Shown here: in pieces, positions 1 through 64,000 of the stretch | Layout of the letters: each line of letters starts with the position of its first letter | Position numbering within the stretch: position 1 is the stretch's first letter | From: Polynucleobacter sp. AP-Sving-400A-A2 | GTDB taxonomy: Bacteria; Pseudomonadota; Gammaproteobacteria; Burkholderiales; Burkholderiaceae | Direction of reading: 5' to 3' | DNA length: 64,000 bases | Assembly: GCF_018688155.1 (NCBI RefSeq) | Contig: NZ_CP061312.1 | Coordinates: 1,302,001 to 1,366,000 of the forward strand | Position numbers and translations under genes: made by a program | The notes under the pieces: generated by a model | Told to the model about the DNA's origin: nothing | Seen by the model: only the letters and a program-made list of their open reading frames with translations | Databases searched by the model: none

Positions 1-542
1 AAGATTCCAAACGGAACACCCTCACTCCAACTACCCATCATGAGAGGGCGAATAAATCCCAATACGAGATAGAGCCAAATTGCTGCCAAGAAACCCCAGG
101 CAATGTGCGTTCCCATACCCAAAGCAATAGCTCGGCGATACGTTCTTGCCCACCACAATAAAATCGAGACAGTCAAGAAGAAGCCAGCCATCATCCACCA
201 ACCACCCTCATTAAGGGGCATGAATAAAGACAAGCCATGCTTTGGAAGTGGTGGATCTAAAGAGAGCCAGAATAATTGGCGCACGAATTCAATTGGGTTC
301 CAATTCACAGAGGCCAACATATTCCAACCCATAATCTGAATTGCAATAATGCCAAAAAATAAAGAAGCAACGCCTAAACCACCTAAGTAAATAGGTCCAA
401 GCTGCGCATTCCCCAAACGCCCTAGCAAATGAAACATAGTTGGCGTGCCAAAACGCTCTCGTTCATCACGAGGATCTATAGCTACCCCATGATGCGGCGG
501 AGCAGTTACTTGAACTTGAGTAAATAGATTTTGATATTCCAT
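1..542 (-). CDS. pufM: Photosynthetic reaction centre M subunit, partial (C-terminus beyond left edge)
   Basis: This is the M polypeptide of the type II reaction centre. With PufL it binds the bacteriochlorophyll special pair, bacteriopheophytins, quinones and iron in the inner membrane. The visible protein starts [12 protein letters not shown] and continues with PHHGVAID and LGPIYLGG, typical of PufM N-termini, followed by the first membrane helices. About 180 residues are present, against roughly 310-330 in the family, because the gene runs off the window. The ATG at 542-540 lies 14 bases after the pufL stop and has a good AGAGGA ribosome site, so it is the last visible gene of the puf operon. 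Whether pufC follows cannot be seen. Identification is secure. Confidence 0.96.
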
Positions 543-556
543 AATTTAAATTCCTC

Positions 557-1381
557 TTAACGCCAAATTGGCAAGTTCAACCACCAACCCCACCACTCCG
601 GCCAACCACGAGACCAGAATGGGCCGCTAATCACAATACAAACCGCGCTCCAAAAAACCGCTGCTAAGGCTAGAAATAATCCAACTCGGTGAATTCCTAA
701 GGTACCAACTGAATAACCAATCGTGTCTCTAAAGAAGGTATCTTCATGTTCAGGCGTTTTAACAAACTCGCCTTTTTGTGGATTTGTAGACGACAAAACT
801 AAACCGCCGTGTAATACCAAAGCAAAGGTGGTGGTGAAGAATAAAGTCACCGCAATCATATGCGCTGGGTTGTAATGAAAATGGAGGTACTGATAGCCTG
901 TATTGGAGACCCAGTCCAAGTGACTCAAGATGCCGTAAGGAAAGCCATGACCCCATGCACCTAATAGTATTGGCCTAACGATAACCAAAGTGAAATAAGC
1001 AAATACCGCCATTAAGTAGGCGTAGGGAACATGAAGTCCCATACCGAGCTTTCGACAAATCTCCATTTCTCGCAAGGCCCACGAAAGGAATGCACCTAAA
1101 GCACAAACCGTAATCAGCTGCCACAGCCCGCCTTCTAGCAAGGGGGCAAAACCAAGTCCATAACTAATGTCCGGTGGCGCGATATTGATCTGCCAAGGGT
1201 TCCATGTTGGACCCTGTGAAGCACCCCACAAAATCAGTGCGGTACCTAAAAAAGAAAATAAAACGGTGGTAACACCAAAAAATCCGACGTAAAACGGCCC
1301 CACCCAAAAATCGAATAAGTCCCCACCGACTAATGTACCGCCTCGAACGCGATACTTTCTTTCAAAACTAAGCATGGCCAT
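557..1381 (-). CDS. pufL: Photosynthetic reaction centre L subunit
   Basis: This is the L polypeptide of the purple-bacterial reaction centre and carries the active electron-transfer branch with PufM. The 274-residue length is normal for the family. It starts [15 protein letters not shown], a typical PufL N-terminus, and has five hydrophobic helices. The conserved histidines are in place: H154 and H169 near the pigments, H174 in NPAHM as special-pair ligand, and H191 and H231 as likely iron ligands, each one position later than in Rhodobacter. It lies between pufA and pufM. The 85-base pufA-pufL gap carries a stem-loop (1408-1447) that may set the LH1 to reaction-centre ratio. Nothing appears missing. 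Confidence 0.98.
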
Positions 1382-1407
1382 TTTTTATGCTCTCCGATGA
1401 ATGGATA

Positions 1408-1447
1408 AATAGGGTTGAGCTAAGAAGCGATTTAACCTAACCCTATT
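1408..1447 (-). promoter_or_regulatory. Intercistronic stem-loop between pufA and pufL
   Basis: A perfect 9-bp inverted repeat, aatagggtt at 1408-1416 and aaccctatt at 1439-1447, encloses a 22-base loop in the pufA-pufL gap. No U-run follows, so it does not look like a simple terminator. In Rhodobacter, hairpins at this position protect the pufBA transcript from 3' decay and make it more abundant than pufLM. The same role is inferred here from position and structure only. Confidence 0.6.
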
Positions 1448-1466
1448 CACCATTTTTTTATACAAA

Positions 1467-1673
1467 TTACTTTGCTGCTGGAACTGATGGTGGCATTGCA
1501 GAACCTGATTTAGCTTCCATCGCCTTAAACTGGGCTTGGCTTAAACCATCCAACCAGTTGAAACGAACACTACTTAGCAAAATCAAGTGAATCATTGCTG
1601 CAAGACCAAACAGGAAAACACCTTGAACAACCATTGATCGCAATGGATCATAAAGTTTCCAAATTCTCCACAT
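1467..1673 (-). CDS. pufA: Light-harvesting 1 alpha polypeptide
   Basis: This is the LH1 antenna alpha chain, a 68-residue single-span protein of the inner membrane. It starts [13 protein letters not shown], the hallmark of LH1 alpha chains. One hydrophobic helix follows, with H29 (AAMIHLILL) as the bacteriochlorophyll ligand, then FNWLDG and a proline/alanine-rich tail that is likely periplasmic. The ATG at 1673 has a strong AGGAGA site. That site overlaps the stop codon region of the upstream 74-residue gene, so translation of the two is probably coupled. Normally pufA follows pufB directly; here an extra gene separates them. Identification is secure. Confidence 0.97.
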
Positions 1674-1682
1674 AATCTTCTC

Positions 1683-1907
1683 CTAATTTAAATAAGACAT
1701 AAAACCATAAACTGCCGACCTCGTACCATCGATAAGCGATTTTTCTTCAGCTCCAGGAAGCCAAGAACTCCACTTCGTTGGCAAAATCTGGGTAAATAAA
1801 GAAATAACAAAACACACTATGAAACATAAAATAAAAATAAGATTAAAAGTGATTGAGTCTTCTCTAATCATATTTTTTTCTTTGCTAATAACGTGATCCA
1901 TTTTCAT
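1683..1907 (-). CDS. Unrecognised single-span membrane protein inserted between pufB and pufA
   Basis: I do not recognise this family. The 74-residue protein has a charged N-terminus (residues 1-18), one strongly hydrophobic segment (about 21-42, FNLIFILCFIVCFVISLF), then PTKWSSWLPGAEEKS and a mildly amphipathic tail ending MSYLN. It looks real. The ATG at 1907 has an AGGGGA site 5 bases upstream, it starts 27 bases after the pufB stop, and its TAG stop lies immediately before the GAGA of the pufA ribosome site. Base composition is very AT-rich (about 22% GC in the 60 bases from 1801). Size and location recall the small puf-operon proteins PufQ, PufX and protein-W/-U, but no sequence match to them is claimed. 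An antenna- or assembly-associated role is inference from position. Confidence 0.72.
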   Translation of the reverse strand: MKMDHVISKEKNMIREDSITFNLIFILCFIVCFVISLFTQILPTKWSSWLPGAEEKSLIDGTRSAVYGFMSYLN

Positions 1908-1934
1908 ATCATTCCCCTAAGATTTATTCCGATT

Positions 1935-2087
1935 TCAATGGAACCAAGGACGCCATGCCCAAACCAAAATATGGGCAACTACAGCTATAGAAGTAAAACC
2001 AACTAAACCTTGGATATACAACTGGTGAAACTCCTTGGCTTCGTCATCAGTAAGGCCAGATATTGAACCTGTTCTGTGATCGCTCAT
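1935..2087 (-). CDS. pufB: Light-harvesting 1 beta polypeptide
   Basis: This is the LH1 antenna beta chain, 50 residues, pairing with PufA in the ring around the reaction centre. Read directly from the sequence: it starts [20 protein letters not shown], the conserved cytoplasmic region with H21. A single helix follows with H39 in [10 protein letters not shown] as bacteriochlorophyll ligand, and the protein ends RPWFH. The ATG at 2087-2085 has a near-perfect AAGGAGGT ribosome site, the strongest in the puf operon, as expected for an abundant antenna protein. It lies 142 bases downstream of bchZ; that gap contains two hairpins. Identification is secure. Confidence 0.96.
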
Positions 2088-2127
2088 AACCAATTACCTC
2101 CTTCAAAAATAGCCTTGCGGCCGTTAC

Positions 2128-2204
2128 CGCGCTTAACCCGCGCGACATGGGCTGTAGCGTACGGCATGCCACATTCCGTTTTCAACAAACCAATTGATTT
2201 GTTG
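2128..2204 (-). promoter_or_regulatory. Two hairpins in the bchZ-pufB gap
   Basis: The 142-base gap between bchZ and pufB holds two inverted repeats. One has arms caacaaa (2183-2189) and tttgttg (2198-2204) and can extend inward by one C-G pair and a wobble. The other has arms cgcgc (2128-2132) and gcgcg (2140-2144) with a 7-base loop. Neither is followed by a U-run. They could be mRNA processing or 5'-stabilising structures for the pufBA message. No CrtJ/PpsR-type palindrome or clear promoter was found in this gap, so transcription may partly read through from bchCXYZ. Confidence 0.4.
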
Positions 2205-2229
2205 TAATTGACTTTTGTTGAGGAAGAAC

Positions 2230-3687
2230 TCATGCCTCGACCTCCTCAGTAATTTCTTTGCAAGAAGACTTCACTCTGGCAGCTGTAATTCTCTCTTCGC
2301 CAGCCTTCTCTGCATCTTGCTCTACACGATCGCGCATCTCTTTAGCAGCAGAAATCTGGATTAAAACCGGTCTAGTTTTAATAAAGTCAGCCACTAGTTT
2401 TTGAGCATCTTGATCCCAAGGCAAGGCATTGGAACGATAAGTACGCGTTAATGAGGAATCGACTTTATCCATATCGGTACCCAATGGCAGGATATAAAAG
2501 AGTGCATCGAACAAACCATTACAAAATTCTTGAATGATGTATGTCGCACCGGCATAACCCATAAATGGGGTGCCGGTATGACGGCGAATAATCGCACCAG
2601 GGAAAGACGAAGGAATGTAAGAGGCTTTACTACCAGTTTCAGCCAGATACATTCTTTCGTTGTAGCTGCCAAACATTACTAGCGGTGGCTTCTCTTTGGT
2701 GAGCTTGCGAACCTCTTGATTATTGGTTTTCTCTCCAGGCTTTCTAGGAACTGCAAAGCTGCAAGGCAGACCCATCTCATCTGATAAGAAATGACGAATA
2801 CCTCGGGTATAAGTTTCATTAGCAACCACTGCATAACTGGCTGTACTGAAAAAATCTTGAGTCACTGAACGCCATAAGTCCCAAATTGGCTTAATGGTGG
2901 TGTGTTTTTCACGCTCAATAAATGGCTCAGGATCTAAGCCCAATAATTCACCTAGTTTGCGCAAGAATTGAGTAGTGCTATGCAAACCCAGTGGAGCTTG
3001 CAAATAGGGACGCTCTAGAGCTTCGCAAAGCATACGACCAAATTCACGATACATACAGATATTCACGTCTGCATTCACTAAATTCTCAACTTCAGCTAAG
3101 TGAGAACCTAATGGGAAGACCATATTGATATCAGCACCAATACCTTCAACTAGACGGCGAATCTCGGCTAGATCACTAGGCATATTGAACGTACCGTAGC
3201 AGGGTCCAATAATATTCACGCGGGGCTTTTCGCCTTCGGCTCTTGGTTTACGTTCTGGAATCTTGCGAGTGCCGTATTCACTCCATAACCAATACATTGC
3301 GCGATTAGCACATTGCCATTGATCTTCATCGATGGTTCTTGGTAAGAAACGGGCAATATTCATACCCTCAGGAGTAACGCCGCCGCCAATCATTTCTGCA
3401 ATAGAGCCGGTTACGACTACAGCCGGAAGATCAGGATCTAAAGTGGCATGGGCACGTTTCATTGCGCCCTCAGTGCCTTCACGACCTAACTGCTCTTCCT
3501 CTAGACCGGTAACTACAATCGGCAACTCATGTGGAGGTAGCGCATCGGTATAGTGCAGGACTGAAGTTACGGGTAAGTTTTCACAGCCAACTGGTCCATC
3601 AATAACTACCTGCAATCCTTTGATAGCAGTAAACACATATACTGCACCCCAATATCCACCAGCACGATCATGATCGATGACAAACAT
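2230..3687 (-). CDS. bchZ: Chlorophyllide a reductase subunit Z
   Basis: BchZ is one of the two catalytic, nitrogenase MoFe-like subunits of chlorophyllide a oxidoreductase. This enzyme reduces ring B of chlorophyllide on the way to bacteriochlorophyll a. The 485-residue length is typical. It opens [16 protein letters not shown], with conserved [11 protein letters not shown] near residue 33 (a cluster cysteine) and [13 protein letters not shown] near residue 91. Its ATG overlaps the bchY stop by one base (TAATG), so the two subunits are translationally coupled, as expected for a fixed-stoichiometry complex. It is the last gene of bchCXYZ before the puf genes, the classical purple-bacterial order. 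Confidence 0.97.
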
Positions 3688-5225
3688 TACATCATCTCCT
3701 CAGCTTTGCGCTTCTTCAATTTTTTCTCAAGCTTGCGACGGACCTCGGCCTTGAACTCTGGGTGATCTTGTGGAACATTCTCCCAAACCCCTGATTTATA
3801 ACCAGATCCAACATCGCCAAAGAAAGCCTTCATCTCATCAAAGCGCGCTTGATTACCAATCGCAGCATTGATCACTTGCGCTAGCGATCCAGCGCCCGCA
3901 GGACCCATCAACGGTCTTGCTGAAATCAAATTCGTAAAGTAAAGCGAAGGAATGGAGGCTTGCTTAGCTGCTTGAACTACTGGAGTAGTTCCAATTGCTA
4001 AGTCAGGCTTGAACTCTTTCATTGCAGCTAAATCTTGCTCTAAAGAGGCGCGGAATTGAACGTGAACGCCCTTTGCCTCTAACCATTCGCGATCTTCATC
4101 ACTCCAAGGAGTGCGTGGGCATGCTGAGCCAACGTAACGTACATCAGCGCCACTCTCAATCAGCAAACGTGCCACGATAAGCTCTGAACCTTCGTAACCA
4201 CTTAAGGTAATGCGTCCTTTAATTGGAGCAGCAGCAAGCACACCCTTAATTGCTGGGAGGATACGGTTTTGTGCAGCTGCAATTAAATCTTGTGGAGTAT
4301 TTGTGGACTTGCCAATAGCTTCCAACCAACGAGCAGTACCCTCGTAACCTACTGGGGCAGAGCCAACAATGGAGCGTCCTGCCGCTTCAAACTCACGGAT
4401 ACACGAAGTATAAAAAGGATGTAATGCAGCCACCGTTACACAATCAAGCGCCTGATACATTTCACGCCATTCGCGAGTAGGTACTGAAGCGCCGACTGCT
4501 AAACCCATCGGCTCAATCATCATGCCAATACCAACTGGATCAGCGGGGAAAATTTCACCTAATAAAGTAATCGTTGGCTTGCTTGAGCGACCAGCGCGAG
4601 GTGCTTGGACTGGACCAGACATCGCTTCATTACGAGCGTAATTGAGCATTGCGCCAGCCAATACATCCTTTGCCTCAGCATGAGTTGGCACGCCGAAACC
4701 TGGCACATCAATGCCGATGATACGTACACCATTAATTTCTTTTGGTAACAATTGCAGTGGCACACCACTAGCAGTTGGTACGCATAAATTAATGATGACG
4801 ATAGCGTCATACTTTTCTGGATCAGCTTCTTGATAGACGGAATCACGAATATCTTCAAACAACTTACCAGTAACCAATGTCTCTGAATTAAATGGCACAT
4901 AACCAACGCTTCGGCGTGCGCCATAAAAATGGGAAGTAAAAGTGAGGCCATAAACGCAGCATGCAGAGCCAGAAAGAATAGTGGCAGTTCTGCGCATTCT
5001 CAACCCTACACGTAATGCACCAAATGCAGGACACATACTTTGCGGCTGATCATGTGGTCCCTTGGGATAGTCTTTTGCATACTGCTGCAATGTTTCTGAC
5101 TTACCCGCAGCCTTTGCCGCAGCCAGCATCTCTGCTTCACCAGAATGACAACCTAAGCCATCTCCTAGCGTCGGATCAGTTTTTAACTTTTCCTCTGGGG
5201 TAATGGGAATAATTGTTTTATTCAT
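3687..5225 (-). CDS. bchY: Chlorophyllide a reductase subunit Y
   Basis: BchY is the second MoFe-like subunit of chlorophyllide a oxidoreductase; with BchZ it holds the Fe-S cluster and substrate. At 512 residues it is of normal size. Visible landmarks are the N-terminal [21 protein letters not shown] near residue 63 and [10 protein letters not shown] near residue 85 (cysteines in cluster-binding positions), and a C-terminal region rich in lysine and arginine. It lies 24 bases after bchX and overlaps bchZ by one base. The operon order bchC-X-Y-Z-pufB is conserved in many purple bacteria, which supports the call. Confidence 0.97.
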
Positions 5226-5249
5226 AACGGCGTATTGCTCTCTATTTCT

Positions 5250-6257
5250 TTAGGCTTGGTCGTAGATAACTTCGAGTGTTTTCTTAATGACTTCGTCTTT
5301 ACCCATCATGTCCTTAACGGTAGCGGGCTTCAAAACTACATCGCGACCAGTAATTTCTGAGGAGAACAAGCCCAACAGTTCGTCTTGAGTTAAAGGCTTT
5401 GGACGTACTGGCGGAGCTTCTGAAACATTAGTAGCGAGCTCTTCGAATAGCGGAGCCCACTGTGTGCCAGGCTGGCCAATAATTTCATAACTAGCACTCT
5501 TGCGACGAATATCTTCGTTCGCAGGGATAGCCGCTAAAACTGGAATACCAGCCTTCTCAGCAAAAGCCTGAGCTTCACCGGTTAAGTCATCTTTATTGAT
5601 CACCATGCCTGCTACACCAACGTTACCGCCTAATTTACGGAAGTACTCCACCGCTGAACAAACGTTGTTCGCAACATAAAGAGATTGCAAATCATTACTA
5701 GCAACCACGATCACTTTTTGGCACATGTCTCGAGCGATCGGCAAACCAAAGCCGCCGCAAACTACGTCACCCAAAAAGTCGAGAAGTACATAGTCAAATC
5801 CCCAATCATGGAAGCCTAATTTTTCTAATGTTTCGAAGCCATGAATAATGCCGCGACCACCGCATCCACGTCCCACCTCTGGACCGCCTAGCTCCATCGC
5901 AAATACACCATCACGAATAAAGCAAACATCACCAATCGAAACAGACTCGCCGGCTAATTTTTTCTTAGAGGAGGTTTCAATAATGGTTGGGCAAGCTTTA
6001 CCGCCGAACAAGAGTGAAGTGGTATCACTCTTTGGATCGCATCCAATCAATAAAACTTTCTTGCCTTGTTGAGCCATCATGTATGACAGGTTGGCAAGGG
6101 TAAAGCTCTTACCAATACCGCCCTTGCCATAAATAGCAATGATTTGGGTTTCTTTAGTCACTGGACCAGTGGAAACTGGATCGGGCTCAATAGCAGCCTC
6201 CTTTTTTAAGTCCATAAACTGAATTGTTGCTGTTGCTGGGATGTCTGATGAACTCAT
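5250..6257 (-). CDS. bchX: Chlorophyllide a reductase iron protein (subunit X)
   Basis: BchX is the NifH-like ATPase that passes electrons to BchYZ. It contains the P-loop YGKGGIGKS, the GRGCGGRGI cluster cysteine and the [13 protein letters not shown] switch region with a second cluster cysteine, all standard for dimeric [4Fe-4S] NifH-family proteins. I place the start at the ATG at 6257 (MSSSDIPATATIQ), giving 335 residues. This ATG overlaps the bchC stop as ATGA and has a GGAGA site 8 bases upstream. A longer in-frame extension to 6293 would lie inside bchC and is unlikely. The resemblance to bchL in this window reflects common ancestry. Confidence 0.96.
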   Translation of the reverse strand: MSSSDIPATATIQFMDLKKEAAIEPDPVSTGPVTKETQIIAIYGKGGIGKSFTLANLSYMMAQQGKKVLLIGCDPKSDTTSLLFGGKACPTIIETSSKKKLAGESVSIGDVCFIRDGVFAMELGGPEVGRGCGGRGIIHGFETLEKLGFHDWGFDYVLLDFLGDVVCGGFGLPIARDMCQKVIVVASNDLQSLYVANNVCSAVEYFRKLGGNVGVAGMVINKDDLTGEAQAFAEKAGIPVLAAIPANEDIRRKSASYEIIGQPGTQWAPLFEELATNVSEAPPVRPKPLTQDELLGLFSSEITGRDVVLKPATVKDMMGKDEVIKKTLEVIYDQA

Positions 6258-7201
6258 TGCAGATTTCTCCAATCTAGAACCATTTTTAAACAATCAACAT
6301 TATTGAAAGCCGTGTGATAGGCGGCATTTGCATCATTCGGTGAAGAACGATGCGTAATCAAACCATCCAAACTTAATTTTCCGGACTCAACTAAATCTTT
6401 TATTGCCACTAAATCTCCAGGCGCCCACTGCGCCGCAATGCGAATGCGTGCTTCTCGCATAAAGGCCTGAGGGAATGAGAAAGAAATCGTGTCATAAAAT
6501 CCTGCCAAAACAATTTCTCCGCCAGGAGCAAGGCAGCTGATCAGCGTATCAACTAAGCGGGCATCACCACTGACATCCACAATCGTTTTATATTTTTTAA
6601 CTTGATCATCTTTGGGATCTATTGCGTCGTAACCTACGGCACCTTCACGGCGCCCTGCATTGGTCTCCCACACTACCGGGCGCTTACCCTTAGCAACTGC
6701 AATCCGTGCAATTAAGCGGCCTAATACGCCATGACCAATAATCAAATCTGGCTGCTCTTGTCCAGGACCAGAAGTCACGTGGTGGCCAGTCGCAGCTAAA
6801 GCAAAAAGGATCGCTTCTTCACCCAAATGATCTTGAATAGCAATTACGCGATTACTATCCACGACCACCCGCGATGCCGCGCCACCAAACAAGCCTTTAA
6901 TCTCTCCGTAGCACTTTGCTCCAGGAACAAATACTCTTTGACCGATCTTTAAATTAGAATCTGCACCCGCTTCCACTACTCTGCCTACAGACTCATAACC
7001 AGGCACCAATGGATAGCCCATGCCAGGAAAATTCGGCATTTTTCCAGTCCACAATAATTTTTCTGTACCAGTGCTGATTCCGCTCCACTCCATATCAACC
7101 AAGACATCAATGGGGGTCATGGGGGTTAATTCAAGATCGGTAAGAGCAACACTTTCTGGTCTTTCCAGAACGATCGCTCTTGTTTGATATTGACTGGTCA
7201 T
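6254..7201 (-). CDS. bchC: Bacteriochlorophyllide a dehydrogenase BchC
   Basis: BchC oxidises the C3 hydroxyethyl group of 3-hydroxyethyl bacteriochlorophyllide a, giving the acetyl group found in bacteriochlorophyll a. The 315-residue protein has a medium-chain dehydrogenase (GroES-like) N-terminus with WSGISTGTEKLLWTG and PLVPGYESVGRV, followed by a nucleotide-binding half (LIIGHGVLGRLIA near residue 154). It heads bchC-X-Y-Z-puf and overlaps bchX by 4 bases. A perfect inverted repeat of the CrtJ/PpsR type lies 31-56 bases upstream of its start, so repression by that regulator is likely. No strong ribosome site is evident before the ATG. Confidence 0.96.
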   Translation of the reverse strand: MTSQYQTRAIVLERPESVALTDLELTPMTPIDVLVDMEWSGISTGTEKLLWTGKMPNFPGMGYPLVPGYESVGRVVEAGADSNLKIGQRVFVPGAKCYGEIKGLFGGAASRVVVDSNRVIAIQDHLGEEAILFALAATGHHVTSGPGQEQPDLIIGHGVLGRLIARIAVAKGKRPVVWETNAGRREGAVGYDAIDPKDDQVKKYKTIVDVSGDARLVDTLISCLAPGGEIVLAGFYDTISFSFPQAFMREARIRIAAQWAPGDLVAIKDLVESGKLSLDGLITHRSSPNDANAAYHTAFNNVDCLKMVLDWRNLQ

Positions 7202-7231
7202 TTCTGGCTAAGGATTCTTTTTTTTGGATTA

Positions 7232-7257
7232 AAAGTGTACAAAAATATTTACACTTT
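7232..7257. promoter_or_regulatory. CrtJ/PpsR-type operator upstream of bchC
   Basis: The core TGT-N12-ACA spans 7236-7253. The arms extend to perfect 7-bp repeats, aaagtgt (7232-7238) and acacttt (7251-7257). This matches the TGTN12ACA consensus of the CrtJ/PpsR aerobic repressor of photosynthesis genes. It lies 31 bases before the bchC ATG, in the 155-164 base gap between crtF and bchC. The repressor gene is not in the window, so the identity of the binder is inferred. Confidence 0.75.
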
Positions 7258-7365
7258 GTTTTTAACCTGTATTTACCAATTTGTCATCTAGGGGTTTTCT
7301 CTACTAACCCAATTAATTTGAAAAAACCTGTACGGATAGGTCTTTTACAAGGTTTATCAGCTAAT

Positions 7366-8481
7366 TTAGCCAGGTTTATTGCACTGCAATATTTGAGCAT
7401 TTAACGGCATATAAGAATTTAGTAGTCTGATACCCGTAAAGCCAGCTTGACGTAATAAACCACTAATTTCTGCTTCAGTTCTAGGTCTTCCCCTGCCCAT
7501 TGCTAGGAGATAAAAGCCAAAATAAGCATGTCCCATTGCCTCAAATCCCTTGGTCTCGGCCATAGGCTCTGCAAGCAATAAAGTCCCACCTGGATTGAGG
7601 GCGTCAAACACATTGGCAAGCAACTGCTTTACTCGAGCGTCATCATGATCAAAGATGACTCGAACAAGGGTTGCCAGATCACAACCTTTAGGTAGAGGGT
7701 CTTGAAAAAAGTTTCCGCCTACGGCCTGCGCTCTATTCGAGAGACCAATTTCCTTAAAGTGGGCATTAGAGAGCTCTGCCACGCCAGGAATATCAAATAA
7801 TTTAAAAGTAAGGTGGGGGTAGCGCTTAGCCAATCTTTTAATAAATACACCTTGGCCGCCACCGATGTCTAAAACAATGTCGTGCTTAGCCATTGGATAG
7901 GCATCGATAATCTCATCCGTCACCAGTGATTGGGTATGAGCCATCAATCTAGAGTAGTCAGCAACTGTTTCTGCGGATAAATTTTCTGGTGCGGCGCCCT
8001 GCTCAGGCGTGATGTAGGACCAGTACTCATTTAGAGCAACAGAACTTTTATCGCCCTGTAACAAAGCTATTGGATCGGACAAGTCGCGATAAAAATCAGC
8101 ATGGTGTTTGACCATATCCAGAATGGCAACATTGCCGACTAATGGAGCGCTTTTCATACTGAGGGCATAACGATCATCGCTACGCTTGACCAGCAACTGG
8201 ATAGCAACTGCTGCATCTAGTAAACGCCTTAAGCCGGCCGGCTTTAAGGATACTTGTTTTTGAAGATCGTTAAAGCTCACGGCACCCTTTGCCAAGATGT
8301 CAAAAAGATTAACTTGGGTGCAAGCAAGCAGAACTTGGGTGTAGACAAAGCCTGCCATTAAATCAAAGATATCGGAGGCTTGCCTTCTGACTATCCAGCG
8401 AGTGAGTGGAAAACGGGTAGCCCAGCGTTGAAAGCTCGGTGAGGCAATTAGACGATTACGCCAATCGAAGAAACGTTCCAT
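7366..8481 (-). CDS. crtF: Hydroxyneurosporene / carotenoid O-methyltransferase
   Basis: CrtF adds the methoxy group to C-1 hydroxylated carotenoids in the spheroidene or spirilloxanthin branch. The protein has an N-terminal winged-helix dimerisation region (FDLMAGFVYTQVLL, then LAKGAVSFNDLQKQ) and a C-terminal S-adenosylmethionine domain with DIVLDIGGGQGVF near residue 207 and LPKGCDLATLVRV, as in plant-type O-methyltransferases. I chose the ATG at 8481 (MERFFDWRNRLIA, 371 residues); a TTG three codons earlier is possible. No clear ribosome site precedes either. It follows crtE by 29-38 bases, in the bchH-crtE-crtF arrangement. Position in the photosynthesis cluster makes CrtF much more likely than other methyltransferases. 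Confidence 0.92.
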   Translation of the reverse strand: MERFFDWRNRLIASPSFQRWATRFPLTRWIVRRQASDIFDLMAGFVYTQVLLACTQVNLFDILAKGAVSFNDLQKQVSLKPAGLRRLLDAAVAIQLLVKRSDDRYALSMKSAPLVGNVAILDMVKHHADFYRDLSDPIALLQGDKSSVALNEYWSYITPEQGAAPENLSAETVADYSRLMAHTQSLVTDEIIDAYPMAKHDIVLDIGGGQGVFIKRLAKRYPHLTFKLFDIPGVAELSNAHFKEIGLSNRAQAVGGNFFQDPLPKGCDLATLVRVIFDHDDARVKQLLANVFDALNPGGTLLLAEPMAETKGFEAMGHAYFGFYLLAMGRGRPRTEAEISGLLRQAGFTGIRLLNSYMPLNAQILQCNKPG

Positions 8482-8519
8482 GAATGGCAATTTATGAATG
8501 AGAAAAAACAGGGTGCGGC

Positions 8520-9422
8520 TTAAGAATGACTAGCTTGGCTAACTAGAATCTTTCTCTCTTTATCCTTAAACCAATCTGATGGCACTAGCCGCTCCGACTC
8601 TTGCCGCACTAAGCCGCGCAACATTTTCTCGCCTTTGCAATGCGGTATCGAGGCAATTGCCTTTTGCACTAATTCATCAAAACGTTGTACTGCTCCCGTT
8701 AAACCTAAATCTTTTGCAGAGCTGGGACGATTATGAGCAATGTCCTGACCGCAAGGTTTTCCTAAAACACTCTGGTCTGCAACCACATCACGAATATCAT
8801 CCGCTACTTGATAAGCTTCGCCGAGCCACTCCCCCAACGGTCTCCAAGTCGCTGCATCAGCTCCAGCTGCTTGTGCACCAGCAGCAGTCGCCGCCTCAAA
8901 TAGAGATCCAGTTTTGGCTCGCTGGTAATCAACCAAATCTACTTTTGATTCACACTCCCAGGCTTGGCCAGCAACAATTCCATGGGGGGATCCCACGCTC
9001 ATTGCAATTGTGTTCATCAATGGGGCTAGGCGGAATATTGAACGAGTACCTGAGCTTGCTAGACACTGAAAAGCCAAAACGATGAGGGCATCGCCCGCGA
9101 GAACAGCAATACGCTCACCATAGGCCGCGTGTACCGAAGGTCTGCCACGTCGCAACTCCGCATCATCAAAACAAGGCAAGTCATCGTGGACCAAAGACGC
9201 ACAATGCAATAACTCAATCGCACTAGCAGCCGCATTGGATAGAGCTGGATCATCATCCCCGCAAGCGGATGCTACCGCTAAACACAATTGAGGACGAATT
9301 CTGGCTCCACCAGGAAACACTGAATAGTGCATTGCCTCCTGCAACAACTTTGGACCCTGTTTAGAGTAGGACAAATGCATTGCATCTTCAAGGCTTTGGT
9401 TGATTCGATCTAGCATATTCAT
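8520..9422 (-). CDS. crtE: Geranylgeranyl diphosphate synthase
   Basis: This all-trans polyprenyl synthase makes GGPP, used both for carotenoids and for the bacteriochlorophyll tail. Both aspartate-rich motifs are present: DDLPCFDD near residue 80, and DDIRDVVAD near residue 210 with the upstream FEAATAAGAQAAG. The GGARIRPQL substrate-binding segment is near residue 40. Several ATGs lie close together; the second (9422) sits about 8 bases from the GAGGAA site at the end of bchH and is preferred, giving 300 residues. The gene starts a few bases after bchH and is probably coupled to it. Being in the photosynthesis cluster favours CrtE over the housekeeping IspA farnesyl synthase. Confidence 0.92.
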   Translation of the reverse strand: MNMLDRINQSLEDAMHLSYSKQGPKLLQEAMHYSVFPGGARIRPQLCLAVASACGDDDPALSNAAASAIELLHCASLVHDDLPCFDDAELRRGRPSVHAAYGERIAVLAGDALIVLAFQCLASSGTRSIFRLAPLMNTIAMSVGSPHGIVAGQAWECESKVDLVDYQRAKTGSLFEAATAAGAQAAGADAATWRPLGEWLGEAYQVADDIRDVVADQSVLGKPCGQDIAHNRPSSAKDLGLTGAVQRFDELVQKAIASIPHCKGEKMLRGLVRQESERLVPSDWFKDKERKILVSQASHS

Positions 9423-9432
9423 ATTCATTTCC

Positions 9433-12400
9433 TCAAGCGGCTACAGCAACGTTGTCATAAATACCTTCGAGACGATCCTCAAGCTCATCATTTGCTTCTT
9501 TCATCTGCTTCAGCATCTCTGCATCAGGCTGCCAGTAATTTCTTTGTGATGCCTCTGTAAGGCGATTCGCTAATCGCGCCGCGGCAGTAGGATTGAGCTT
9601 TGCCAAACGTTCCCGCATTTCTGGGTTCAGCATGAAAGTCTCAGTCAGTTGCTTATATACCCAGGGTTGAACTTGGCCTGTAGTTGCTGACCATCCCATG
9701 GTGTTGGTGATATGAACCTCAATTTGTCTTACGCCCTCGTAACCACTCTCTAGCATGCCTTCATACCATTTTGGATTGAGCATACGAGTACGAGTTTCTA
9801 AAGAAACTTGTTCCGAGAGAGTTCTGACGGCGCCTTCGCCCTTCGTTTGGTCACCGATAAATACCGGCACATCAGCCCCACCCTTTGCCCGCTTCACTGC
9901 CCTAGTAATGCCGCCCAAAGTATCAAAGTAGTTATCAATCGTAGTAACTCCCAACTCCATCGAGTCTAGGTTTTGATATGTCATTTGTACATCGGATAAA
10001 ACACTCTTCAACAAAGCGTTATTTTGAATCGGCACACCGGCGCGTCCAAAAGCAAAACCTTTTCTACGGGTATAGGTTTCAGCGAGCTCATCCTCTTCTT
10101 CCCACACGCTGTTTTCAACCATATTACTCACGTTCGATCCATAAGCGCCATCAGCATTGCCATAAACCCGGAGTGAAGCAGTTTCTAAGTCACATCCATG
10201 TTCTTTTTGGTAAGCCAAGGAATGTTTACGAATGAAGTTTTGCTCAAGCGGCTCATCTTCAGCAGAGGCGGCCATAAATGCGGCCTCAGCTAACAATTTA
10301 ATCTGCAAAGGTAGGAGGTCTCGGAAGATTCCAGACAAAGTAATGACTACGTCGACTCTTGGACGACCAAGCTCGCTCAAAGGAATTAATTGTGCGCCAG
10401 CCAATCGGCCATAACTATCAAAGCGTGGTTTAGCGCCCATCAATGCGAGAGCCTGACCAATTTGCCCGCCCTCAGATTTCAAGTTATCACTACCCCATAA
10501 AACCATCGCAATCGATTCTGGGAGCTCATGACTATCCTCTTGGTACTTATCGAGAATGCGCTGAGCTTGCTTAGCGCCATCCTTAACAGCGAAGACGCTC
10601 GGAATTCTAAAAGGATCAAAGCCATGCAAATTACGGCCTGTAGGGAGCACTTCGGGGTTGCGCATCACATCACCGCCTGCAGCAGGTCGAATGAAGCGCC
10701 CGTCTAAGGCATCCAACATCCCAGTCACCTCAGTCTCTGCAGACATCAGTTCATTAGACTTAACCATCTTGCCAAATAAATCTTCTAGAGTTTCACGACT
10801 ACCCAATTCAAGTAACTCCGGATTGGCATCGATCACTTTGTCAAACTTCTCACCATTCATGAGAGCCTCGACTACGACATCCTCTATAGGGTGATCCAAT
10901 GCCACATCAGCCATCGCTTTTAATAAACCAAAGCGCTCAGCAAGTGGAGGTACAGCCCCAACTACATGCAAGCCATGGGGTATTAAGGTGTACTCGAGCT
11001 CAAGCAATTCATTAAAGAGATTGCTCACTGTATTTTGCAAGCCCTCCACATCAGACTTGTCCCATACGGGTTCCGCTTTACATAGATCAATCTCTGCAGC
11101 TTGGGCCTGAATCAATTCAGCTAAATCAAGACGTTCTTGATGCGCATCTACATCCAAGGATCTAAAGCGCTCGATAGAGGCTTTCAAATCTGCCAAGCCA
11201 GCATACAAACCTGCTTGCGTTACCGGAGGCGTGAGGTAACTAATCAGCGTTGCACCAGAGCGACGCTTCGCAATCGCACCCTCGGAAGGATTATTCGATG
11301 CGTACAAATAAATATTCGGTAGATCATTTATTAAACGATCTGGCCAGCACGCGCCACTCATACCGGTTTGTTTGCCAGGCATGAACTCCAGTGCACCATG
11401 CGTACCAAAGTGAATCACTGCAGTAGCAGCAAAGTCTTCCCGCAAGTAACGGTAATAGGCAGAGAAAGCATGAGTCGGAGCAAAGCCACGCTCAAACAAC
11501 AAGCGCATAGGATCACCTTCATAACCAAAAGAAGGCTGAACAGAAATCAGTATATTGCCGAACTGTTTGCCAAGCACAAAGATCGAGCTACCGTTTGAAA
11601 GTTGCTTACCTGGGGCTGGACCCCATTGAGCTTCGATTTCTTTTAACCAGCGTTCACGACGCACATGATCATCTACGGGAATCAAGGTATGAACGTTAGC
11701 ATCTGCACCATATTGCTGAGCGTTGCCTTTTAAAATGGAGTCGCGCAACTCATCAACCGATTCTGGAACATCGACGGTGTAGCCACGGTCTTTCATACCG
11801 ACTAATAAATTCTGCAGCGACTGAAATACGCTGAGGTAAGCTGCACTACCAATATTTCCGGCATTTGGCGGGAAGTTAAACAATACGATACCTACCTTGC
11901 GCTCTGCGCGTTCCGAACGACGCAGGTCAACTAACTTACCTACACGTGCAGCTAGCATCCCAACACGCTCGGTACAGGTAAACATATCCTGAGGATTGTG
12001 GTCATCCGTAAATGAACATTGCTTATGACAACCAGTGCAAGTCGTGCCAGATGCACCAGGACGTCCGCCATAAACCATCGGGATAGTAGAACCGTCTAAC
12101 TCAGGAATAGCCACCATGATGGTGCTCTCAACTGGAAGTAAGCCGCGCTCAGAACTACCCCACTGCTCCAGGTTCTGAAACTCTACTGGGTGAGCAGCAA
12201 TGTAGGGAATATCTAATTTAGCCAACACCTCCTCAGCTGCATGGGCATCGTTGTAGGCTGGTCCACCCACCAAAGAGAAGCCCGTTAAAGAAATCATGGC
12301 ATCGATGGTCGGCTTACCATCTTGACTAAAGTAGTCATCAATTGCTGGACGAGCATCTAAGCCAGCAGCAAAAGCAGGCACTACCTGCAAGCCTTGAGCC

Positions 12401-13251
12401 TCTAATGCGGCAATAACTGGATCATAGTGACCGCTATTACCAGACACCAAGTAAGAGCGAAGGACTAAGAGTCCTACTCTGCCACGCGCTTTTGCATCCG
12501 GCACTACCTTAGGTAAATCGCTTAACTTATTGCTAAGACGATTCTTCATGCGGGGGTGATATACACCAGAATCTGGATATTCAACGGGATCAAGTGCCTT
12601 AGCATTTTTACGCAAAGTCTCACGCGAGCCTGAGGCGTAGCGATTGATGAGGTTGACCATCATGTTGTACATATTTTCTTGAGAGCCGCCCAACCAATAC
12701 TGCAGCGATAAGAAATAAGCTCTGAGGTCTTGTGCGGTACCCGGTACAAAGCGCAACATCTGTGGAATCACGCGCAACATTTTCATTTGCTTTGCGCCAG
12801 CAGTCGAAGCTTTACTCTTGCCATCTTTATCTTTGGCGCTTGGGCGCAACTTTTTGAGCATCGCCATTAAACCACTAGCTGGCTGACTCATATCCAGCTT
12901 GCCAATTTTTGTTAACTTAGTAACATCTCCTGCAGACATGGCGCAAACCATGGCATCGCAATGTTCTCGCCTTGCTTTGAGATCATCCAGGATGGGTAAA
13001 TAGTGATCCTCCAAGAACAACATTGTGGCAATCACAATGTCGCCACTAGCAATGTCATCCTTACAATTTTGTAAATGCTCTGGATTACCGGCAAACTCAC
13101 TGGCTGAGTGAATCTTTAAAGTCGCCCCCGGAATCGTCTTCTTGAGGTCCTCATAGGCACGGTTTGCGGCGCTATTTAAATGAGTATCCATCGTAACAAG
13201 CACCAGCTTGATAGACTCATGCAGATTGGAAGCTTTTGTTTTTGTCAGCAT
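9433..13251 (-). CDS. bchH: Magnesium chelatase large subunit BchH
   Basis: BchH binds protoporphyrin IX and is the catalytic subunit of Mg-chelatase, working with the BchI-BchD AAA+ motor encoded on the opposite strand. At 1272 residues it matches family size. The N-terminal region (IKLVLVTMDTHLNSAANRA) and internal stretches such as VIHFGTHGALEFMPGKQ near residue 625 and TTCTGCHKQCSF are characteristic. A cobaltochelatase CobN origin is less likely because bchI and bchD are adjacent and no cobalamin genes are seen. The start ATG at 13251 lacks a strong ribosome site. The 256-base gap to bchI contains a CrtJ/PpsR-type palindrome. Confidence 0.97.
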   Translation of the reverse strand: MLTKTKASNLHESIKLVLVTMDTHLNSAANRAYEDLKKTIPGATLKIHSASEFAGNPEHLQNCKDDIASGDIVIATMLFLEDHYLPILDDLKARREHCDAMVCAMSAGDVTKLTKIGKLDMSQPASGLMAMLKKLRPSAKDKDGKSKASTAGAKQMKMLRVIPQMLRFVPGTAQDLRAYFLSLQYWLGGSQENMYNMMVNLINRYASGSRETLRKNAKALDPVEYPDSGVYHPRMKNRLSNKLSDLPKVVPDAKARGRVGLLVLRSYLVSGNSGHYDPVIAALEAQGLQVVPAFAAGLDARPAIDDYFSQDGKPTIDAMISLTGFSLVGGPAYNDAHAAEEVLAKLDIPYIAAHPVEFQNLEQWGSSERGLLPVESTIMVAIPELDGSTIPMVYGGRPGASGTTCTGCHKQCSFTDDHNPQDMFTCTERVGMLAARVGKLVDLRRSERAERKVGIVLFNFPPNAGNIGSAAYLSVFQSLQNLLVGMKDRGYTVDVPESVDELRDSILKGNAQQYGADANVHTLIPVDDHVRRERWLKEIEAQWGPAPGKQLSNGSSIFVLGKQFGNILISVQPSFGYEGDPMRLLFERGFAPTHAFSAYYRYLREDFAATAVIHFGTHGALEFMPGKQTGMSGACWPDRLINDLPNIYLYASNNPSEGAIAKRRSGATLISYLTPPVTQAGLYAGLADLKASIERFRSLDVDAHQERLDLAELIQAQAAEIDLCKAEPVWDKSDVEGLQNTVSNLFNELLELEYTLIPHGLHVVGAVPPLAERFGLLKAMADVALDHPIEDVVVEALMNGEKFDKVIDANPELLELGSRETLEDLFGKMVKSNELMSAETEVTGMLDALDGRFIRPAAGGDVMRNPEVLPTGRNLHGFDPFRIPSVFAVKDGAKQAQRILDKYQEDSHELPESIAMVLWGSDNLKSEGGQIGQALALMGAKPRFDSYGRLAGAQLIPLSELGRPRVDVVITLSGIFRDLLPLQIKLLAEAAFMAASAEDEPLEQNFIRKHSLAYQKEHGCDLETASLRVYGNADGAYGSNVSNMVENSVWEEEDELAETYTRRKGFAFGRAGVPIQNNALLKSVLSDVQMTYQNLDSMELGVTTIDNYFDTLGGITRAVKRAKGGADVPVFIGDQTKGEGAVRTLSEQVSLETRTRMLNPKWYEGMLESGYEGVRQIEVHITNTMGWSATTGQVQPWVYKQLTETFMLNPEMRERLAKLNPTAAARLANRLTEASQRNYWQPDAEMLKQMKEANDELEDRLEGIYDNVAVAA

Positions 13252-13339
13252 TAAATAAGTTTTATTAAAAAGGTCAAATTTGAAAAATTTACTTTTTACT
13301 TTTTTGTCTTAGTTTGATTCTTTAAGATTCCTACAATAC

Positions 13340-13357
13340 TGTCAACTAAAATTGACA
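13340..13357. promoter_or_regulatory. CrtJ/PpsR-type operator between bchH and bchI
   Basis: TGTCAA (13340-13345) and TTGACA (13352-13357) form a perfect 6-bp inverted repeat around 6 bases, matching TGT-N12-ACA. Each half-site read outward is the -35 consensus TTGACA, so the operator sits on the -35 region of a promoter toward bchI and possibly one toward bchH. Binding would be expected to repress both arms of the Mg-chelatase locus. The regulator itself is not in the window. Confidence 0.78.
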
Positions 13358-13381
13358 CTTTATTTCATATAAAGCTATCAT
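13352..13381 (+). promoter_or_regulatory. Probable sigma-70-type promoter for bchID
   Basis: A consensus TTGACA at 13352-13357 is followed after 18 bases by TATCAT (13376-13381), a reasonable -10 box. This lies about 130 bases upstream of the bchI ATG. The -35 box is one arm of the palindromic operator. On the other strand the second arm gives TTGACA with a poorer -10 (AAGAAT after 17 bases) toward bchH. Both are sequence predictions only. Confidence 0.5.
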
Positions 13382-13507
13382 TTAAGGGTAAATCCTAGTA
13401 AAAATTTAATGCCATATATTTATGGGATTAATCACTCATTGATTGATTTGCTGCTGTGCAATAAATCAAATATGCAGGTTTGAATTACACAATTTCAAGG
13501 AATCTGA

Positions 13508-14554
13508 ATGGCACGTAACTACCCTTTCTCGGCAATTGTTGGTCAAGAGGACATGAAATTGGCAATCCTGATTGCGGCCCTCGACTCGAGTGTTGGGGGC
13601 GTGCTAGTGATGGGCGACCGCGGTACCGGCAAATCCACAGCAGTGCGCGCACTAGCCGCATTACTTCCAGAAATGAGCTCAGTCCAAGATTGTGTCTATG
13701 CCTGCGATCCAAATGCTGCAAGCGGAACTTGCCCAGTGTGCGATGAACTCAGAGCCAAACTCAAGGTTGGCGGCAAACTGAAGGCCATTAAGAAAGCTGT
13801 GCCAGTAGTTGACCTGCCATTAGGCGCCACTGAAGACCGAGTGATTGGCGCGTTAGATATTGAAAAAGCCTTGAGCTCTGGAGAAAAAGCATATGAGCCA
13901 GGCCTACTTGCTAAAGCACATCGCGGCTTTCTGTATATAGATGAGGTCAATCTTTTAGAGGATCACCTAGTCGACTTATTGATAGACGTTGCTGCTTCTG
14001 GCGCAAACGTAGTTGAGAGGGAAGGCTTGAGTATTCGTCACCCAGCTAAGTTTGTATTAGTCGGAAGCGGAAACCCAGAGGAAGGTGAATTACGTCCACA
14101 GCTATTAGACCGTTTTGGTCTTGCGGTGGAAGTCAAGACGCCTCAAGAACCAAAGTCTCGGGTAGAAATTATTAAACGTCGCGATGAGTTTGAGCGCAAC
14201 CAAGAAAAATTCATGGCGATCTGGGAAAAAGAAGATGAGATCATTCGACAACAGATCCAAGCAGGTAAAAAGAAATTGCCTTCAGTCAAAGTGGATGACG
14301 ATATGCTCGAGAAAGTCACTCAACTTTGCAGTCACCTGGGAACAGATGGCTTGCGTGGCGAATTAACACTACTGCGCGCAACTCGTGCTTATGCAGCCTT
14401 GTGCGGAAAAAATCATGTCACGATTGAGCATCTGAAAAAGATTGCAGTACCCGCCTTGCAGCATCGTCTCAGGCGTAACCCCCTAGATGATTCTAGCTCT
14501 GCTGTGCGAGTCAGAAGAGCCTTAGAAGAGTTATTCCCTGAAGCAAGTAAGTAA
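13508..14554 (+). CDS. bchI: Magnesium chelatase ATPase subunit BchI
   Basis: BchI is the AAA+ ATPase of Mg-chelatase and forms rings with BchD that drive Mg insertion by BchH. The 348-residue protein has Walker A GDRGTGKS at residues 36-43, the cysteine-containing insert with GTCPVCDELR, Walker B (RGFLYIDEVNLLEDHLVD), and sensor and arginine-finger regions (GSGNPEEGELRPQLLDRFG). The ATG at 13508 follows an AAGGAA site. It is divergent from bchH and followed 27 bases later by bchD. All catalytic motifs appear intact. Confidence 0.97.
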   Translation: MARNYPFSAIVGQEDMKLAILIAALDSSVGGVLVMGDRGTGKSTAVRALAALLPEMSSVQDCVYACDPNAASGTCPVCDELRAKLKVGGKLKAIKKAVPVVDLPLGATEDRVIGALDIEKALSSGEKAYEPGLLAKAHRGFLYIDEVNLLEDHLVDLLIDVAASGANVVEREGLSIRHPAKFVLVGSGNPEEGELRPQLLDRFGLAVEVKTPQEPKSRVEIIKRRDEFERNQEKFMAIWEKEDEIIRQQIQAGKKKLPSVKVDDDMLEKVTQLCSHLGTDGLRGELTLLRATRAYAALCGKNHVTIEHLKKIAVPALQHRLRRNPLDDSSSAVRVRRALEELFPEASK

Positions 14555-14581
14555 GCAAGATCAATCAATAAATACAGTCTT

Positions 14582-16510
14582 TTGGAAACTCCAGAACAAA
14601 CCCAAGAGATCAGCAAGAGTGCCAAACTCGAAACCTGGTTGCGGGCGCTCCAGGTTGCTCAACTCTTAGTCATCAATCCACATGGTCTGGGAGGCGTGAT
14701 TTTGCGTGCGCGTTCTGGGCCTGTCAGAGATCGTTGGCTAGCTTATCTCAATACCGTTGCTCAATTAGGCGGTATGCGCATGCCCTTGCGTAAAATGCCA
14801 CTTGGAATTTCTGATGAGAATCTGATTGGCGGTATCGATCTTGATCAAACTTTACGAACTGGTAAAGCTGTTCTCAGGCAGGGACTCCTCGCTCAATGTG
14901 ATCAGCAGTTATTACTCATGCCAATGGCTGAAAGAGTTGAAGTAGGTGCCGTAGCAAAAGTGGTGAGTGCCTTAGACAATGGATTCATTGCGATTGAGCG
15001 TGATGGTCAAAGCCGTAGAATTGAAAGTCACTTTGGTGTTGTTGCTCTAGATGAAGGCATCGAGGATGACGAACAACCTAATGAAAAAATTCGGCAAAGA
15101 ACTGCCTTTCTTTTAAACCTCGACATCATCGGCTGGAGAGATTTACCAGAAACAGATGATGATTTTTTGCCGGATACGCAGTCACTGGATTACGCTCGAG
15201 AAAATTTCTCAAATGTCAGCATCAGCGAAGATAGTTTGAGCGCGCTTGTAGGCGTTGCTGAGCAACTCGGTATTTTTTCAATTCGTGCTTTGAACTTAGC
15301 ACTCAATACTGCGAAATGTTTAGCTGCTTTTGATAGGGAATCAGAAGTCAGTAGCATGCACCTCCAGCGCGCTATTGCTTTAGTGTTATCACCCAGAGCA
15401 ACCCGCTTACCGCAAAGTGCGCCTCCGCCTGAAGATGAAAACGAAGCTCCGACTGATGAAGAACAATCAGATGAGCAGCTAGAAGAAAACGTAGATCAAG
15501 ATCAGCCGCCTCCGCCAGAACCTACTGAAGATCAAAGCCAGGATCAAGAAAAAAAGGAAGAGAACGAGAAGGATGAGGATGAGCCTGAGAAAACAGATTC
15601 AGAAAATCCCCAAGCTCTCGATGATGAAATTCTCGAAGCTGCTCAAGCAGCAATACCTGCCGATCTCTTGTCTCGCCTAGCTGATTTAGCGGATTTGAAA
15701 ACGCCTAAAGGGATGGGCGGAAAAACAGGCGCTGTCAAAGTTGGGCGTGTGCGTGGGCGCCCCCTAGGCAATATGCCCGGCATGCCTGAAGGCGGTAAAA
15801 CCTTGAGCATTATTGATACCTTGCGAGCTGCCGTTCCTTGGCAAGGCGTGCGTAGAGCAGAAATGAAGGCGGCTGGTAAATCTATCCCCGCAGGAAAAAT
15901 CCTCATTCGCAAAGAAGATTTTAGAATCAAGCGTTATCAAGAGCGGACTCAAACTTTAACGATGTTTATTGTGGATGCTTCTGGTTCCTCGGCGATGCAT
16001 CGTCTTGCTGAAGCCAAGGGTGCTGTAGAACTTTTATTAGCTGAATGCTATGTAAGGCGTGATCAAGTAGCAGTGATGTCATTTAGAGGTAGTGTTGCTG
16101 AACTCGTTCTTGCCCCTACACGATCATTGGTAAAGGCGAAGCGCGCCTTAAGTGGGTTACCAGGTGGAGGGGGCACTCCTCTATCGCGGGCTATTGATGA
16201 ATCTTTTGAGATAGCTAGCGCATCGATGAGAAAAGGCCTTACTCCCGCTCTCGTATTCTTAACGGATGGTCGAGCCAACATTGCTAAAGATGGCTCTCCC
16301 GGCAGACCGAAAGCAATGGAAGATGCTCAGCAGTCAGCACGCGCTGCTTCTCATTACTCTTTTAAATCCTTATGGATTGATACATCACCGCAAGCTCGAG
16401 ATGAAGGTAAAGCAATAGCAGCAATGCTTGGCTCGATGTACCTGCCCTTGCCGAATGCAGGTGCAAACGAAGTTTCTCAAGCAATTATGCAGGGGCTTAA
16501 AAAGGCTTAG
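14582..16510 (+). CDS. bchD: Magnesium chelatase subunit BchD (TTG start)
   Basis: BchD is the AAA+/von Willebrand A subunit linking BchI to BchH. The N-terminal half is a degenerate AAA+ domain (GGVILRARSGPVRDRWL near residue 36) without a Walker A. An acidic, proline-rich linker spans about residues 275-350. The C-terminal integrin-I domain has an intact MIDAS: DASGSS near 465, GGGGTPLS near 530 and LTDGRAN near 562. No ATG or GTG is available near the expected N-terminus. The in-frame stop 28 bases upstream and the conserved start of homology leave the TTG at 14582 as the likely start, with no obvious ribosome site. The gene ends abutting convergent bchO. Length, 642 residues, is normal. 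Confidence 0.95.
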   Translation: METPEQTQEISKSAKLETWLRALQVAQLLVINPHGLGGVILRARSGPVRDRWLAYLNTVAQLGGMRMPLRKMPLGISDENLIGGIDLDQTLRTGKAVLRQGLLAQCDQQLLLMPMAERVEVGAVAKVVSALDNGFIAIERDGQSRRIESHFGVVALDEGIEDDEQPNEKIRQRTAFLLNLDIIGWRDLPETDDDFLPDTQSLDYARENFSNVSISEDSLSALVGVAEQLGIFSIRALNLALNTAKCLAAFDRESEVSSMHLQRAIALVLSPRATRLPQSAPPPEDENEAPTDEEQSDEQLEENVDQDQPPPPEPTEDQSQDQEKKEENEKDEDEPEKTDSENPQALDDEILEAAQAAIPADLLSRLADLADLKTPKGMGGKTGAVKVGRVRGRPLGNMPGMPEGGKTLSIIDTLRAAVPWQGVRRAEMKAAGKSIPAGKILIRKEDFRIKRYQERTQTLTMFIVDASGSSAMHRLAEAKGAVELLLAECYVRRDQVAVMSFRGSVAELVLAPTRSLVKAKRALSGLPGGGGTPLSRAIDESFEIASASMRKGLTPALVFLTDGRANIAKDGSPGRPKAMEDAQQSARAASHYSFKSLWIDTSPQARDEGKAIAAMLGSMYLPLPNAGANEVSQAIMQGLKKA

Positions 16511-17362
16511 CTAAGCTAGCCCCTCTAGAATCATCTTCGCCACTCTGCTTGGCTCAAGCTCATGCATGATGTGACCGCCCTCCCACTTCACAATCTCTGC
16601 GGCCGGGAAATAATCCCCAATAATCTTCTCTAGAGGCCTCGCTGGAATCCACGCATCTTGATTACCTAATACACAAATTAATTTACCGTGATACAAATTA
16701 GCCTCGGCTAACACTTTTTGAATGTCTGCTGCTGCCATGAAATTCATTGAGCCGCGCACGTGGTCTGAGCGTTCAAAAAGTTTGCGGTAATACACTCTTC
16801 GGGCCTCTGGCAAATTGGTATTTGTTGAATCTAATAACTTATCCACCATTCCCAAACTAGGTGATAGTGAAGCAAGCAAACTAGAGAGTGTTGAAGATCT
16901 GGTAATTGGGCCTAAGAGCGGTCCAAAGAAACTAGTGTAAACAGGTGGTGGTGGTATAAAGGACGGGTTTAAAGCAATGACTAGCTTTGGCTGTTTTGCT
17001 GCAGCTACCGCAAAACGTACCGCTAGGGGCCCCCCAGCAGAATGCCCTACTACGATCGAGGGCGCTTCAATCCCCAATTGCTCGATGAGTTTTTGCAATG
17101 AATGCGCAATGACATCTAGCTTGAGGTCTTCTAATTTTGCACCCTGGGTAAAAGCGTGGCCTGGTAAATCTGGCACTAGCACTTGCGCATGGGGCTCTAA
17201 TAGAGGAATCAAATCTGACCAAGAGTGGGTTGAACTTCCAGTGCCATGCAGTAGCAAAACTACTGGGCCCTTACCTGTGAGCTGAACATGCCAATCTAAA
17301 TCTCCAACAGAGATAAGCCTGCTATGTTGTCGATTGGGCCAATCTAAGGGTATGCGTTTCAT
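16511..17362 (-). CDS. bchO: Magnesium chelatase accessory alpha/beta hydrolase BchO
   Basis: BchO-type proteins are alpha/beta hydrolases found beside bchID in purple bacteria and long annotated as Mg-chelatase accessory factors; the exact reaction is not established. The 283-residue protein has the oxyanion segment LLLHGTGSSTHSW near residue 37, the nucleophile elbow VGHSAGG near 104 (serine nucleophile), the acid region GNQDAWIP near 236 and the catalytic histidine in EGGHIMHE near 263. The stop codon abuts the bchD stop with no intergenic space, so the two transcripts converge. It follows the second hydrolase gene by 3 bases, so the two are probably co-transcribed. Confidence 0.9.
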   Translation of the reverse strand: MKRIPLDWPNRQHSRLISVGDLDWHVQLTGKGPVVLLLHGTGSSTHSWSDLIPLLEPHAQVLVPDLPGHAFTQGAKLEDLKLDVIAHSLQKLIEQLGIEAPSIVVGHSAGGPLAVRFAVAAAKQPKLVIALNPSFIPPPPVYTSFFGPLLGPITRSSTLSSLLASLSPSLGMVDKLLDSTNTNLPEARRVYYRKLFERSDHVRGSMNFMAAADIQKVLAEANLYHGKLICVLGNQDAWIPARPLEKIIGDYFPAAEIVKWEGGHIMHELEPSRVAKMILEGLA

Positions 17363-17365
17363 GAC

Positions 17366-18292
17366 TTATAAAAACTCTTTGAGAGCAGCAAGACCGATGG
17401 CTGGCTGCTCTTCTTGCGGTAAGTGTCCAATATTAGGCAAGGATACTCTCTTAGCATTGGGCATCACCTTCAAATAATCATTGGAATTGGTAATAGGGAT
17501 AAAAGCATCTTTTTCACCCCAAAGTAATAATGTGGGCACCTTGATAGTTGCTAAAGAAGGAATTGGGTCTTGTAAAACCGTTTGCTGCATACGAGCCAAA
17601 ATTGCCCCCCTCACTCCTGGGGCTAGCATTAGATCGTAATAGCGATTTACCAAAGCATCATTTAATGTTTTTGGATTAGCGTAAGCTGGCTCTAGATTCA
17701 TCGCCAAAAAAGTTTTAGAAAAGAAGTAGCGATAAAGCTCAGCGATGGCGGGAACCTCCGTCTTTTTACCGTACTCCATTCCTGGGCTGGCATACCCATC
17801 TGGGGATATGAGTACCAACTTGGCAACTTGATCCGGGTAACGTGCAGCAAACTGCCAGGCAAACTTTCCGCCCATTGAATTACCAACCAGCACTACCTTC
17901 GGAATCTGCAATGCTTTTAAGAAGGCTTCGATGACTTCCACACTTCTCTGATCGGTATAGATTCCACTAGGGTCCTCACCCGTCAGAGCAAAGCCTGGTA
18001 AATCAAGGGAAATAACACGGTACTCACTACTTAAAGCCTCTGTCCAGGCATCCCAAGTCTGCAAGCTAGATCCGAAGCCGTGCAAAAATAAAATGGGGAC
18101 TGGATTTTTAGATGGTCCAGTGTCCTGATAATGAATATTGACTCCCAAGGCACTGACATAAGCAGTTTTAGGTGATCCATAGACTTTCTCCAACTCTGCT
18201 TTAGACTTGTCAGGAGTCCATAAATAGAGAGCAGCAAGAAATAGAAATGCCGTTATTACAACAGCAATAATCTTGAGTACTTTTAGATACAT
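17366..18292 (-). CDS. Membrane-anchored alpha/beta hydrolase upstream of bchO
   Basis: This 308-residue alpha/beta-fold hydrolase starts with an uncleaved hydrophobic anchor (residues 2-25, LKVLKIIAVVITAFLFLAAL) and is probably held at the membrane with its domain outside the cytoplasm. The catalytic set is visible: LFLHGFGSSLQTW, the nucleophile elbow GNSMGG, the acid in WGEKDAFIP and the histidine in NIGHLPQEE. It is separated from bchO by 3 bases and divergent from por with a 61-base gap, so it belongs to the photosynthesis cluster by position. Substrate unknown. It could act on pigment esters or lipids, or be a second BchO-like factor; none of these is shown by the sequence. Confidence 0.8.
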   Translation of the reverse strand: MYLKVLKIIAVVITAFLFLAALYLWTPDKSKAELEKVYGSPKTAYVSALGVNIHYQDTGPSKNPVPILFLHGFGSSLQTWDAWTEALSSEYRVISLDLPGFALTGEDPSGIYTDQRSVEVIEAFLKALQIPKVVLVGNSMGGKFAWQFAARYPDQVAKLVLISPDGYASPGMEYGKKTEVPAIAELYRYFFSKTFLAMNLEPAYANPKTLNDALVNRYYDLMLAPGVRGAILARMQQTVLQDPIPSLATIKVPTLLLWGEKDAFIPITNSNDYLKVMPNAKRVSLPNIGHLPQEEQPAIGLAALKEFL

Positions 18293-18353
18293 TGCGTCTA
18301 GCCTTAAAATGACAATAATTCATTATTACCAAAACTAAGACTGTAATAGAAAA

Positions 18354-19337
18354 ATGACCTCCACTACAACTCAACCGCTTGCAATTATTACCGGATCCTC
18401 ATCTGGTGTTGGTTTACATACTGCCAAGGCCCTTCTAGCCCGAAATTGGAGGCTAATACTGGCAGTCCGAGACCCAAAGAAAATGGAGTTGGTTGCCAAG
18501 GCCCATCAATTCGATTCAAGCCAATATGAAATCTGGCAACTGGACTTAGGCAATCTGGACAGCGTTCATGCATTTGTAAAGCGCTTTAATGATAGCGGTC
18601 AAAAACTCAATGCCTTGCTCTGCAATGCCGCAACCTACTTACCCCTCTTAAAAGAACCAGCACGCTCGCCTCAGGGATTTGAGATCAGCGTAGCTACGAA
18701 TTACTTTGGGCACTATGTATTAAGCAGAATGCTGCTAGAAAATCTCAAGAAAACGGCAGCAAAAGGTGAGCATGCTCGCCTTATAACTTTGGGAACTGTG
18801 ACGGCAAACTCAGAAGAATTCGGGGGCAAGGTCCCGATTCCAGCCCCTGCAGATATTGGCGCTCTAGAAGGCCTCATGGCTGGATTTAAGGCACCGATTG
18901 CCATGATCAATGGAAAGCCTTTTAAGCCAGGCAAAGCCTATAAAGACAGTAAGTTATGCAATATGATCATGAATCGAGAGTTGCAAAAAAGATATCACGC
19001 AAACACTGGGGTGATCTTCAATACCCTCTACCCTGGATGCGTAGCTGAGACGGCACTCTTTCGAGATACGCCCCCACTCTTCCAGAAAATATTTCCTTGG
19101 TTTCAGAAAAACATCACTAAAGGTTTTGTAAGTCAAGAACTGGCTGGCGAGCGTGTTGCTCAGGTAGTAGCAGATCCTCGCTTTACCCAATCCGGCGTTC
19201 ACTGGAGTTGGGGTAATCGTAACTCCGCTATCAGAGAGCCTTTTGCTCAAGAGCTCTCCATGAAGGCCAAGAGTGAAAAACTGAGCAAGGATCTTTGGGA
19301 AATTACAGCCAAGCTCGTTGGCATGCCCAGCGATTAA
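18354..19337 (+). CDS. por: Light-dependent protochlorophyllide oxidoreductase (LPOR)
   Basis: LPOR reduces the C17-C18 bond of protochlorophyllide with NADPH, driven by light, the same step as BchLNB. The 327-residue short-chain dehydrogenase has TGSSSGVG at 13-20, LCNAATY near 85, and Y196-K200 in [10 protein letters not shown], a form typical of LPOR rather than of general dehydrogenases. C229 (LYPGCVAET) corresponds to the conserved LPOR cysteine. [20 protein letters not shown] and GVHWSWGNR are also LPOR hallmarks. It lies directly next to bchLBN. No ribosome site is visible, and a possible -10 (TGTAAT, 18342-18347) lies so close that the mRNA may be leaderless. LPOR is best known from cyanobacteria and plants; its presence here implies lateral transfer. 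Confidence 0.93.
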
Positions 19338-19353
19338 ACAGCTAATAAGCTAT

Positions 19354-20271
<918 letters not shown>

Positions 20272-20298
20272 TCACTCTTCTCGACACGAGGTCGATAT

Positions 20299-23186
<2,888 letters not shown>

Positions 23187-23245
23187 TTAAAGCTGTGAAT
23201 CATGGGATTAATTTCAAAAAGGGTCAGGCAGCGAGAAAATAGTTA

Positions 23246-23263
23246 TGTAACAAATATCTTACA
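23246..23263. promoter_or_regulatory. CrtJ/PpsR-type operator upstream of bchN
   Basis: TGTAA (23246-23250) and TTACA (23259-23263) form a perfect 5-bp inverted repeat with the TGT-N12-ACA spacing. It lies 99-116 bases before the bchN start. On the minus strand it overlaps a TTGTGT that could be a weak -35, but no convincing -10 was found. The remaining bases of the 261-base gap to the next gene hold a terminator and nothing else recognisable. Confidence 0.7.
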
Positions 23264-23353
23264 CAATAAAAGCTTCTAAAGAGCTATTAGATATAAGTGT
23301 TTATACCCATCAATTAACCAAGATCAAGAAATGACTTATTCACGAATCCAATG

Positions 23354-23389
23354 AAAAACCCCCAAATACTGGAGCATTTAGGGGTTTTT
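23354..23389 (-). terminator. Rho-independent terminator after the small membrane gene
   Basis: Arms aaaaacccc (23354-23362) and ggggttttt (23381-23389) enclose a further partly paired stretch, caaat/attta. On the minus strand the hairpin ends in a T-run, and it lies 20 bases after the stop of the gene at 23409-23612. It separates that transcript from the bchNBL operon and probably works in both directions. Confidence 0.8.
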
Positions 23390-23408
23390 ACTACCTAAGA
23401 GTAGAGCC

Positions 23409-23612
23409 TTATCTTTGTGACTTTAGTAATGCCTTGAACGTCAGGACACTCAGAGCAATTGCAATGCCTAGCGACACTAAAAACATGGCAAATTTGGATT
23501 GGGTCTGACCTGTAGGGAAGATCAGATAGAAGGCAACAGTAATGCTGACCACCATTCCAAAAAATCCCGCTATCTTGGAAATCCGATCTCTCATGTCGTG
23601 AAATTTAAACAT
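23409..23612 (-). CDS. Small two-span membrane protein, unknown
   Basis: I do not recognise this 67-residue protein. After a charged N-terminus (MFKFHDMRDRISK) it has two hydrophobic segments (about 13-32 and 39-60) separated by a short polar loop with TGQTQSK, and it ends in KALLKSQR. I chose the ATG at 23612 because the AAAGG site lies 9 bases before it, while an ATG three codons earlier abuts that site. A good terminator follows the stop and supports a genuine transcript. It sits at the edge of the photosynthesis cluster; a link to photosynthesis is not shown. Confidence 0.6.
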   Translation of the reverse strand: MFKFHDMRDRISKIAGFFGMVVSITVAFYLIFPTGQTQSKFAMFLVSLGIAIALSVLTFKALLKSQR

Positions 23613-23690
23613 ACTCAGCATCCTTTCAGGTTTTATAACTTTTATACAAAAAATTATTGAATAATTATTTTTTGGATAGTTGTGAAAACT

Positions 23691-24713
23691 TTAAACTGCG
23701 TCTTTGCTTGAGTCAACATTACTAGGGTATACCCTTGGCCTAATAGTTGATTTCTCTATCTCAAGCATGCCGTCTTCCATGGCATGACACGGCTCATAAG
23801 CAAATTGATCTTTGGCCTTTTGAATGGAGACAGAAAAAGGATGCGCCATTAAGTGCACCATTTCTCGAATTAAGGGAGGCTCACCACGAAGTGGCAAGTA
23901 TTTCCAGCCATTTTCTGTAAAACGCGCAAGGGGTCGGGCAAAGGAACGGGGTATGGACAAGGTTGGCACCTTGTAATGACCCGCTTTCAGTCTCATGCTC
24001 ATCCATTGCCTAAATTGCATTGGCGGTCCATCGCTGATAAAAAAACTTTCTTGATTTGAGTTCGACAACAGCGCTTTTTTAACCGCTTCACAAAGATTTT
24101 GAATATAGCAAGTTGAGAAGAGGTAATCACCTTGATCAAACCAGCCAAATTTATTGAGATCTGCAGCTTTGCCTAAGATCTGATCAACGACGTCGCCTTT
24201 ACCCCAAATAGTTGCGGGCCTCAGACTCAGAGTACGAAAAGTCTCATCACCGGCTTGAAGAACCCACTGCTCTGCTTGCGACTTACTATGGCTATAAGGA
24301 AAGTTTTGTAATGATGGCAAAGCTCGAGATTCTGCAATGTTCAGATTTTGACCCAATGGATTTTTAGCAATTGAAGCATCACTCATATAAATCAACTGCT
24401 TAATACCCGCCCGCCTTGATGACTCTAGAATATTTTTCGTCATGAAAACGTTAGTCTCTAGTAATGATTTTTCTGAATTCCACAACTTCATCTCTGCTGC
24501 GCAATGAATTACAACATCTAAACCATGAAGCCTCTTTGATAAACCCTCCACATCATTCAGGCTTCCTGACCAAACCTCAGGATTGGAGTGAGATTCACTA
24601 TTGATAGCTTGAGGTGCACGAAAGTGGCATACAAGCTCATGCCCCTCTGAAGTCAAAGACTCAATCAAATGACTGCCTACGAAACCACTAGCTCCAGTCA
24701 AGAAGATCTTCAT
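23691..24713 (-). CDS. NAD(P)-dependent epimerase/3-beta-hydroxysteroid dehydrogenase-type protein
   Basis: An extended short-chain dehydrogenase of 340 residues. It has the N-terminal dinucleotide motif TGASGFVGSHL at about 7-17, IHCAAEMKLW near 70, the catalytic YSHSK (Tyr and Lys) near 140-145 and LRPATIWGKGD near 165. The closest general type is the 3-beta-HSD/NAD-dependent epimerase family acting on sugars, sterols or isoprenoids. The substrate cannot be read from the sequence. Its ATG overlaps the stop of the upstream small membrane gene as ATGA, so the two form a coupled pair. The gene for an ABC exporter is divergent from that pair. A hopanoid, carotenoid or glycolipid role is possible but unsupported. 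Confidence 0.8.
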   Translation of the reverse strand: MKIFLTGASGFVGSHLIESLTSEGHELVCHFRAPQAINSESHSNPEVWSGSLNDVEGLSKRLHGLDVVIHCAAEMKLWNSEKSLLETNVFMTKNILESSRRAGIKQLIYMSDASIAKNPLGQNLNIAESRALPSLQNFPYSHSKSQAEQWVLQAGDETFRTLSLRPATIWGKGDVVDQILGKAADLNKFGWFDQGDYLFSTCYIQNLCEAVKKALLSNSNQESFFISDGPPMQFRQWMSMRLKAGHYKVPTLSIPRSFARPLARFTENGWKYLPLRGEPPLIREMVHLMAHPFSVSIQKAKDQFAYEPCHAMEDGMLEIEKSTIRPRVYPSNVDSSKDAV

Positions 24714-24961
24714 TTGCTAAACAGTTGGGCAAGAGATAATGCAGATCTTCCGTAGTAATAAGCGGTGGCTAGCAATACCTTTGGAGAGAGTGCGATTATT
24801 GAAATAAGCAATACGATGTAGAAGGACCAATGCTCAGTAGACCCATAGGCACTAAATATAATGAGTCCCAGAAAAATGAGTCTACGCACTTGACCTCGAG
24901 GTAGCCAGGGACTTCTTTTGTAGAGGGGCTCTTTATGAGTTACGGAGCTTTCGCCTGTCAT
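24710..24961 (-). CDS. Small membrane protein coupled to the epimerase gene
   Basis: Unrecognised protein of 83 residues from the ATG at 24961 (MTGESSVTHKEPLYKRSPW); an in-frame TTG at 24991 would add ten residues. A basic stretch (RGQVRR) precedes one or two hydrophobic segments (about 31-65, LIFLGLIIFSAYG then FYIVLLISIIAL), and the C-terminus is weakly amphipathic. The AGGA upstream of the ATG is closer than ideal, so the start is uncertain. It overlaps the epimerase start by 4 bases, which argues it is translated. It is divergent from the ABC transporter gene with only 75 bases between. Confidence 0.6.
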   Translation of the reverse strand: MTGESSVTHKEPLYKRSPWLPRGQVRRLIFLGLIIFSAYGSTEHWSFYIVLLISIIALSPKVLLATAYYYGRSALSLAQLFSK

Positions 24962-25036
24962 CTTCCTGTGATCACTAAAAAACAAATTCAATCTAATCCA
25001 AGTGAACTATCATAGATAATTATTAGGGATTATTCA

Positions 25037-26809
25037 ATGACCAAGCAGAGCAACAATACAAATCCCCGTGGATTTCGCACCCTAGCAGCGCTACTCCCTT
25101 TTTTAAAGCCGTATAAAAAACAATTCGTCTTGGCTGTCTTTAGTTTGGTGCTTGCTGCAAGCGCCACCTTGGCCGTTCCCTTCTCTTTTAGACAAATCAT
25201 CGATTTGGGATTTAATACTAACAGCGGCAATCAAATCAATACCACTTTTTTAACGCTATTTATTGTTGCTGGCTTAGTCGCCTTAGGAACTTCTCTGCGT
25301 TTTTACATGGTGTCCTGGTTAGGCGAAAAAATTACGACTGATATTCGCTCGGCAGTTTATAGCCACGTCATCAGGCAGAGTCCAGAGTTCTTCGAGTCCA
25401 CTCATAGCGGTGAAATACTCTCACGCTTAAATACGGATACGATTCTGATTCAGACGCTCATTGGAACTAGCGTTTCAATGGCCATCAGAAATCTTCTTCT
25501 ATTGGCAGGTGGCTTAGTAATGATGTTTATTACCAGCCCTAAATTATCGGTACTGATTTTCGCTACGCTATTACTAACCATCATTCCAACTGTGATCATG
25601 GGTAGACGAGTGAGAAAGCTCTCTCGAAATTCACAAGATAAGATTGCCAATGCCTCTGCTTTGGCAAGTGAAAAGTTAAATGCGATACCGACAATTCAAT
25701 CTTTTACAAATGAAACAATAGAAATTAATCGTTTTAATCAATCAATTCATACCGCTCTTGATGCAGCCATTACCCGCACAAGGGCGAGATCCTTACTTAC
25801 ATTCGTAGCCATATTATTTGGCTTTACCAGTATTATTTTGGTGCTTTGGCTTGGTGCTTATGCAGTCATGGACAATCAAATCACTGCAGGAGAATTGTCT
25901 CAGTTTATTTTGTATGCCGTGATTGTCGCTGGAGCGATAGCAGGTATTTCTGAAGTCATCGGCGATACCCAAAGAGCAATTGGTGCAAGCGACCGCCTGC
26001 TAGAACTCTTAAATGTGAAGTCTTCGGTCCAAGCTCTTGCTAATGTGAAATCAATCCCCCAAGTCAATGCAGCTGGCATTGAAGTGCAAATAGACAATCT
26101 CAACTTTCACTATCCATCGAATCAAAATAGTGTTTTGACTGATCTATCCCTAGAGATTAAACCCGGTCAAAGAATTGCTATCGTAGGGCCATCAGGAGCG
26201 GGAAAGACTACCCTCTTCCAGCTATTGCAGCGCTTCTATGACCCCACTAGCGGAGAAATTCTTTTTAATGGAATCGATATTCGCAAGCTTGAGCTTGAGG
26301 CTCTGAGAAAGTTGATTGGCGTTGTTCCCCAAGATATTGTGATTTTTTCAGACAATGCCATGGAGAATATTCGTTTTGGCCGGATGGACGCGACTGATGA
26401 TGAAGTTCTAGCTGCCGCTCGTCTCGCCATAGCAGATGAATTTATTTCTAAACTCCCAGAGGGATATCAAACCTTCTTAGGTGATCGAGGTATCCGTTTA
26501 TCTGGGGGGCAAAAACAGCGGATTGCAATAGCACGAGTACTACTAAAGAATCCTGCCCTGTTACTCCTAGATGAAGCCACGAGCGCCTTAGATGCCGAGT
26601 CTGAATTACTCGTGCAGCGCGCGCTTGAGGCAGCAATGGATCATAGGACGACTATTGTGATTGCTCATCGGCTCTCCACCGTAAAGCAGGCGGACAAAAT
26701 TATCGTGTTGGAACATGGGCGGATCATTGAAACCGGTACCCATGCTGATTTAATTGAACGAAGTGGGCTTTATGCTCGTCTAGCTAAACTTCAATTTACT
26801 GATCGATAA
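25037..26809 (+). CDS. MsbA-like ABC exporter (fused permease and ATPase)
   Basis: A 590-residue half-transporter that should work as a homodimer in the inner membrane. The N-terminal half has six membrane helices (about residues 25-310). The C-terminal ATPase has Walker A GPSGAGKTT, Q-loop VVPQDIVIFS, signature LSGGQKQRIAIA, Walker B LLLLDEATSALD and the H-loop IVIAHRLSTV, all intact. It belongs to the lipid/drug exporter subfamily B and is MsbA-related, but the canonical MsbA cannot be distinguished from a paralogue here. The ATG at 25037 has AGGGA upstream. It is divergent from the small-protein/epimerase pair. Substrate unknown; lipid or a hydrophobic compound is most likely. Confidence 0.85.
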   Translation: MTKQSNNTNPRGFRTLAALLPFLKPYKKQFVLAVFSLVLAASATLAVPFSFRQIIDLGFNTNSGNQINTTFLTLFIVAGLVALGTSLRFYMVSWLGEKITTDIRSAVYSHVIRQSPEFFESTHSGEILSRLNTDTILIQTLIGTSVSMAIRNLLLLAGGLVMMFITSPKLSVLIFATLLLTIIPTVIMGRRVRKLSRNSQDKIANASALASEKLNAIPTIQSFTNETIEINRFNQSIHTALDAAITRTRARSLLTFVAILFGFTSIILVLWLGAYAVMDNQITAGELSQFILYAVIVAGAIAGISEVIGDTQRAIGASDRLLELLNVKSSVQALANVKSIPQVNAAGIEVQIDNLNFHYPSNQNSVLTDLSLEIKPGQRIAIVGPSGAGKTTLFQLLQRFYDPTSGEILFNGIDIRKLELEALRKLIGVVPQDIVIFSDNAMENIRFGRMDATDDEVLAAARLAIADEFISKLPEGYQTFLGDRGIRLSGGQKQRIAIARVLLKNPALLLLDEATSALDAESELLVQRALEAAMDHRTTIVIAHRLSTVKQADKIIVLEHGRIIETGTHADLIERSGLYARLAKLQFTDR

Positions 26810-26977
26810 CTGAATATCCCCCTGGGAATGCATTGGGGAGTTGAGAACTCCATAGACCCCTAGGGTTTATACGGATGATTAGAGTAAACACTAGTTAACG
26901 AAAAAATTATTGGCATTTAGGCTTATTGTTTAAATAGCACTCCGACAGTAGTTGACTAGTAAAACTGAAAATACTCC

Positions 26978-27925
26978 ATGCTTTCTTCAGACACCAATCA
27001 ATCTAAACAGATTTATTTAGCCCAGCCTAGAGGTTTTTGTGCTGGTGTTGAGAGGGCCATCACGATTGTTGAAGAAGCCTTAAAAAAATATGGCAGCCCT
27101 ATCTATGTCAGGCATGAGATTATTCACAACGCCTATGTTGTCAAAGATTTCGAGGCAAGAGGGGTTATTTTTGTCAACGATGTAGCAGAGGCACCCGAGG
27201 GGGCTATTCTGATCTTTAGCGCACATGGTGTAGCTAGAGCAGTTAAAAATGAAGCTCAATTTCGTAATCTAACCGTTTTTGATGCAACCTGCCCTTTGGT
27301 TTCAAAAGTGCATGCTGAGGTCATTCGCTTAAATGCGAGTGGCTACCAAATCATTATGATTGGCCATCTTGGACACCCTGAAGTTGAGGGGACGATGGGC
27401 CAAATTGATGCTCCGGTTCATCTCATAGAAAAAGTGGCTGATGTAGAAGGCTTAAGTTTTCAAGAAGGTGAATTACTCGCCTTCGTTACTCAAACCACTT
27501 TATCGGTAGACGAAACCTCTGAAATCACTGCCGCCCTGTTAGAGAAATATCCGCACATTCATGTACCTAAGAAACAGGATATTTGTTACGCTACCCAAAA
27601 TCGACAAGATGCTGTTAAAGCAATGCTGCCTTTGGTTGAGATCGTGATAGTTGTGGGCAGCCCAAGTAGTTCAAACTCCAAAAGACTTCAGGAATTATCC
27701 TTAAAGATGCGGGTTCCTGCGTTTTTAGTAGATGATCCACTAGAGATAAAACCAGAGTGGTTTGCTGGAGTGAACAATATCGGCATTACAGCCGGTGCAT
27801 CCGCTCCCGAAGAATTAACAGCAAAAGTGATCAAAGCCATCAAAACGCTTTCCAAAGGTGTGGTGCTACCCATGAAAGGCATCGCTGAAAACATCAACTT
27901 TTCTTTGCCTAAGGGACTAGTTTAG
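26978..27925 (+). CDS. ispH: 4-hydroxy-3-methylbut-2-enyl diphosphate reductase
   Basis: IspH is the last enzyme of the MEP pathway; it makes IPP and DMAPP with a [4Fe-4S] cluster. The 315-residue protein has all three cluster cysteines: PRGFCAGVERA near residue 18, DATCPLVSKVH near 102 and DICYATQNRQDAV near 200. The HEIIHN, GHLGHPEVEGT and GSPSSSNSKRL substrate-binding segments are also present. It lies 168 bases after the ABC exporter gene, and no ribosome site is evident. Placement beside carotenoid and bacteriochlorophyll genes suggests it could be an extra copy supplying isoprenoid precursors; whether another ispH exists in the genome cannot be seen. Confidence 0.95.
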   Translation: MLSSDTNQSKQIYLAQPRGFCAGVERAITIVEEALKKYGSPIYVRHEIIHNAYVVKDFEARGVIFVNDVAEAPEGAILIFSAHGVARAVKNEAQFRNLTVFDATCPLVSKVHAEVIRLNASGYQIIMIGHLGHPEVEGTMGQIDAPVHLIEKVADVEGLSFQEGELLAFVTQTTLSVDETSEITAALLEKYPHIHVPKKQDICYATQNRQDAVKAMLPLVEIVIVVGSPSSSNSKRLQELSLKMRVPAFLVDDPLEIKPEWFAGVNNIGITAGASAPEELTAKVIKAIKTLSKGVVLPMKGIAENINFSLPKGLV

Positions 27926-27978
27926 ACGCTCCGCTTGATTTCTATTTCTAGAAAATAAAATACGTCCAATACTGAGAA

Positions 27979-28140
27979 CTATTTATTCCAGCTTTTGAAA
28001 AAAGAGCTTGATACGGTAGCTAAGAAATAGCATGCCATGCCAATAATGAAGATGTAATACTCGCCAGTATTGAAAAATAGCACTAAGCCTATGATCGTTA
28101 TACCGAGAGAAAGAACGCTGAGTATTGTTTTAACAAACAT
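27979..28140 (-). CDS. Predicted 53-residue membrane protein in the ispH-gltB-like gap
   Basis: The 315-base gap between ispH and the next gene contains a short open frame read directly from the minus strand: ATG at 28140, TAG at 27979. The product starts MFVKTILSVLSLGIT, has two hydrophobic segments (about 4-23 and 29-44) and ends FFKSWNK. An AGGA site lies 7 bases before the ATG. Size and two-span design resemble the other small membrane genes flanking this cluster, but no sequence family is recognised. The remainder of the gap shows nothing identifiable. Confidence 0.5.
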   Translation of the reverse strand: MFVKTILSVLSLGITIIGLVLFFNTGEYYIFIIGMACYFLATVSSSFFKSWNK

Positions 28141-28240
28141 ATTGATTCCTACAATTGAATTATTAATCTTTGCTTATATTAAGACAAAAAGGGATTTGGT
28201 GCTCTCAAGCTCAAATAGTGTGGCTGGAATTCACTAGGTC

Positions 28241-29842
28241 TTATAGCGGGGCTAAGCCAAATTTACTGGTTTGAGCCCTATCCCAATACTGAAGATACTC
28301 CTGAGGTAAATCTTTTTGCAATGGGGCGTCAGCACCTTGTAATAGCGCTCCAGGAGACAGGGTTGGGAGCTGAGATGCTAATGAAGTTATCTTGCCAGAA
28401 CCATCTCTGCACAAAAGATAATCCGGTGTAATTTCCTTGGGATGCATGAGACCTGCTGACCCAATTAAATCCGCTAAAGATGCAACAGTATTCTGATGGA
28501 ATGCAAATACTCGCTCAGCCTTATCAGGGACCACCAATGCTCTTTGACGTCCCAAATCCTGAGTTGCAACGCCTGTAGGACACTTGTCCGTATGACATGT
28601 TCGTGACTGAATGCAGCCTAAGGCAAACATAAACCCTCTTGCAGAATTACACCAATCGGCTCCTAAAGCAAGTGCACGAATAATGTCATAGCCGGAAATA
28701 ATTTTTCCAGAGGCTCCAATCGCAATCTCCTTGCGCTTATTAATTCCGACCAAGGTGTTATGCACTAACCTAAGGCCATCACGAAGCGGCATCCCCACAT
28801 GATCTGTAAATTCAACAGGGGCGGCACCAGTACCGCCCTCGCTTCCATCAACCACTATGAAGTCGGGGCTAATGCCTGTCTCTAGCATCGCCTTAGCAAT
28901 ACCAAAAAACTCCCATGGCTGGCCAACGCATAATTTAAAGCCAACGGGCTTACCGCCGCTCAACTTACGCAAACGCGCAATGAATTTCATTAGCTCTAAT
29001 GGAGATGAAAATTCAGCATGATGGGCTGGAGAGACACAATCCTCGGCAATCGGGACACCCCTAGTCGCAGCAATTTCAGCAGTAACTTTAGCGCCAGGCA
29101 AGACCCCACCATGACCTGGCTTAGCGCCCTGTGATAGCTTAATTTCCACCATCTTGATTTGCGGATCAACTACCTGGGTAGAAAATTTTTCCTCTGAAAA
29201 TCGACCATCCACGGTGCGACAGCCAAAGTATCCAGATCCAATTTCCCAAATAATATCGCCGCCGAACTCGCGATGATATGAAGAGATTGAGCCTTCGCCA
29301 GTATCATGAGCAAATCCACCCAGCTTTGCGCCTCTATTCAGCGCTCTAATTGCATTTGGTGAAAGCGACCCAAAACTCATCGCAGAAATATTAAATATAG
29401 ATAAAGAGTAAGGCTGAAGACAACTCGAACCACCGACTTGAATACGAAACTGACTTGGGTCAGGATGGCATGGTGAATTTGAGTGTCCCAACCATTCACC
29501 CTCAGGACCATACATTGACTTGATTGAACCAAATCCCCGCTTATCGTTGTCCTTTTTAGAGCGGCTATAAACCATAGCCCTTTGATTTCTTGAAAAAGGA
29601 ATTTTCTCCTCATCATCCTCCAAGAAGTATTGACGTATCTCAGGACGGATATATTCAAGTAAGAATCGAAAATGCCCTATCAAAGGGTAATTGCGCAATA
29701 TTGAATGATGCTTTTGAATTGAATCTTTTAGGCCAATCAAAAACAATCCAAAGAAGAATATAGCTAAATATGGGCTATATGAAAAAGATAGGGGGGCAAG
29801 TATGCCAGTTGAGAGCCAAAAAAAGTATCTGGAATAATGCAT
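28241..29842 (-). CDS. FMN-binding glutamate synthase-domain protein, membrane-associated
   Basis: A 533-residue member of the family carrying only the FMN/Fe-S synthase domain of glutamate synthase. Two hydrophobic segments lie at residues 6-40, then a linker, then the barrel domain. FNISAMSFGSLSPNAI near 153, AKPGHGGVLPGAKV near 240, VDGSEGGTGAAP near 337 and the cysteine cluster SRTCHTDKCPTGVATQ near 440 match the FMN and [3Fe-4S] regions. It lacks the glutaminase and NADPH-subunit parts of GltBD, so the donor and real reaction are unknown. A strong AGGAGG site precedes the ATG at 29842. It is read on its own, with guaA upstream on the same strand. Confidence 0.85.
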   Translation of the reverse strand: MHYSRYFFWLSTGILAPLSFSYSPYLAIFFFGLFLIGLKDSIQKHHSILRNYPLIGHFRFLLEYIRPEIRQYFLEDDEEKIPFSRNQRAMVYSRSKKDNDKRGFGSIKSMYGPEGEWLGHSNSPCHPDPSQFRIQVGGSSCLQPYSLSIFNISAMSFGSLSPNAIRALNRGAKLGGFAHDTGEGSISSYHREFGGDIIWEIGSGYFGCRTVDGRFSEEKFSTQVVDPQIKMVEIKLSQGAKPGHGGVLPGAKVTAEIAATRGVPIAEDCVSPAHHAEFSSPLELMKFIARLRKLSGGKPVGFKLCVGQPWEFFGIAKAMLETGISPDFIVVDGSEGGTGAAPVEFTDHVGMPLRDGLRLVHNTLVGINKRKEIAIGASGKIISGYDIIRALALGADWCNSARGFMFALGCIQSRTCHTDKCPTGVATQDLGRQRALVVPDKAERVFAFHQNTVASLADLIGSAGLMHPKEITPDYLLCRDGSGKITSLASQLPTLSPGALLQGADAPLQKDLPQEYLQYWDRAQTSKFGLAPL

Positions 29843-29944
29843 TTAAAAGCCTCCTGCTTAGGCTTTGATAGCCAATATTAAGAAGTTAGATTTCTATTTA
29901 AAATTTACAGCAAGAAGTACAAAAGCAATAAGCTGATTACGACC

Positions 29945-31552
29945 CTATTCCCACTCAATGGTTGCTGGCGGCTTTCCGCTGATGTCATAGACCACGCGAT
30001 TAATGCCACGAACTTCATTGATGATGCGGTTTGATACTTTGCCCAGCAGATCGTGTGGCAAGTGTGCCCAGTGTGCAGTCATGAAGTCTTGTGTTTGTAC
30101 TGCTCTGAGTGCAACGACGTATTCATAGGTTCTACCATCACCCATGACGCCCACAGACTTTACTGGCAAGAACACAGCAAAGGCTTGGCTAGTGAGGTCA
30201 TACCAAGATTTTTGGCTTGCTTCATCAATCGTATTACGCAATTCTTCAATGAAGATGGCGTCAGCACGTTGAAGTAAGTCAGCAAATTCCGATTTTACTT
30301 CACCTAAGATACGCACACCAAGACCAGGTCCTGGGAACGGATGGCGATAGACCATCTCACGTGGTAAACCTAAAGCAACGCCGAGTTCACGCACTTCATC
30401 TTTAAACAATTCACGTAATGGCTCAAGCAGCTTGAGATGCATATCTTCAGGTAAGCCACCTACGTTGTGATGGCTCTTAATCGTATGCGCGCCCTTCTTG
30501 CCTTTACCGGCAGACTCAATTACATCTGGATAAATAGTTCCTTGAGCGAGCCACTTAGCATTGGCAATCTTGCCGGACTCAGCCTGGAAAATCTCTACGA
30601 ATTCTTTACCGATGATCTTGCGCTTGGCTTCAGGATCTGCAACACCCGCAAGCTCAGACATAAACTTTTGTTTGGCGTCCACTCGAATCACCTTAACGCC
30701 AAGGTTTCGAGCAAACATTTCCATCACCATGTCGCCTTCGTTCAAGCGAAGTAGGCCGTGATCAACAAACACACAAGTGAGTTGCTCACCAATGGCGCGA
30801 TGTATTAAGGCTGCTGCCACGCTAGAGTCAACACCCCCGGATAAACCGAGAATCACTTCTTCGTCACCAACTTGCTTGCGAATATGGTCAACCGCTTCGC
30901 TGATGTAGTCACCCATGACCCAATCTGGTTTGCACTGACAGATCTCGTGTACAAAGCGGCCTAAGATAGCTTCACCTTGCAAGGTATGAGTTACTTCAGG
31001 ATGGAATTGGAATGTATAGAAACGACGCTCTTCATCAGCCATACCAGCGATAGGGCAGGAATCGGTTGAAGCCATGAGCTTAAAAGCTGGTGGCATTGTT
31101 GTTACAGAGTCACCGTGACTCATCCATACCTTCAGAATGCCGTGACCTTCACTGGTAGAAAAGTCCTGAATACCTTTTAACAAATTGGTATGGCCATGGG
31201 CACGTACTTCTGAATAACCAAACTCACGGGCTTTACCAAGAGATTCAGCGGAAGCAACTGCGCCACCCAATTGGCTTGCCATGGTTTGCATACCGTAGCA
31301 AATACCTAAAACAGGAACGCCGAGTTCAAAAACGATTTGCGGTGCACGAGGACTACCCTCTTCCGTTACAGAGCTAGGTCCACCTGAAAGAATGATCCCT
31401 TTGCCACCCTGCTCTTGAATGAACCTACGAATGAATTCTGGATCGCAATCGTAGGGATGAATTTCAGAATAGACGCGCGCATCACGCACACGTCGGGCAA
31501 TCAATTGGGTGACTTGTGAACCAAAGTCAAGAATCAGTATTTTGTCGTGCAC
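29945..31552 (-). CDS. guaA: GMP synthase (glutamine-hydrolysing)
   Basis: GuaA converts XMP to GMP using glutamine and ATP. The N-terminal class I amidotransferase has the nucleophile in GICYGMQ near residue 84 and the [10 protein letters not shown] histidine/glutamate near 185. The ATP-pyrophosphatase domain has [12 protein letters not shown] near 240, and the C-terminal dimerisation domain has [13 protein letters not shown]. Length 535 is typical. It follows guaB by 36 bases in the guaBA operon, which catalyses the two last steps from IMP. Intact and unremarkable. Confidence 0.98.
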
Positions 31553-31588
31553 GAAAGGATTGCCTTAAATTCAGCCTGCTGTTACTTC

Positions 31589-33064
<1,476 letters not shown>

Positions 33065-33081
33065 CTAGTCACAAAACAAGA

Positions 33082-33432
33082 TTATAGCCTCCTCGCCTTT
33101 CTTTTAGCTGCGGCAGCCTGGAATTTGGCATCTTGGTTCTGATTGGCCTTCTTGCGCCGGACGGCCTTGGGGTCAACCAGGAGCGCAGAATAGAGCTCTA
33201 AGCGGTCACCATCGTAAATAGGGCTGTCCCAATCCTTACGCTTGCCAAAGACGCCAAAACAGCCTTTTCTGGCTAAGACGGGATCATGAGGACCTTGCGT
33301 GATTCCCGCTTTCATCAGGGCAAGTCCTACAGTTGGGGCCTCGGCAGGCAACAAGTGCAGTGTGAAAGGGTTTAAACGAGGCTCACCTAAGCGGGCATCA
33401 CAAATCCAAATTTCCATGGACTGACTAGCCAT
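33082..33432 (-). CDS. rnfH: RnfH family ubiquitin-like protein
   Basis: RnfH (UPF0125) proteins are small beta-grasp proteins usually encoded next to ratA; their function is not settled. The start is probably the ATG at 33432 (MASQSMEIWICDAR), overlapping the ratA stop by 8 bases, giving 116 residues. A longer frame extending into ratA is unlikely, and an ATG five codons later is also possible. The core includes GLALMKAGI and VFGKRKDWDSPIYDGDRLE, typical of the family, and a lysine/arginine-rich tail ends the protein. The ratA-rnfH pair is conserved in beta- and gammaproteobacteria. Confidence 0.85.
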   Translation of the reverse strand: MASQSMEIWICDARLGEPRLNPFTLHLLPAEAPTVGLALMKAGITQGPHDPVLARKGCFGVFGKRKDWDSPIYDGDRLELYSALLVDPKAVRRKKANQNQDAKFQAAAAKRKARRL

Positions 33433-33856
33433 AGAGGTCTTCAGCTCGCTTGACGAAACAATCCACAAAGGTGCCTGCAATATGCCCAAAGACTGGGCCA
33501 ATGATCTTATCTAGGATGACGCTCTTAAACTCCCAGTGAAGCTTAAATTCCACCTTGCAGGCATCTTCTTTGAGGGGAATGAAGTTCCACTGCCCGGAAA
33601 AATGCTTGAATGGGCCATCCACAAAGACCATATCAATGCTTTCGGGGCGACGATTGGCGTTTCGAGTATGAAAATACTGATTAATACCCTTAAAGTGGAT
33701 ATTGATTTTGGCGTCCAAAACAATCTCAGATTGCTCAAAAATTTCCACGCCGCCGCACCAGGGCAAGAACTCTGGGTAGCGGGCAACGTCAGTTACCAAA
33801 CCATACATGCGGTCTGCGGATTGGCCAATTAAAACGGTCTTGTTGACGTCTGCCAT
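33425..33856 (-). CDS. ratA: RatA/CoqJ-type START-domain protein
   Basis: This 143-residue protein of the polyketide cyclase/START superfamily matches RatA (YfjG), described in Escherichia coli as a ribosome association toxin and related to the ubiquinone-binding Coq10 proteins. Typical features are MYGLVTDVARYPEFLPWCGG near the N-terminus and LKEDACKVEFKLHWEF followed by FVDCFVKRAEDLYG at the end. It is divergent from smpB with a 26-base gap, a common arrangement in this lineage, and overlaps rnfH. Ubiquinone chaperoning and a translation-related role are both possible from the family. Confidence 0.88.
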   Translation of the reverse strand: MADVNKTVLIGQSADRMYGLVTDVARYPEFLPWCGGVEIFEQSEIVLDAKINIHFKGINQYFHTRNANRRPESIDMVFVDGPFKHFSGQWNFIPLKEDACKVEFKLHWEFKSVILDKIIGPVFGHIAGTFVDCFVKRAEDLYG

Positions 33857-33882
33857 AATCGATCTTGAGAAGCTAAATAAAT

Positions 33883-34335
33883 ATGAGTATCGTCGATAAC
33901 AAAAAAGCCTTCTTCGATTATTTTATCGAAGAACGGTTCGAGGCAGGGCTGGTTCTGGAAGGCTGGGAAGTTAAAGCCATCCGCGCCGGTCGCGTGCACG
34001 TCAAAGAAGCGTATGTTGTCATCCGTCAGGCGGAGCTGTTTCTGATCGGCTGCCACATCACCCCCCTGCTTTCGGCCTCTACCCACATAGTCCCCGATAG
34101 CACCCGTACCCGCAAACTCCTCCTCAATGCCATTGAGATTAAAAAACTGATTGGCAAAGTGGAGCAAAAGGGCTATACCCTCGTCCCTTTGAACCTGCAT
34201 TTCTCCAAAGGGAATGTGAAGTGCGAGATCGGACTAGCCCGCGGCAAGAAACAACATGACAAACGTGCCGCCACCAAAGAGCGTGAATGGGAAGTTCAAA
34301 AGGGTCGGATTGCTCGGGGCGACCTCAACGCTTGA
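33883..34335 (+). CDS. smpB: SsrA-binding protein
   Basis: SmpB binds tmRNA and brings it to stalled ribosomes for trans-translation. The 150-residue protein has the oligonucleotide-binding barrel ([31 protein letters not shown]) and the basic C-terminal tail (KREAATK-like, [15 protein letters not shown]) that enters the decoding centre. It starts 26 bases from ratA on the opposite strand and is followed by a strong hairpin terminator at 34387-34416. Normal length and composition for the family. Confidence 0.97.
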
Positions 34336-34386
34336 TTGGCCAAGTGAGTGCCTAGCTATTCAAGCTAATAATATTCAGCACAAAGC

Positions 34387-34416
34387 AAAATGCCTAGATT
34401 TTCATCTAGGCATTTT
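34387..34416. terminator. Bidirectional terminator between smpB and ppsA
   Basis: A perfect 12-bp stem (34387-34398 and 34405-34416) with a 6-base loop is followed by a run of seven T on the plus strand and preceded by A residues that give a U-run on the minus strand. It lies 51 bases after the smpB stop and 32 bases after the ppsA stop, between convergent genes. Confidence 0.9.
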
Positions 34417-34448
34417 TTTCATCTTGCTAGTCAATAGCAGTTGGGGGG

Positions 34449-36851
34449 TTAAGCTTCCTTCTTGCCCAACATTTCCCAGGTAGCTACTACGCTATCCGGA
34501 TTGAGAGAGATCGAAGTAATACCCTTAGCAACTAACCAGCGCGCAAAGTCTGGGTGGTCTGATGGACCTTGGCCGCAAATACCAACATATTTGTTTTGCT
34601 TAAGGCAAGCTTCAATAGAGCGGGCAATCATGAACTCTACTGCGGGGTCGCGCTCATCAAAGTCAATTGCCAGCAATTCCATACCGGAATCACGATCTAA
34701 GCCCAAAGTTAACTGAGTCATATCGTTTGAACCGATTGAGAATCCATCGAAATGCTCGAGGAATTGATCCGCCAAGATTGCATTCGAAGGAATCTCGCAC
34801 ATCATGATCAGGCGCAAGCCATTCTCACCACGCTTGAGACCTAACTTAGCCATCATGTCGATAACACGCTCAGCCTGCTTAACGGTGCGAACAAAGGGCA
34901 CCATGATCTCAACGTTATCCAGACCCATATCCTCACGAACACGCTTCATTGCGGCGCACTCTAAAGCAAAGGCTTCACCAAAATCAGCCGATACATAGCG
35001 GGATGCGCCACGAAAACCGAGCATTGGATTCTCTTCGTCCGGCTCATAGCGTGAACCACCGATAAGCTTCTTATACTCATTTGACTTAAAGTCAGACAAA
35101 CGCACGATCACGGGTTTTGGATAAAAAGCTGCGGCAATCGTTGCTACACCTTCAACCAATTTATCCTCATAAAACTGACGTGGGCTTGCATAGCCACGAG
35201 CAACGCTCTCGACAGCGCGCTTGAGATCGGGATCAATGTTTGGGTATTCCAATACAGCGCGTGGGTGCACACCAATGTAGTTATTGATGATGAACTCGAG
35301 GCGGGCCAAACCAACACCGGCATTTGGGATTTGGCAGAAGTCAAAAGCTAACTGAGGATTACCGATATTCATGGTGATCTTGACTGGGATCTCTGGTAAT
35401 ACACCACGAGAAACTTCAGTCACTTCAGTTTCAATCAAGCCATCATAAATATGACCTTCGTCACCCTCTGCACAAGACACGGTAACCATCATGCCGTCTT
35501 GTAAATGCTCAGTCGCATCACCACAACCTACTACCGCAGGAACACCTAACTCGCGAGCAATAATCGCTGCGTGACAAGTACGACCGCCACGATTAGTGAC
35601 GATCGCAGAAGCACGCTTCATCACTGGCTCCCAGTTAGGATCAGTCATATCGGCAACCAATACATCGCCTGGCTGCACACGATCCATCTCGCTTGGGTCA
35701 CGAATAATACGAACCGGGCCTGCGCCAATCTTTTGACCAATTGCACGACCCTTGGCTAACACTTTGGAGCTACCTTTTAACTTGTAGCGCATCTCCACTT
35801 GACCTGCAGCTTGGCTCTTCACTGTCTCTGGGCGAGCTTGCAGGATATAAATACGGCCATCTTGACCATCCTTACCCCACTCGATGTCCATTGGACGGCC
35901 ATAGTGCTTTTCAATAATGACCGCGTATTTTGCTAATTCAGTAATGTCAGCATCTTCCAATGAAAAACGATTACGCTTTTCTGGAACAACATCCACAGTC
36001 ATCACCTTCTCAGCAGAGCCTGCTGGGGCAAATTGCATCTGGATCAATTTGGAACCTAAAGAGCGACGAATAATCGCCTTCTTATCTTTTGCCAAGGTAG
36101 TTTTGAACACATAGAACTCATCTGGGTTCACTGCACCCTGCACTACTGTCTCGCCTAAGCCATAGCTAGAAGTGATAAAGACCACATCTTCGAAGCCTGA
36201 CTCTGTATCTAAAGTAAACATCACGCCAGCTGCACCCAGGTCAGAGCGCACCATACGCTGAATACCGGCAGACAAGGCTACTTCAGAGTGGGCAAAACCC
36301 TTGTGAACGCGATAAGAAATCGCACGGTCGTTATATAAGGAGGCAAATACTTCACGAATCTTCTTGAGAACATCATCAATGCCTTCAACGTTCAAGAAAG
36401 TTTCTTGCTGTCCGGCAAACGAAGCATCAGGCAAGTCTTCTGCGGTCGCAGAAGAGCGCACTGCAAAGGAGCCTTTACCAGAGTCATCTAATGTTTTGAA
36501 TGCGGTACGAACCTCTTCATCCAGACGCGCCTGAAATGGGGCAGTCTCAATCCAGCCGCGGATTTCTTTTCCGGCCTCGGCTAGCGCACGCACATCATCA
36601 ATATTGAGATTTTCTAAGCGCTTCTGAATGCGCTCAGTTAAGTTGTTGTGCTCTAAGAAATCACGAAATGCCAATGAGGTAGTGGCAAATCCAGTAGGCA
36701 CACGAACACCCGTGGAGGACAGCTGAGAAATCATCTCGCCAAGTGAGGCATTTTTACCGCCGACTGACTCAACATCGGTCATGCGGAGTTGCTCAAAAGG
36801 CAGAACATAGGCATTTGCTACATCGTTACTTTGTTGCTGTTGGTTGGACAT
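34449..36851 (-). CDS. ppsA: Phosphoenolpyruvate synthase
   Basis: PpsA converts pyruvate, ATP and water to phosphoenolpyruvate, AMP and phosphate for gluconeogenesis. The 800-residue protein has the ATP-grasp domain ([11 protein letters not shown] near residue 30, [20 protein letters not shown] near 128), the phospho-histidine domain with [10 protein letters not shown] near 425 and the PEP/pyruvate barrel ending [13 protein letters not shown]. It is divergent from the gene for its regulatory kinase/phosphatase (36958), the conserved neighbour. All key motifs are intact. Confidence 0.97.
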
Positions 36852-36957
36852 AAAATACTCTCTAAGGATAAGGAAACTGGTCGAGCGGCCGGATAAAATG
36901 CGGCATACTTCATTAACTACATATTGTAGTGCTGACCAAGACCTCTAGGCCAATCTC

Positions 36958-37785
36958 ATGTCTACCCAAACGCGTATTGTTTTTATTGTTTCTGATGGCA
37001 CCGGCATTACTGCCGAGAACTTCAGCCAATCAATTTTGGCCCAATTTGAGGCCACTTTTAAGCATATTCGGGTACCTTTTGTAGATAGTCCTGACAAAGC
37101 CCACGATGCGGTCTCTAGCATCAATCAGGCAGCCTCTAAATATGAGGTCCAGCCGATTGTTTTCACTACTTTAGTGAATCCCGAACTGAACGCCATTGTC
37201 AGCAAAGCCAATGGTCTGATTTTGGATATGTTCCAAACTTTTGTGGCACCTTTGGAGCAGGCTCTCGGGGTTAAATCAACCCATGCGATGAACCGCCTGC
37301 ACCACAATGCGGATACTGAGGCCTACAAAAATCGGATCGAGGCCATTAACTACTCTTTGGCCCATGATTATGGTCAATCTAATAAAAACCTAGCCGAGGC
37401 TGACGTCATTCTGGTTGGCATTTCCCGGGTTGGTAAAACACCAACTAGTCTTTACTTAGCAATGCAATATGGCATGAAAGCAGCAAACTACCCTCTTATT
37501 CCAGAAGACTTCGAACGTGGGCAACTACCTAAAGATTTAATCCCGTTTCGCAGTAAGATCTTTGGCTTGATGATTGATGCCGAGCGTTTGTCAGAGATTC
37601 GTAATGAGCGGCGCCCTGGCAGTAATTACGCTAAGTTAGAAAACTGCCGCTATGAAATTAATGAAGCCACCGCCATGATGAAAAAAGAATCTATTCCTTG
37701 GGTGGCTACAACCAGCAAATCAATTGAAGAGATTGCCACTACTGTCTTGCAATCTATGAAGTCGGATAAAACAATTCTGGGCTAA
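36958..37785 (+). CDS. ppsR: PEP synthase regulatory protein (kinase/pyrophosphorylase)
   Basis: This DUF299-family protein controls PEP synthase by ADP-dependent phosphorylation and phosphate-dependent dephosphorylation of a threonine next to its active histidine. The 275-residue protein starts with FIVSDGTGITAEN and has the P-loop-like GISRVGKTPTSLYLA near residue 155. It is divergent from ppsA, 106 bases away, the expected context. The symbol ppsR here means PEP synthase regulator and is unrelated to the photosynthesis repressor PpsR/CrtJ mentioned for the operators. Confidence 0.95.
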   Translation: MSTQTRIVFIVSDGTGITAENFSQSILAQFEATFKHIRVPFVDSPDKAHDAVSSINQAASKYEVQPIVFTTLVNPELNAIVSKANGLILDMFQTFVAPLEQALGVKSTHAMNRLHHNADTEAYKNRIEAINYSLAHDYGQSNKNLAEADVILVGISRVGKTPTSLYLAMQYGMKAANYPLIPEDFERGQLPKDLIPFRSKIFGLMIDAERLSEIRNERRPGSNYAKLENCRYEINEATAMMKKESIPWVATTSKSIEEIATTVLQSMKSDKTILG

Positions 37786-37799
37786 TGTATTAGCTAATT

Positions 37800-38624
37800 T
37801 TAGTTGCGACGAATTCTCACGGTTTCAAATAGACAGATTGCCGCAGCAGTAGATACATTAAGCGATTCAACTCTGGGATCAATCGGGATTGATACACCTT
37901 TGGCTTGAGCCATCAGATCTTCAGAAACGCCCTGTCCTTCACTTCCCATTACCCAGGCAACAGGATGAATCAATACCTTGGGCATGTTGTAGAGATCGAG
38001 CTCGCCATTAGCAGTAGCAGCGAGCAAAGGCGCAGTGACTGCACTCAGTACTTGCTGAGATGACCAGCCCTCATAAAGATCGAGCAAGCGATGAGCGCCC
38101 ATACCAGCGCGTAATACTTTGCTTGACCATAGGTGGGCACAACCTGATAGTGCAACTACTTGAGTAAAACCTGCTGCCGCGGCAGTGCGCAAGATAGAGC
38201 CCACATTACCTGCATCCTGAATGCGATCCAAAATAATGACATCGCCTTCAAGCGTAGCAACTGACTTTTGCGGGTTTAATGCGGATTGTGGAAGGTCTAG
38301 CAGGCCTGCAATCTGCGGCGCATTGACCAGATCACTAAGTAAGTCCCATAAACCCTTATCTAATTGATAGACGCGAGTCTCGGGACAGATTTCTACATGG
38401 TCATAAACGGCTTGAGCAATTTCAGGATTTTGTAAACCCAACTCGGAGGTAATCAATGTCTTGAGTGCCGGATTACCCACCCAGGTCTGCACTAAATGAA
38501 TTCCTTCAAGCAAAGCCTGACCACAAGCAAATCTCGCCTTTTGTCCTTTGGGACCAGTAGCTTGTAATTGACGAATCTCCCTAAACAAGGAGTTGTCTTT
38601 TGAACTGATAAATTCCATTTTCAT
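37800..38624 (-). CDS. TrmH/SpoU family RNA 2'-O-methyltransferase
   Basis: A SPOUT-fold methyltransferase of 274 residues. The C-terminal half has LDRIQDAGNVGSILRTAAAAG near residue 131 (motif 1, asparagine and arginine), HPVAWVMGSEGQGVS near 220 and IPIDPRVESLNVSTAAAIC near 248, the trefoil-knot SAM site. The N-terminal part is a substrate-binding extension (KDNSLFREIRQLQ). It could modify rRNA or tRNA; RlmB-, TrmH- and RNA methyltransferase RsmH-type naming cannot be decided here. It follows rnhB by 8 bases and converges with ppsR. Confidence 0.88.
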   Translation of the reverse strand: MKMEFISSKDNSLFREIRQLQATGPKGQKARFACGQALLEGIHLVQTWVGNPALKTLITSELGLQNPEIAQAVYDHVEICPETRVYQLDKGLWDLLSDLVNAPQIAGLLDLPQSALNPQKSVATLEGDVIILDRIQDAGNVGSILRTAAAAGFTQVVALSGCAHLWSSKVLRAGMGAHRLLDLYEGWSSQQVLSAVTAPLLAATANGELDLYNMPKVLIHPVAWVMGSEGQGVSEDLMAQAKGVSIPIDPRVESLNVSTAAAICLFETVRIRRN

Positions 38625-38632
38625 AGTTGGGA

Positions 38633-39226
38633 TTATCGACTATGCAGTGCTAATACATTACGGACCGGAGAAAAACTACGGCGATGTTGCTCGCACGCAC
38701 CAAATGCCTTTAGTGCTGCGAAATGCGCTTCAGTTGGGTACCCCATGTGCTGAGCAAAGCCATACTGGGGATGCAGTTCATGTAAGACCATCATTTGACG
38801 ATCGCGTATCACCTTAGCCAAAATCGATGCCGCTGAAATTGCTGGCTCTTTAGTATCACCCTTCACAATAGCCTCGGCTGCTATGGGAAGCTCAGGACAG
38901 CGATTGCCATCAATCAAGGCCTTATCTGGCCAGCCACCTAGACGGGTAGTGAGATCTTCAATTGCACGGCGCATTGCCAACATCGTCGCTTGCAAAATAT
39001 TGATCTCATCAATCTCGACTGGGCTCGCCTCCCCAATACCCCAGGCTTTAGCCTTAAGCTGAATTTGCTCAAACAAAAACTCACGTCTTGCGGCCGATAG
39101 CTTCTTAGAATCTTTTAATCCGCTAATGGGATTATCAGGATCGAGTACGACAGCACCAGCGACAACTGCTCCCGCTAATGGGCCACGCCCCGCTTCATCA
39201 ACACCACATACCCAAATCAGGCTCAC
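38633..39226 (-). CDS. rnhB: Ribonuclease HII (GTG start)
   Basis: RnhB removes ribonucleotides from DNA and RNA-DNA hybrids. The 197-residue protein has the conserved N-terminal [14 protein letters not shown] (Asp-Glu of the active site), [13 protein letters not shown] near residue 35 and DGNRCPELP with a third acidic residue near 110. The start codon is GTG at 39226, overlapping the lpxB stop as GTGA, so it is coupled to lpxB. The lpxA-lpxB-rnhB order is widely conserved in proteobacteria. Confidence 0.97.
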
Positions 39227-40425
39227 ACAATAACCCGATTTCTTACGGCGGTAATAGTTTGCGCTAGGGCCTGTGCCACTAATAAACCAGTGGGTCTGCG
39301 CAAGGTCTCATGCATTTCTGCAAAACGGGTTTTGAGTTGAGTAACTTTACTGGGGTTGTTTAACCAAGCTAGCAAGGCATCGGCCAACTTCATTGGAGTT
39401 GCATCATCCTGCAAAAGCTCTGGGACAACAAACTCTCCACAGAGAATATTAGGTAAACCAACATACGGTAGATAGCCCTGCCGTTTCATGATCTGTGCTG
39501 TCAACCAAGGCACCTTATAAGAAATCACCATCGGCTTTTTCCAGAGCGCCGCCTGTAATGTCGCTGTCCCACTAGCAATCAGCACAACATCAGCGGCCTC
39601 AAGCACTACATCAGCCTCGCCATCAATCAGATAAATTTTGAGATCAGGATTTTTCTCGAGGGTACTTTTGAGTAATACCTCTAGCGGCTCACGCAGGCGT
39701 GGTGTTGCCACCGGGATTACAAAATGCAGAAGCTGTCCTGGCATGCGCTTTGCAAGCTCGGCCATGGTTTCAAAAAAGACTGGTGCAATCAGTTCAATCT
39801 CAGAACCGCGACTACCAGGTAGAACGGAAATCACAATTCCATCTAACGTATTGGCTGGCAGGTTTAGGATTTCTTCTATTCTGTGCTTAGCGCTTATTGG
39901 ATTGGGCTCCAGGGGAATCTCGCTCGCTAGTGGATGCCCAACATAAGTTGCGCTGATGCCAGCACGCTCATAGATCTCAGTTTCAAAGGGAAAAATACAG
40001 AGCATGCGTTCAACTGCTTGCTTGATCTTCGTAATGCGCCCTGCTCTCCAGGCCCAAATGGATGGAGAAACAAAATGCAAAGTTGGAATACCTGCTTTAC
40101 GCAAAGCTAACTCGACGCCTAAATTGAAATCTGGTGCATCAATCCCTAGATAGACATCGGGGCGACCTTCGCCAGTGAAATTGGCAATCAACTCTTTACG
40201 CAGTTTCAGAATAGCGGGTAACTGTTTAATTGCCTCTACGTAACCACGGACACTTAATGTCTCCATTGGCCAATCTGAGCGCAGGCCCTCTGCCTGCATA
40301 CGAGGACCACCAATACCGTAGACCTCTAAATTTGAGGTGTTGGGGATCTGCTTTAGTGCACTCAATACTGGCGCTGCCAGCAGGTCACCCGAAGGCTCTC
40401 CGACAACACAAGCAAGTTTAGACAC
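39223..40425 (-). CDS. lpxB: Lipid-A-disaccharide synthase (GTG start)
   Basis: LpxB joins UDP-2,3-diacylglucosamine and lipid X to form the lipid A disaccharide at the inner membrane. I choose the GTG at 40425 ([16 protein letters not shown]), 11 bases after the lpxA stop, giving 400 residues. An upstream ATG at 40476 would overlap lpxA by 41 bases with sequence outside the family. Landmarks are GEPSGD near residue 9, GIGGPRM near 42 and [11 protein letters not shown] near 200. It is part of the lpxD-fabZ-lpxA-lpxB operon. Confidence 0.95.
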
Positions 40426-40435
40426 TAGATTTTCT

Positions 40436-41233
40436 CTATCGAATAATGCCGCGCGTAGAGGCGGCAATAAAGTCATGGAACTCGGTCAGCTTTTCTGCAG
40501 TTTGAGCATCGGATGCACTGGCCAGCACCATCTTCTGAATCTCTACCTTAGCTTCTTCAAAGCTGAGGCCATCTTTATAAAGAACCTTATATGCCTGACG
40601 TAATGCAGAAATCGTCTCGCTTGAGAAACCACGGCGCTTCAGACCTTCCACATTGATGCCATGCGGGGATGCTTTATCGCCTGCTGCAATCACAAATGGT
40701 GGAATATCTTGCACTAAGGCGGAGGCACCACCCAACATCGCATGTTGGCCAATGCGGACAAATTGATGCACACCAGACATGCCACCCATAATCGCCCAGT
40801 CACTCACCTTCACGTGACCAGCAATTTGTGCGTTACTCGAGAAAATCGTATGGTTACCGATTTGGCAGTCATGCGCAATATGCACATAAGCCATGATCCA
40901 GTTGTCATCACCGATTCTGGTGATGCCCTCATCCTGCGATGTACCCGTATGAATGGTCGTGAACTCACGAATGGTGTTGCGATCTCCGATAATCAACTGG
41001 GTAGGTTCGCCACGGTATTTCATATCCTGGGGAGCGCCACCAATGGCAGCGAAGTGCGCAAAGTTATTTTCTTTACCGATCGTGGTGTGACCCTCGATCA
41101 CAGTGTGAGAGCCAATCTTGCAAGCAGCGCCAATTTTGACGTTTGGCCCAATAACAGAGAATGGACCAATCTCTACGTCGCTGGCAATCTCAGCCTTACT
41201 ATCAACTACAGCAGTCGCATGAATCCGAGTCAT
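40436..41233 (-). CDS. lpxA: UDP-N-acetylglucosamine acyltransferase
   Basis: LpxA performs the first step of lipid A synthesis, transfer of a hydroxyacyl chain from ACP. The start is the ATG at 41233 ([17 protein letters not shown]), overlapping the fabZ stop by one base (TAATG); the protein is 265 residues. The N-terminal two thirds is a left-handed beta-helix of hexapeptide repeats, with the catalytic-histidine region AHDCQIGNH near residue 122 and [12 protein letters not shown] near 155. A C-terminal helical domain follows. Complete and typical. Confidence 0.97.
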
Positions 41234-41682
41234 TACGCACCTTTCGTACGAACGGCACAAGTGATATTCGCCTCGGCGGCCAACTCGCCATCCACGGTCG
41301 CCTGCACTTGGAACTTATAGATGCCAGCACGTTCACGCTCTAGCTTAGCCGTCATGATCAGTTGATCCCCAGGCAGTACCGGCTTCTTAAAGCGAGCACC
41401 ATCAATACCGGCAAAGTAATAAACTGCATTTTCTTCACGCACTTCAGAAAAGGTCAAGAGAGCTGCAGTTTGGGCAAGCGCTTCAATAATCAACACTCCC
41501 GGCATGACTGGAAAATCTGGGAAGTGACCCTGAAAGAATGGCTCATTCATGGTGACATTCTTCAGCGCGGTAATACTTTGACGAGGCTCAATCTCCAATA
41601 CGCGATCAACCAATAGAAATGGATAGCGATGCGGCAGCAACTTCAAAATTTGATTGATGTCGATAGCGATGGGTTTGCTCAT
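41233..41682 (-). CDS. fabZ: 3-hydroxyacyl-ACP dehydratase FabZ
   Basis: FabZ dehydrates beta-hydroxyacyl-ACP in fatty acid elongation and competes with LpxA for the same substrate, hence its place in this operon. The 149-residue hot-dog-fold protein has [14 protein letters not shown] near residue 15, with [19 protein letters not shown] near residue 53 containing the catalytic histidine and glutamate. It lies between lpxD (50-base gap) and lpxA (one-base overlap). Confidence 0.97.
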
Positions 41683-41732
41683 GTAATTACCTGCTGAATA
41701 AAGTTTTTAGTTTTTTAAATATGGTGGTGAAA

Positions 41733-42788
41733 TTATTTAGATTTGTCTAATAATCGTAAGCGTTGGCGTATTTTATCAAGACCCCGCAAAATTGCCGCGT
41801 TTTTCTCCCAAGCACTATGGGGCATTGAAGGGTAAACGCCCGTGTAATGCTGCCCCGGCTCAGTAATTGAACGAATAATTGAGGTATTACCGGACACTGT
41901 TGTTCTATCTGCAATCGTGAGATGACCAGCAAAATTGGCTGCGCCCCCAATAATGCAAAAGTTGCCAATCTTGGTACTTCCCGAAATGGCAGCACAACCA
42001 GCAATCACACAGCAATTGCCTACCACTACGTTGTGAGCAATTTGAACTTGGTTATCTATCTTGGTCCCATTGCCAATAATGGTGTCACTCATAGCGCCAC
42101 GATCAATTGTGCTTGAAGCGCCCACCTCAACATCATTTCCGATAACAACAGCACCTGTTTGCGGTATCTTCACCCACTCAGCACCGGTAGCAGAAAAGTC
42201 AGGGGCAAAGCCAAAGCCATCTGCACCAATCACCGCTCCACTATGAATAATGCAGCGTTCACCCAGCTTGGTTTCTGAATAAACAGAGACATTGGGATAG
42301 ATCAAGGTATCGCTGCCAATATTGGAATTTCTGGCAACAGAAGTATTTCCCAACAGAACAACTCGCTCACCTAATTTAACGCCAGAACCGATTTGTACAA
42401 ATGGGCCGATATGGCATGAAGCTGGAATACTGACACTAGGGTCAACGGCGGCACTGGGATGTACTCCGGGCGCATAAACAGGTGCAGAAGCTTTAGCAAA
42501 ATGCTGCGCCATTCTGGCAAATGTAGCGTACGGGTTTTTAGAGACAAAAAATACTCTACCCGCTGAGTTGCTTCCTGGGTTTACCTGGAGAAAATCTAAG
42601 TCCGCCTGACTGACAATCAAACCGCCTGCAGAACTATCACTAGCCTGTTGGCGATACAGCGGATTTGAAAGAAAGGAGATTTGACTGGATTGGGCACGCT
42701 CGAGAGGAGCAAGGCCTTGAAGCAATAGGGAGCCATCCCCCACCAAGCTTACTTGAAACTGTTCGGCCAGCTCGATGGCGGTGGGCAT
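41733..42788 (-). CDS. lpxD: UDP-3-O-(3-hydroxyacyl)glucosamine N-acyltransferase
   Basis: LpxD adds the second acyl chain in lipid A synthesis. The 351-residue protein has an N-terminal uridine-binding domain (about 1-100, including [13 protein letters not shown]), a left-handed beta-helix of hexapeptide repeats (about 105-315) with the catalytic-histidine region IAHNVVVG near 250, and a C-terminal helix. It follows skp by 5 bases and precedes fabZ. Length and motif content are normal. Confidence 0.97.
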
Positions 42789-42793
42789 AAAAC

Positions 42794-43321
42794 TTACTTA
42801 AGACTATTCAAAGCCTTGATGACATCATCAGTAACGTCAACCTTGGGATTGGCATAGGCTGGATCTTGAATAATGACATCAATTTTTCTTTGTTCAGCAA
42901 TCTGCCTGAGGGCTTGATTGGCTTTTTCAGCAATCTTGGCACGCTCTTCAAAGTTACGTTGATTGAGATCCTCGGTGTACTCACGCTGTTTACGCTGCAA
43001 TTCACGATCCTGGTCGGCTAACTCGCGCTGACGACGTGAACGCTCTGCCTCAGACATGACAGCTGAATCACGATCTAACTTTTCTGCAGCAGATTTGATT
43101 TTTTGGGCGCTGTCACGAATTTCATTTTGGCGTTTTGTAAACTCATTCTGCAACTTAGTCTGACTAGCTTTGGCCATGTTCGATTCGTTGAATACTTTTT
43201 CAACGTTCACAGCTGCAACCCGGGTTCCAGCATCTTGAGCAAATGCCAATGGCAAAGTGATGAATGATGAAACAGCAATTAAGCCGTACTGAATCCATTT
43301 GGAAGATTGACGAAGCTTCAT
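42794..43321 (-). CDS. skp: OmpH/Skp periplasmic chaperone
   Basis: A Skp-like chaperone that holds unfolded outer-membrane proteins for BamA. The start is the ATG at 43321 ([14 protein letters not shown]), preceded by AAGGAAAG; the protein is 175 residues with a Sec signal peptide (cleavage likely after AFA near residue 28). The mature part is a long charged coiled coil (about 55-140) rich in Arg, Glu and Lys, as expected for the tentacle arms, with a conserved core at both ends. It sits between bamA and lpxD, the standard order. Confidence 0.94.
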
Positions 43322-43339
43322 AAAACTTTCCTTAAACAA

Positions 43340-45688
43340 TTAAAACGCTGTACCCACCTGGAACTGCAGTCGCTGGATGTTATCCGTCGGCAATGATTTG
43401 ATCGGAATACCGTAACTAAACTTGAGCGGACCCAAAGGTGATATCCATGATAAACCTAAGCCATAAGAATATCGCAATACGAGGTTGATATTCTCGTTAT
43501 AAACATTACCACCGTCCACGAAACCAAATACCCGCAGGGTTTTATCCACTCCAGAGCCTGGAACTGGCACGGTGTACTCGACATTATTTACGATTTTTGA
43601 CTGTCCGCCGGTGGGCTGATAGCGACCGATGTACGAGTTGTAATAAGTGGGTCCAAGTGAGCCAGGTGAGTAACCGCGAACCGAGCCGATACCGCCAACA
43701 TAATAGTTTTTAGTAATCGGAAACGGATTGTTGCCGTAAGCTTCGCCGTAACCTAGCTCCCCGTTGTAGGACAAAATATTGCCTTTTGAGAAAGAATGGT
43801 ATTTCTGGTACTGGCCGAATATACGGTAGAAAGTCATATTTCCAACAGGGGTTCCCACCTCAGCACTTAATTGTTGCAAAGAACCAGTAGACGGAATTAA
43901 AGCGCTATCGCGACCATCGCGTGACCAGCCTACTGTGACGGGCACGTTATAAGTAGTCAATGTAGCAGGATACCCAGGTGAAGCTATACCGTAGCTTTGA
44001 GCATAATTTAAATATGGGATGGGAGTATTGTTTGTAGTCTGAATCTGAAATGCCTCTATGCCCGTTCCAAAGAAGACCCGGTCAACTTCTGTATACGGAA
44101 CGCCAAACTTGATATTGCTACCTACAGACTTAATTTGATAATTAGGATCGCCAACGTAATACAAAGGCTTGGATGATCGGTAGTACAAATCGGTATAACG
44201 ACTGATGCCATCCTCAGTGAAATAAGGGTCGTAGTTTGACAAGGCCAAGCTCTGATTAATCTTACCCAAGGACATATTCAAACCGACTGAAGTACCCGTA
44301 CCAAATGCATTCTCTTGGTTAATACCAGCAGAAAGGATCAATTTTTCAGTTGAAGAGAAGCCCGCACCAATCGTAACGGCACCGGTTGGCTTCTCAGTTA
44401 CCTTCACATTGACGTCCACTTGATCTGGTGATCCAGGAACATCCTGAGTAGAAACATCAGTCTCGGTAAAGTAACCCAAACGTCCTAAACGTTTTTTAGA
44501 CAGGTCAATCTTTTCACTATCGAACCAAGAACTTTCAAACTGGCGCATCTCACGACGAATCACCATATCTCTTGTCTTGGCATTACCGGTGACGTTCACT
44601 TGGCGAACATAAACACGTCGACCAGGGTCAACTACCAGAGTGAGATCAACCTCACTTAAATCACGACGGATATCCGGCTGCGGGTTGATGGTTGCAAACG
44701 CATAGCCATATGAACCCAGAATTTCAGCAATCGCCTTGGTACTCTCAGTCAACTTAGCCGATGAAAAGGTATCGCCTGCTTTAAGACTTACCAGCTGAAT
44801 GAGCTCAGCCTCTTTACCCAATAGATCCCCAGCTAAACGCACATTCTTCACTGTGAACTTATTACCCTCACGAATACTCACCGTAAGAAAGATGCCTTTT
44901 TTGTCCGGAGTAATGGAAACCTGAGTGGACTCAATCACAAACTCGAGGTAACCACGATTGAGGTAATAAGAGCGAATGTTCTCTAAGTCGGCAGTAAGCT
45001 TTTGCTTTGAGTACAAATTATCTTTGCTATACCAAGAAAGCCATCCACCTGTCTTCAATTGCATCTCGCTTTTGAGGGTGCTCTCGCTAAAGACGCTATT
45101 GCCGATAAAGTTAATTTCTTGAATCTTGGCTACAGGCCCTTCATCAATATTGAAATAAATTGCCACCTGATTACGCTCTACCGGGGTAACAGTTGCAACT
45201 ACTTCAGCGGCGTACATACCCTTGCCAACATACTGACGCTTAAGCTCTTGCTCCGCTTTGTCAATCAGCGCTTTGTCATAGAAGCGGGCTTCAGCTACGC
45301 CTACTGCCTTTAAGGATTTACGGACGATTTCTTGATCAAACTCTTTCATCCCCGTAAATTCAATCCGGGAGATGGTGGGACGCTCTTCAACGATCACAAT
45401 CAACACATTGCCTTGGGCCTGAATCTGTACATCTCGGAAAAAACCGGTGCTATACAAAGCCTTAATAGCCTCAGCACTCTTCTCATCAGTAAAGGTATCA
45501 CCCACTTGAACAGGCAGATAGCTAAATACAGTTCCCGGCTCCACCCGTTGCAAACCCTCGATGCGAATATCTTTGATCACAAAGGAGTCAGCAGCTTGTG
45601 CATGAATACAAAAACCTGCCGCAATAATCAGAGCGGCTTGCGCAGCAAATCGAGTTACAGAGCGAAAAGATGGGATCAGAAAATTCAA
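43340..45688 (-). CDS. bamA: Outer membrane assembly factor BamA
   Basis: BamA inserts beta-barrel proteins into the outer membrane. The 782-residue precursor has a signal peptide (about 1-32), five POTRA domains (about 36-435, for instance VIKDIRIEGLQRVEPG and ISRIEFTGMKEFD) and a C-terminal 16-strand barrel with GGIGSVRGYSPGSLG, the conserved loop-6 VRGY-type motif. It ends in a terminal phenylalanine (QFQVGTAF), the barrel signature. Its start overlaps rseP by 4 bases. Confidence 0.97.
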   Translation of the reverse strand: MNFLIPSFRSVTRFAAQAALIIAAGFCIHAQAADSFVIKDIRIEGLQRVEPGTVFSYLPVQVGDTFTDEKSAEAIKALYSTGFFRDVQIQAQGNVLIVIVEERPTISRIEFTGMKEFDQEIVRKSLKAVGVAEARFYDKALIDKAEQELKRQYVGKGMYAAEVVATVTPVERNQVAIYFNIDEGPVAKIQEINFIGNSVFSESTLKSEMQLKTGGWLSWYSKDNLYSKQKLTADLENIRSYYLNRGYLEFVIESTQVSITPDKKGIFLTVSIREGNKFTVKNVRLAGDLLGKEAELIQLVSLKAGDTFSSAKLTESTKAIAEILGSYGYAFATINPQPDIRRDLSEVDLTLVVDPGRRVYVRQVNVTGNAKTRDMVIRREMRQFESSWFDSEKIDLSKKRLGRLGYFTETDVSTQDVPGSPDQVDVNVKVTEKPTGAVTIGAGFSSTEKLILSAGINQENAFGTGTSVGLNMSLGKINQSLALSNYDPYFTEDGISRYTDLYYRSSKPLYYVGDPNYQIKSVGSNIKFGVPYTEVDRVFFGTGIEAFQIQTTNNTPIPYLNYAQSYGIASPGYPATLTTYNVPVTVGWSRDGRDSALIPSTGSLQQLSAEVGTPVGNMTFYRIFGQYQKYHSFSKGNILSYNGELGYGEAYGNNPFPITKNYYVGGIGSVRGYSPGSLGPTYYNSYIGRYQPTGGQSKIVNNVEYTVPVPGSGVDKTLRVFGFVDGGNVYNENINLVLRYSYGLGLSWISPLGPLKFSYGIPIKSLPTDNIQRLQFQVGTAF

Positions 45689-46818
45689 GATGAAAGGTAG
45701 CGTTGCAAATCGTTAAACAAGGCTAGTAAGGAAAGGGATATCAGAAGCAAAAAACCCGCTTTTTGGAGCTTTTCCTGCAGTGATAAAGACATTCGCTTAC
45801 CAGCAACCAACTCCCATGCATCATACAGGAGCTGACCCCCATCGAGCATTGGTAAAGGCACTAAATTCAAGAGTCCAATACTGATACTCATGAGGGCTAA
45901 AAATGCTAAAAATGGTTGCCAGCCAACCTGAGCAGACTTACCTGCCATATCCGCAATGCTTAGGGGTCCACCGAGCTGCTTTAAGGTCGTTTTACCCGTA
46001 AATAAACCCAACATGAGCCTTACGGAGACCTTGCTTATCAGGCAAACCCGCTGATACGCAAAACCGATGGCATCTATCGGCCCTAACTTGAGCTCTATCC
46101 ACTCCGAGGGTGGGCTCACTTGGGGAAACAAGCCCAGCGCCTGAAATGGATCGGATTCAGGTGCAATCGGGGGTAAATCACCCTGCCTGAAGGATTTGAT
46201 CTGACGGGTGCCAGCAACATCCCGGATCTCTAGGGCAAAACCCTGCTCCCCGGTAATGGCATCTAAGAGAAGCCAACGCAATGCATTCCAACTCGGGACT
46301 GAGTCAAACTCTTCAATAATAGGGGTGCCGCTGTTATCAGATGAAAGGGATTGCCAACCAATAACCTGATCACCTGCCGCTACCCCCAGTTTTGCAGCAA
46401 TCGATTGCTCTGGTGGAGTTTGAAGTCGAGCGGGAAGCTGAGGCACACCCGAGACATAAATCACTGAGAACAAAATGACTGCCAACAGGAAATTAGCAAA
46501 GGGGCCTGCTGCCACAATTGTGGAACGTTGCCACAGAGGCTTTACATCGAAGGATTGGGAGCGCTCTTGTGCTGAAATGATTTGCTCACGATCACGGCCG
46601 TCCAGTAATTTGACATAACCACCCAAAGGAATGGAAGCCAGAACCCACTCAGTACCGTTACTAGCGTGATAAGTAAAAAGCGGCTTACCAAATCCCAGGG
46701 CAAAGCGAAGTACTCTAACTCCGCACAAACGAGCTGCCAGAAAATGGCCGTACTCGTGAAAACTGACCAGCACACCGAGTGTGACTAAGAATGCAGCAAG
46801 AGTGATTAAGGCCTGCAT
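45685..46818 (-). CDS. rseP: RseP-type site-2 intramembrane zinc protease
   Basis: An S2P-family protease that cleaves anti-sigma factors in the membrane during the envelope stress response. The 377-residue protein has the catalytic HEYGH in the first helix (near residue 21), a periplasmic PDZ region (about 125-220) and the second zinc motif LVPLPMLDGGQL near residue 320. It is shorter than the E. coli protein, which has two PDZ domains; here only one is clear. It lies between dxr and bamA and overlaps bamA by 4 bases. Confidence 0.95.
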   Translation of the reverse strand: MQALITLAAFLVTLGVLVSFHEYGHFLAARLCGVRVLRFALGFGKPLFTYHASNGTEWVLASIPLGGYVKLLDGRDREQIISAQERSQSFDVKPLWQRSTIVAAGPFANFLLAVILFSVIYVSGVPQLPARLQTPPEQSIAAKLGVAAGDQVIGWQSLSSDNSGTPIIEEFDSVPSWNALRWLLLDAITGEQGFALEIRDVAGTRQIKSFRQGDLPPIAPESDPFQALGLFPQVSPPSEWIELKLGPIDAIGFAYQRVCLISKVSVRLMLGLFTGKTTLKQLGGPLSIADMAGKSAQVGWQPFLAFLALMSISIGLLNLVPLPMLDGGQLLYDAWELVAGKRMSLSLQEKLQKAGFLLLISLSLLALFNDLQRYLSS

Positions 46819-46830
46819 CGAGAGACCAAT

Positions 46831-48021
46831 CTATTTCTGAAGGTTGCGAATAAATTGATTGGCAGCTTGACGAGCCTGAGCATCAGCCCCAAGAATGATC
46901 TCTAAAGAATCTGCAGGAGTTGATGGCATAACATTTAAGCAGTGCTCCACTACCTTCGGAATACTTAAGTAAGGTAATCCATCCTCTAAGAAAGCTGCAA
47001 CGGCTATCTCATTGGCGGCGTTTAATACAGCAGGCGAAGTTCCCCCTGCTTTTGCAGCGGTAAAGGCCAAGCTCAAACAAGGAAATTGAGCAAAATTAGG
47101 TTCTGTAAAACTAAGGCCACTCAACTGTGTCAGATTCAAGGGGGCAACACCAGCAGCAATCCGTTCAGGCCAAGCTAGTCCATAGGCAATCGGTGTGCGC
47201 ATATCAGGTTGACCCATTTGCGCTAAGACTGAGCCATCTCGATAACGGACCATCGAGTGCACTACGCTCTGTGGATGAATCAAAACTTTAATTTTTTCTA
47301 GCGGCAAACCAAATAACCAAAAAGCCTCAATGACTTCAAGACCTTTATTCATCATCGTCGCAGAATCAACCGAAATCTTTCGGCCCATCACCCAATTCGG
47401 GTGGGCGCAAGCTTGATCAGGCGTAATAGCCGCTAAATCTGCGAGAGGCCTATCCCTAAACGGTCCTCCAGAGGCAGTTAACCAGAGCTCTTCAACGCCT
47501 AAATGGACGGATGGGTTTTTTGTAAAGCGATCGGGTAGGCATTGGAAAATCGCATTGTGCTCGCTATCAATTGGAAGTAATTCACCGCCGCCCGATTTCA
47601 TCGCCTGCATAAATAAATTGCCCGACATCACTAACGCTTCTTTGTTAGCCAGCAATACTCGCTTACCTGCTTTTGCTGCTGCCAAAGTTGGGACTAGACC
47701 AGCGGCTCCCACGATCGCTGCCATCACGGTATCGCACCCAGATTCTGTTACTGCACTAACTAAAGCCTCTGGTCCATAGAGAACTTGAGTAGAAATCTTT
47801 TTATCTTGCAACAGTTGACTCAATTGAGAGGCGCCATCAGCGTCGGCTACCACTGCAATAGCAGGCTTGAACTCGATACATTGCTCTGCTAAACGCTCAA
47901 TTTGTTTTGCGGCAGTCAGAGCGACTACCTTAAAGCGATCAGGATGGGCACGGATGACGTCTAAGGTATTAACACCAATCGATCCAGTAGATCCTAGGAT
48001 AGCAAGCTGTTTCAGAGCCAT
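46831..48021 (-). CDS. dxr: 1-deoxy-D-xylulose 5-phosphate reductoisomerase
   Basis: Dxr (IspC) makes MEP, the first committed intermediate of the non-mevalonate isoprenoid pathway that also feeds carotenoids and the bacteriochlorophyll tail. The start is the ATG at 48021 ([16 protein letters not shown]), overlapping the cdsA stop by one base and with GGGTGG upstream; a GTG 9 bases earlier is less likely. The 396-residue protein has the NADPH motif [18 protein letters not shown] near 120 and [14 protein letters not shown] near 150 with metal ligands. Confidence 0.96.
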
Positions 48022-48848
48022 TAAATCCACCCTGCTAGTAATGCAGCAATCGGCATTGTTGGAATGAGTGCATCAACGCGGTCTAGTACGCCACCATGAC
48101 CTGGCAGCAAATGACTACTATCTTTGACGCCAGCCAAACGCTTTAACTGGGATTCAAATAAATCTCCGAAGATGCTGAATGCTGTTAATACTGTCACCAT
48201 CAGAAACATTGGCACCCAACCAAATTGGATAGCCCAAGCACCAAATAAAGTATCGCCTAGTGGTAAATAAGTAACGCATAAGAATGCATAGAGATAGCAA
48301 AGGAGTAAACCACCCAGCGCGCCCTCAATCGATTTTCCCGGACTAATATTTGCGGCCAGCTTGTGCTTACCAAAAGCTTTACCAACAAAATAGGCGCCAA
48401 TATCAGCAACCCAAACTAAGGCCATCGCTGTCAGTAAAAAGACTAGGCCTAATTCACGCAAGAAGACTAATGCAAACCAAGTTGCTGGCAGAATGATCAA
48501 GCCGACAATGCTGTAGAAAGGTTTGAATTTTTGAAGCGAGAGGTCCATTCCTTTAGCCAAGATGAATGGCGCTAAAAAGAACCAAAACAAAACCGCCATC
48601 ATGAGCAAAGAAAACTGCCATGTGATTGCTTGCATGCCCAGCAACAATAAGATGATGACCAAACAAAAAACAGCGTAGAGCCATGCCGCCTTTTTCGCTT
48701 CAGGAGCAATCATACGACTCCACTCCCAAGCGGCAGCAACCAGGGCAATCAGGAAAAAAATACCTAGGTAAATCGGTGGCAAGAAAAATAAAATAGGTAA
48801 TAGCACTGCCATCAGGATTGTGGCAGTAATGATTCGGGTTTTTAGCAT
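48021..48848 (-). CDS. cdsA: Phosphatidate cytidylyltransferase
   Basis: CdsA makes CDP-diacylglycerol, the precursor of bacterial phospholipids, in the inner membrane. The 275-residue protein has about eight hydrophobic segments and ends with the family signature around [21 protein letters not shown] then DRVDALIPT, which carries the metal-binding aspartates. It lies between uppS (18-base gap) and dxr (one-base overlap). Nothing unusual is visible. Confidence 0.96.
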
Positions 48849-48866
48849 GGGGAAATAAGGAGAGTT

Positions 48867-49640
48867 TTAGACTGCGTCAATCAATGACTCAGATGCTAAC
48901 TGAGCGCTAGTGCGCCCAAAGCGACGCTCGCGCTGACTAAACCAATCAAAAGCTTTATGTAACTGAGCTTCATCAAAATCAGGCCAGAGAGTATCTGTGA
49001 AGTACAGCTCGGTATAGGCCAACTGCCATAGCAGGAAGTTGCTGACGCGCTGCTCGCCACCAGTTCGAATAAACAAATCTGGTTCTGGCGCATAAGCCAT
49101 AGACAGATAGGGTTGCAATAATTCTTCAGATACTTGTTCTGGTGTCAAACCTGGGTTGGCAGCCAAAGCTTGGCGCATCGCCTGCAAAATATCCCAGCGC
49201 CCACCATAGTTAGCAGCAATAGTGAGGGTAAGACCCTTACAGGCAGCTGTTTTTTCTTCCGAGAACTGCACCATCTCCTGAATCCCAGAATCAAAGCGGC
49301 TTAAATCCCCAATGAGACGAAGACGGATATCGTTTTCAGCTAAACGAGAGACTTCACCCTTTAAGGATTTCAGGAATAGCTTCATTAAAAAGCTAACCTC
49401 TTCGGGAGGGCGACGCCAGTTTTCAGAGCTAAACGCAAACAGAGTGAGATATTCCACGCCTAGTTGGCGGCACTCTTGAACAATCTTACGAACAGCACTC
49501 AAACCTTCTGAGTGACCAGCTACTCGCGGCATGAAGCGCTTACTGGCCCACCGCCCATTGCCGTCCATGATGATGGCGGCATGGCGAGGAATAGCACTTA
49601 CCTTTGGAATAACTAAGGTTGAGCTAGTGTGCTGAGTCAT
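48867..49640 (-). CDS. uppS: Undecaprenyl diphosphate synthase
   Basis: UppS (IspU) is a cis-prenyl transferase making the C55 carrier for peptidoglycan and O-antigen. The 257-residue protein has [16 protein letters not shown] near residue 20 with the catalytic aspartate, [11 protein letters not shown] near 68 and the C-terminal [20 protein letters not shown] near 187. It follows frr by 29 bases and precedes cdsA. The conserved motifs are intact. Confidence 0.97.
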
Positions 49641-49669
49641 AAGTCGAATATTAAGAATGAATCTGACGA

Positions 49670-50230
49670 TTAAACCGTCATGATCTCTTTTTCTTTTTCA
49701 GACACGATCTTGTCGATATCAATCACCGCACGATCAGTCATCTTTTGAATATCGTCCGTTGCACGACGCTCATCGTCCTCAGAAATTTCTTTATCTTTGG
49801 TGAGTCGCTTTAAATGCTCATTGGCATCGCGGCGTAAATTACGTACAGCAATTTTCGTATCTTCACCTTCGTTTTTGACAACCTTAGTCAAATCACGACG
49901 ACGCTCTTCAGTCAACGCAGGCATAGGTACGCGGATGACGGTGCCTTGCGAGGCTGGGTTCAGACCCAAATCTGAATCACGAATGGCCTTCTCAATTGCG
50001 CCAACCATCGTTTTTTCAAATGGCTGTACGTTGATTGTTCTGGCATCAGCCAAACCTAAGCTAGCCACTTGGCTTAGTGGCGTTGGATTGCCGTAATAAT
50101 CCACTTGGATGTGCTCTAAGATTCCAGGATTTGCACGACCAGAGCGAATCTTCGCTAAATTGGATTTCAGAGCCTCAAGAGACTTCTGCATCTTTTGATC
50201 GGTAGTGGTTTTAATTTCTGCTGCGGACAT
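49670..50230 (-). CDS. frr: Ribosome recycling factor
   Basis: Frr splits post-termination ribosomes together with EF-G. At 186 residues it is exactly of family size. Typical sequence includes [20 protein letters not shown] near residue 13, the loop [14 protein letters not shown] near 45 and the C-terminal three-helix bundle with [16 protein letters not shown]. It lies 11 bases after pyrH and belongs to the pyrH-frr-uppS-cdsA operon. Nothing unusual. Confidence 0.98.
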
Positions 50231-50241
50231 CAGGCCTCCTA

Positions 50242-50952
50242 TTAAACGTGTACTAAAGTGCCTTCAGATTCACCCTGAACCACACGCATCAATGCGCCTG
50301 GTTTGAGAATCGAAAACACCTTAATGGGTAATTTGCGATCACGGCACAATGCAAAAGCGGTTGCGTCCATGACCTGCAAGTTTTTGATGATTGCCTCGTC
50401 AAAAGTCATTGTTTTATACAAGGTAGCTGTCGGGTCTTTCATTGGATCAGCGCTGTAGATGCCGTCTACCTTAGTAGCCTTGAGCATGATCTCAACCCCC
50501 ATCTCTGCGCCACGCAAAGCGGCAGCAGTATCGGTAGTAAAAAATGGATTACCCGTACCAGCTGCAAAGATTACTACCTTACCCTCACTCAAAGCACGAA
50601 TCGCACGAGGGCGAATGTAAGGCTCCACCACTTGATCCATTCTCAAAGCAGACTGCACGCGAGCTTCAACCCCTTTTTGACGCAAAGCATCTTGCAGTGC
50701 AAGCGAGTTCATCATGGTAGCCAGCATTCCCATGTAGTCAGCGGTTGCCCGATCCATGCCGGCCGCGCCGCCTGCTACACCTCGGAAAATATTTCCGCCA
50801 CCAATCACAATAGCCAATTGAACGCCGCTATTGACTACCTCGGCTATTTCTTTCACCATGGAATCGATCGTGATTGGGTTGATACCAAAAGCATCATCCC
50901 CCATGAGGGCTTCACCAGAGAGTTTTAAGAGAACACGCTTGTAGGCTGGCAT
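50242..50952 (-). CDS. pyrH: UMP kinase
   Basis: PyrH is the bacterial hexameric UMP kinase of the amino acid kinase fold. The 236-residue protein has [15 protein letters not shown] at the N-terminus (phosphate binding), [10 protein letters not shown] near residue 49, [11 protein letters not shown] near 73 and [12 protein letters not shown] near 130. It follows tsf after a 188-base gap that contains a long terminator hairpin, so it probably has its own promoter, although none was recognised. Normal length for the family. Confidence 0.98.
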
Positions 50953-51059
50953 CGTTTTATTTTCCGTAATTTGCTAAGCAAATTATCTGCTTAGCTTATT
51001 GATCTTTAAGTACTTTTAATATCTTGCCCAAATTATAAAGGGCTTGGCACAGATCAAAG

Positions 51060-51095
51060 AAAAGGGCATAGAAACCGAGGTTTCTATGCCCTTTT
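51060..51095 (-). terminator. Long hairpin terminator between tsf and pyrH
   Basis: A perfect 17-bp inverted repeat (51060-51076 and 51079-51095, cores gggcatag and ctatgccc) closes on a two-base centre. On the minus strand the second arm ends in a T-rich stretch, consistent with rho-independent termination 46 bases after the tsf stop. It may be partial so as to set the level of the downstream pyrH operon. Confidence 0.85.
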
Positions 51096-51140
51096 AGGTA
51101 TTACAGCCATACTGGAAGAGTCCAGGAAGCTTGGGGCTAA

Positions 51141-52019
51141 TTAAACACCTTTAGCAGCGGCAACCTGAGCAGCCACTTCAGCTGCAAAGTCGTCTTGACG
51201 CTTCTCAATGCCCTCACCCACAACAAACATAGTGAAACTCTTGATTGTGGTGTTAGCAGCTTTAAGCATTTGCTCAACCGATTGCTTATCGTTTTTAACG
51301 AAAGTTTGGTTCAACAAAGAAACTTCTTTAAGGTACTTCTGAATAGAGCCTTCAACCATCTTCTCAACGATTTCTGGTGGTTTGCCAGATTCAGCAGCCT
51401 TTTGAACAGCAACACTACGCTCAACAGCAATAGCTTCAGCAGGAACATCAGCCATCGACAAAGCCACTGGCTTCATTGCAGCAATATGCATTGCTACGTC
51501 TTTAGCTGCAGTCTCATCACCTTCAAACTCCACCATCACACCGATACGAGTGCCGTGGAGGTAAGAGACCAACTTGCTGCTACCAGCGAAACGCTTAAAG
51601 CGACGCGGCATGATGTTCTCGCCGATCTTACCGATCAAGGCGCTACGAACTTCATCCACAGTTTGACCATTCATTGGCAATGCAAGTAAGGCAGCAACAT
51701 CAGCTGGATTCTTTTCAGCAACTAACTTGACGCATTCAGCAGTAAAGGCCAAGAAGTCATCGTTCTTAGAAACAAAGTCAGTTTCGCAGTTCACTTCCAA
51801 CAAAGCACCAGTAGTGCCATTGATGAATGAAACCACAATACCTTCAGCAGTAACGCGGGATGCGGCTTTACCAGCTTTGCTACCGAGCTTTACACGCAGA
51901 ATTTCTTCTGCACGAGCCATATCGCCATCAGCCTCAGTCAATGCTTTTTTGCACTCCATCATCGGAGCATCAGTCTTGGCGCGTAACTCGCCAACCATTG
52001 CAGCGGTAATAGCAGCCAT
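51141..52019 (-). CDS. tsf: Elongation factor Ts
   Basis: EF-Ts exchanges GDP for GTP on EF-Tu. The 292-residue protein has the N-terminal UBA-like helix region ([18 protein letters not shown] near residue 16), [14 protein letters not shown] near 75 with the EF-Tu contact motif TDFV, and the dimerisation and C-terminal modules. The ATG at 52019 overlaps the rpsB stop by one base (TAATG), the usual rpsB-tsf coupling. A strong terminator follows. Confidence 0.98.
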
Positions 52020-52768
52020 TATTCAGCTTTCCCTTCTTCAACAAACTCTTCTTCGCCTTCTTTAACGGCAGTCAGGATTTCTTGAACAGAGTTTGACTTA
52101 CCTTCAAGGATTGCGTCAGCAATGCCACGAGCGTAGAGAAGAACAGCCTTGCTGGAGTCATCGTTACCAGGGATGATGTAATCAACACCTTCAGGTGAAT
52201 GGTTGGTATCCACTACAGCGATAACTGGAATACCAAGCTTGTTAGCTTCGGTAATTGCAATCTTGTGATAGCCAACGTCCACTACGAAAATCGCATCAGG
52301 AACGCCGTTCAAATCTTGAATACCGCCAAGTGCTTTTTGCAACTTGTCGAGATCGCGATCATTAGTCAAAGCTTCTTTCTTGGAAAGCTTTTCCCAGTCG
52401 CCAGCTTCTTTAGCAACTGCCATATCTTTCAGACGCTTGAGGGAACCTTTAACAGTTTTGAAGTTGGTGAGCGTACCGCCCAACCAACGGCTGTCGATGT
52501 AAGGCATACCAGCACGAGCAGCTTCTTCAGCAATGATCTCGCGTGATTGACGCTTAGTACCAACGAATAAGATGGTTCCACGGTTAGCAGCAACTTGTTT
52601 TGCAAATTTCAGGGCGTCCTGAAACATTGGCAATGTTTTTTCTAAGTTGATGATGTGAATTTTGTTGCGATGGCCAAAAATATAAGGGGCCATTCTTGGG
52701 GACCAGAAACGGGTTTGGTGACCAAAATGGCAACCGGCTTCCAGCATTTGACGCATAGTTACTGACAT
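52019..52768 (-). CDS. rpsB: 30S ribosomal protein S2
   Basis: S2 is a late-assembling protein of the small subunit. The 249-residue protein has [15 protein letters not shown] near residue 12, [16 protein letters not shown] near 63 and [14 protein letters not shown] near 188, all characteristic. AAGGAGAA precedes the ATG at 52768. The leader of about 100 bases between a probable -10 box (52878-52883) and the ATG could carry the S2 autoregulatory element known upstream of rpsB in other proteobacteria, but I could not fold it convincingly by eye. Confidence 0.98.
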
Positions 52769-52877
52769 AACTTCTCCTAAGGGTTGGTTTCTGAGATTGA
52801 GTCCTAGCTACGCTAAAAAGCGCCACCCTGGAAGGCTCAACCCGCTATTTCAGATCAAAAATTGACTTGAGAACAAA

Positions 52878-52883
52878 ATTATA
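52878..52883 (-). promoter_or_regulatory. Probable -10 box of the rpsB-tsf promoter
   Basis: A perfect TATAAT on the minus strand (attata, 52878-52883) lies 110 bases before the rpsB ATG, in the 257-base gap between divergent rpsB and map. No good -35 hexamer at 16-18 bases was found, so the call rests on the -10 and on position. The remainder of the gap toward map shows no other recognisable signal. Confidence 0.4.
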
Positions 52884-53025
52884 GCTTAAATATCAATGCT
52901 CTAGACGCCCTACCCCTAGCGCATCACTAGAAAACCTACTCAGAAATGCCATTAAATGGTGCATCTGCCTATTATTTGGGCAAATTCCTACTGGCAAAAA
53001 GCCCCAAGTCGTTGATAATCAAGGC

Positions 53026-53862
53026 ATGAATAGTGTATTTACCGCCGAAAAAGACATCCAAGGGATGCGCGAAGCTGGCCGCTTAGCCAGTGAAGTTCTT
53101 GACCACGTTGCTCCGCACGTGAATGCAGGTGTCAGTACAGCTGAACTAGATCGCATCTGCCACGAATACATGCGCGATGTTCAAAAGACTATCCCAGCCC
53201 CGCTGAACTACCAGCCACCTGGCTACCCACCTTTTCCGGCATCCATTTGCACCTCGGTCAACGATGTAATCTGCCATGGCATTCCTGGCGAGAAGATTTT
53301 AAAAACCGGCGATGTTGTCAACCTCGACATTACCGTCATTACGCCTGATGGCTACTACGGTGATACCAGCCGCATGTTTATGGTTGGTGAAGTTTCAGTA
53401 TTAGCCAAACGTCTCACTCAAATTACCTTTGAATGCATGTGGCTTGGTATTGCGCAAGTGAAGCCTGGCGCATCGCTAGGTGATATTGGCCATGTCATTC
53501 AGACCCATGCTGAAAAGGCCGGCTATTCAGTAGTTCGTGAATACTGCGGTCATGGCATTGGCAAGGTGTTTCATCAAGATCCACAGATTCTTCACTACGG
53601 TCGTCCTGGCACAGGTGAAAAGTTAACAGAAGGTATGACTTTCACTATTGAGCCGATGATCAATGCTGGTAAGCGCGATATTCGGACAATGCCTGATCAA
53701 TGGACGGTGAAGACTAAAGACCGCAGCCTCTCGGCACAATGGGAGCACACACTTTTAGTGACAGCAACTGGCGTTGAAGTATTAACTTGGTCAGAGGGCA
53801 GTAATCCAATTCCTGATTGCGTTAAGGGTCTCTCATTTAGACCAAATTTAGCCAACGCTTGA
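53026..53862 (+). CDS. map: Methionine aminopeptidase, type I
   Basis: Map removes the initiator methionine from nascent proteins using two metal ions. The 278-residue protein shows the ligands in order: D in NLDITVITPDGYYGD (two aspartates near 105-116), H in YCGHGIGKVFHQDP near 178, E in FTIEPMI near 211 and a final E in SAQWEHTLLV near 243. It is divergent from rpsB, a common arrangement, and followed 22 bases later by glnD. Confidence 0.97.
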   Translation: MNSVFTAEKDIQGMREAGRLASEVLDHVAPHVNAGVSTAELDRICHEYMRDVQKTIPAPLNYQPPGYPPFPASICTSVNDVICHGIPGEKILKTGDVVNLDITVITPDGYYGDTSRMFMVGEVSVLAKRLTQITFECMWLGIAQVKPGASLGDIGHVIQTHAEKAGYSVVREYCGHGIGKVFHQDPQILHYGRPGTGEKLTEGMTFTIEPMINAGKRDIRTMPDQWTVKTKDRSLSAQWEHTLLVTATGVEVLTWSEGSNPIPDCVKGLSFRPNLANA

Positions 53863-53884
53863 TTACTGAAGTAGCTCAAGCGTA

Positions 53885-56488
53885 ATGGGTCGAACTCTCG
53901 CAGCAATGAAACCGATTTCAGACATTGCCAGCCTAAAGGCTGCACGAGAATTAGCCTACGATGATTTTCGTGAAAATCAAGTGGTTGGGCGATTAACTAA
54001 GCAACTGAGCAAGCTCAGCGATGAGCTTCTTATTAGTTTGTGGAATTCCTGTGATTTAAATGCGGATGTTGCTCTGGTAGCAGTTGGTGGATTTGGCAGG
54101 GGCGCACTCTTCCCTTACTCCGATATTGATATTCTGATTTTGCTACCCGCAGATAAGCAATACTTTGAAGAGGTTCTTGCCAGCAAGATTGAAAAGTTTG
54201 TAGCGCAATGCTGGGATACCGGATTAGAAATTGGCTCCTCAGTTCGAACTGTTGCCGAGTGTGCATCTGAGGCAGAGCAAGACATCACTGTTCGCACCTC
54301 CCTTCTGGAATCAAGACTCATCTGCGGCAAGAAAGCCCTCTTCAAAGAGTTTGAATCTGTTTATGAAAAGACTTTGGATCCAAAATCATTCTTTCAGGCT
54401 AAGCTAGCAGAGCAAATCCAGCGTCACTATAAATATCAAGACACACCATACTCATTGGAGCCTAACTGCAAAGAGAGTCCCGGTGGCTTGCGTGACTTAC
54501 AGGTGATTTCCTGGGTAAGTAAAGCAGCGCACTTAGGTAATACATTTAAGGATCTCAGTCTTACCGGCCTCATTACCCAACGCGAGTTGACCGAGCTTAA
54601 TCGTAACCAGCGTTTTTTAGAAACTCTACGCGCGAACTTGCATTTACTAGCAAAGCGTAGGCAGGATGTTTTGGTATTTGACTTACAGACACCCTTAGCA
54701 GCGACCATGGGCATCACAGAAGAGTCATCTAGACTAGCCAGTGAGGCCATCATGCGCCGCTACTACTGGGCGGCCAAAGCAGTCAGTCAGTTAAATGATG
54801 TACTACTTCAAAACATTGAGGCCCTCCTTTTCCCTCAAGAATCTAAAACAACCCATGCCATTGCTGGTAAAGGTAATGAATGCTTTATTGAGCGTCAAGG
54901 CGTCCTAGATATTACTGACCCTCAGTTGTTTCAGAAACATCCAGAACAGATCCTACGGACCTTCTTGGTTTTTGCGCAAACAGCAAACGTCAAGAGTCTA
55001 TCGGCAACGATCTTCAGAGCCTTGTATAACGCTCGCCAAAAGATGGATAGTCAATGGCGTAAAGATCCGGTCAACCGCGCGCTCTTTATGGAAATCCTCA
55101 AAGAGCCTGACGGAGTCAGTCGCGCTTTTCAACTCATGAACCGCACCAGCGTACTCGGTCGCTATCTGCCAGCCTTCAGAAGAATCGTTGGTCAGATGCA
55201 GCATGACTTGTTTCACGTTTACACAGTGGATCAACATATCCTGATGGTACTGCGTAACGTACGCCGCTTTATGGTGGTTGAGCATGCGCATGAGTTTCCC
55301 TTCTGCAGTAGCCTAATTGCCCATTTTGAAAAACCTTGGCTACTAGTCATCGCCGCACTCTTTCATGACATTGCGAAGGGGCGTGGTGGTGATCACTCCG
55401 AACTGGGTAAGGCAGACATGCGCAAGTTTGCCAAAGACCATGGTTTAGACAAAGCAGATACTGAACTCTTAGTTTGGCTGGTCTCAGAACACTTGAATAT
55501 GAGTCAAGTAGCTCAGAAACAAGACATTACCGATCCAGATGTGGTGCAAGCGTTTGCTAAAAAGGTGGGTGATGAGCGCCATCTCACTGCACTGTATCTA
55601 TTAACGGTTGCGGATGTCCGTGGAACCAGCCCTAAAGTATGGAATGCCTGGAAAGGCAAGCTTTTAGAGGACCTCTATCGTGTAACTCTCCGAGTATTGG
55701 GTGGTGCAAAGCCAGATGCTTCTTCTGAACTCGCACAACATCAAGAAGAATCCCGCGCCATGTTGCGCCTCAATGCAATTGAGGATTCTGCTTATGAAAA
55801 TCTCTGGAAACAATTAGATGTTGCCTTCTTCTTGCGCCAAGATGCCGCTGATATTGCTTGGTTGACTCGCCATCTATTTAATAAGGTGGATAGCGCAACT
55901 CCGGTCGTACGCGCTCGCCTCTCCCCAGTTGGCGAAGGATTGCAGATTGCTGTCTATGTCAAGGATCAAGAAGATCTCTTCGCCAGAATTTGTGCTTACT
56001 TTGAACGTCATGGCTTCTCGATTTGGGATGCCCGTATTCATACAACAAAGCATGGCTATGCACTCGATACATTCCAAATCTCAGGCAGTAATTTAGTAGA
56101 TGAAGGTGGAAGCTATCGCGACCTGATTCAGTTAGTGGAGTACGAGCTCACAGCTGCACTGCAAATCAATGATCCGCTACCATCACCCAGCATGGGAAGA
56201 CTCTCGAGACAGTCCCGCACCTTCCCCATTCAGCCACGAGTGCATATGACTCCAGATGAGCGTGGTCATTACTATGCTCTATCCCTCTCAACGAGTGATC
56301 GCACCGGCTTACTGTATGCAATCTCTAGAGTATTAGCCAAACATCAAGTCTCATTACACACTGCACGCATCAATACATTAGGCGAGCGTGTAGAAGACGT
56401 ATTTTTATTAGATGCAGCTAACTTAAGCAAGAACCCCAAGCTACAGATCTTGTTGGAGACAGATTTACTCGAGGCTTTAGGGGCTTAG
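53885..56488 (+). CDS. glnD: Bifunctional PII uridylyltransferase/uridylyl-removing enzyme
   Basis: GlnD senses glutamine and adds or removes UMP on PII proteins, controlling nitrogen metabolism. The 867-residue protein has the nucleotidyltransferase motif [15 protein letters not shown] near residue 62, a central helical region, the HD domain [13 protein letters not shown] near 495 and two C-terminal ACT domains (about 690-770 and 800-865). The first ATG at 53885 is used, but an ATG seven codons later is equally possible; neither has a strong ribosome site. It ends 4 bases inside the convergent Nudix gene. All functional motifs are intact. Confidence 0.96.
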
Positions 56489-57000
56489 GAATAAGCTTGC
56501 AGCTTTTGCAGTGCCCGCCAAATACGTGGGCAAGTAATTTGTTTAAAAGGTACCCATGCTTTTTGAATATCTTCAGGTGACTCTCGCTCCTCAATCACCT
56601 GCAACACAAATAAAAGATCGATGTGCAAGTGTGCGTCCTCACCTTTTTTTGGATTTGCAGGGATTTCGTGCAGATCAATATCAACTGGATCTAATTGACC
56701 TTCAGTAGACTCGCAAAGAATTCCCGTCTCCTCATAAACCTCTCTTATTGCCGCCTCAATTGGAGACTCTCCATTATCAATATGGCCGCCAGGCTGGAAC
56801 CATTGCTTAATATAGGGATGGTAGATTAAGAGCGCAAAGTCATCTTTAATTACAAGCCCGCTAGCTGTAATGTGGCCAGCCATATTAAGCCTAGAAAATG
56901 GATTCTCTTCAGAGGAAATCTTAAGAAATATCCCCAAAAATTGTTCAGGGACTATCGAAATATCAAAACTTTTTCTAAAAAAACGTGTGAAATTTTTCAT
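56485..57000 (-). CDS. Nudix hydrolase
   Basis: A 171-residue Nudix-fold pyrophosphohydrolase. The Nudix box is complete: GHIDNGE near residue 72, then REVYEETGI with the metal-binding glutamates. The N-terminal 40 residues ([19 protein letters not shown]) are an extra helical segment. The motif G-x5-E-x7-REVxEExG is fully met, so hydrolysis of a nucleoside diphosphate-linked substrate is likely, but the substrate is not predictable. The gene starts inside the end of the DMT permease gene (26-base overlap) with no clear ribosome site, and ends 4 bases inside glnD. It is the last gene of a three-gene overlapping set with AT-rich composition. Confidence 0.85.
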
Positions 57001-57892
57001 AATTAAGCAAATACATAGCCAAAACTGTAAGCAGGAAAGTTAACAAAATAAATAACAAATCTCTCACATGCAACCTCTCTCCCAAGAATAAATATGCAAA
57101 TATTGCCCCCATAAAACCAGTGGTATTCAGTATTGGCCATACGAGCATCAGCTGATTAGCGCTAATTGCAAGTAAAAATGTAATTTGAGTAATTGCCGTT
57201 AAAAAGCCACGGGTATAAAACCTACCTAAAGTCAAAATTTCCCCAGGAAATTTGAATGCTCTCGCAAATTCCTCTTTTTGAATTAAGATTAAAAATGAAA
57301 AAATAAATCGCCAAATTAGCACTGCAAATGTAAAAGATAGTAGCCCCCAATGCCCACTATCTAATGACGAATTAAAACCAACAAAATATGAATAGATCCC
57401 CTGAGAGGATAGTATGGTCACTAGTGCAATAGATGCCCAAATTGATCTTTTTGCTGCTTGAATGCCAGCAGCCAATACAAACATACATAGTATTGCAGGC
57501 AAAATCCAAATCACACCCGAGTGAATCGAATAAACCCCGACCAAAGAAAGGAAAGCCGGAACGGTAATATCAGCAGACTTTGAAAGAATAGCTATATCGG
57601 TGACCCGCAGGGCTCTAAATGCATAGCCAAATGAATATGCAACCAATTGGGTTAATAAAGCCAGAAGTACAACATAAAAGGAAATAAGATCTGCAGACAA
57701 AAATTCCGCTGCCGGGGAAAATAATATCAATGGAGCCATCAACACAACAGGAAGAAAGTTATTCCAATAGCTAATATTAATAGGGCATATAGAGGTATTT
57801 ATAAATTGCTGTCTATCAACCACATTTAAACCTGCTCGGCTAATGGATGAAATGAGTGATGCAACCATTGGAAGAGCTTCATACGTCAGCAT
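56975..57892 (-). CDS. DMT superfamily (EamA-type) permease
   Basis: An integral inner-membrane protein of 305 residues with about ten hydrophobic segments arranged as two halves of five, the drug/metabolite transporter (EamA) layout. The best family signal is the C-terminal WPILNTTGFMGAIFAYLFLG followed by ERLHVRDLLFILLT, the usual end of an EamA domain. The substrate is unknown. The ATG overlaps the upstream adenosylhomocysteinase-like gene by 7 bases, and the Nudix gene starts inside its 3' end, so the three genes are almost certainly co-translated. Composition is AT-rich compared with glnD and ligA on either side. Confidence 0.78.
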   Translation of the reverse strand: MLTYEALPMVASLISSISRAGLNVVDRQQFINTSICPINISYWNNFLPVVLMAPLILFSPAAEFLSADLISFYVVLLALLTQLVAYSFGYAFRALRVTDIAILSKSADITVPAFLSLVGVYSIHSGVIWILPAILCMFVLAAGIQAAKRSIWASIALVTILSSQGIYSYFVGFNSSLDSGHWGLLSFTFAVLIWRFIFSFLILIQKEEFARAFKFPGEILTLGRFYTRGFLTAITQITFLLAISANQLMLVWPILNTTGFMGAIFAYLFLGERLHVRDLLFILLTFLLTVLAMYLLNYEKFHTFF

Positions 57893-59028
57893 AATAATGC
57901 TCGACCATGGCCGTATTTAGAAATCCATTGGCGAGCAATATATTTTTTATCGAGATCTGGAAGATATGAGATCCGGCCACGCGGTGCCCCACCCAAACTC
58001 CCAAGTGAATAAATAATTTCACCCTGTACAAGCTCTATAAATTTATCAACAACTGCACCATGTAAAAAATTAATTGAATTTCCATCGTTATGAATATAAA
58101 TATTTTTGTTGGATAAAACTACTCTGCGGGTATGGGGTGACTCTAAAAAAGATTCGGTATGTAATTTTTTACGAAAGCAAATTGATAACTCATCATCAGA
58201 TGATGTTGCACAAAAGATATGCAACCCATTTTTTAAATAAACACCATCCAAAGTTGAAATGGACTTATTCCCTGTTGCGCAAAATAAAATGTCAGCTCGA
58301 CTTAAAAAATCAGACCTACAACACGCATGAAAACCCAGTGAAAGTGCCGTAGCAACCAGAATTGGATTTGTATCATATACATCTACCCTTGCACCTCTTG
58401 AGACAAGTGAAAATGCAATCGATCGTCCGATTTTGCCAAATCCGATAACCCCAACTACCTTTCCCAATAAAATATTTCCGCGCTCACGCATCACGGACTC
58501 TGCTGAAAATACAATTGCCTGCCCCACTAAAGCATCTTCCGGATCCTTAAGAGAGCTTCGGGCTACCGAGATAATTGGAAAAATAGATTCGAATTGATTA
58601 TGTATTTGCACAGCAACATCATATTTTTGGTGCCCATTCTCAGTATCTTCTACTACCCCAATAAATCTGCCTCCAAATCGCACCGCTAAATCGATAGTTA
58701 TTCGTGAAAAATAACCCCCCATATCCACAACTGCAAATCTCTCATTTGCAGTTAACCCATCCACAACATCAATAAAATTAGAGGTGCGATTTTTTATGTA
58801 ATGACGATCCACATCAACAACTGGGTAGCGTTGCTTTAATAAAGTTAAATTTGAAAATTTTTTGGAGCTGCTCTTTGGAATTACAGCAGCTATCCTAGCG
58901 AACTGAGATATCGCCTGCAAGAAGTTATCTACCTCAACGCCAGCATGTATAACAACAATTACGCTATCCACATCCTTATAACGTAAAGGGTCAATAATTG
59001 ATTGGAAAAAGCTTGAAGGCATTTGCAT
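57886..59028 (-). CDS. Adenosylhomocysteinase-like NAD-binding protein
   Basis: A 380-residue protein resembling S-adenosylhomocysteine hydrolase. Visible similarities are DGLTANERFAVVDMGGYF near residue 90, the NAD-binding GVIGFGKIGRSIAFSLVSRG near 190, ADILFCATGNKSIS near 250, a late NDGNSINFLHGAV segment near 315 and the C-terminal YLPDLDKKYIARQWI. Family enzymes are usually 420-480 residues and carry a catalytic SKFDN-type lysine/aspartate motif; I do not see it (SVARSSLKDPED is in its place), so it may not hydrolyse adenosylhomocysteine. AGGAG precedes the ATG. Sampled lines have 28-33% GC, against about 50% in ligA next door, suggesting transfer. The actual reaction is unknown. Confidence 0.7.
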   Translation of the reverse strand: MQMPSSFFQSIIDPLRYKDVDSVIVVIHAGVEVDNFLQAISQFARIAAVIPKSSSKKFSNLTLLKQRYPVVDVDRHYIKNRTSNFIDVVDGLTANERFAVVDMGGYFSRITIDLAVRFGGRFIGVVEDTENGHQKYDVAVQIHNQFESIFPIISVARSSLKDPEDALVGQAIVFSAESVMRERGNILLGKVVGVIGFGKIGRSIAFSLVSRGARVDVYDTNPILVATALSLGFHACCRSDFLSRADILFCATGNKSISTLDGVYLKNGLHIFCATSSDDELSICFRKKLHTESFLESPHTRRVVLSNKNIYIHNDGNSINFLHGAVVDKFIELVQGEIIYSLGSLGGAPRGRISYLPDLDKKYIARQWISKYGHGRALLC

Positions 59029-59131
59029 TTAAGACTCCTAAATACAAAATCTTAATGAGCTCAATAGACATTTGCTACCCGAATCTTTGGTAAGAAATGG
59101 CCTACAAGTTAACCAAAAGTAACAATGTGAA

Positions 59132-62214
<3,083 letters not shown>

Positions 62215-64000
62215 TTAAGCTGCCTCCACCATCGATACTGCAGAAGAAATATCCACTGCCACAATGCGAGACACACCCTGCTCTTGCATGGTGACACCAA
62301 TCAACTGATGAGCGATTTCCATAGTGATCTTATTATGAGAAATAAATACAAACTGCGTCTTATTAGACATTTTGGCAACCATCTGCGCATAACGCAAGGT
62401 GTTCGCATCATCTAATGGCGCATCAACCTCATCGAGTAAGCAGAACGGCGCAGGATTGAGTAGGAAGAGAGAAAAGACTAGGGCAATTGCGGTTAGGGCT
62501 TTTTCGCCGCCGGATAACAAATAGATGGAGCTAAGCTTCTTGCCAGGAGGCTGAGCCATGACCTGAACACCAGCATCCAAGATCTCCTCACCAGTCATGA
62601 CTAACTCCGCATGACCACCACCAAACAGCTCGGGGAATAACTTACCGAAATGGATATTGACCTGATCAAAGGTGCCCTGCAATAGATCACGGGTTTCCGC
62701 ATCAATTTTAGCAATCGCGTCAGTCAGAGTTTGCATTGCTTCATTTAAGTCAGCAGATTGGGCATCCAAGAACTGCTTACGCTCACGTGAACTAGAGAGC
62801 TCATCCAAGGCAGCCATATTGACTGGGCCTAAAGATTGAATCTCAGAATTGAGGCGATTGACTTCGGTTTGCAATGCCCCAACCTTCAAATCCGGGCTAA
62901 AGCTGGCTTCTAATGAAGTTAAGTCTGCTTCAGCGTCTGATAGCAAGGTCGCAAACTGCTCAAAGTTCAGACGGGCAGCCTGTTCTCGCAACTGTAAGTC
63001 AACTACTTTGTCACGCATAGGTTGAAGACTGCGTTCAATCTGCAAGCGCACTTCATCTGCTTCACGTAATTGATGCAACAGTGCATCTTGTTCTGTACGG
63101 GCATTTGCCAATGCGGCTTCGCGAGCACTGCGAGCCAGCAAGAGTCCCTGCAATTTATCTTGAGCCTCTTCATCACTCAGAGTTTCAAGCTCTTGCTCAG
63201 AGGTAGCTTGCTTATCCTGAATCTCCATGATCTGTACACGCGCAGTACTTTGATCACGCTGTAAGTCAGCAATCCGCTGCTGTAAAGAACGGGTTGTAAA
63301 TGCTGCTTCTTGAGCTGACATCTCGGATGAACGCAAAGATTCGCGAAGACGATCGCGCTCTTGAGTGGCTAACTCCAACTTTTCTTGCGCGATGGCGAGA
63401 TTTTCTTGCAAGCCTTGCTTAGATTCTTCTGACTGAGCGAGCTCCTCAGAGGATTGCGCTTGAGTTTGGGTCAATTGCTCCATTTGCTGACGCAACTCAC
63501 TTAACTCACCCTGGATTTGTTCAGCGCGTTGGCTATACTTTTCTTCAGCCTGAGTTAACTGCATTCTTTCTACTTCAAAGCCGTGTACTTCTTGTACGGC
63601 ATGCTCTGCGGCAATGCGGGTTTGTTCAGCAGCTTGATGGGCAGCTTGGTAATTGGCAACACATTGATCCAGCTCACCTTGCAACTCACTCTGAATTAAC
63701 TTCTGTGCACGCAATTGCTTCTCGAGACCCTCCATCTCTTGAGCACGTGCCAACATACCGGCCTGCTCGGAGTCCGCTGCATACAACTGCACACCCACAC
63801 GGCTCACTAAGTGACCTTGCTGAGTAACAAAAGCACCGCCAGCAGGTAACTTCTCGCGGCGATGTAATGCATCTTCCAAACTATTAGCAATATAAATATT
63901 ATCTAACCACTCCTGCAATACAGCAGCTACGCGTGGTGCACCCGCGCTTTGAACGCGAGTTAATAATGGTGTGAAATCGGCTGGCACAGTAGTGTGAGCA
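62215..64000 (-). CDS. smc: Chromosome segregation protein SMC, partial (N-terminus beyond right edge)
   Basis: SMC is the ATPase of the condensin complex. The visible part begins in the hinge region (VLQEWLDNIYIANSLEDAL), continues through a long coiled coil rich in Glu, Gln, Arg and Ala, and ends with the C-terminal ATPase lobe: signature YLLSGGEKALTAIALVFSLF and Walker B PFCLLDEVDAPLDDANTL. The N-terminal Walker A lobe and first coil lie off the window. The gene reads into zipA with no gap. About 595 of some 1170 residues are present. Confidence 0.95.
   Translation of the reverse strand, partial: AHTTVPADFTPLLTRVQSAGAPRVAAVLQEWLDNIYIANSLEDALHRREKLPAGGAFVTQQGHLVSRVGVQLYAADSEQAGMLARAQEMEGLEKQLRAQKLIQSELQGELDQCVANYQAAHQAAEQTRIAAEHAVQEVHGFEVERMQLTQAEEKYSQRAEQIQGELSELRQQMEQLTQTQAQSSEELAQSEESKQGLQENLAIAQEKLELATQERDRLRESLRSSEMSAQEAAFTTRSLQQRIADLQRDQSTARVQIMEIQDKQATSEQELETLSDEEAQDKLQGLLLARSAREAALANARTEQDALLHQLREADEVRLQIERSLQPMRDKVVDLQLREQAARLNFEQFATLLSDAEADLTSLEASFSPDLKVGALQTEVNRLNSEIQSLGPVNMAALDELSSSRERKQFLDAQSADLNEAMQTLTDAIAKIDAETRDLLQGTFDQVNIHFGKLFPELFGGGHAELVMTGEEILDAGVQVMAQPPGKKLSSIYLLSGGEKALTAIALVFSLFLLNPAPFCLLDEVDAPLDDANTLRYAQMVAKMSNKTQFVFISHNKITMEIAHQLIGVTMQEQGVSRIVAVDISSAVSMVEAA

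Follow-up and report, generated by a model that had tools for sequence, protein, structure and literature searches.

ORF74, a probable histidine-less paralogue of the LH1 beta chain encoded between pufB and pufA in phototrophic Burkholderiales

The puf locus and the frame between pufB and pufA

The window analysed here is a stretch of 64,000 nucleotides from Polynucleobacter sp. AP-Sving-400A-A2 (contig NZ_CP061312.1, positions 1,302,001 to 1,366,000). Its minus strand carries the gene series bchX-bchY-bchZ-pufB-ORF74-pufA-pufL-pufM (Table 1). pufM exceeds the window and is followed, beyond it, by a pufC-like cytochrome gene and then by crtI- and crtB-like genes. The genes bchX, bchY, pufC, crtI and crtB were named by inspection of their translations and not by a family search. 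The pufB product scored 82.7 bits with NF040862 (cut-off 61) and 46.5 bits with PF00556. No pufQ or PufQ-like gene was found between bchZ and pufB in the window when the frames of the stretch were scanned with the profiles of PufQ and of the X proteins described below.

A leader element (GCGGTAACGGCCGCAAGGC) lies about 40 bases upstream of pufB and could form a GCGG/CCGC hairpin. With up to four substitutions, it recurred in 42 of the 107 distinct pufB leaders compared (many from near relatives) and in none of 107 shuffled leaders. An Rfam scan of window positions 1-8000, which include the element, gave no family at the gathering threshold.

Table 1. Features of the puf locus in the window
Feature	Position	Strand	Basis or remark
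ORF74	1683-1907	minus	74-codon open frame; single-span, probable histidine-less LH1 beta paralogue
ORF74 start ATG	1905-1907	minus	sequence
ORF74 Shine-Dalgarno-like AGGGGA	1913-1918	minus	sequence and anti-SD pairing energy
ORF74 hydrophobic core, residues 24-42	1782-1838	minus	Kyte-Doolittle scan
ORF74 Gln40 codon, at the column of the bacteriochlorophyll-ligand histidine of LH1 beta	1788-1790	minus	alignment
ORF74 C-terminal extension, residues 50-74, with VYxFMS motif	1686-1760	minus	alignment
ORF74 stop / pufA Shine-Dalgarno overlap	1680-1685	minus	TAG 1683-1685 and AGGAG 1680-1684, two bases common
pufB, LH1 beta, short form, 50 aa, ligand histidine kept	1935-2087	minus	NF040862, PF00556
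pufB stop	1935-1937	minus	27 bases before the ORF74 ATG
pufA, LH1 alpha	1467-1673	minus	NF040861, 61.1 bits, cut-off 35
pufL, reaction-centre L subunit	557-1381	minus	PF00124 match at G000:C1:1302563-1303294
bchZ	2230-3687	minus	open frames
Leader element, 19 bases, conserved, ahead of pufB	2112-2130	minus	leader comparison

A first-pass annotation of this DNA had placed a 74-residue single-span membrane protein between pufB and pufA, with no strand named. The frame was confirmed on the minus strand, and its single hydrophobic span has a mean Kyte-Doolittle value of 2.8. A ribosome site with a start 27 bases past pufB, as well as a stop overlapping the ribosome site of pufA, had also been proposed; the AGGGGA ahead of the ATG, the spacing and the overlap of two bases bear these out. 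The gene had further been called far more AT-rich than pufL. This is correct for total G+C (0.316 against 0.464). The third-position G+C of 0.307, however, resembles that of pufA (0.333) and pufB (0.353). Much of the AT-richness is therefore due to the amino-acid content, and a foreign origin, to which AT-richness might point, was ruled out on the same ground.

The protein is under purifying selection. In 150 pairs from 18 near relatives, dN/dS was 0.126 for ORF74, against 0.061 for pufB, 0.098 for pufA and 0.019 for pufL. Frame and length are kept in 26 aligned Polynucleobacter proteins, down to 32% identity with the protein of the window. A chance frame or a pseudogene was ruled out by this selection together with the wide occurrence described below. 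Synonymous divergence among near relatives over window positions 557-2087 was 0.26 for pufB, 0.34 for ORF74, 0.31 for pufA and 0.79 for pufL. The low synonymous change across the first three genes is consistent with strong expression or with an RNA constraint over all three. Over 71 loci the mean anti-SD pairing energy was -7.4 for both ORF74 and pufA and -9.2 for pufB; the pairing of ORF74 was weaker than that of pufB in 48 of these loci and weaker than that of pufA in 38. The earlier suggestion of a small membrane protein encoded in step with the antenna is supported, and the gene is conserved as well.

Translation in step could also be the whole purpose of the frame. It might act mainly as an RNA spacer that sets the beta:alpha ratio by coupled translation, the peptide being incidental. 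The overlap of the stop with the ribosome site of pufA would suit such a spacer, as would the gap of 9-22 bases between ORF74 and pufA in the 71 loci. However, selection acts on the protein itself and its residues are conserved across the order, and we regard the spacer interpretation as very improbable.

One Polynucleobacter genome (G004; locus L078, about 2968-3190) has a frame-broken copy of ORF74, with the frames of pufB, pufA and pufL open. Since ORF74 varies more than PufB and this copy is broken, the gene may be dispensable, unless the break is a sequencing error.

Occurrence of ORF74 in Polynucleobacter and Burkholderiales

The reaction-centre L/M family PF00124 was found above its cut-off in 79 of 186 Polynucleobacter genomes; an 80th (G112) matched below the cut-off. 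ORF74 was detected at E ≤ 1.9e-9 in 72 of the 186 genomes, all of them among the 79 phototrophic ones. In the seven phototrophic genomes without a match (G019, G148, G172, G173, G176, G179 and G181) the contig stops at the site or short of it, as judged from the distance from pufL. The order pufB, ORF74, pufA was seen on one stretch in 63 of the 72 genomes, the broken copy of G004 included. A single neighbour of ORF74 is visible in five, namely pufB in G161 and G165 and pufA in G029, G159 and G160, and gene order was left out for G122, G147, G150 and G175.

The 74-residue sequence alone found seven proteins; the ORF74 profile found 91 protein clusters at E ≤ 1. A profile of 35 ORF74 sequences (A3), used for the order-wide and PDB searches, matched 54 of 399 Burkholderiales genomes at E ≤ 0.01. 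Forty-six of these are among the 48 genomes in which a second search of the same draw detected PF00124, the genome of the window included. Seven matches (G467, G543, G713, G725, G769, G778 and G786; best E 8.7e-4 or weaker) were taken as chance and dropped. One genome (G712) carries the genes without matching PF00124 and lies outside the 48.

A short pufB followed by ORF74 was found in 38 of the 48 phototrophic Burkholderiales, in one of which (G495) the contig ends before pufA. Eight are without ORF74. Five of them (G473, G606, G620, G692 and G721) have a single long-tailed beta with the histidine, and three, which form one genus (f23; G512, G629 and G659), have a short pufB and a different protein of 75-77 residues in the slot between bchZ and pufB. 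In two (G588 and G737) the contigs end too early. Named holders of ORF74 beyond Polynucleobacter include Piscinibacterium candidicorallinum and the beta-proteobacterium AAP99. A family-wide search gave matches in 5 of 299 genomes, four of them Polynucleobacter; a match in G204 (E 0.003, within a frame of 329 residues) was taken as chance.

These counts bear on the earlier view that pufB and pufA are adjacent in known operons, which is right for the Rhodobacterales records examined but not for those 38 phototrophs, where the suggested synteny check found pufB followed by ORF74. Nor is ORF74 peculiar to the genome of the window. The first-pass annotation had named homologues annotated as a known puf protein in many genomes as grounds against its own view. 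This applies by half: homologues do occur in many genomes, 11 of the 91 clusters are labelled LH1 beta, and a gene of like size and place is transcribed in Roseateles; none with a tested function was seen. The label, 'light-harvesting complex 1 beta chain', comes from JGI (P0003, P0010, P0011, P0053 and others), and it would class a protein without the ligand histidine as antenna.

For one species, an ORF74 has already been published together with its co-transcription. In Roseateles depolymerans, pufA, pufB and ORF74 are co-transcribed in the major 1-kb puf transcript; they rank first among the loci with reduced transcript in a sigma-factor mutant, in which 0.71, 1.09 and 2.34% is left, respectively (PMC10037100). 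By locus number, the Roseateles gene (RD2015_RS05155) sits between pufB (RS05150) and pufA (RS05160), like the gene of the window, to which it is matched by place and size ('74' in the name) and not by sequence. The available part of PMC10037100 does not describe its function, relatives or structure. Neither ORF74 as a beta paralogue nor a link between PufQ and beta was found in the literature searched, mostly without subscription papers and hence weak evidence, and the available parts of PMC3176799 and PMC12654162 contain neither.

Relation to the LH1 beta chain and the ligand histidine

Judged by sequence and profile comparison, ORF74 is very probably a paralogue of the LH1 beta chain, closest to the long-tailed betas. 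The first-pass annotation had seen no convincing relatives; at the profile level, beta paralogy emerges, along with a weaker link to PufQ through proteins of the pufQ slot. The protein of the window gave no match with the LHC or pufB models at E ≤ 1, and its link to beta runs via relatives. Ten relatives outside the near group were compared with the NCBIfam pufB model NF040862: four scored 33.9-41.2 bits (best E 1.2e-10), two scored 12-14 bits, and four had no match. When five further locus-typed proteins were put to the family models, two long betas scored above the cut-off, two ORF74 proteins gave 19.6 and 15.4 bits, and the X protein of f23 gave no match. The curated cut-offs were reached by no ORF74 tested, the best relatives scoring 20.7 bits with PF00556 (cut-off 23) and 41.2 bits with NF040862 (cut-off 61). 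BLASTP aligned P0060 with the PufB of the window without gaps over 48 residues (E 8e-12, 29% identity), and Gln stands where PufB has its His. In the genome of the window, pufB came second among the matches of the ORF74 profile (E 1.3e-4).

In hhalign comparisons, ORF74 and the long betas aligned nearly end to end, with scores of 131.4 for the other genera (73 columns) and 92.7 for Polynucleobacter (69 columns). The corresponding scores with the short betas were 49.6 and 33.4. Addition of five more long betas from other taxa gave 125.6 and 86.0, and those five alone gave 85.2 and 57.1. The long betas had been sorted by their histidine pattern and not by ORF74 score, although some were reached through ORF74 searches. 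As controls we used 16 PufL/PufM alignment windows from the same loci and seven reversed families. Their maximum was 16.2 with the ORF74 profiles and 18.5 overall (Chromatiaceae X proteins against reversed long beta). Scores of 86-131 against controls of at most 16.2 argue for common descent of ORF74 and LH1 beta. Relations to the alpha chain (12.9) and to PufX (9.7 and 14.9 with three PufX sequences) were rejected, these scores being at control level.

In a tree built from 87 sequences over 74 columns, 33 of 34 sampled ORF74 tips fell into one clade (SH-aLRT 100, UFBoot 100), beside the long betas (82/83). Since the tree is short and midpoint-rooted, we take it as a hint. A search of the PDB with A3 gave 42 distinct sequences at E ≤ 10, all of them LH alpha or beta chains except one cytochrome oxidase subunit, and none was a chain named protein-W, -Y, -Z or -U. 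A solved structure containing ORF74 was also considered and rejected: among the matches listed (best five of each search), the PDB alignments were with histidine-bearing beta chains, and a literature search on 8z81 gave no paper.

According to PMC10214105, the alpha and beta chains of LH1 align on a histidine that is invariant. In one alignment, the ligand column holds His in all 64 short betas and all five long betas, and in none of 102 ORF74 strings. Its occupants in the 42 strings of other genera are Gln (32), Thr (5), Ser (2), Gly, Leu and Ile. In the 60 Polynucleobacter strings, five of which are shortened copies of another string, they are Val (21), Gln (15), Leu (9), Ile (8), Lys (4), Phe, Tyr and Ala. 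The 17 Chromatiaceae X proteins have Arg there. Of the EFH motif, which precedes the helix on the cytoplasmic side, the His survives in 2 of the 42 and none of the 60 ORF74 strings. As read from the alignment, ORF74 has lost the ligand histidine for antenna bacteriochlorophyll and has kept a predicted beta-like membrane helix and the C-terminal extension of 25 residues.

Other parts of the beta chain are better preserved. In WRPW, 41/42 strings of other genera and 35/60 of Polynucleobacter retain the first Trp, and 41/42 and 59/60 the second. The Trp that bonds the pigment in known betas is presumably the first of these, six residues after the histidine. Since this first Trp is mostly kept, some pigment contact by ORF74 would be possible. 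Ser at column 58 and the tail VYxFMS are strongly conserved. Within the tail, Val, Tyr and Ser are present in 41/42 and 60/60 strings, Phe in 29/42 and 60/60, and Met in 39/42 and 60/60. The tail aligns with that of the long betas, which end for example in GVKAAVNSFMPY and GIKAAVYNVVPY; the extension is found in ORF74 and in long-tailed LH1 beta and not in the adjacent short PufB. ORF74 and long-tailed beta are alike in a profile alignment over 64-75 columns, in the WRxW region and in the extension, whereas ORF74 differs by the absent ligand histidine, the largely lost EFH and scores below the curated cut-offs. In G495 (L230:2709-3011) the ORF74 tail is near a long-beta tail (KAANSVIPLMFM), and this protein is possibly an intermediate.

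Possible roles of ORF74

In some lineages that lack ORF74, histidine and extension are united in a single LH1 beta; PufB at those ORF74 loci that were read is short and has the histidine only. It looks as if one long beta had been split over two genes, PufB and ORF74. Such a simple account leaves unexplained the 5 of 48 Burkholderiales with a long beta only, and several alpha-proteobacteria in which a long beta is accompanied by X.

We consider ORF74 to be a candidate pigment-free, beta-like accessory of LH1 with a structural role, and we put the probability of this reading at roughly 0.45. The C-terminus of LH1 beta is periplasmic. ORF74 would be co-produced with PufB and PufA at a high level and would insert like a beta chain, with its N-terminus inside and its extension in the periplasm. 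While LH1 is being built, one or a few copies of this pigment-free, beta-like subunit would dock next to an alpha chain, and its extension would provide the periplasmic contact formerly made by each long beta. The LH1 ring would be ended or loosened at this unit, which might aid assembly and quinone exit, in the manner of PufX and protein-W elsewhere. For these two, one accessory helix can hold the LH1 ring open (PMC10214105). They are small single-span LH1 accessories and serve as a working analogy for the proposed role, although no sequence relation to ORF74 was seen. The LH1 gamma and gamma-like chains, to which ORF74 may likewise be compared by analogy, are also extra small LH1 helices, but differ from it in size and gene place.

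The gamma chains of Blastochloris and Rhodopila are the model for a different reading, in which each alpha-beta unit would contain one ORF74 as a stoichiometric LH1 polypeptide, lying between the betas outside the ring. The transcript shared with pufB and pufA in Roseateles (PMC10037100) would be in keeping with this, as would a ribosome site that on average is as strong as that of pufA. The gamma-like chain of Rhodopila, however, has 22 residues and the opposite orientation, and its gene lies far from puf (PMC9640540). In addition, identities as low as 32% in the genus alignment, and a dN/dS above those of the other three puf genes compared, would be surprising for a densely packed repeat unit. 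We consider a stoichiometric subunit improbable.

The main rival, in our view rather unlikely, is that ORF74 is the Burkholderiales stand-in for PufQ, that is, a histidine-less peptide derived from the antenna that does not remain in LH1. As such it could restrain ferrochelatase and so couple the making of the antenna to the supply of bacteriochlorophyll, or could hand pigment to the nascent antenna. In Rhodobacter sphaeroides, PufQ is reported to bind ferrochelatase and to steer porphyrin flux, and the question has been raised of how this branch point is handled in bacteria that lack PufQ (PMC5725709); Bauer and Marrs (1988), cited in that paper, compared PufQ with reaction-centre helices. 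ORF74 shares with PufQ the size of about 74 residues and the single span, both of which speak for the stand-in, and also the puf operon and a hydrophobic core without histidine (seven PufQ compared). The two are weakly linked in profiles through X. They are unlike in gene place, in the match to PF05398, in tree position and in tail sequence.

By X we denote PufQ-like proteins of 74-95 residues, unannotated or 'hypothetical', in the slot between bchZ and pufB. The survey beyond the order covered 10 phototrophs among 150 genomes of the phylum, with eight loci read, and plasmid loci. PufQ occupies the slot in Rhodobacterales plasmids and in locus L263. The arrangement bchZ-X-pufB was found in Candidatus Thiodictyon, in Methylobacterium aquaticum, in four further genomes and in one Burkholderiales genus (f23), and X occurs together with a long beta in Methylobacterium and four further genomes. 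The X loci are L241:1960-2184, L186:3459-3818, L256:2796-3221, L257, L258, L262 and L231-L233. The slot holds neither PufQ nor X in Novosphingobium capsulatum, nor in three genomes that belong to one family; a long beta is present in one of the latter. The absence of both counts against a PufQ stand-in.

Several profile comparisons favour the stand-in. Pooled X proteins scored 36.9 with PufQ over 72 columns, almost end to end, and 63.5 with long beta, again almost end to end; the scores of X with ORF74 were 77.5 and 57.4, and those of the controls at most 15.2. One of nine X proteins, that of L256, was matched by three profiles, at 34 bits for long beta, 33 bits for ORF74 and 19 bits for PufQ. 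On these sequence comparisons the X proteins weakly bridge PufQ and long beta. Moreover, X and PufQ appear to exclude ORF74: a scan with both profiles made X or PufQ the best match in 11 loci, none of which is an ORF74 locus, and ORF74 was found with X or PufQ in none of the loci scanned. This exclusivity may, however, stem from few evolutionary events.

The direct comparisons are less favourable to the stand-in. ORF74 scored only 20.8-27.7 with PufQ (controls 16.2 at most), and PufQ with long beta stayed at control level (13.6-14.2). Against single X groups, PufQ scored 33.6 with the alpha-proteobacterial proteins (26 columns), 25.8 with those of Chromatiaceae and, at control level, 15.5 with those of f23. 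Eight of nine X proteins were without a PufQ profile match at E ≤ 0.01. PF05398, the Pfam PufQ family, had no match in ORF74 at E ≤ 1, and two X proteins (L241 and L232) had none at E ≤ 10. It matched nowhere in 149 genomes of the family of G853 either, a result of little weight since the control also matched nowhere. The tree groups PufQ with the alpha-proteobacterial and f23 X proteins (80.6/94) and places the Chromatiaceae X proteins on the side of beta and ORF74 (94.9/100). The gene slot of ORF74, after pufB, is unlike that of pufQ. From slot, tree and group scores, ORF74 would not be simply a relocated PufQ, and if it does the work of PufQ it would have been recruited separately. Orientation would also disagree, as the C-terminus of PufQ is predicted to be cytoplasmic (PMC5725709), on the opposite side from the beta tail.

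A wider generalisation, which we hold to be doubtful, is that PufQ, X and ORF74 are all LH1 beta chains minus the pigment ligand, forming a pseudo-antenna family that ties pigment supply to assembly. If this were true, PufQ would gain an antenna ancestry, and it would become understandable how some purple bacteria 'without PufQ' get by. ORF74 would then be a fresh derivative of long beta in Burkholderiales, leaving a short beta that binds pigment and a pigment-free beta that bears the tail. Whether as the structural accessory that we prefer or as a PufQ stand-in, the histidine-less beta-like chain of 38 of the 48 phototrophs would represent either an unrecognised RC-LH1 subunit or a missing counterpart of PufQ. 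The three arrangements within one order, that is, short beta with ORF74, long beta alone and a PufQ-like protein upstream, would amount to a natural experiment on the beta tail. Three of the ORF74 loci (L223, L226 and L227) have a highly divergent pufA (MWRYWRIVDPRKAIILTG...) and a highly divergent pufB.
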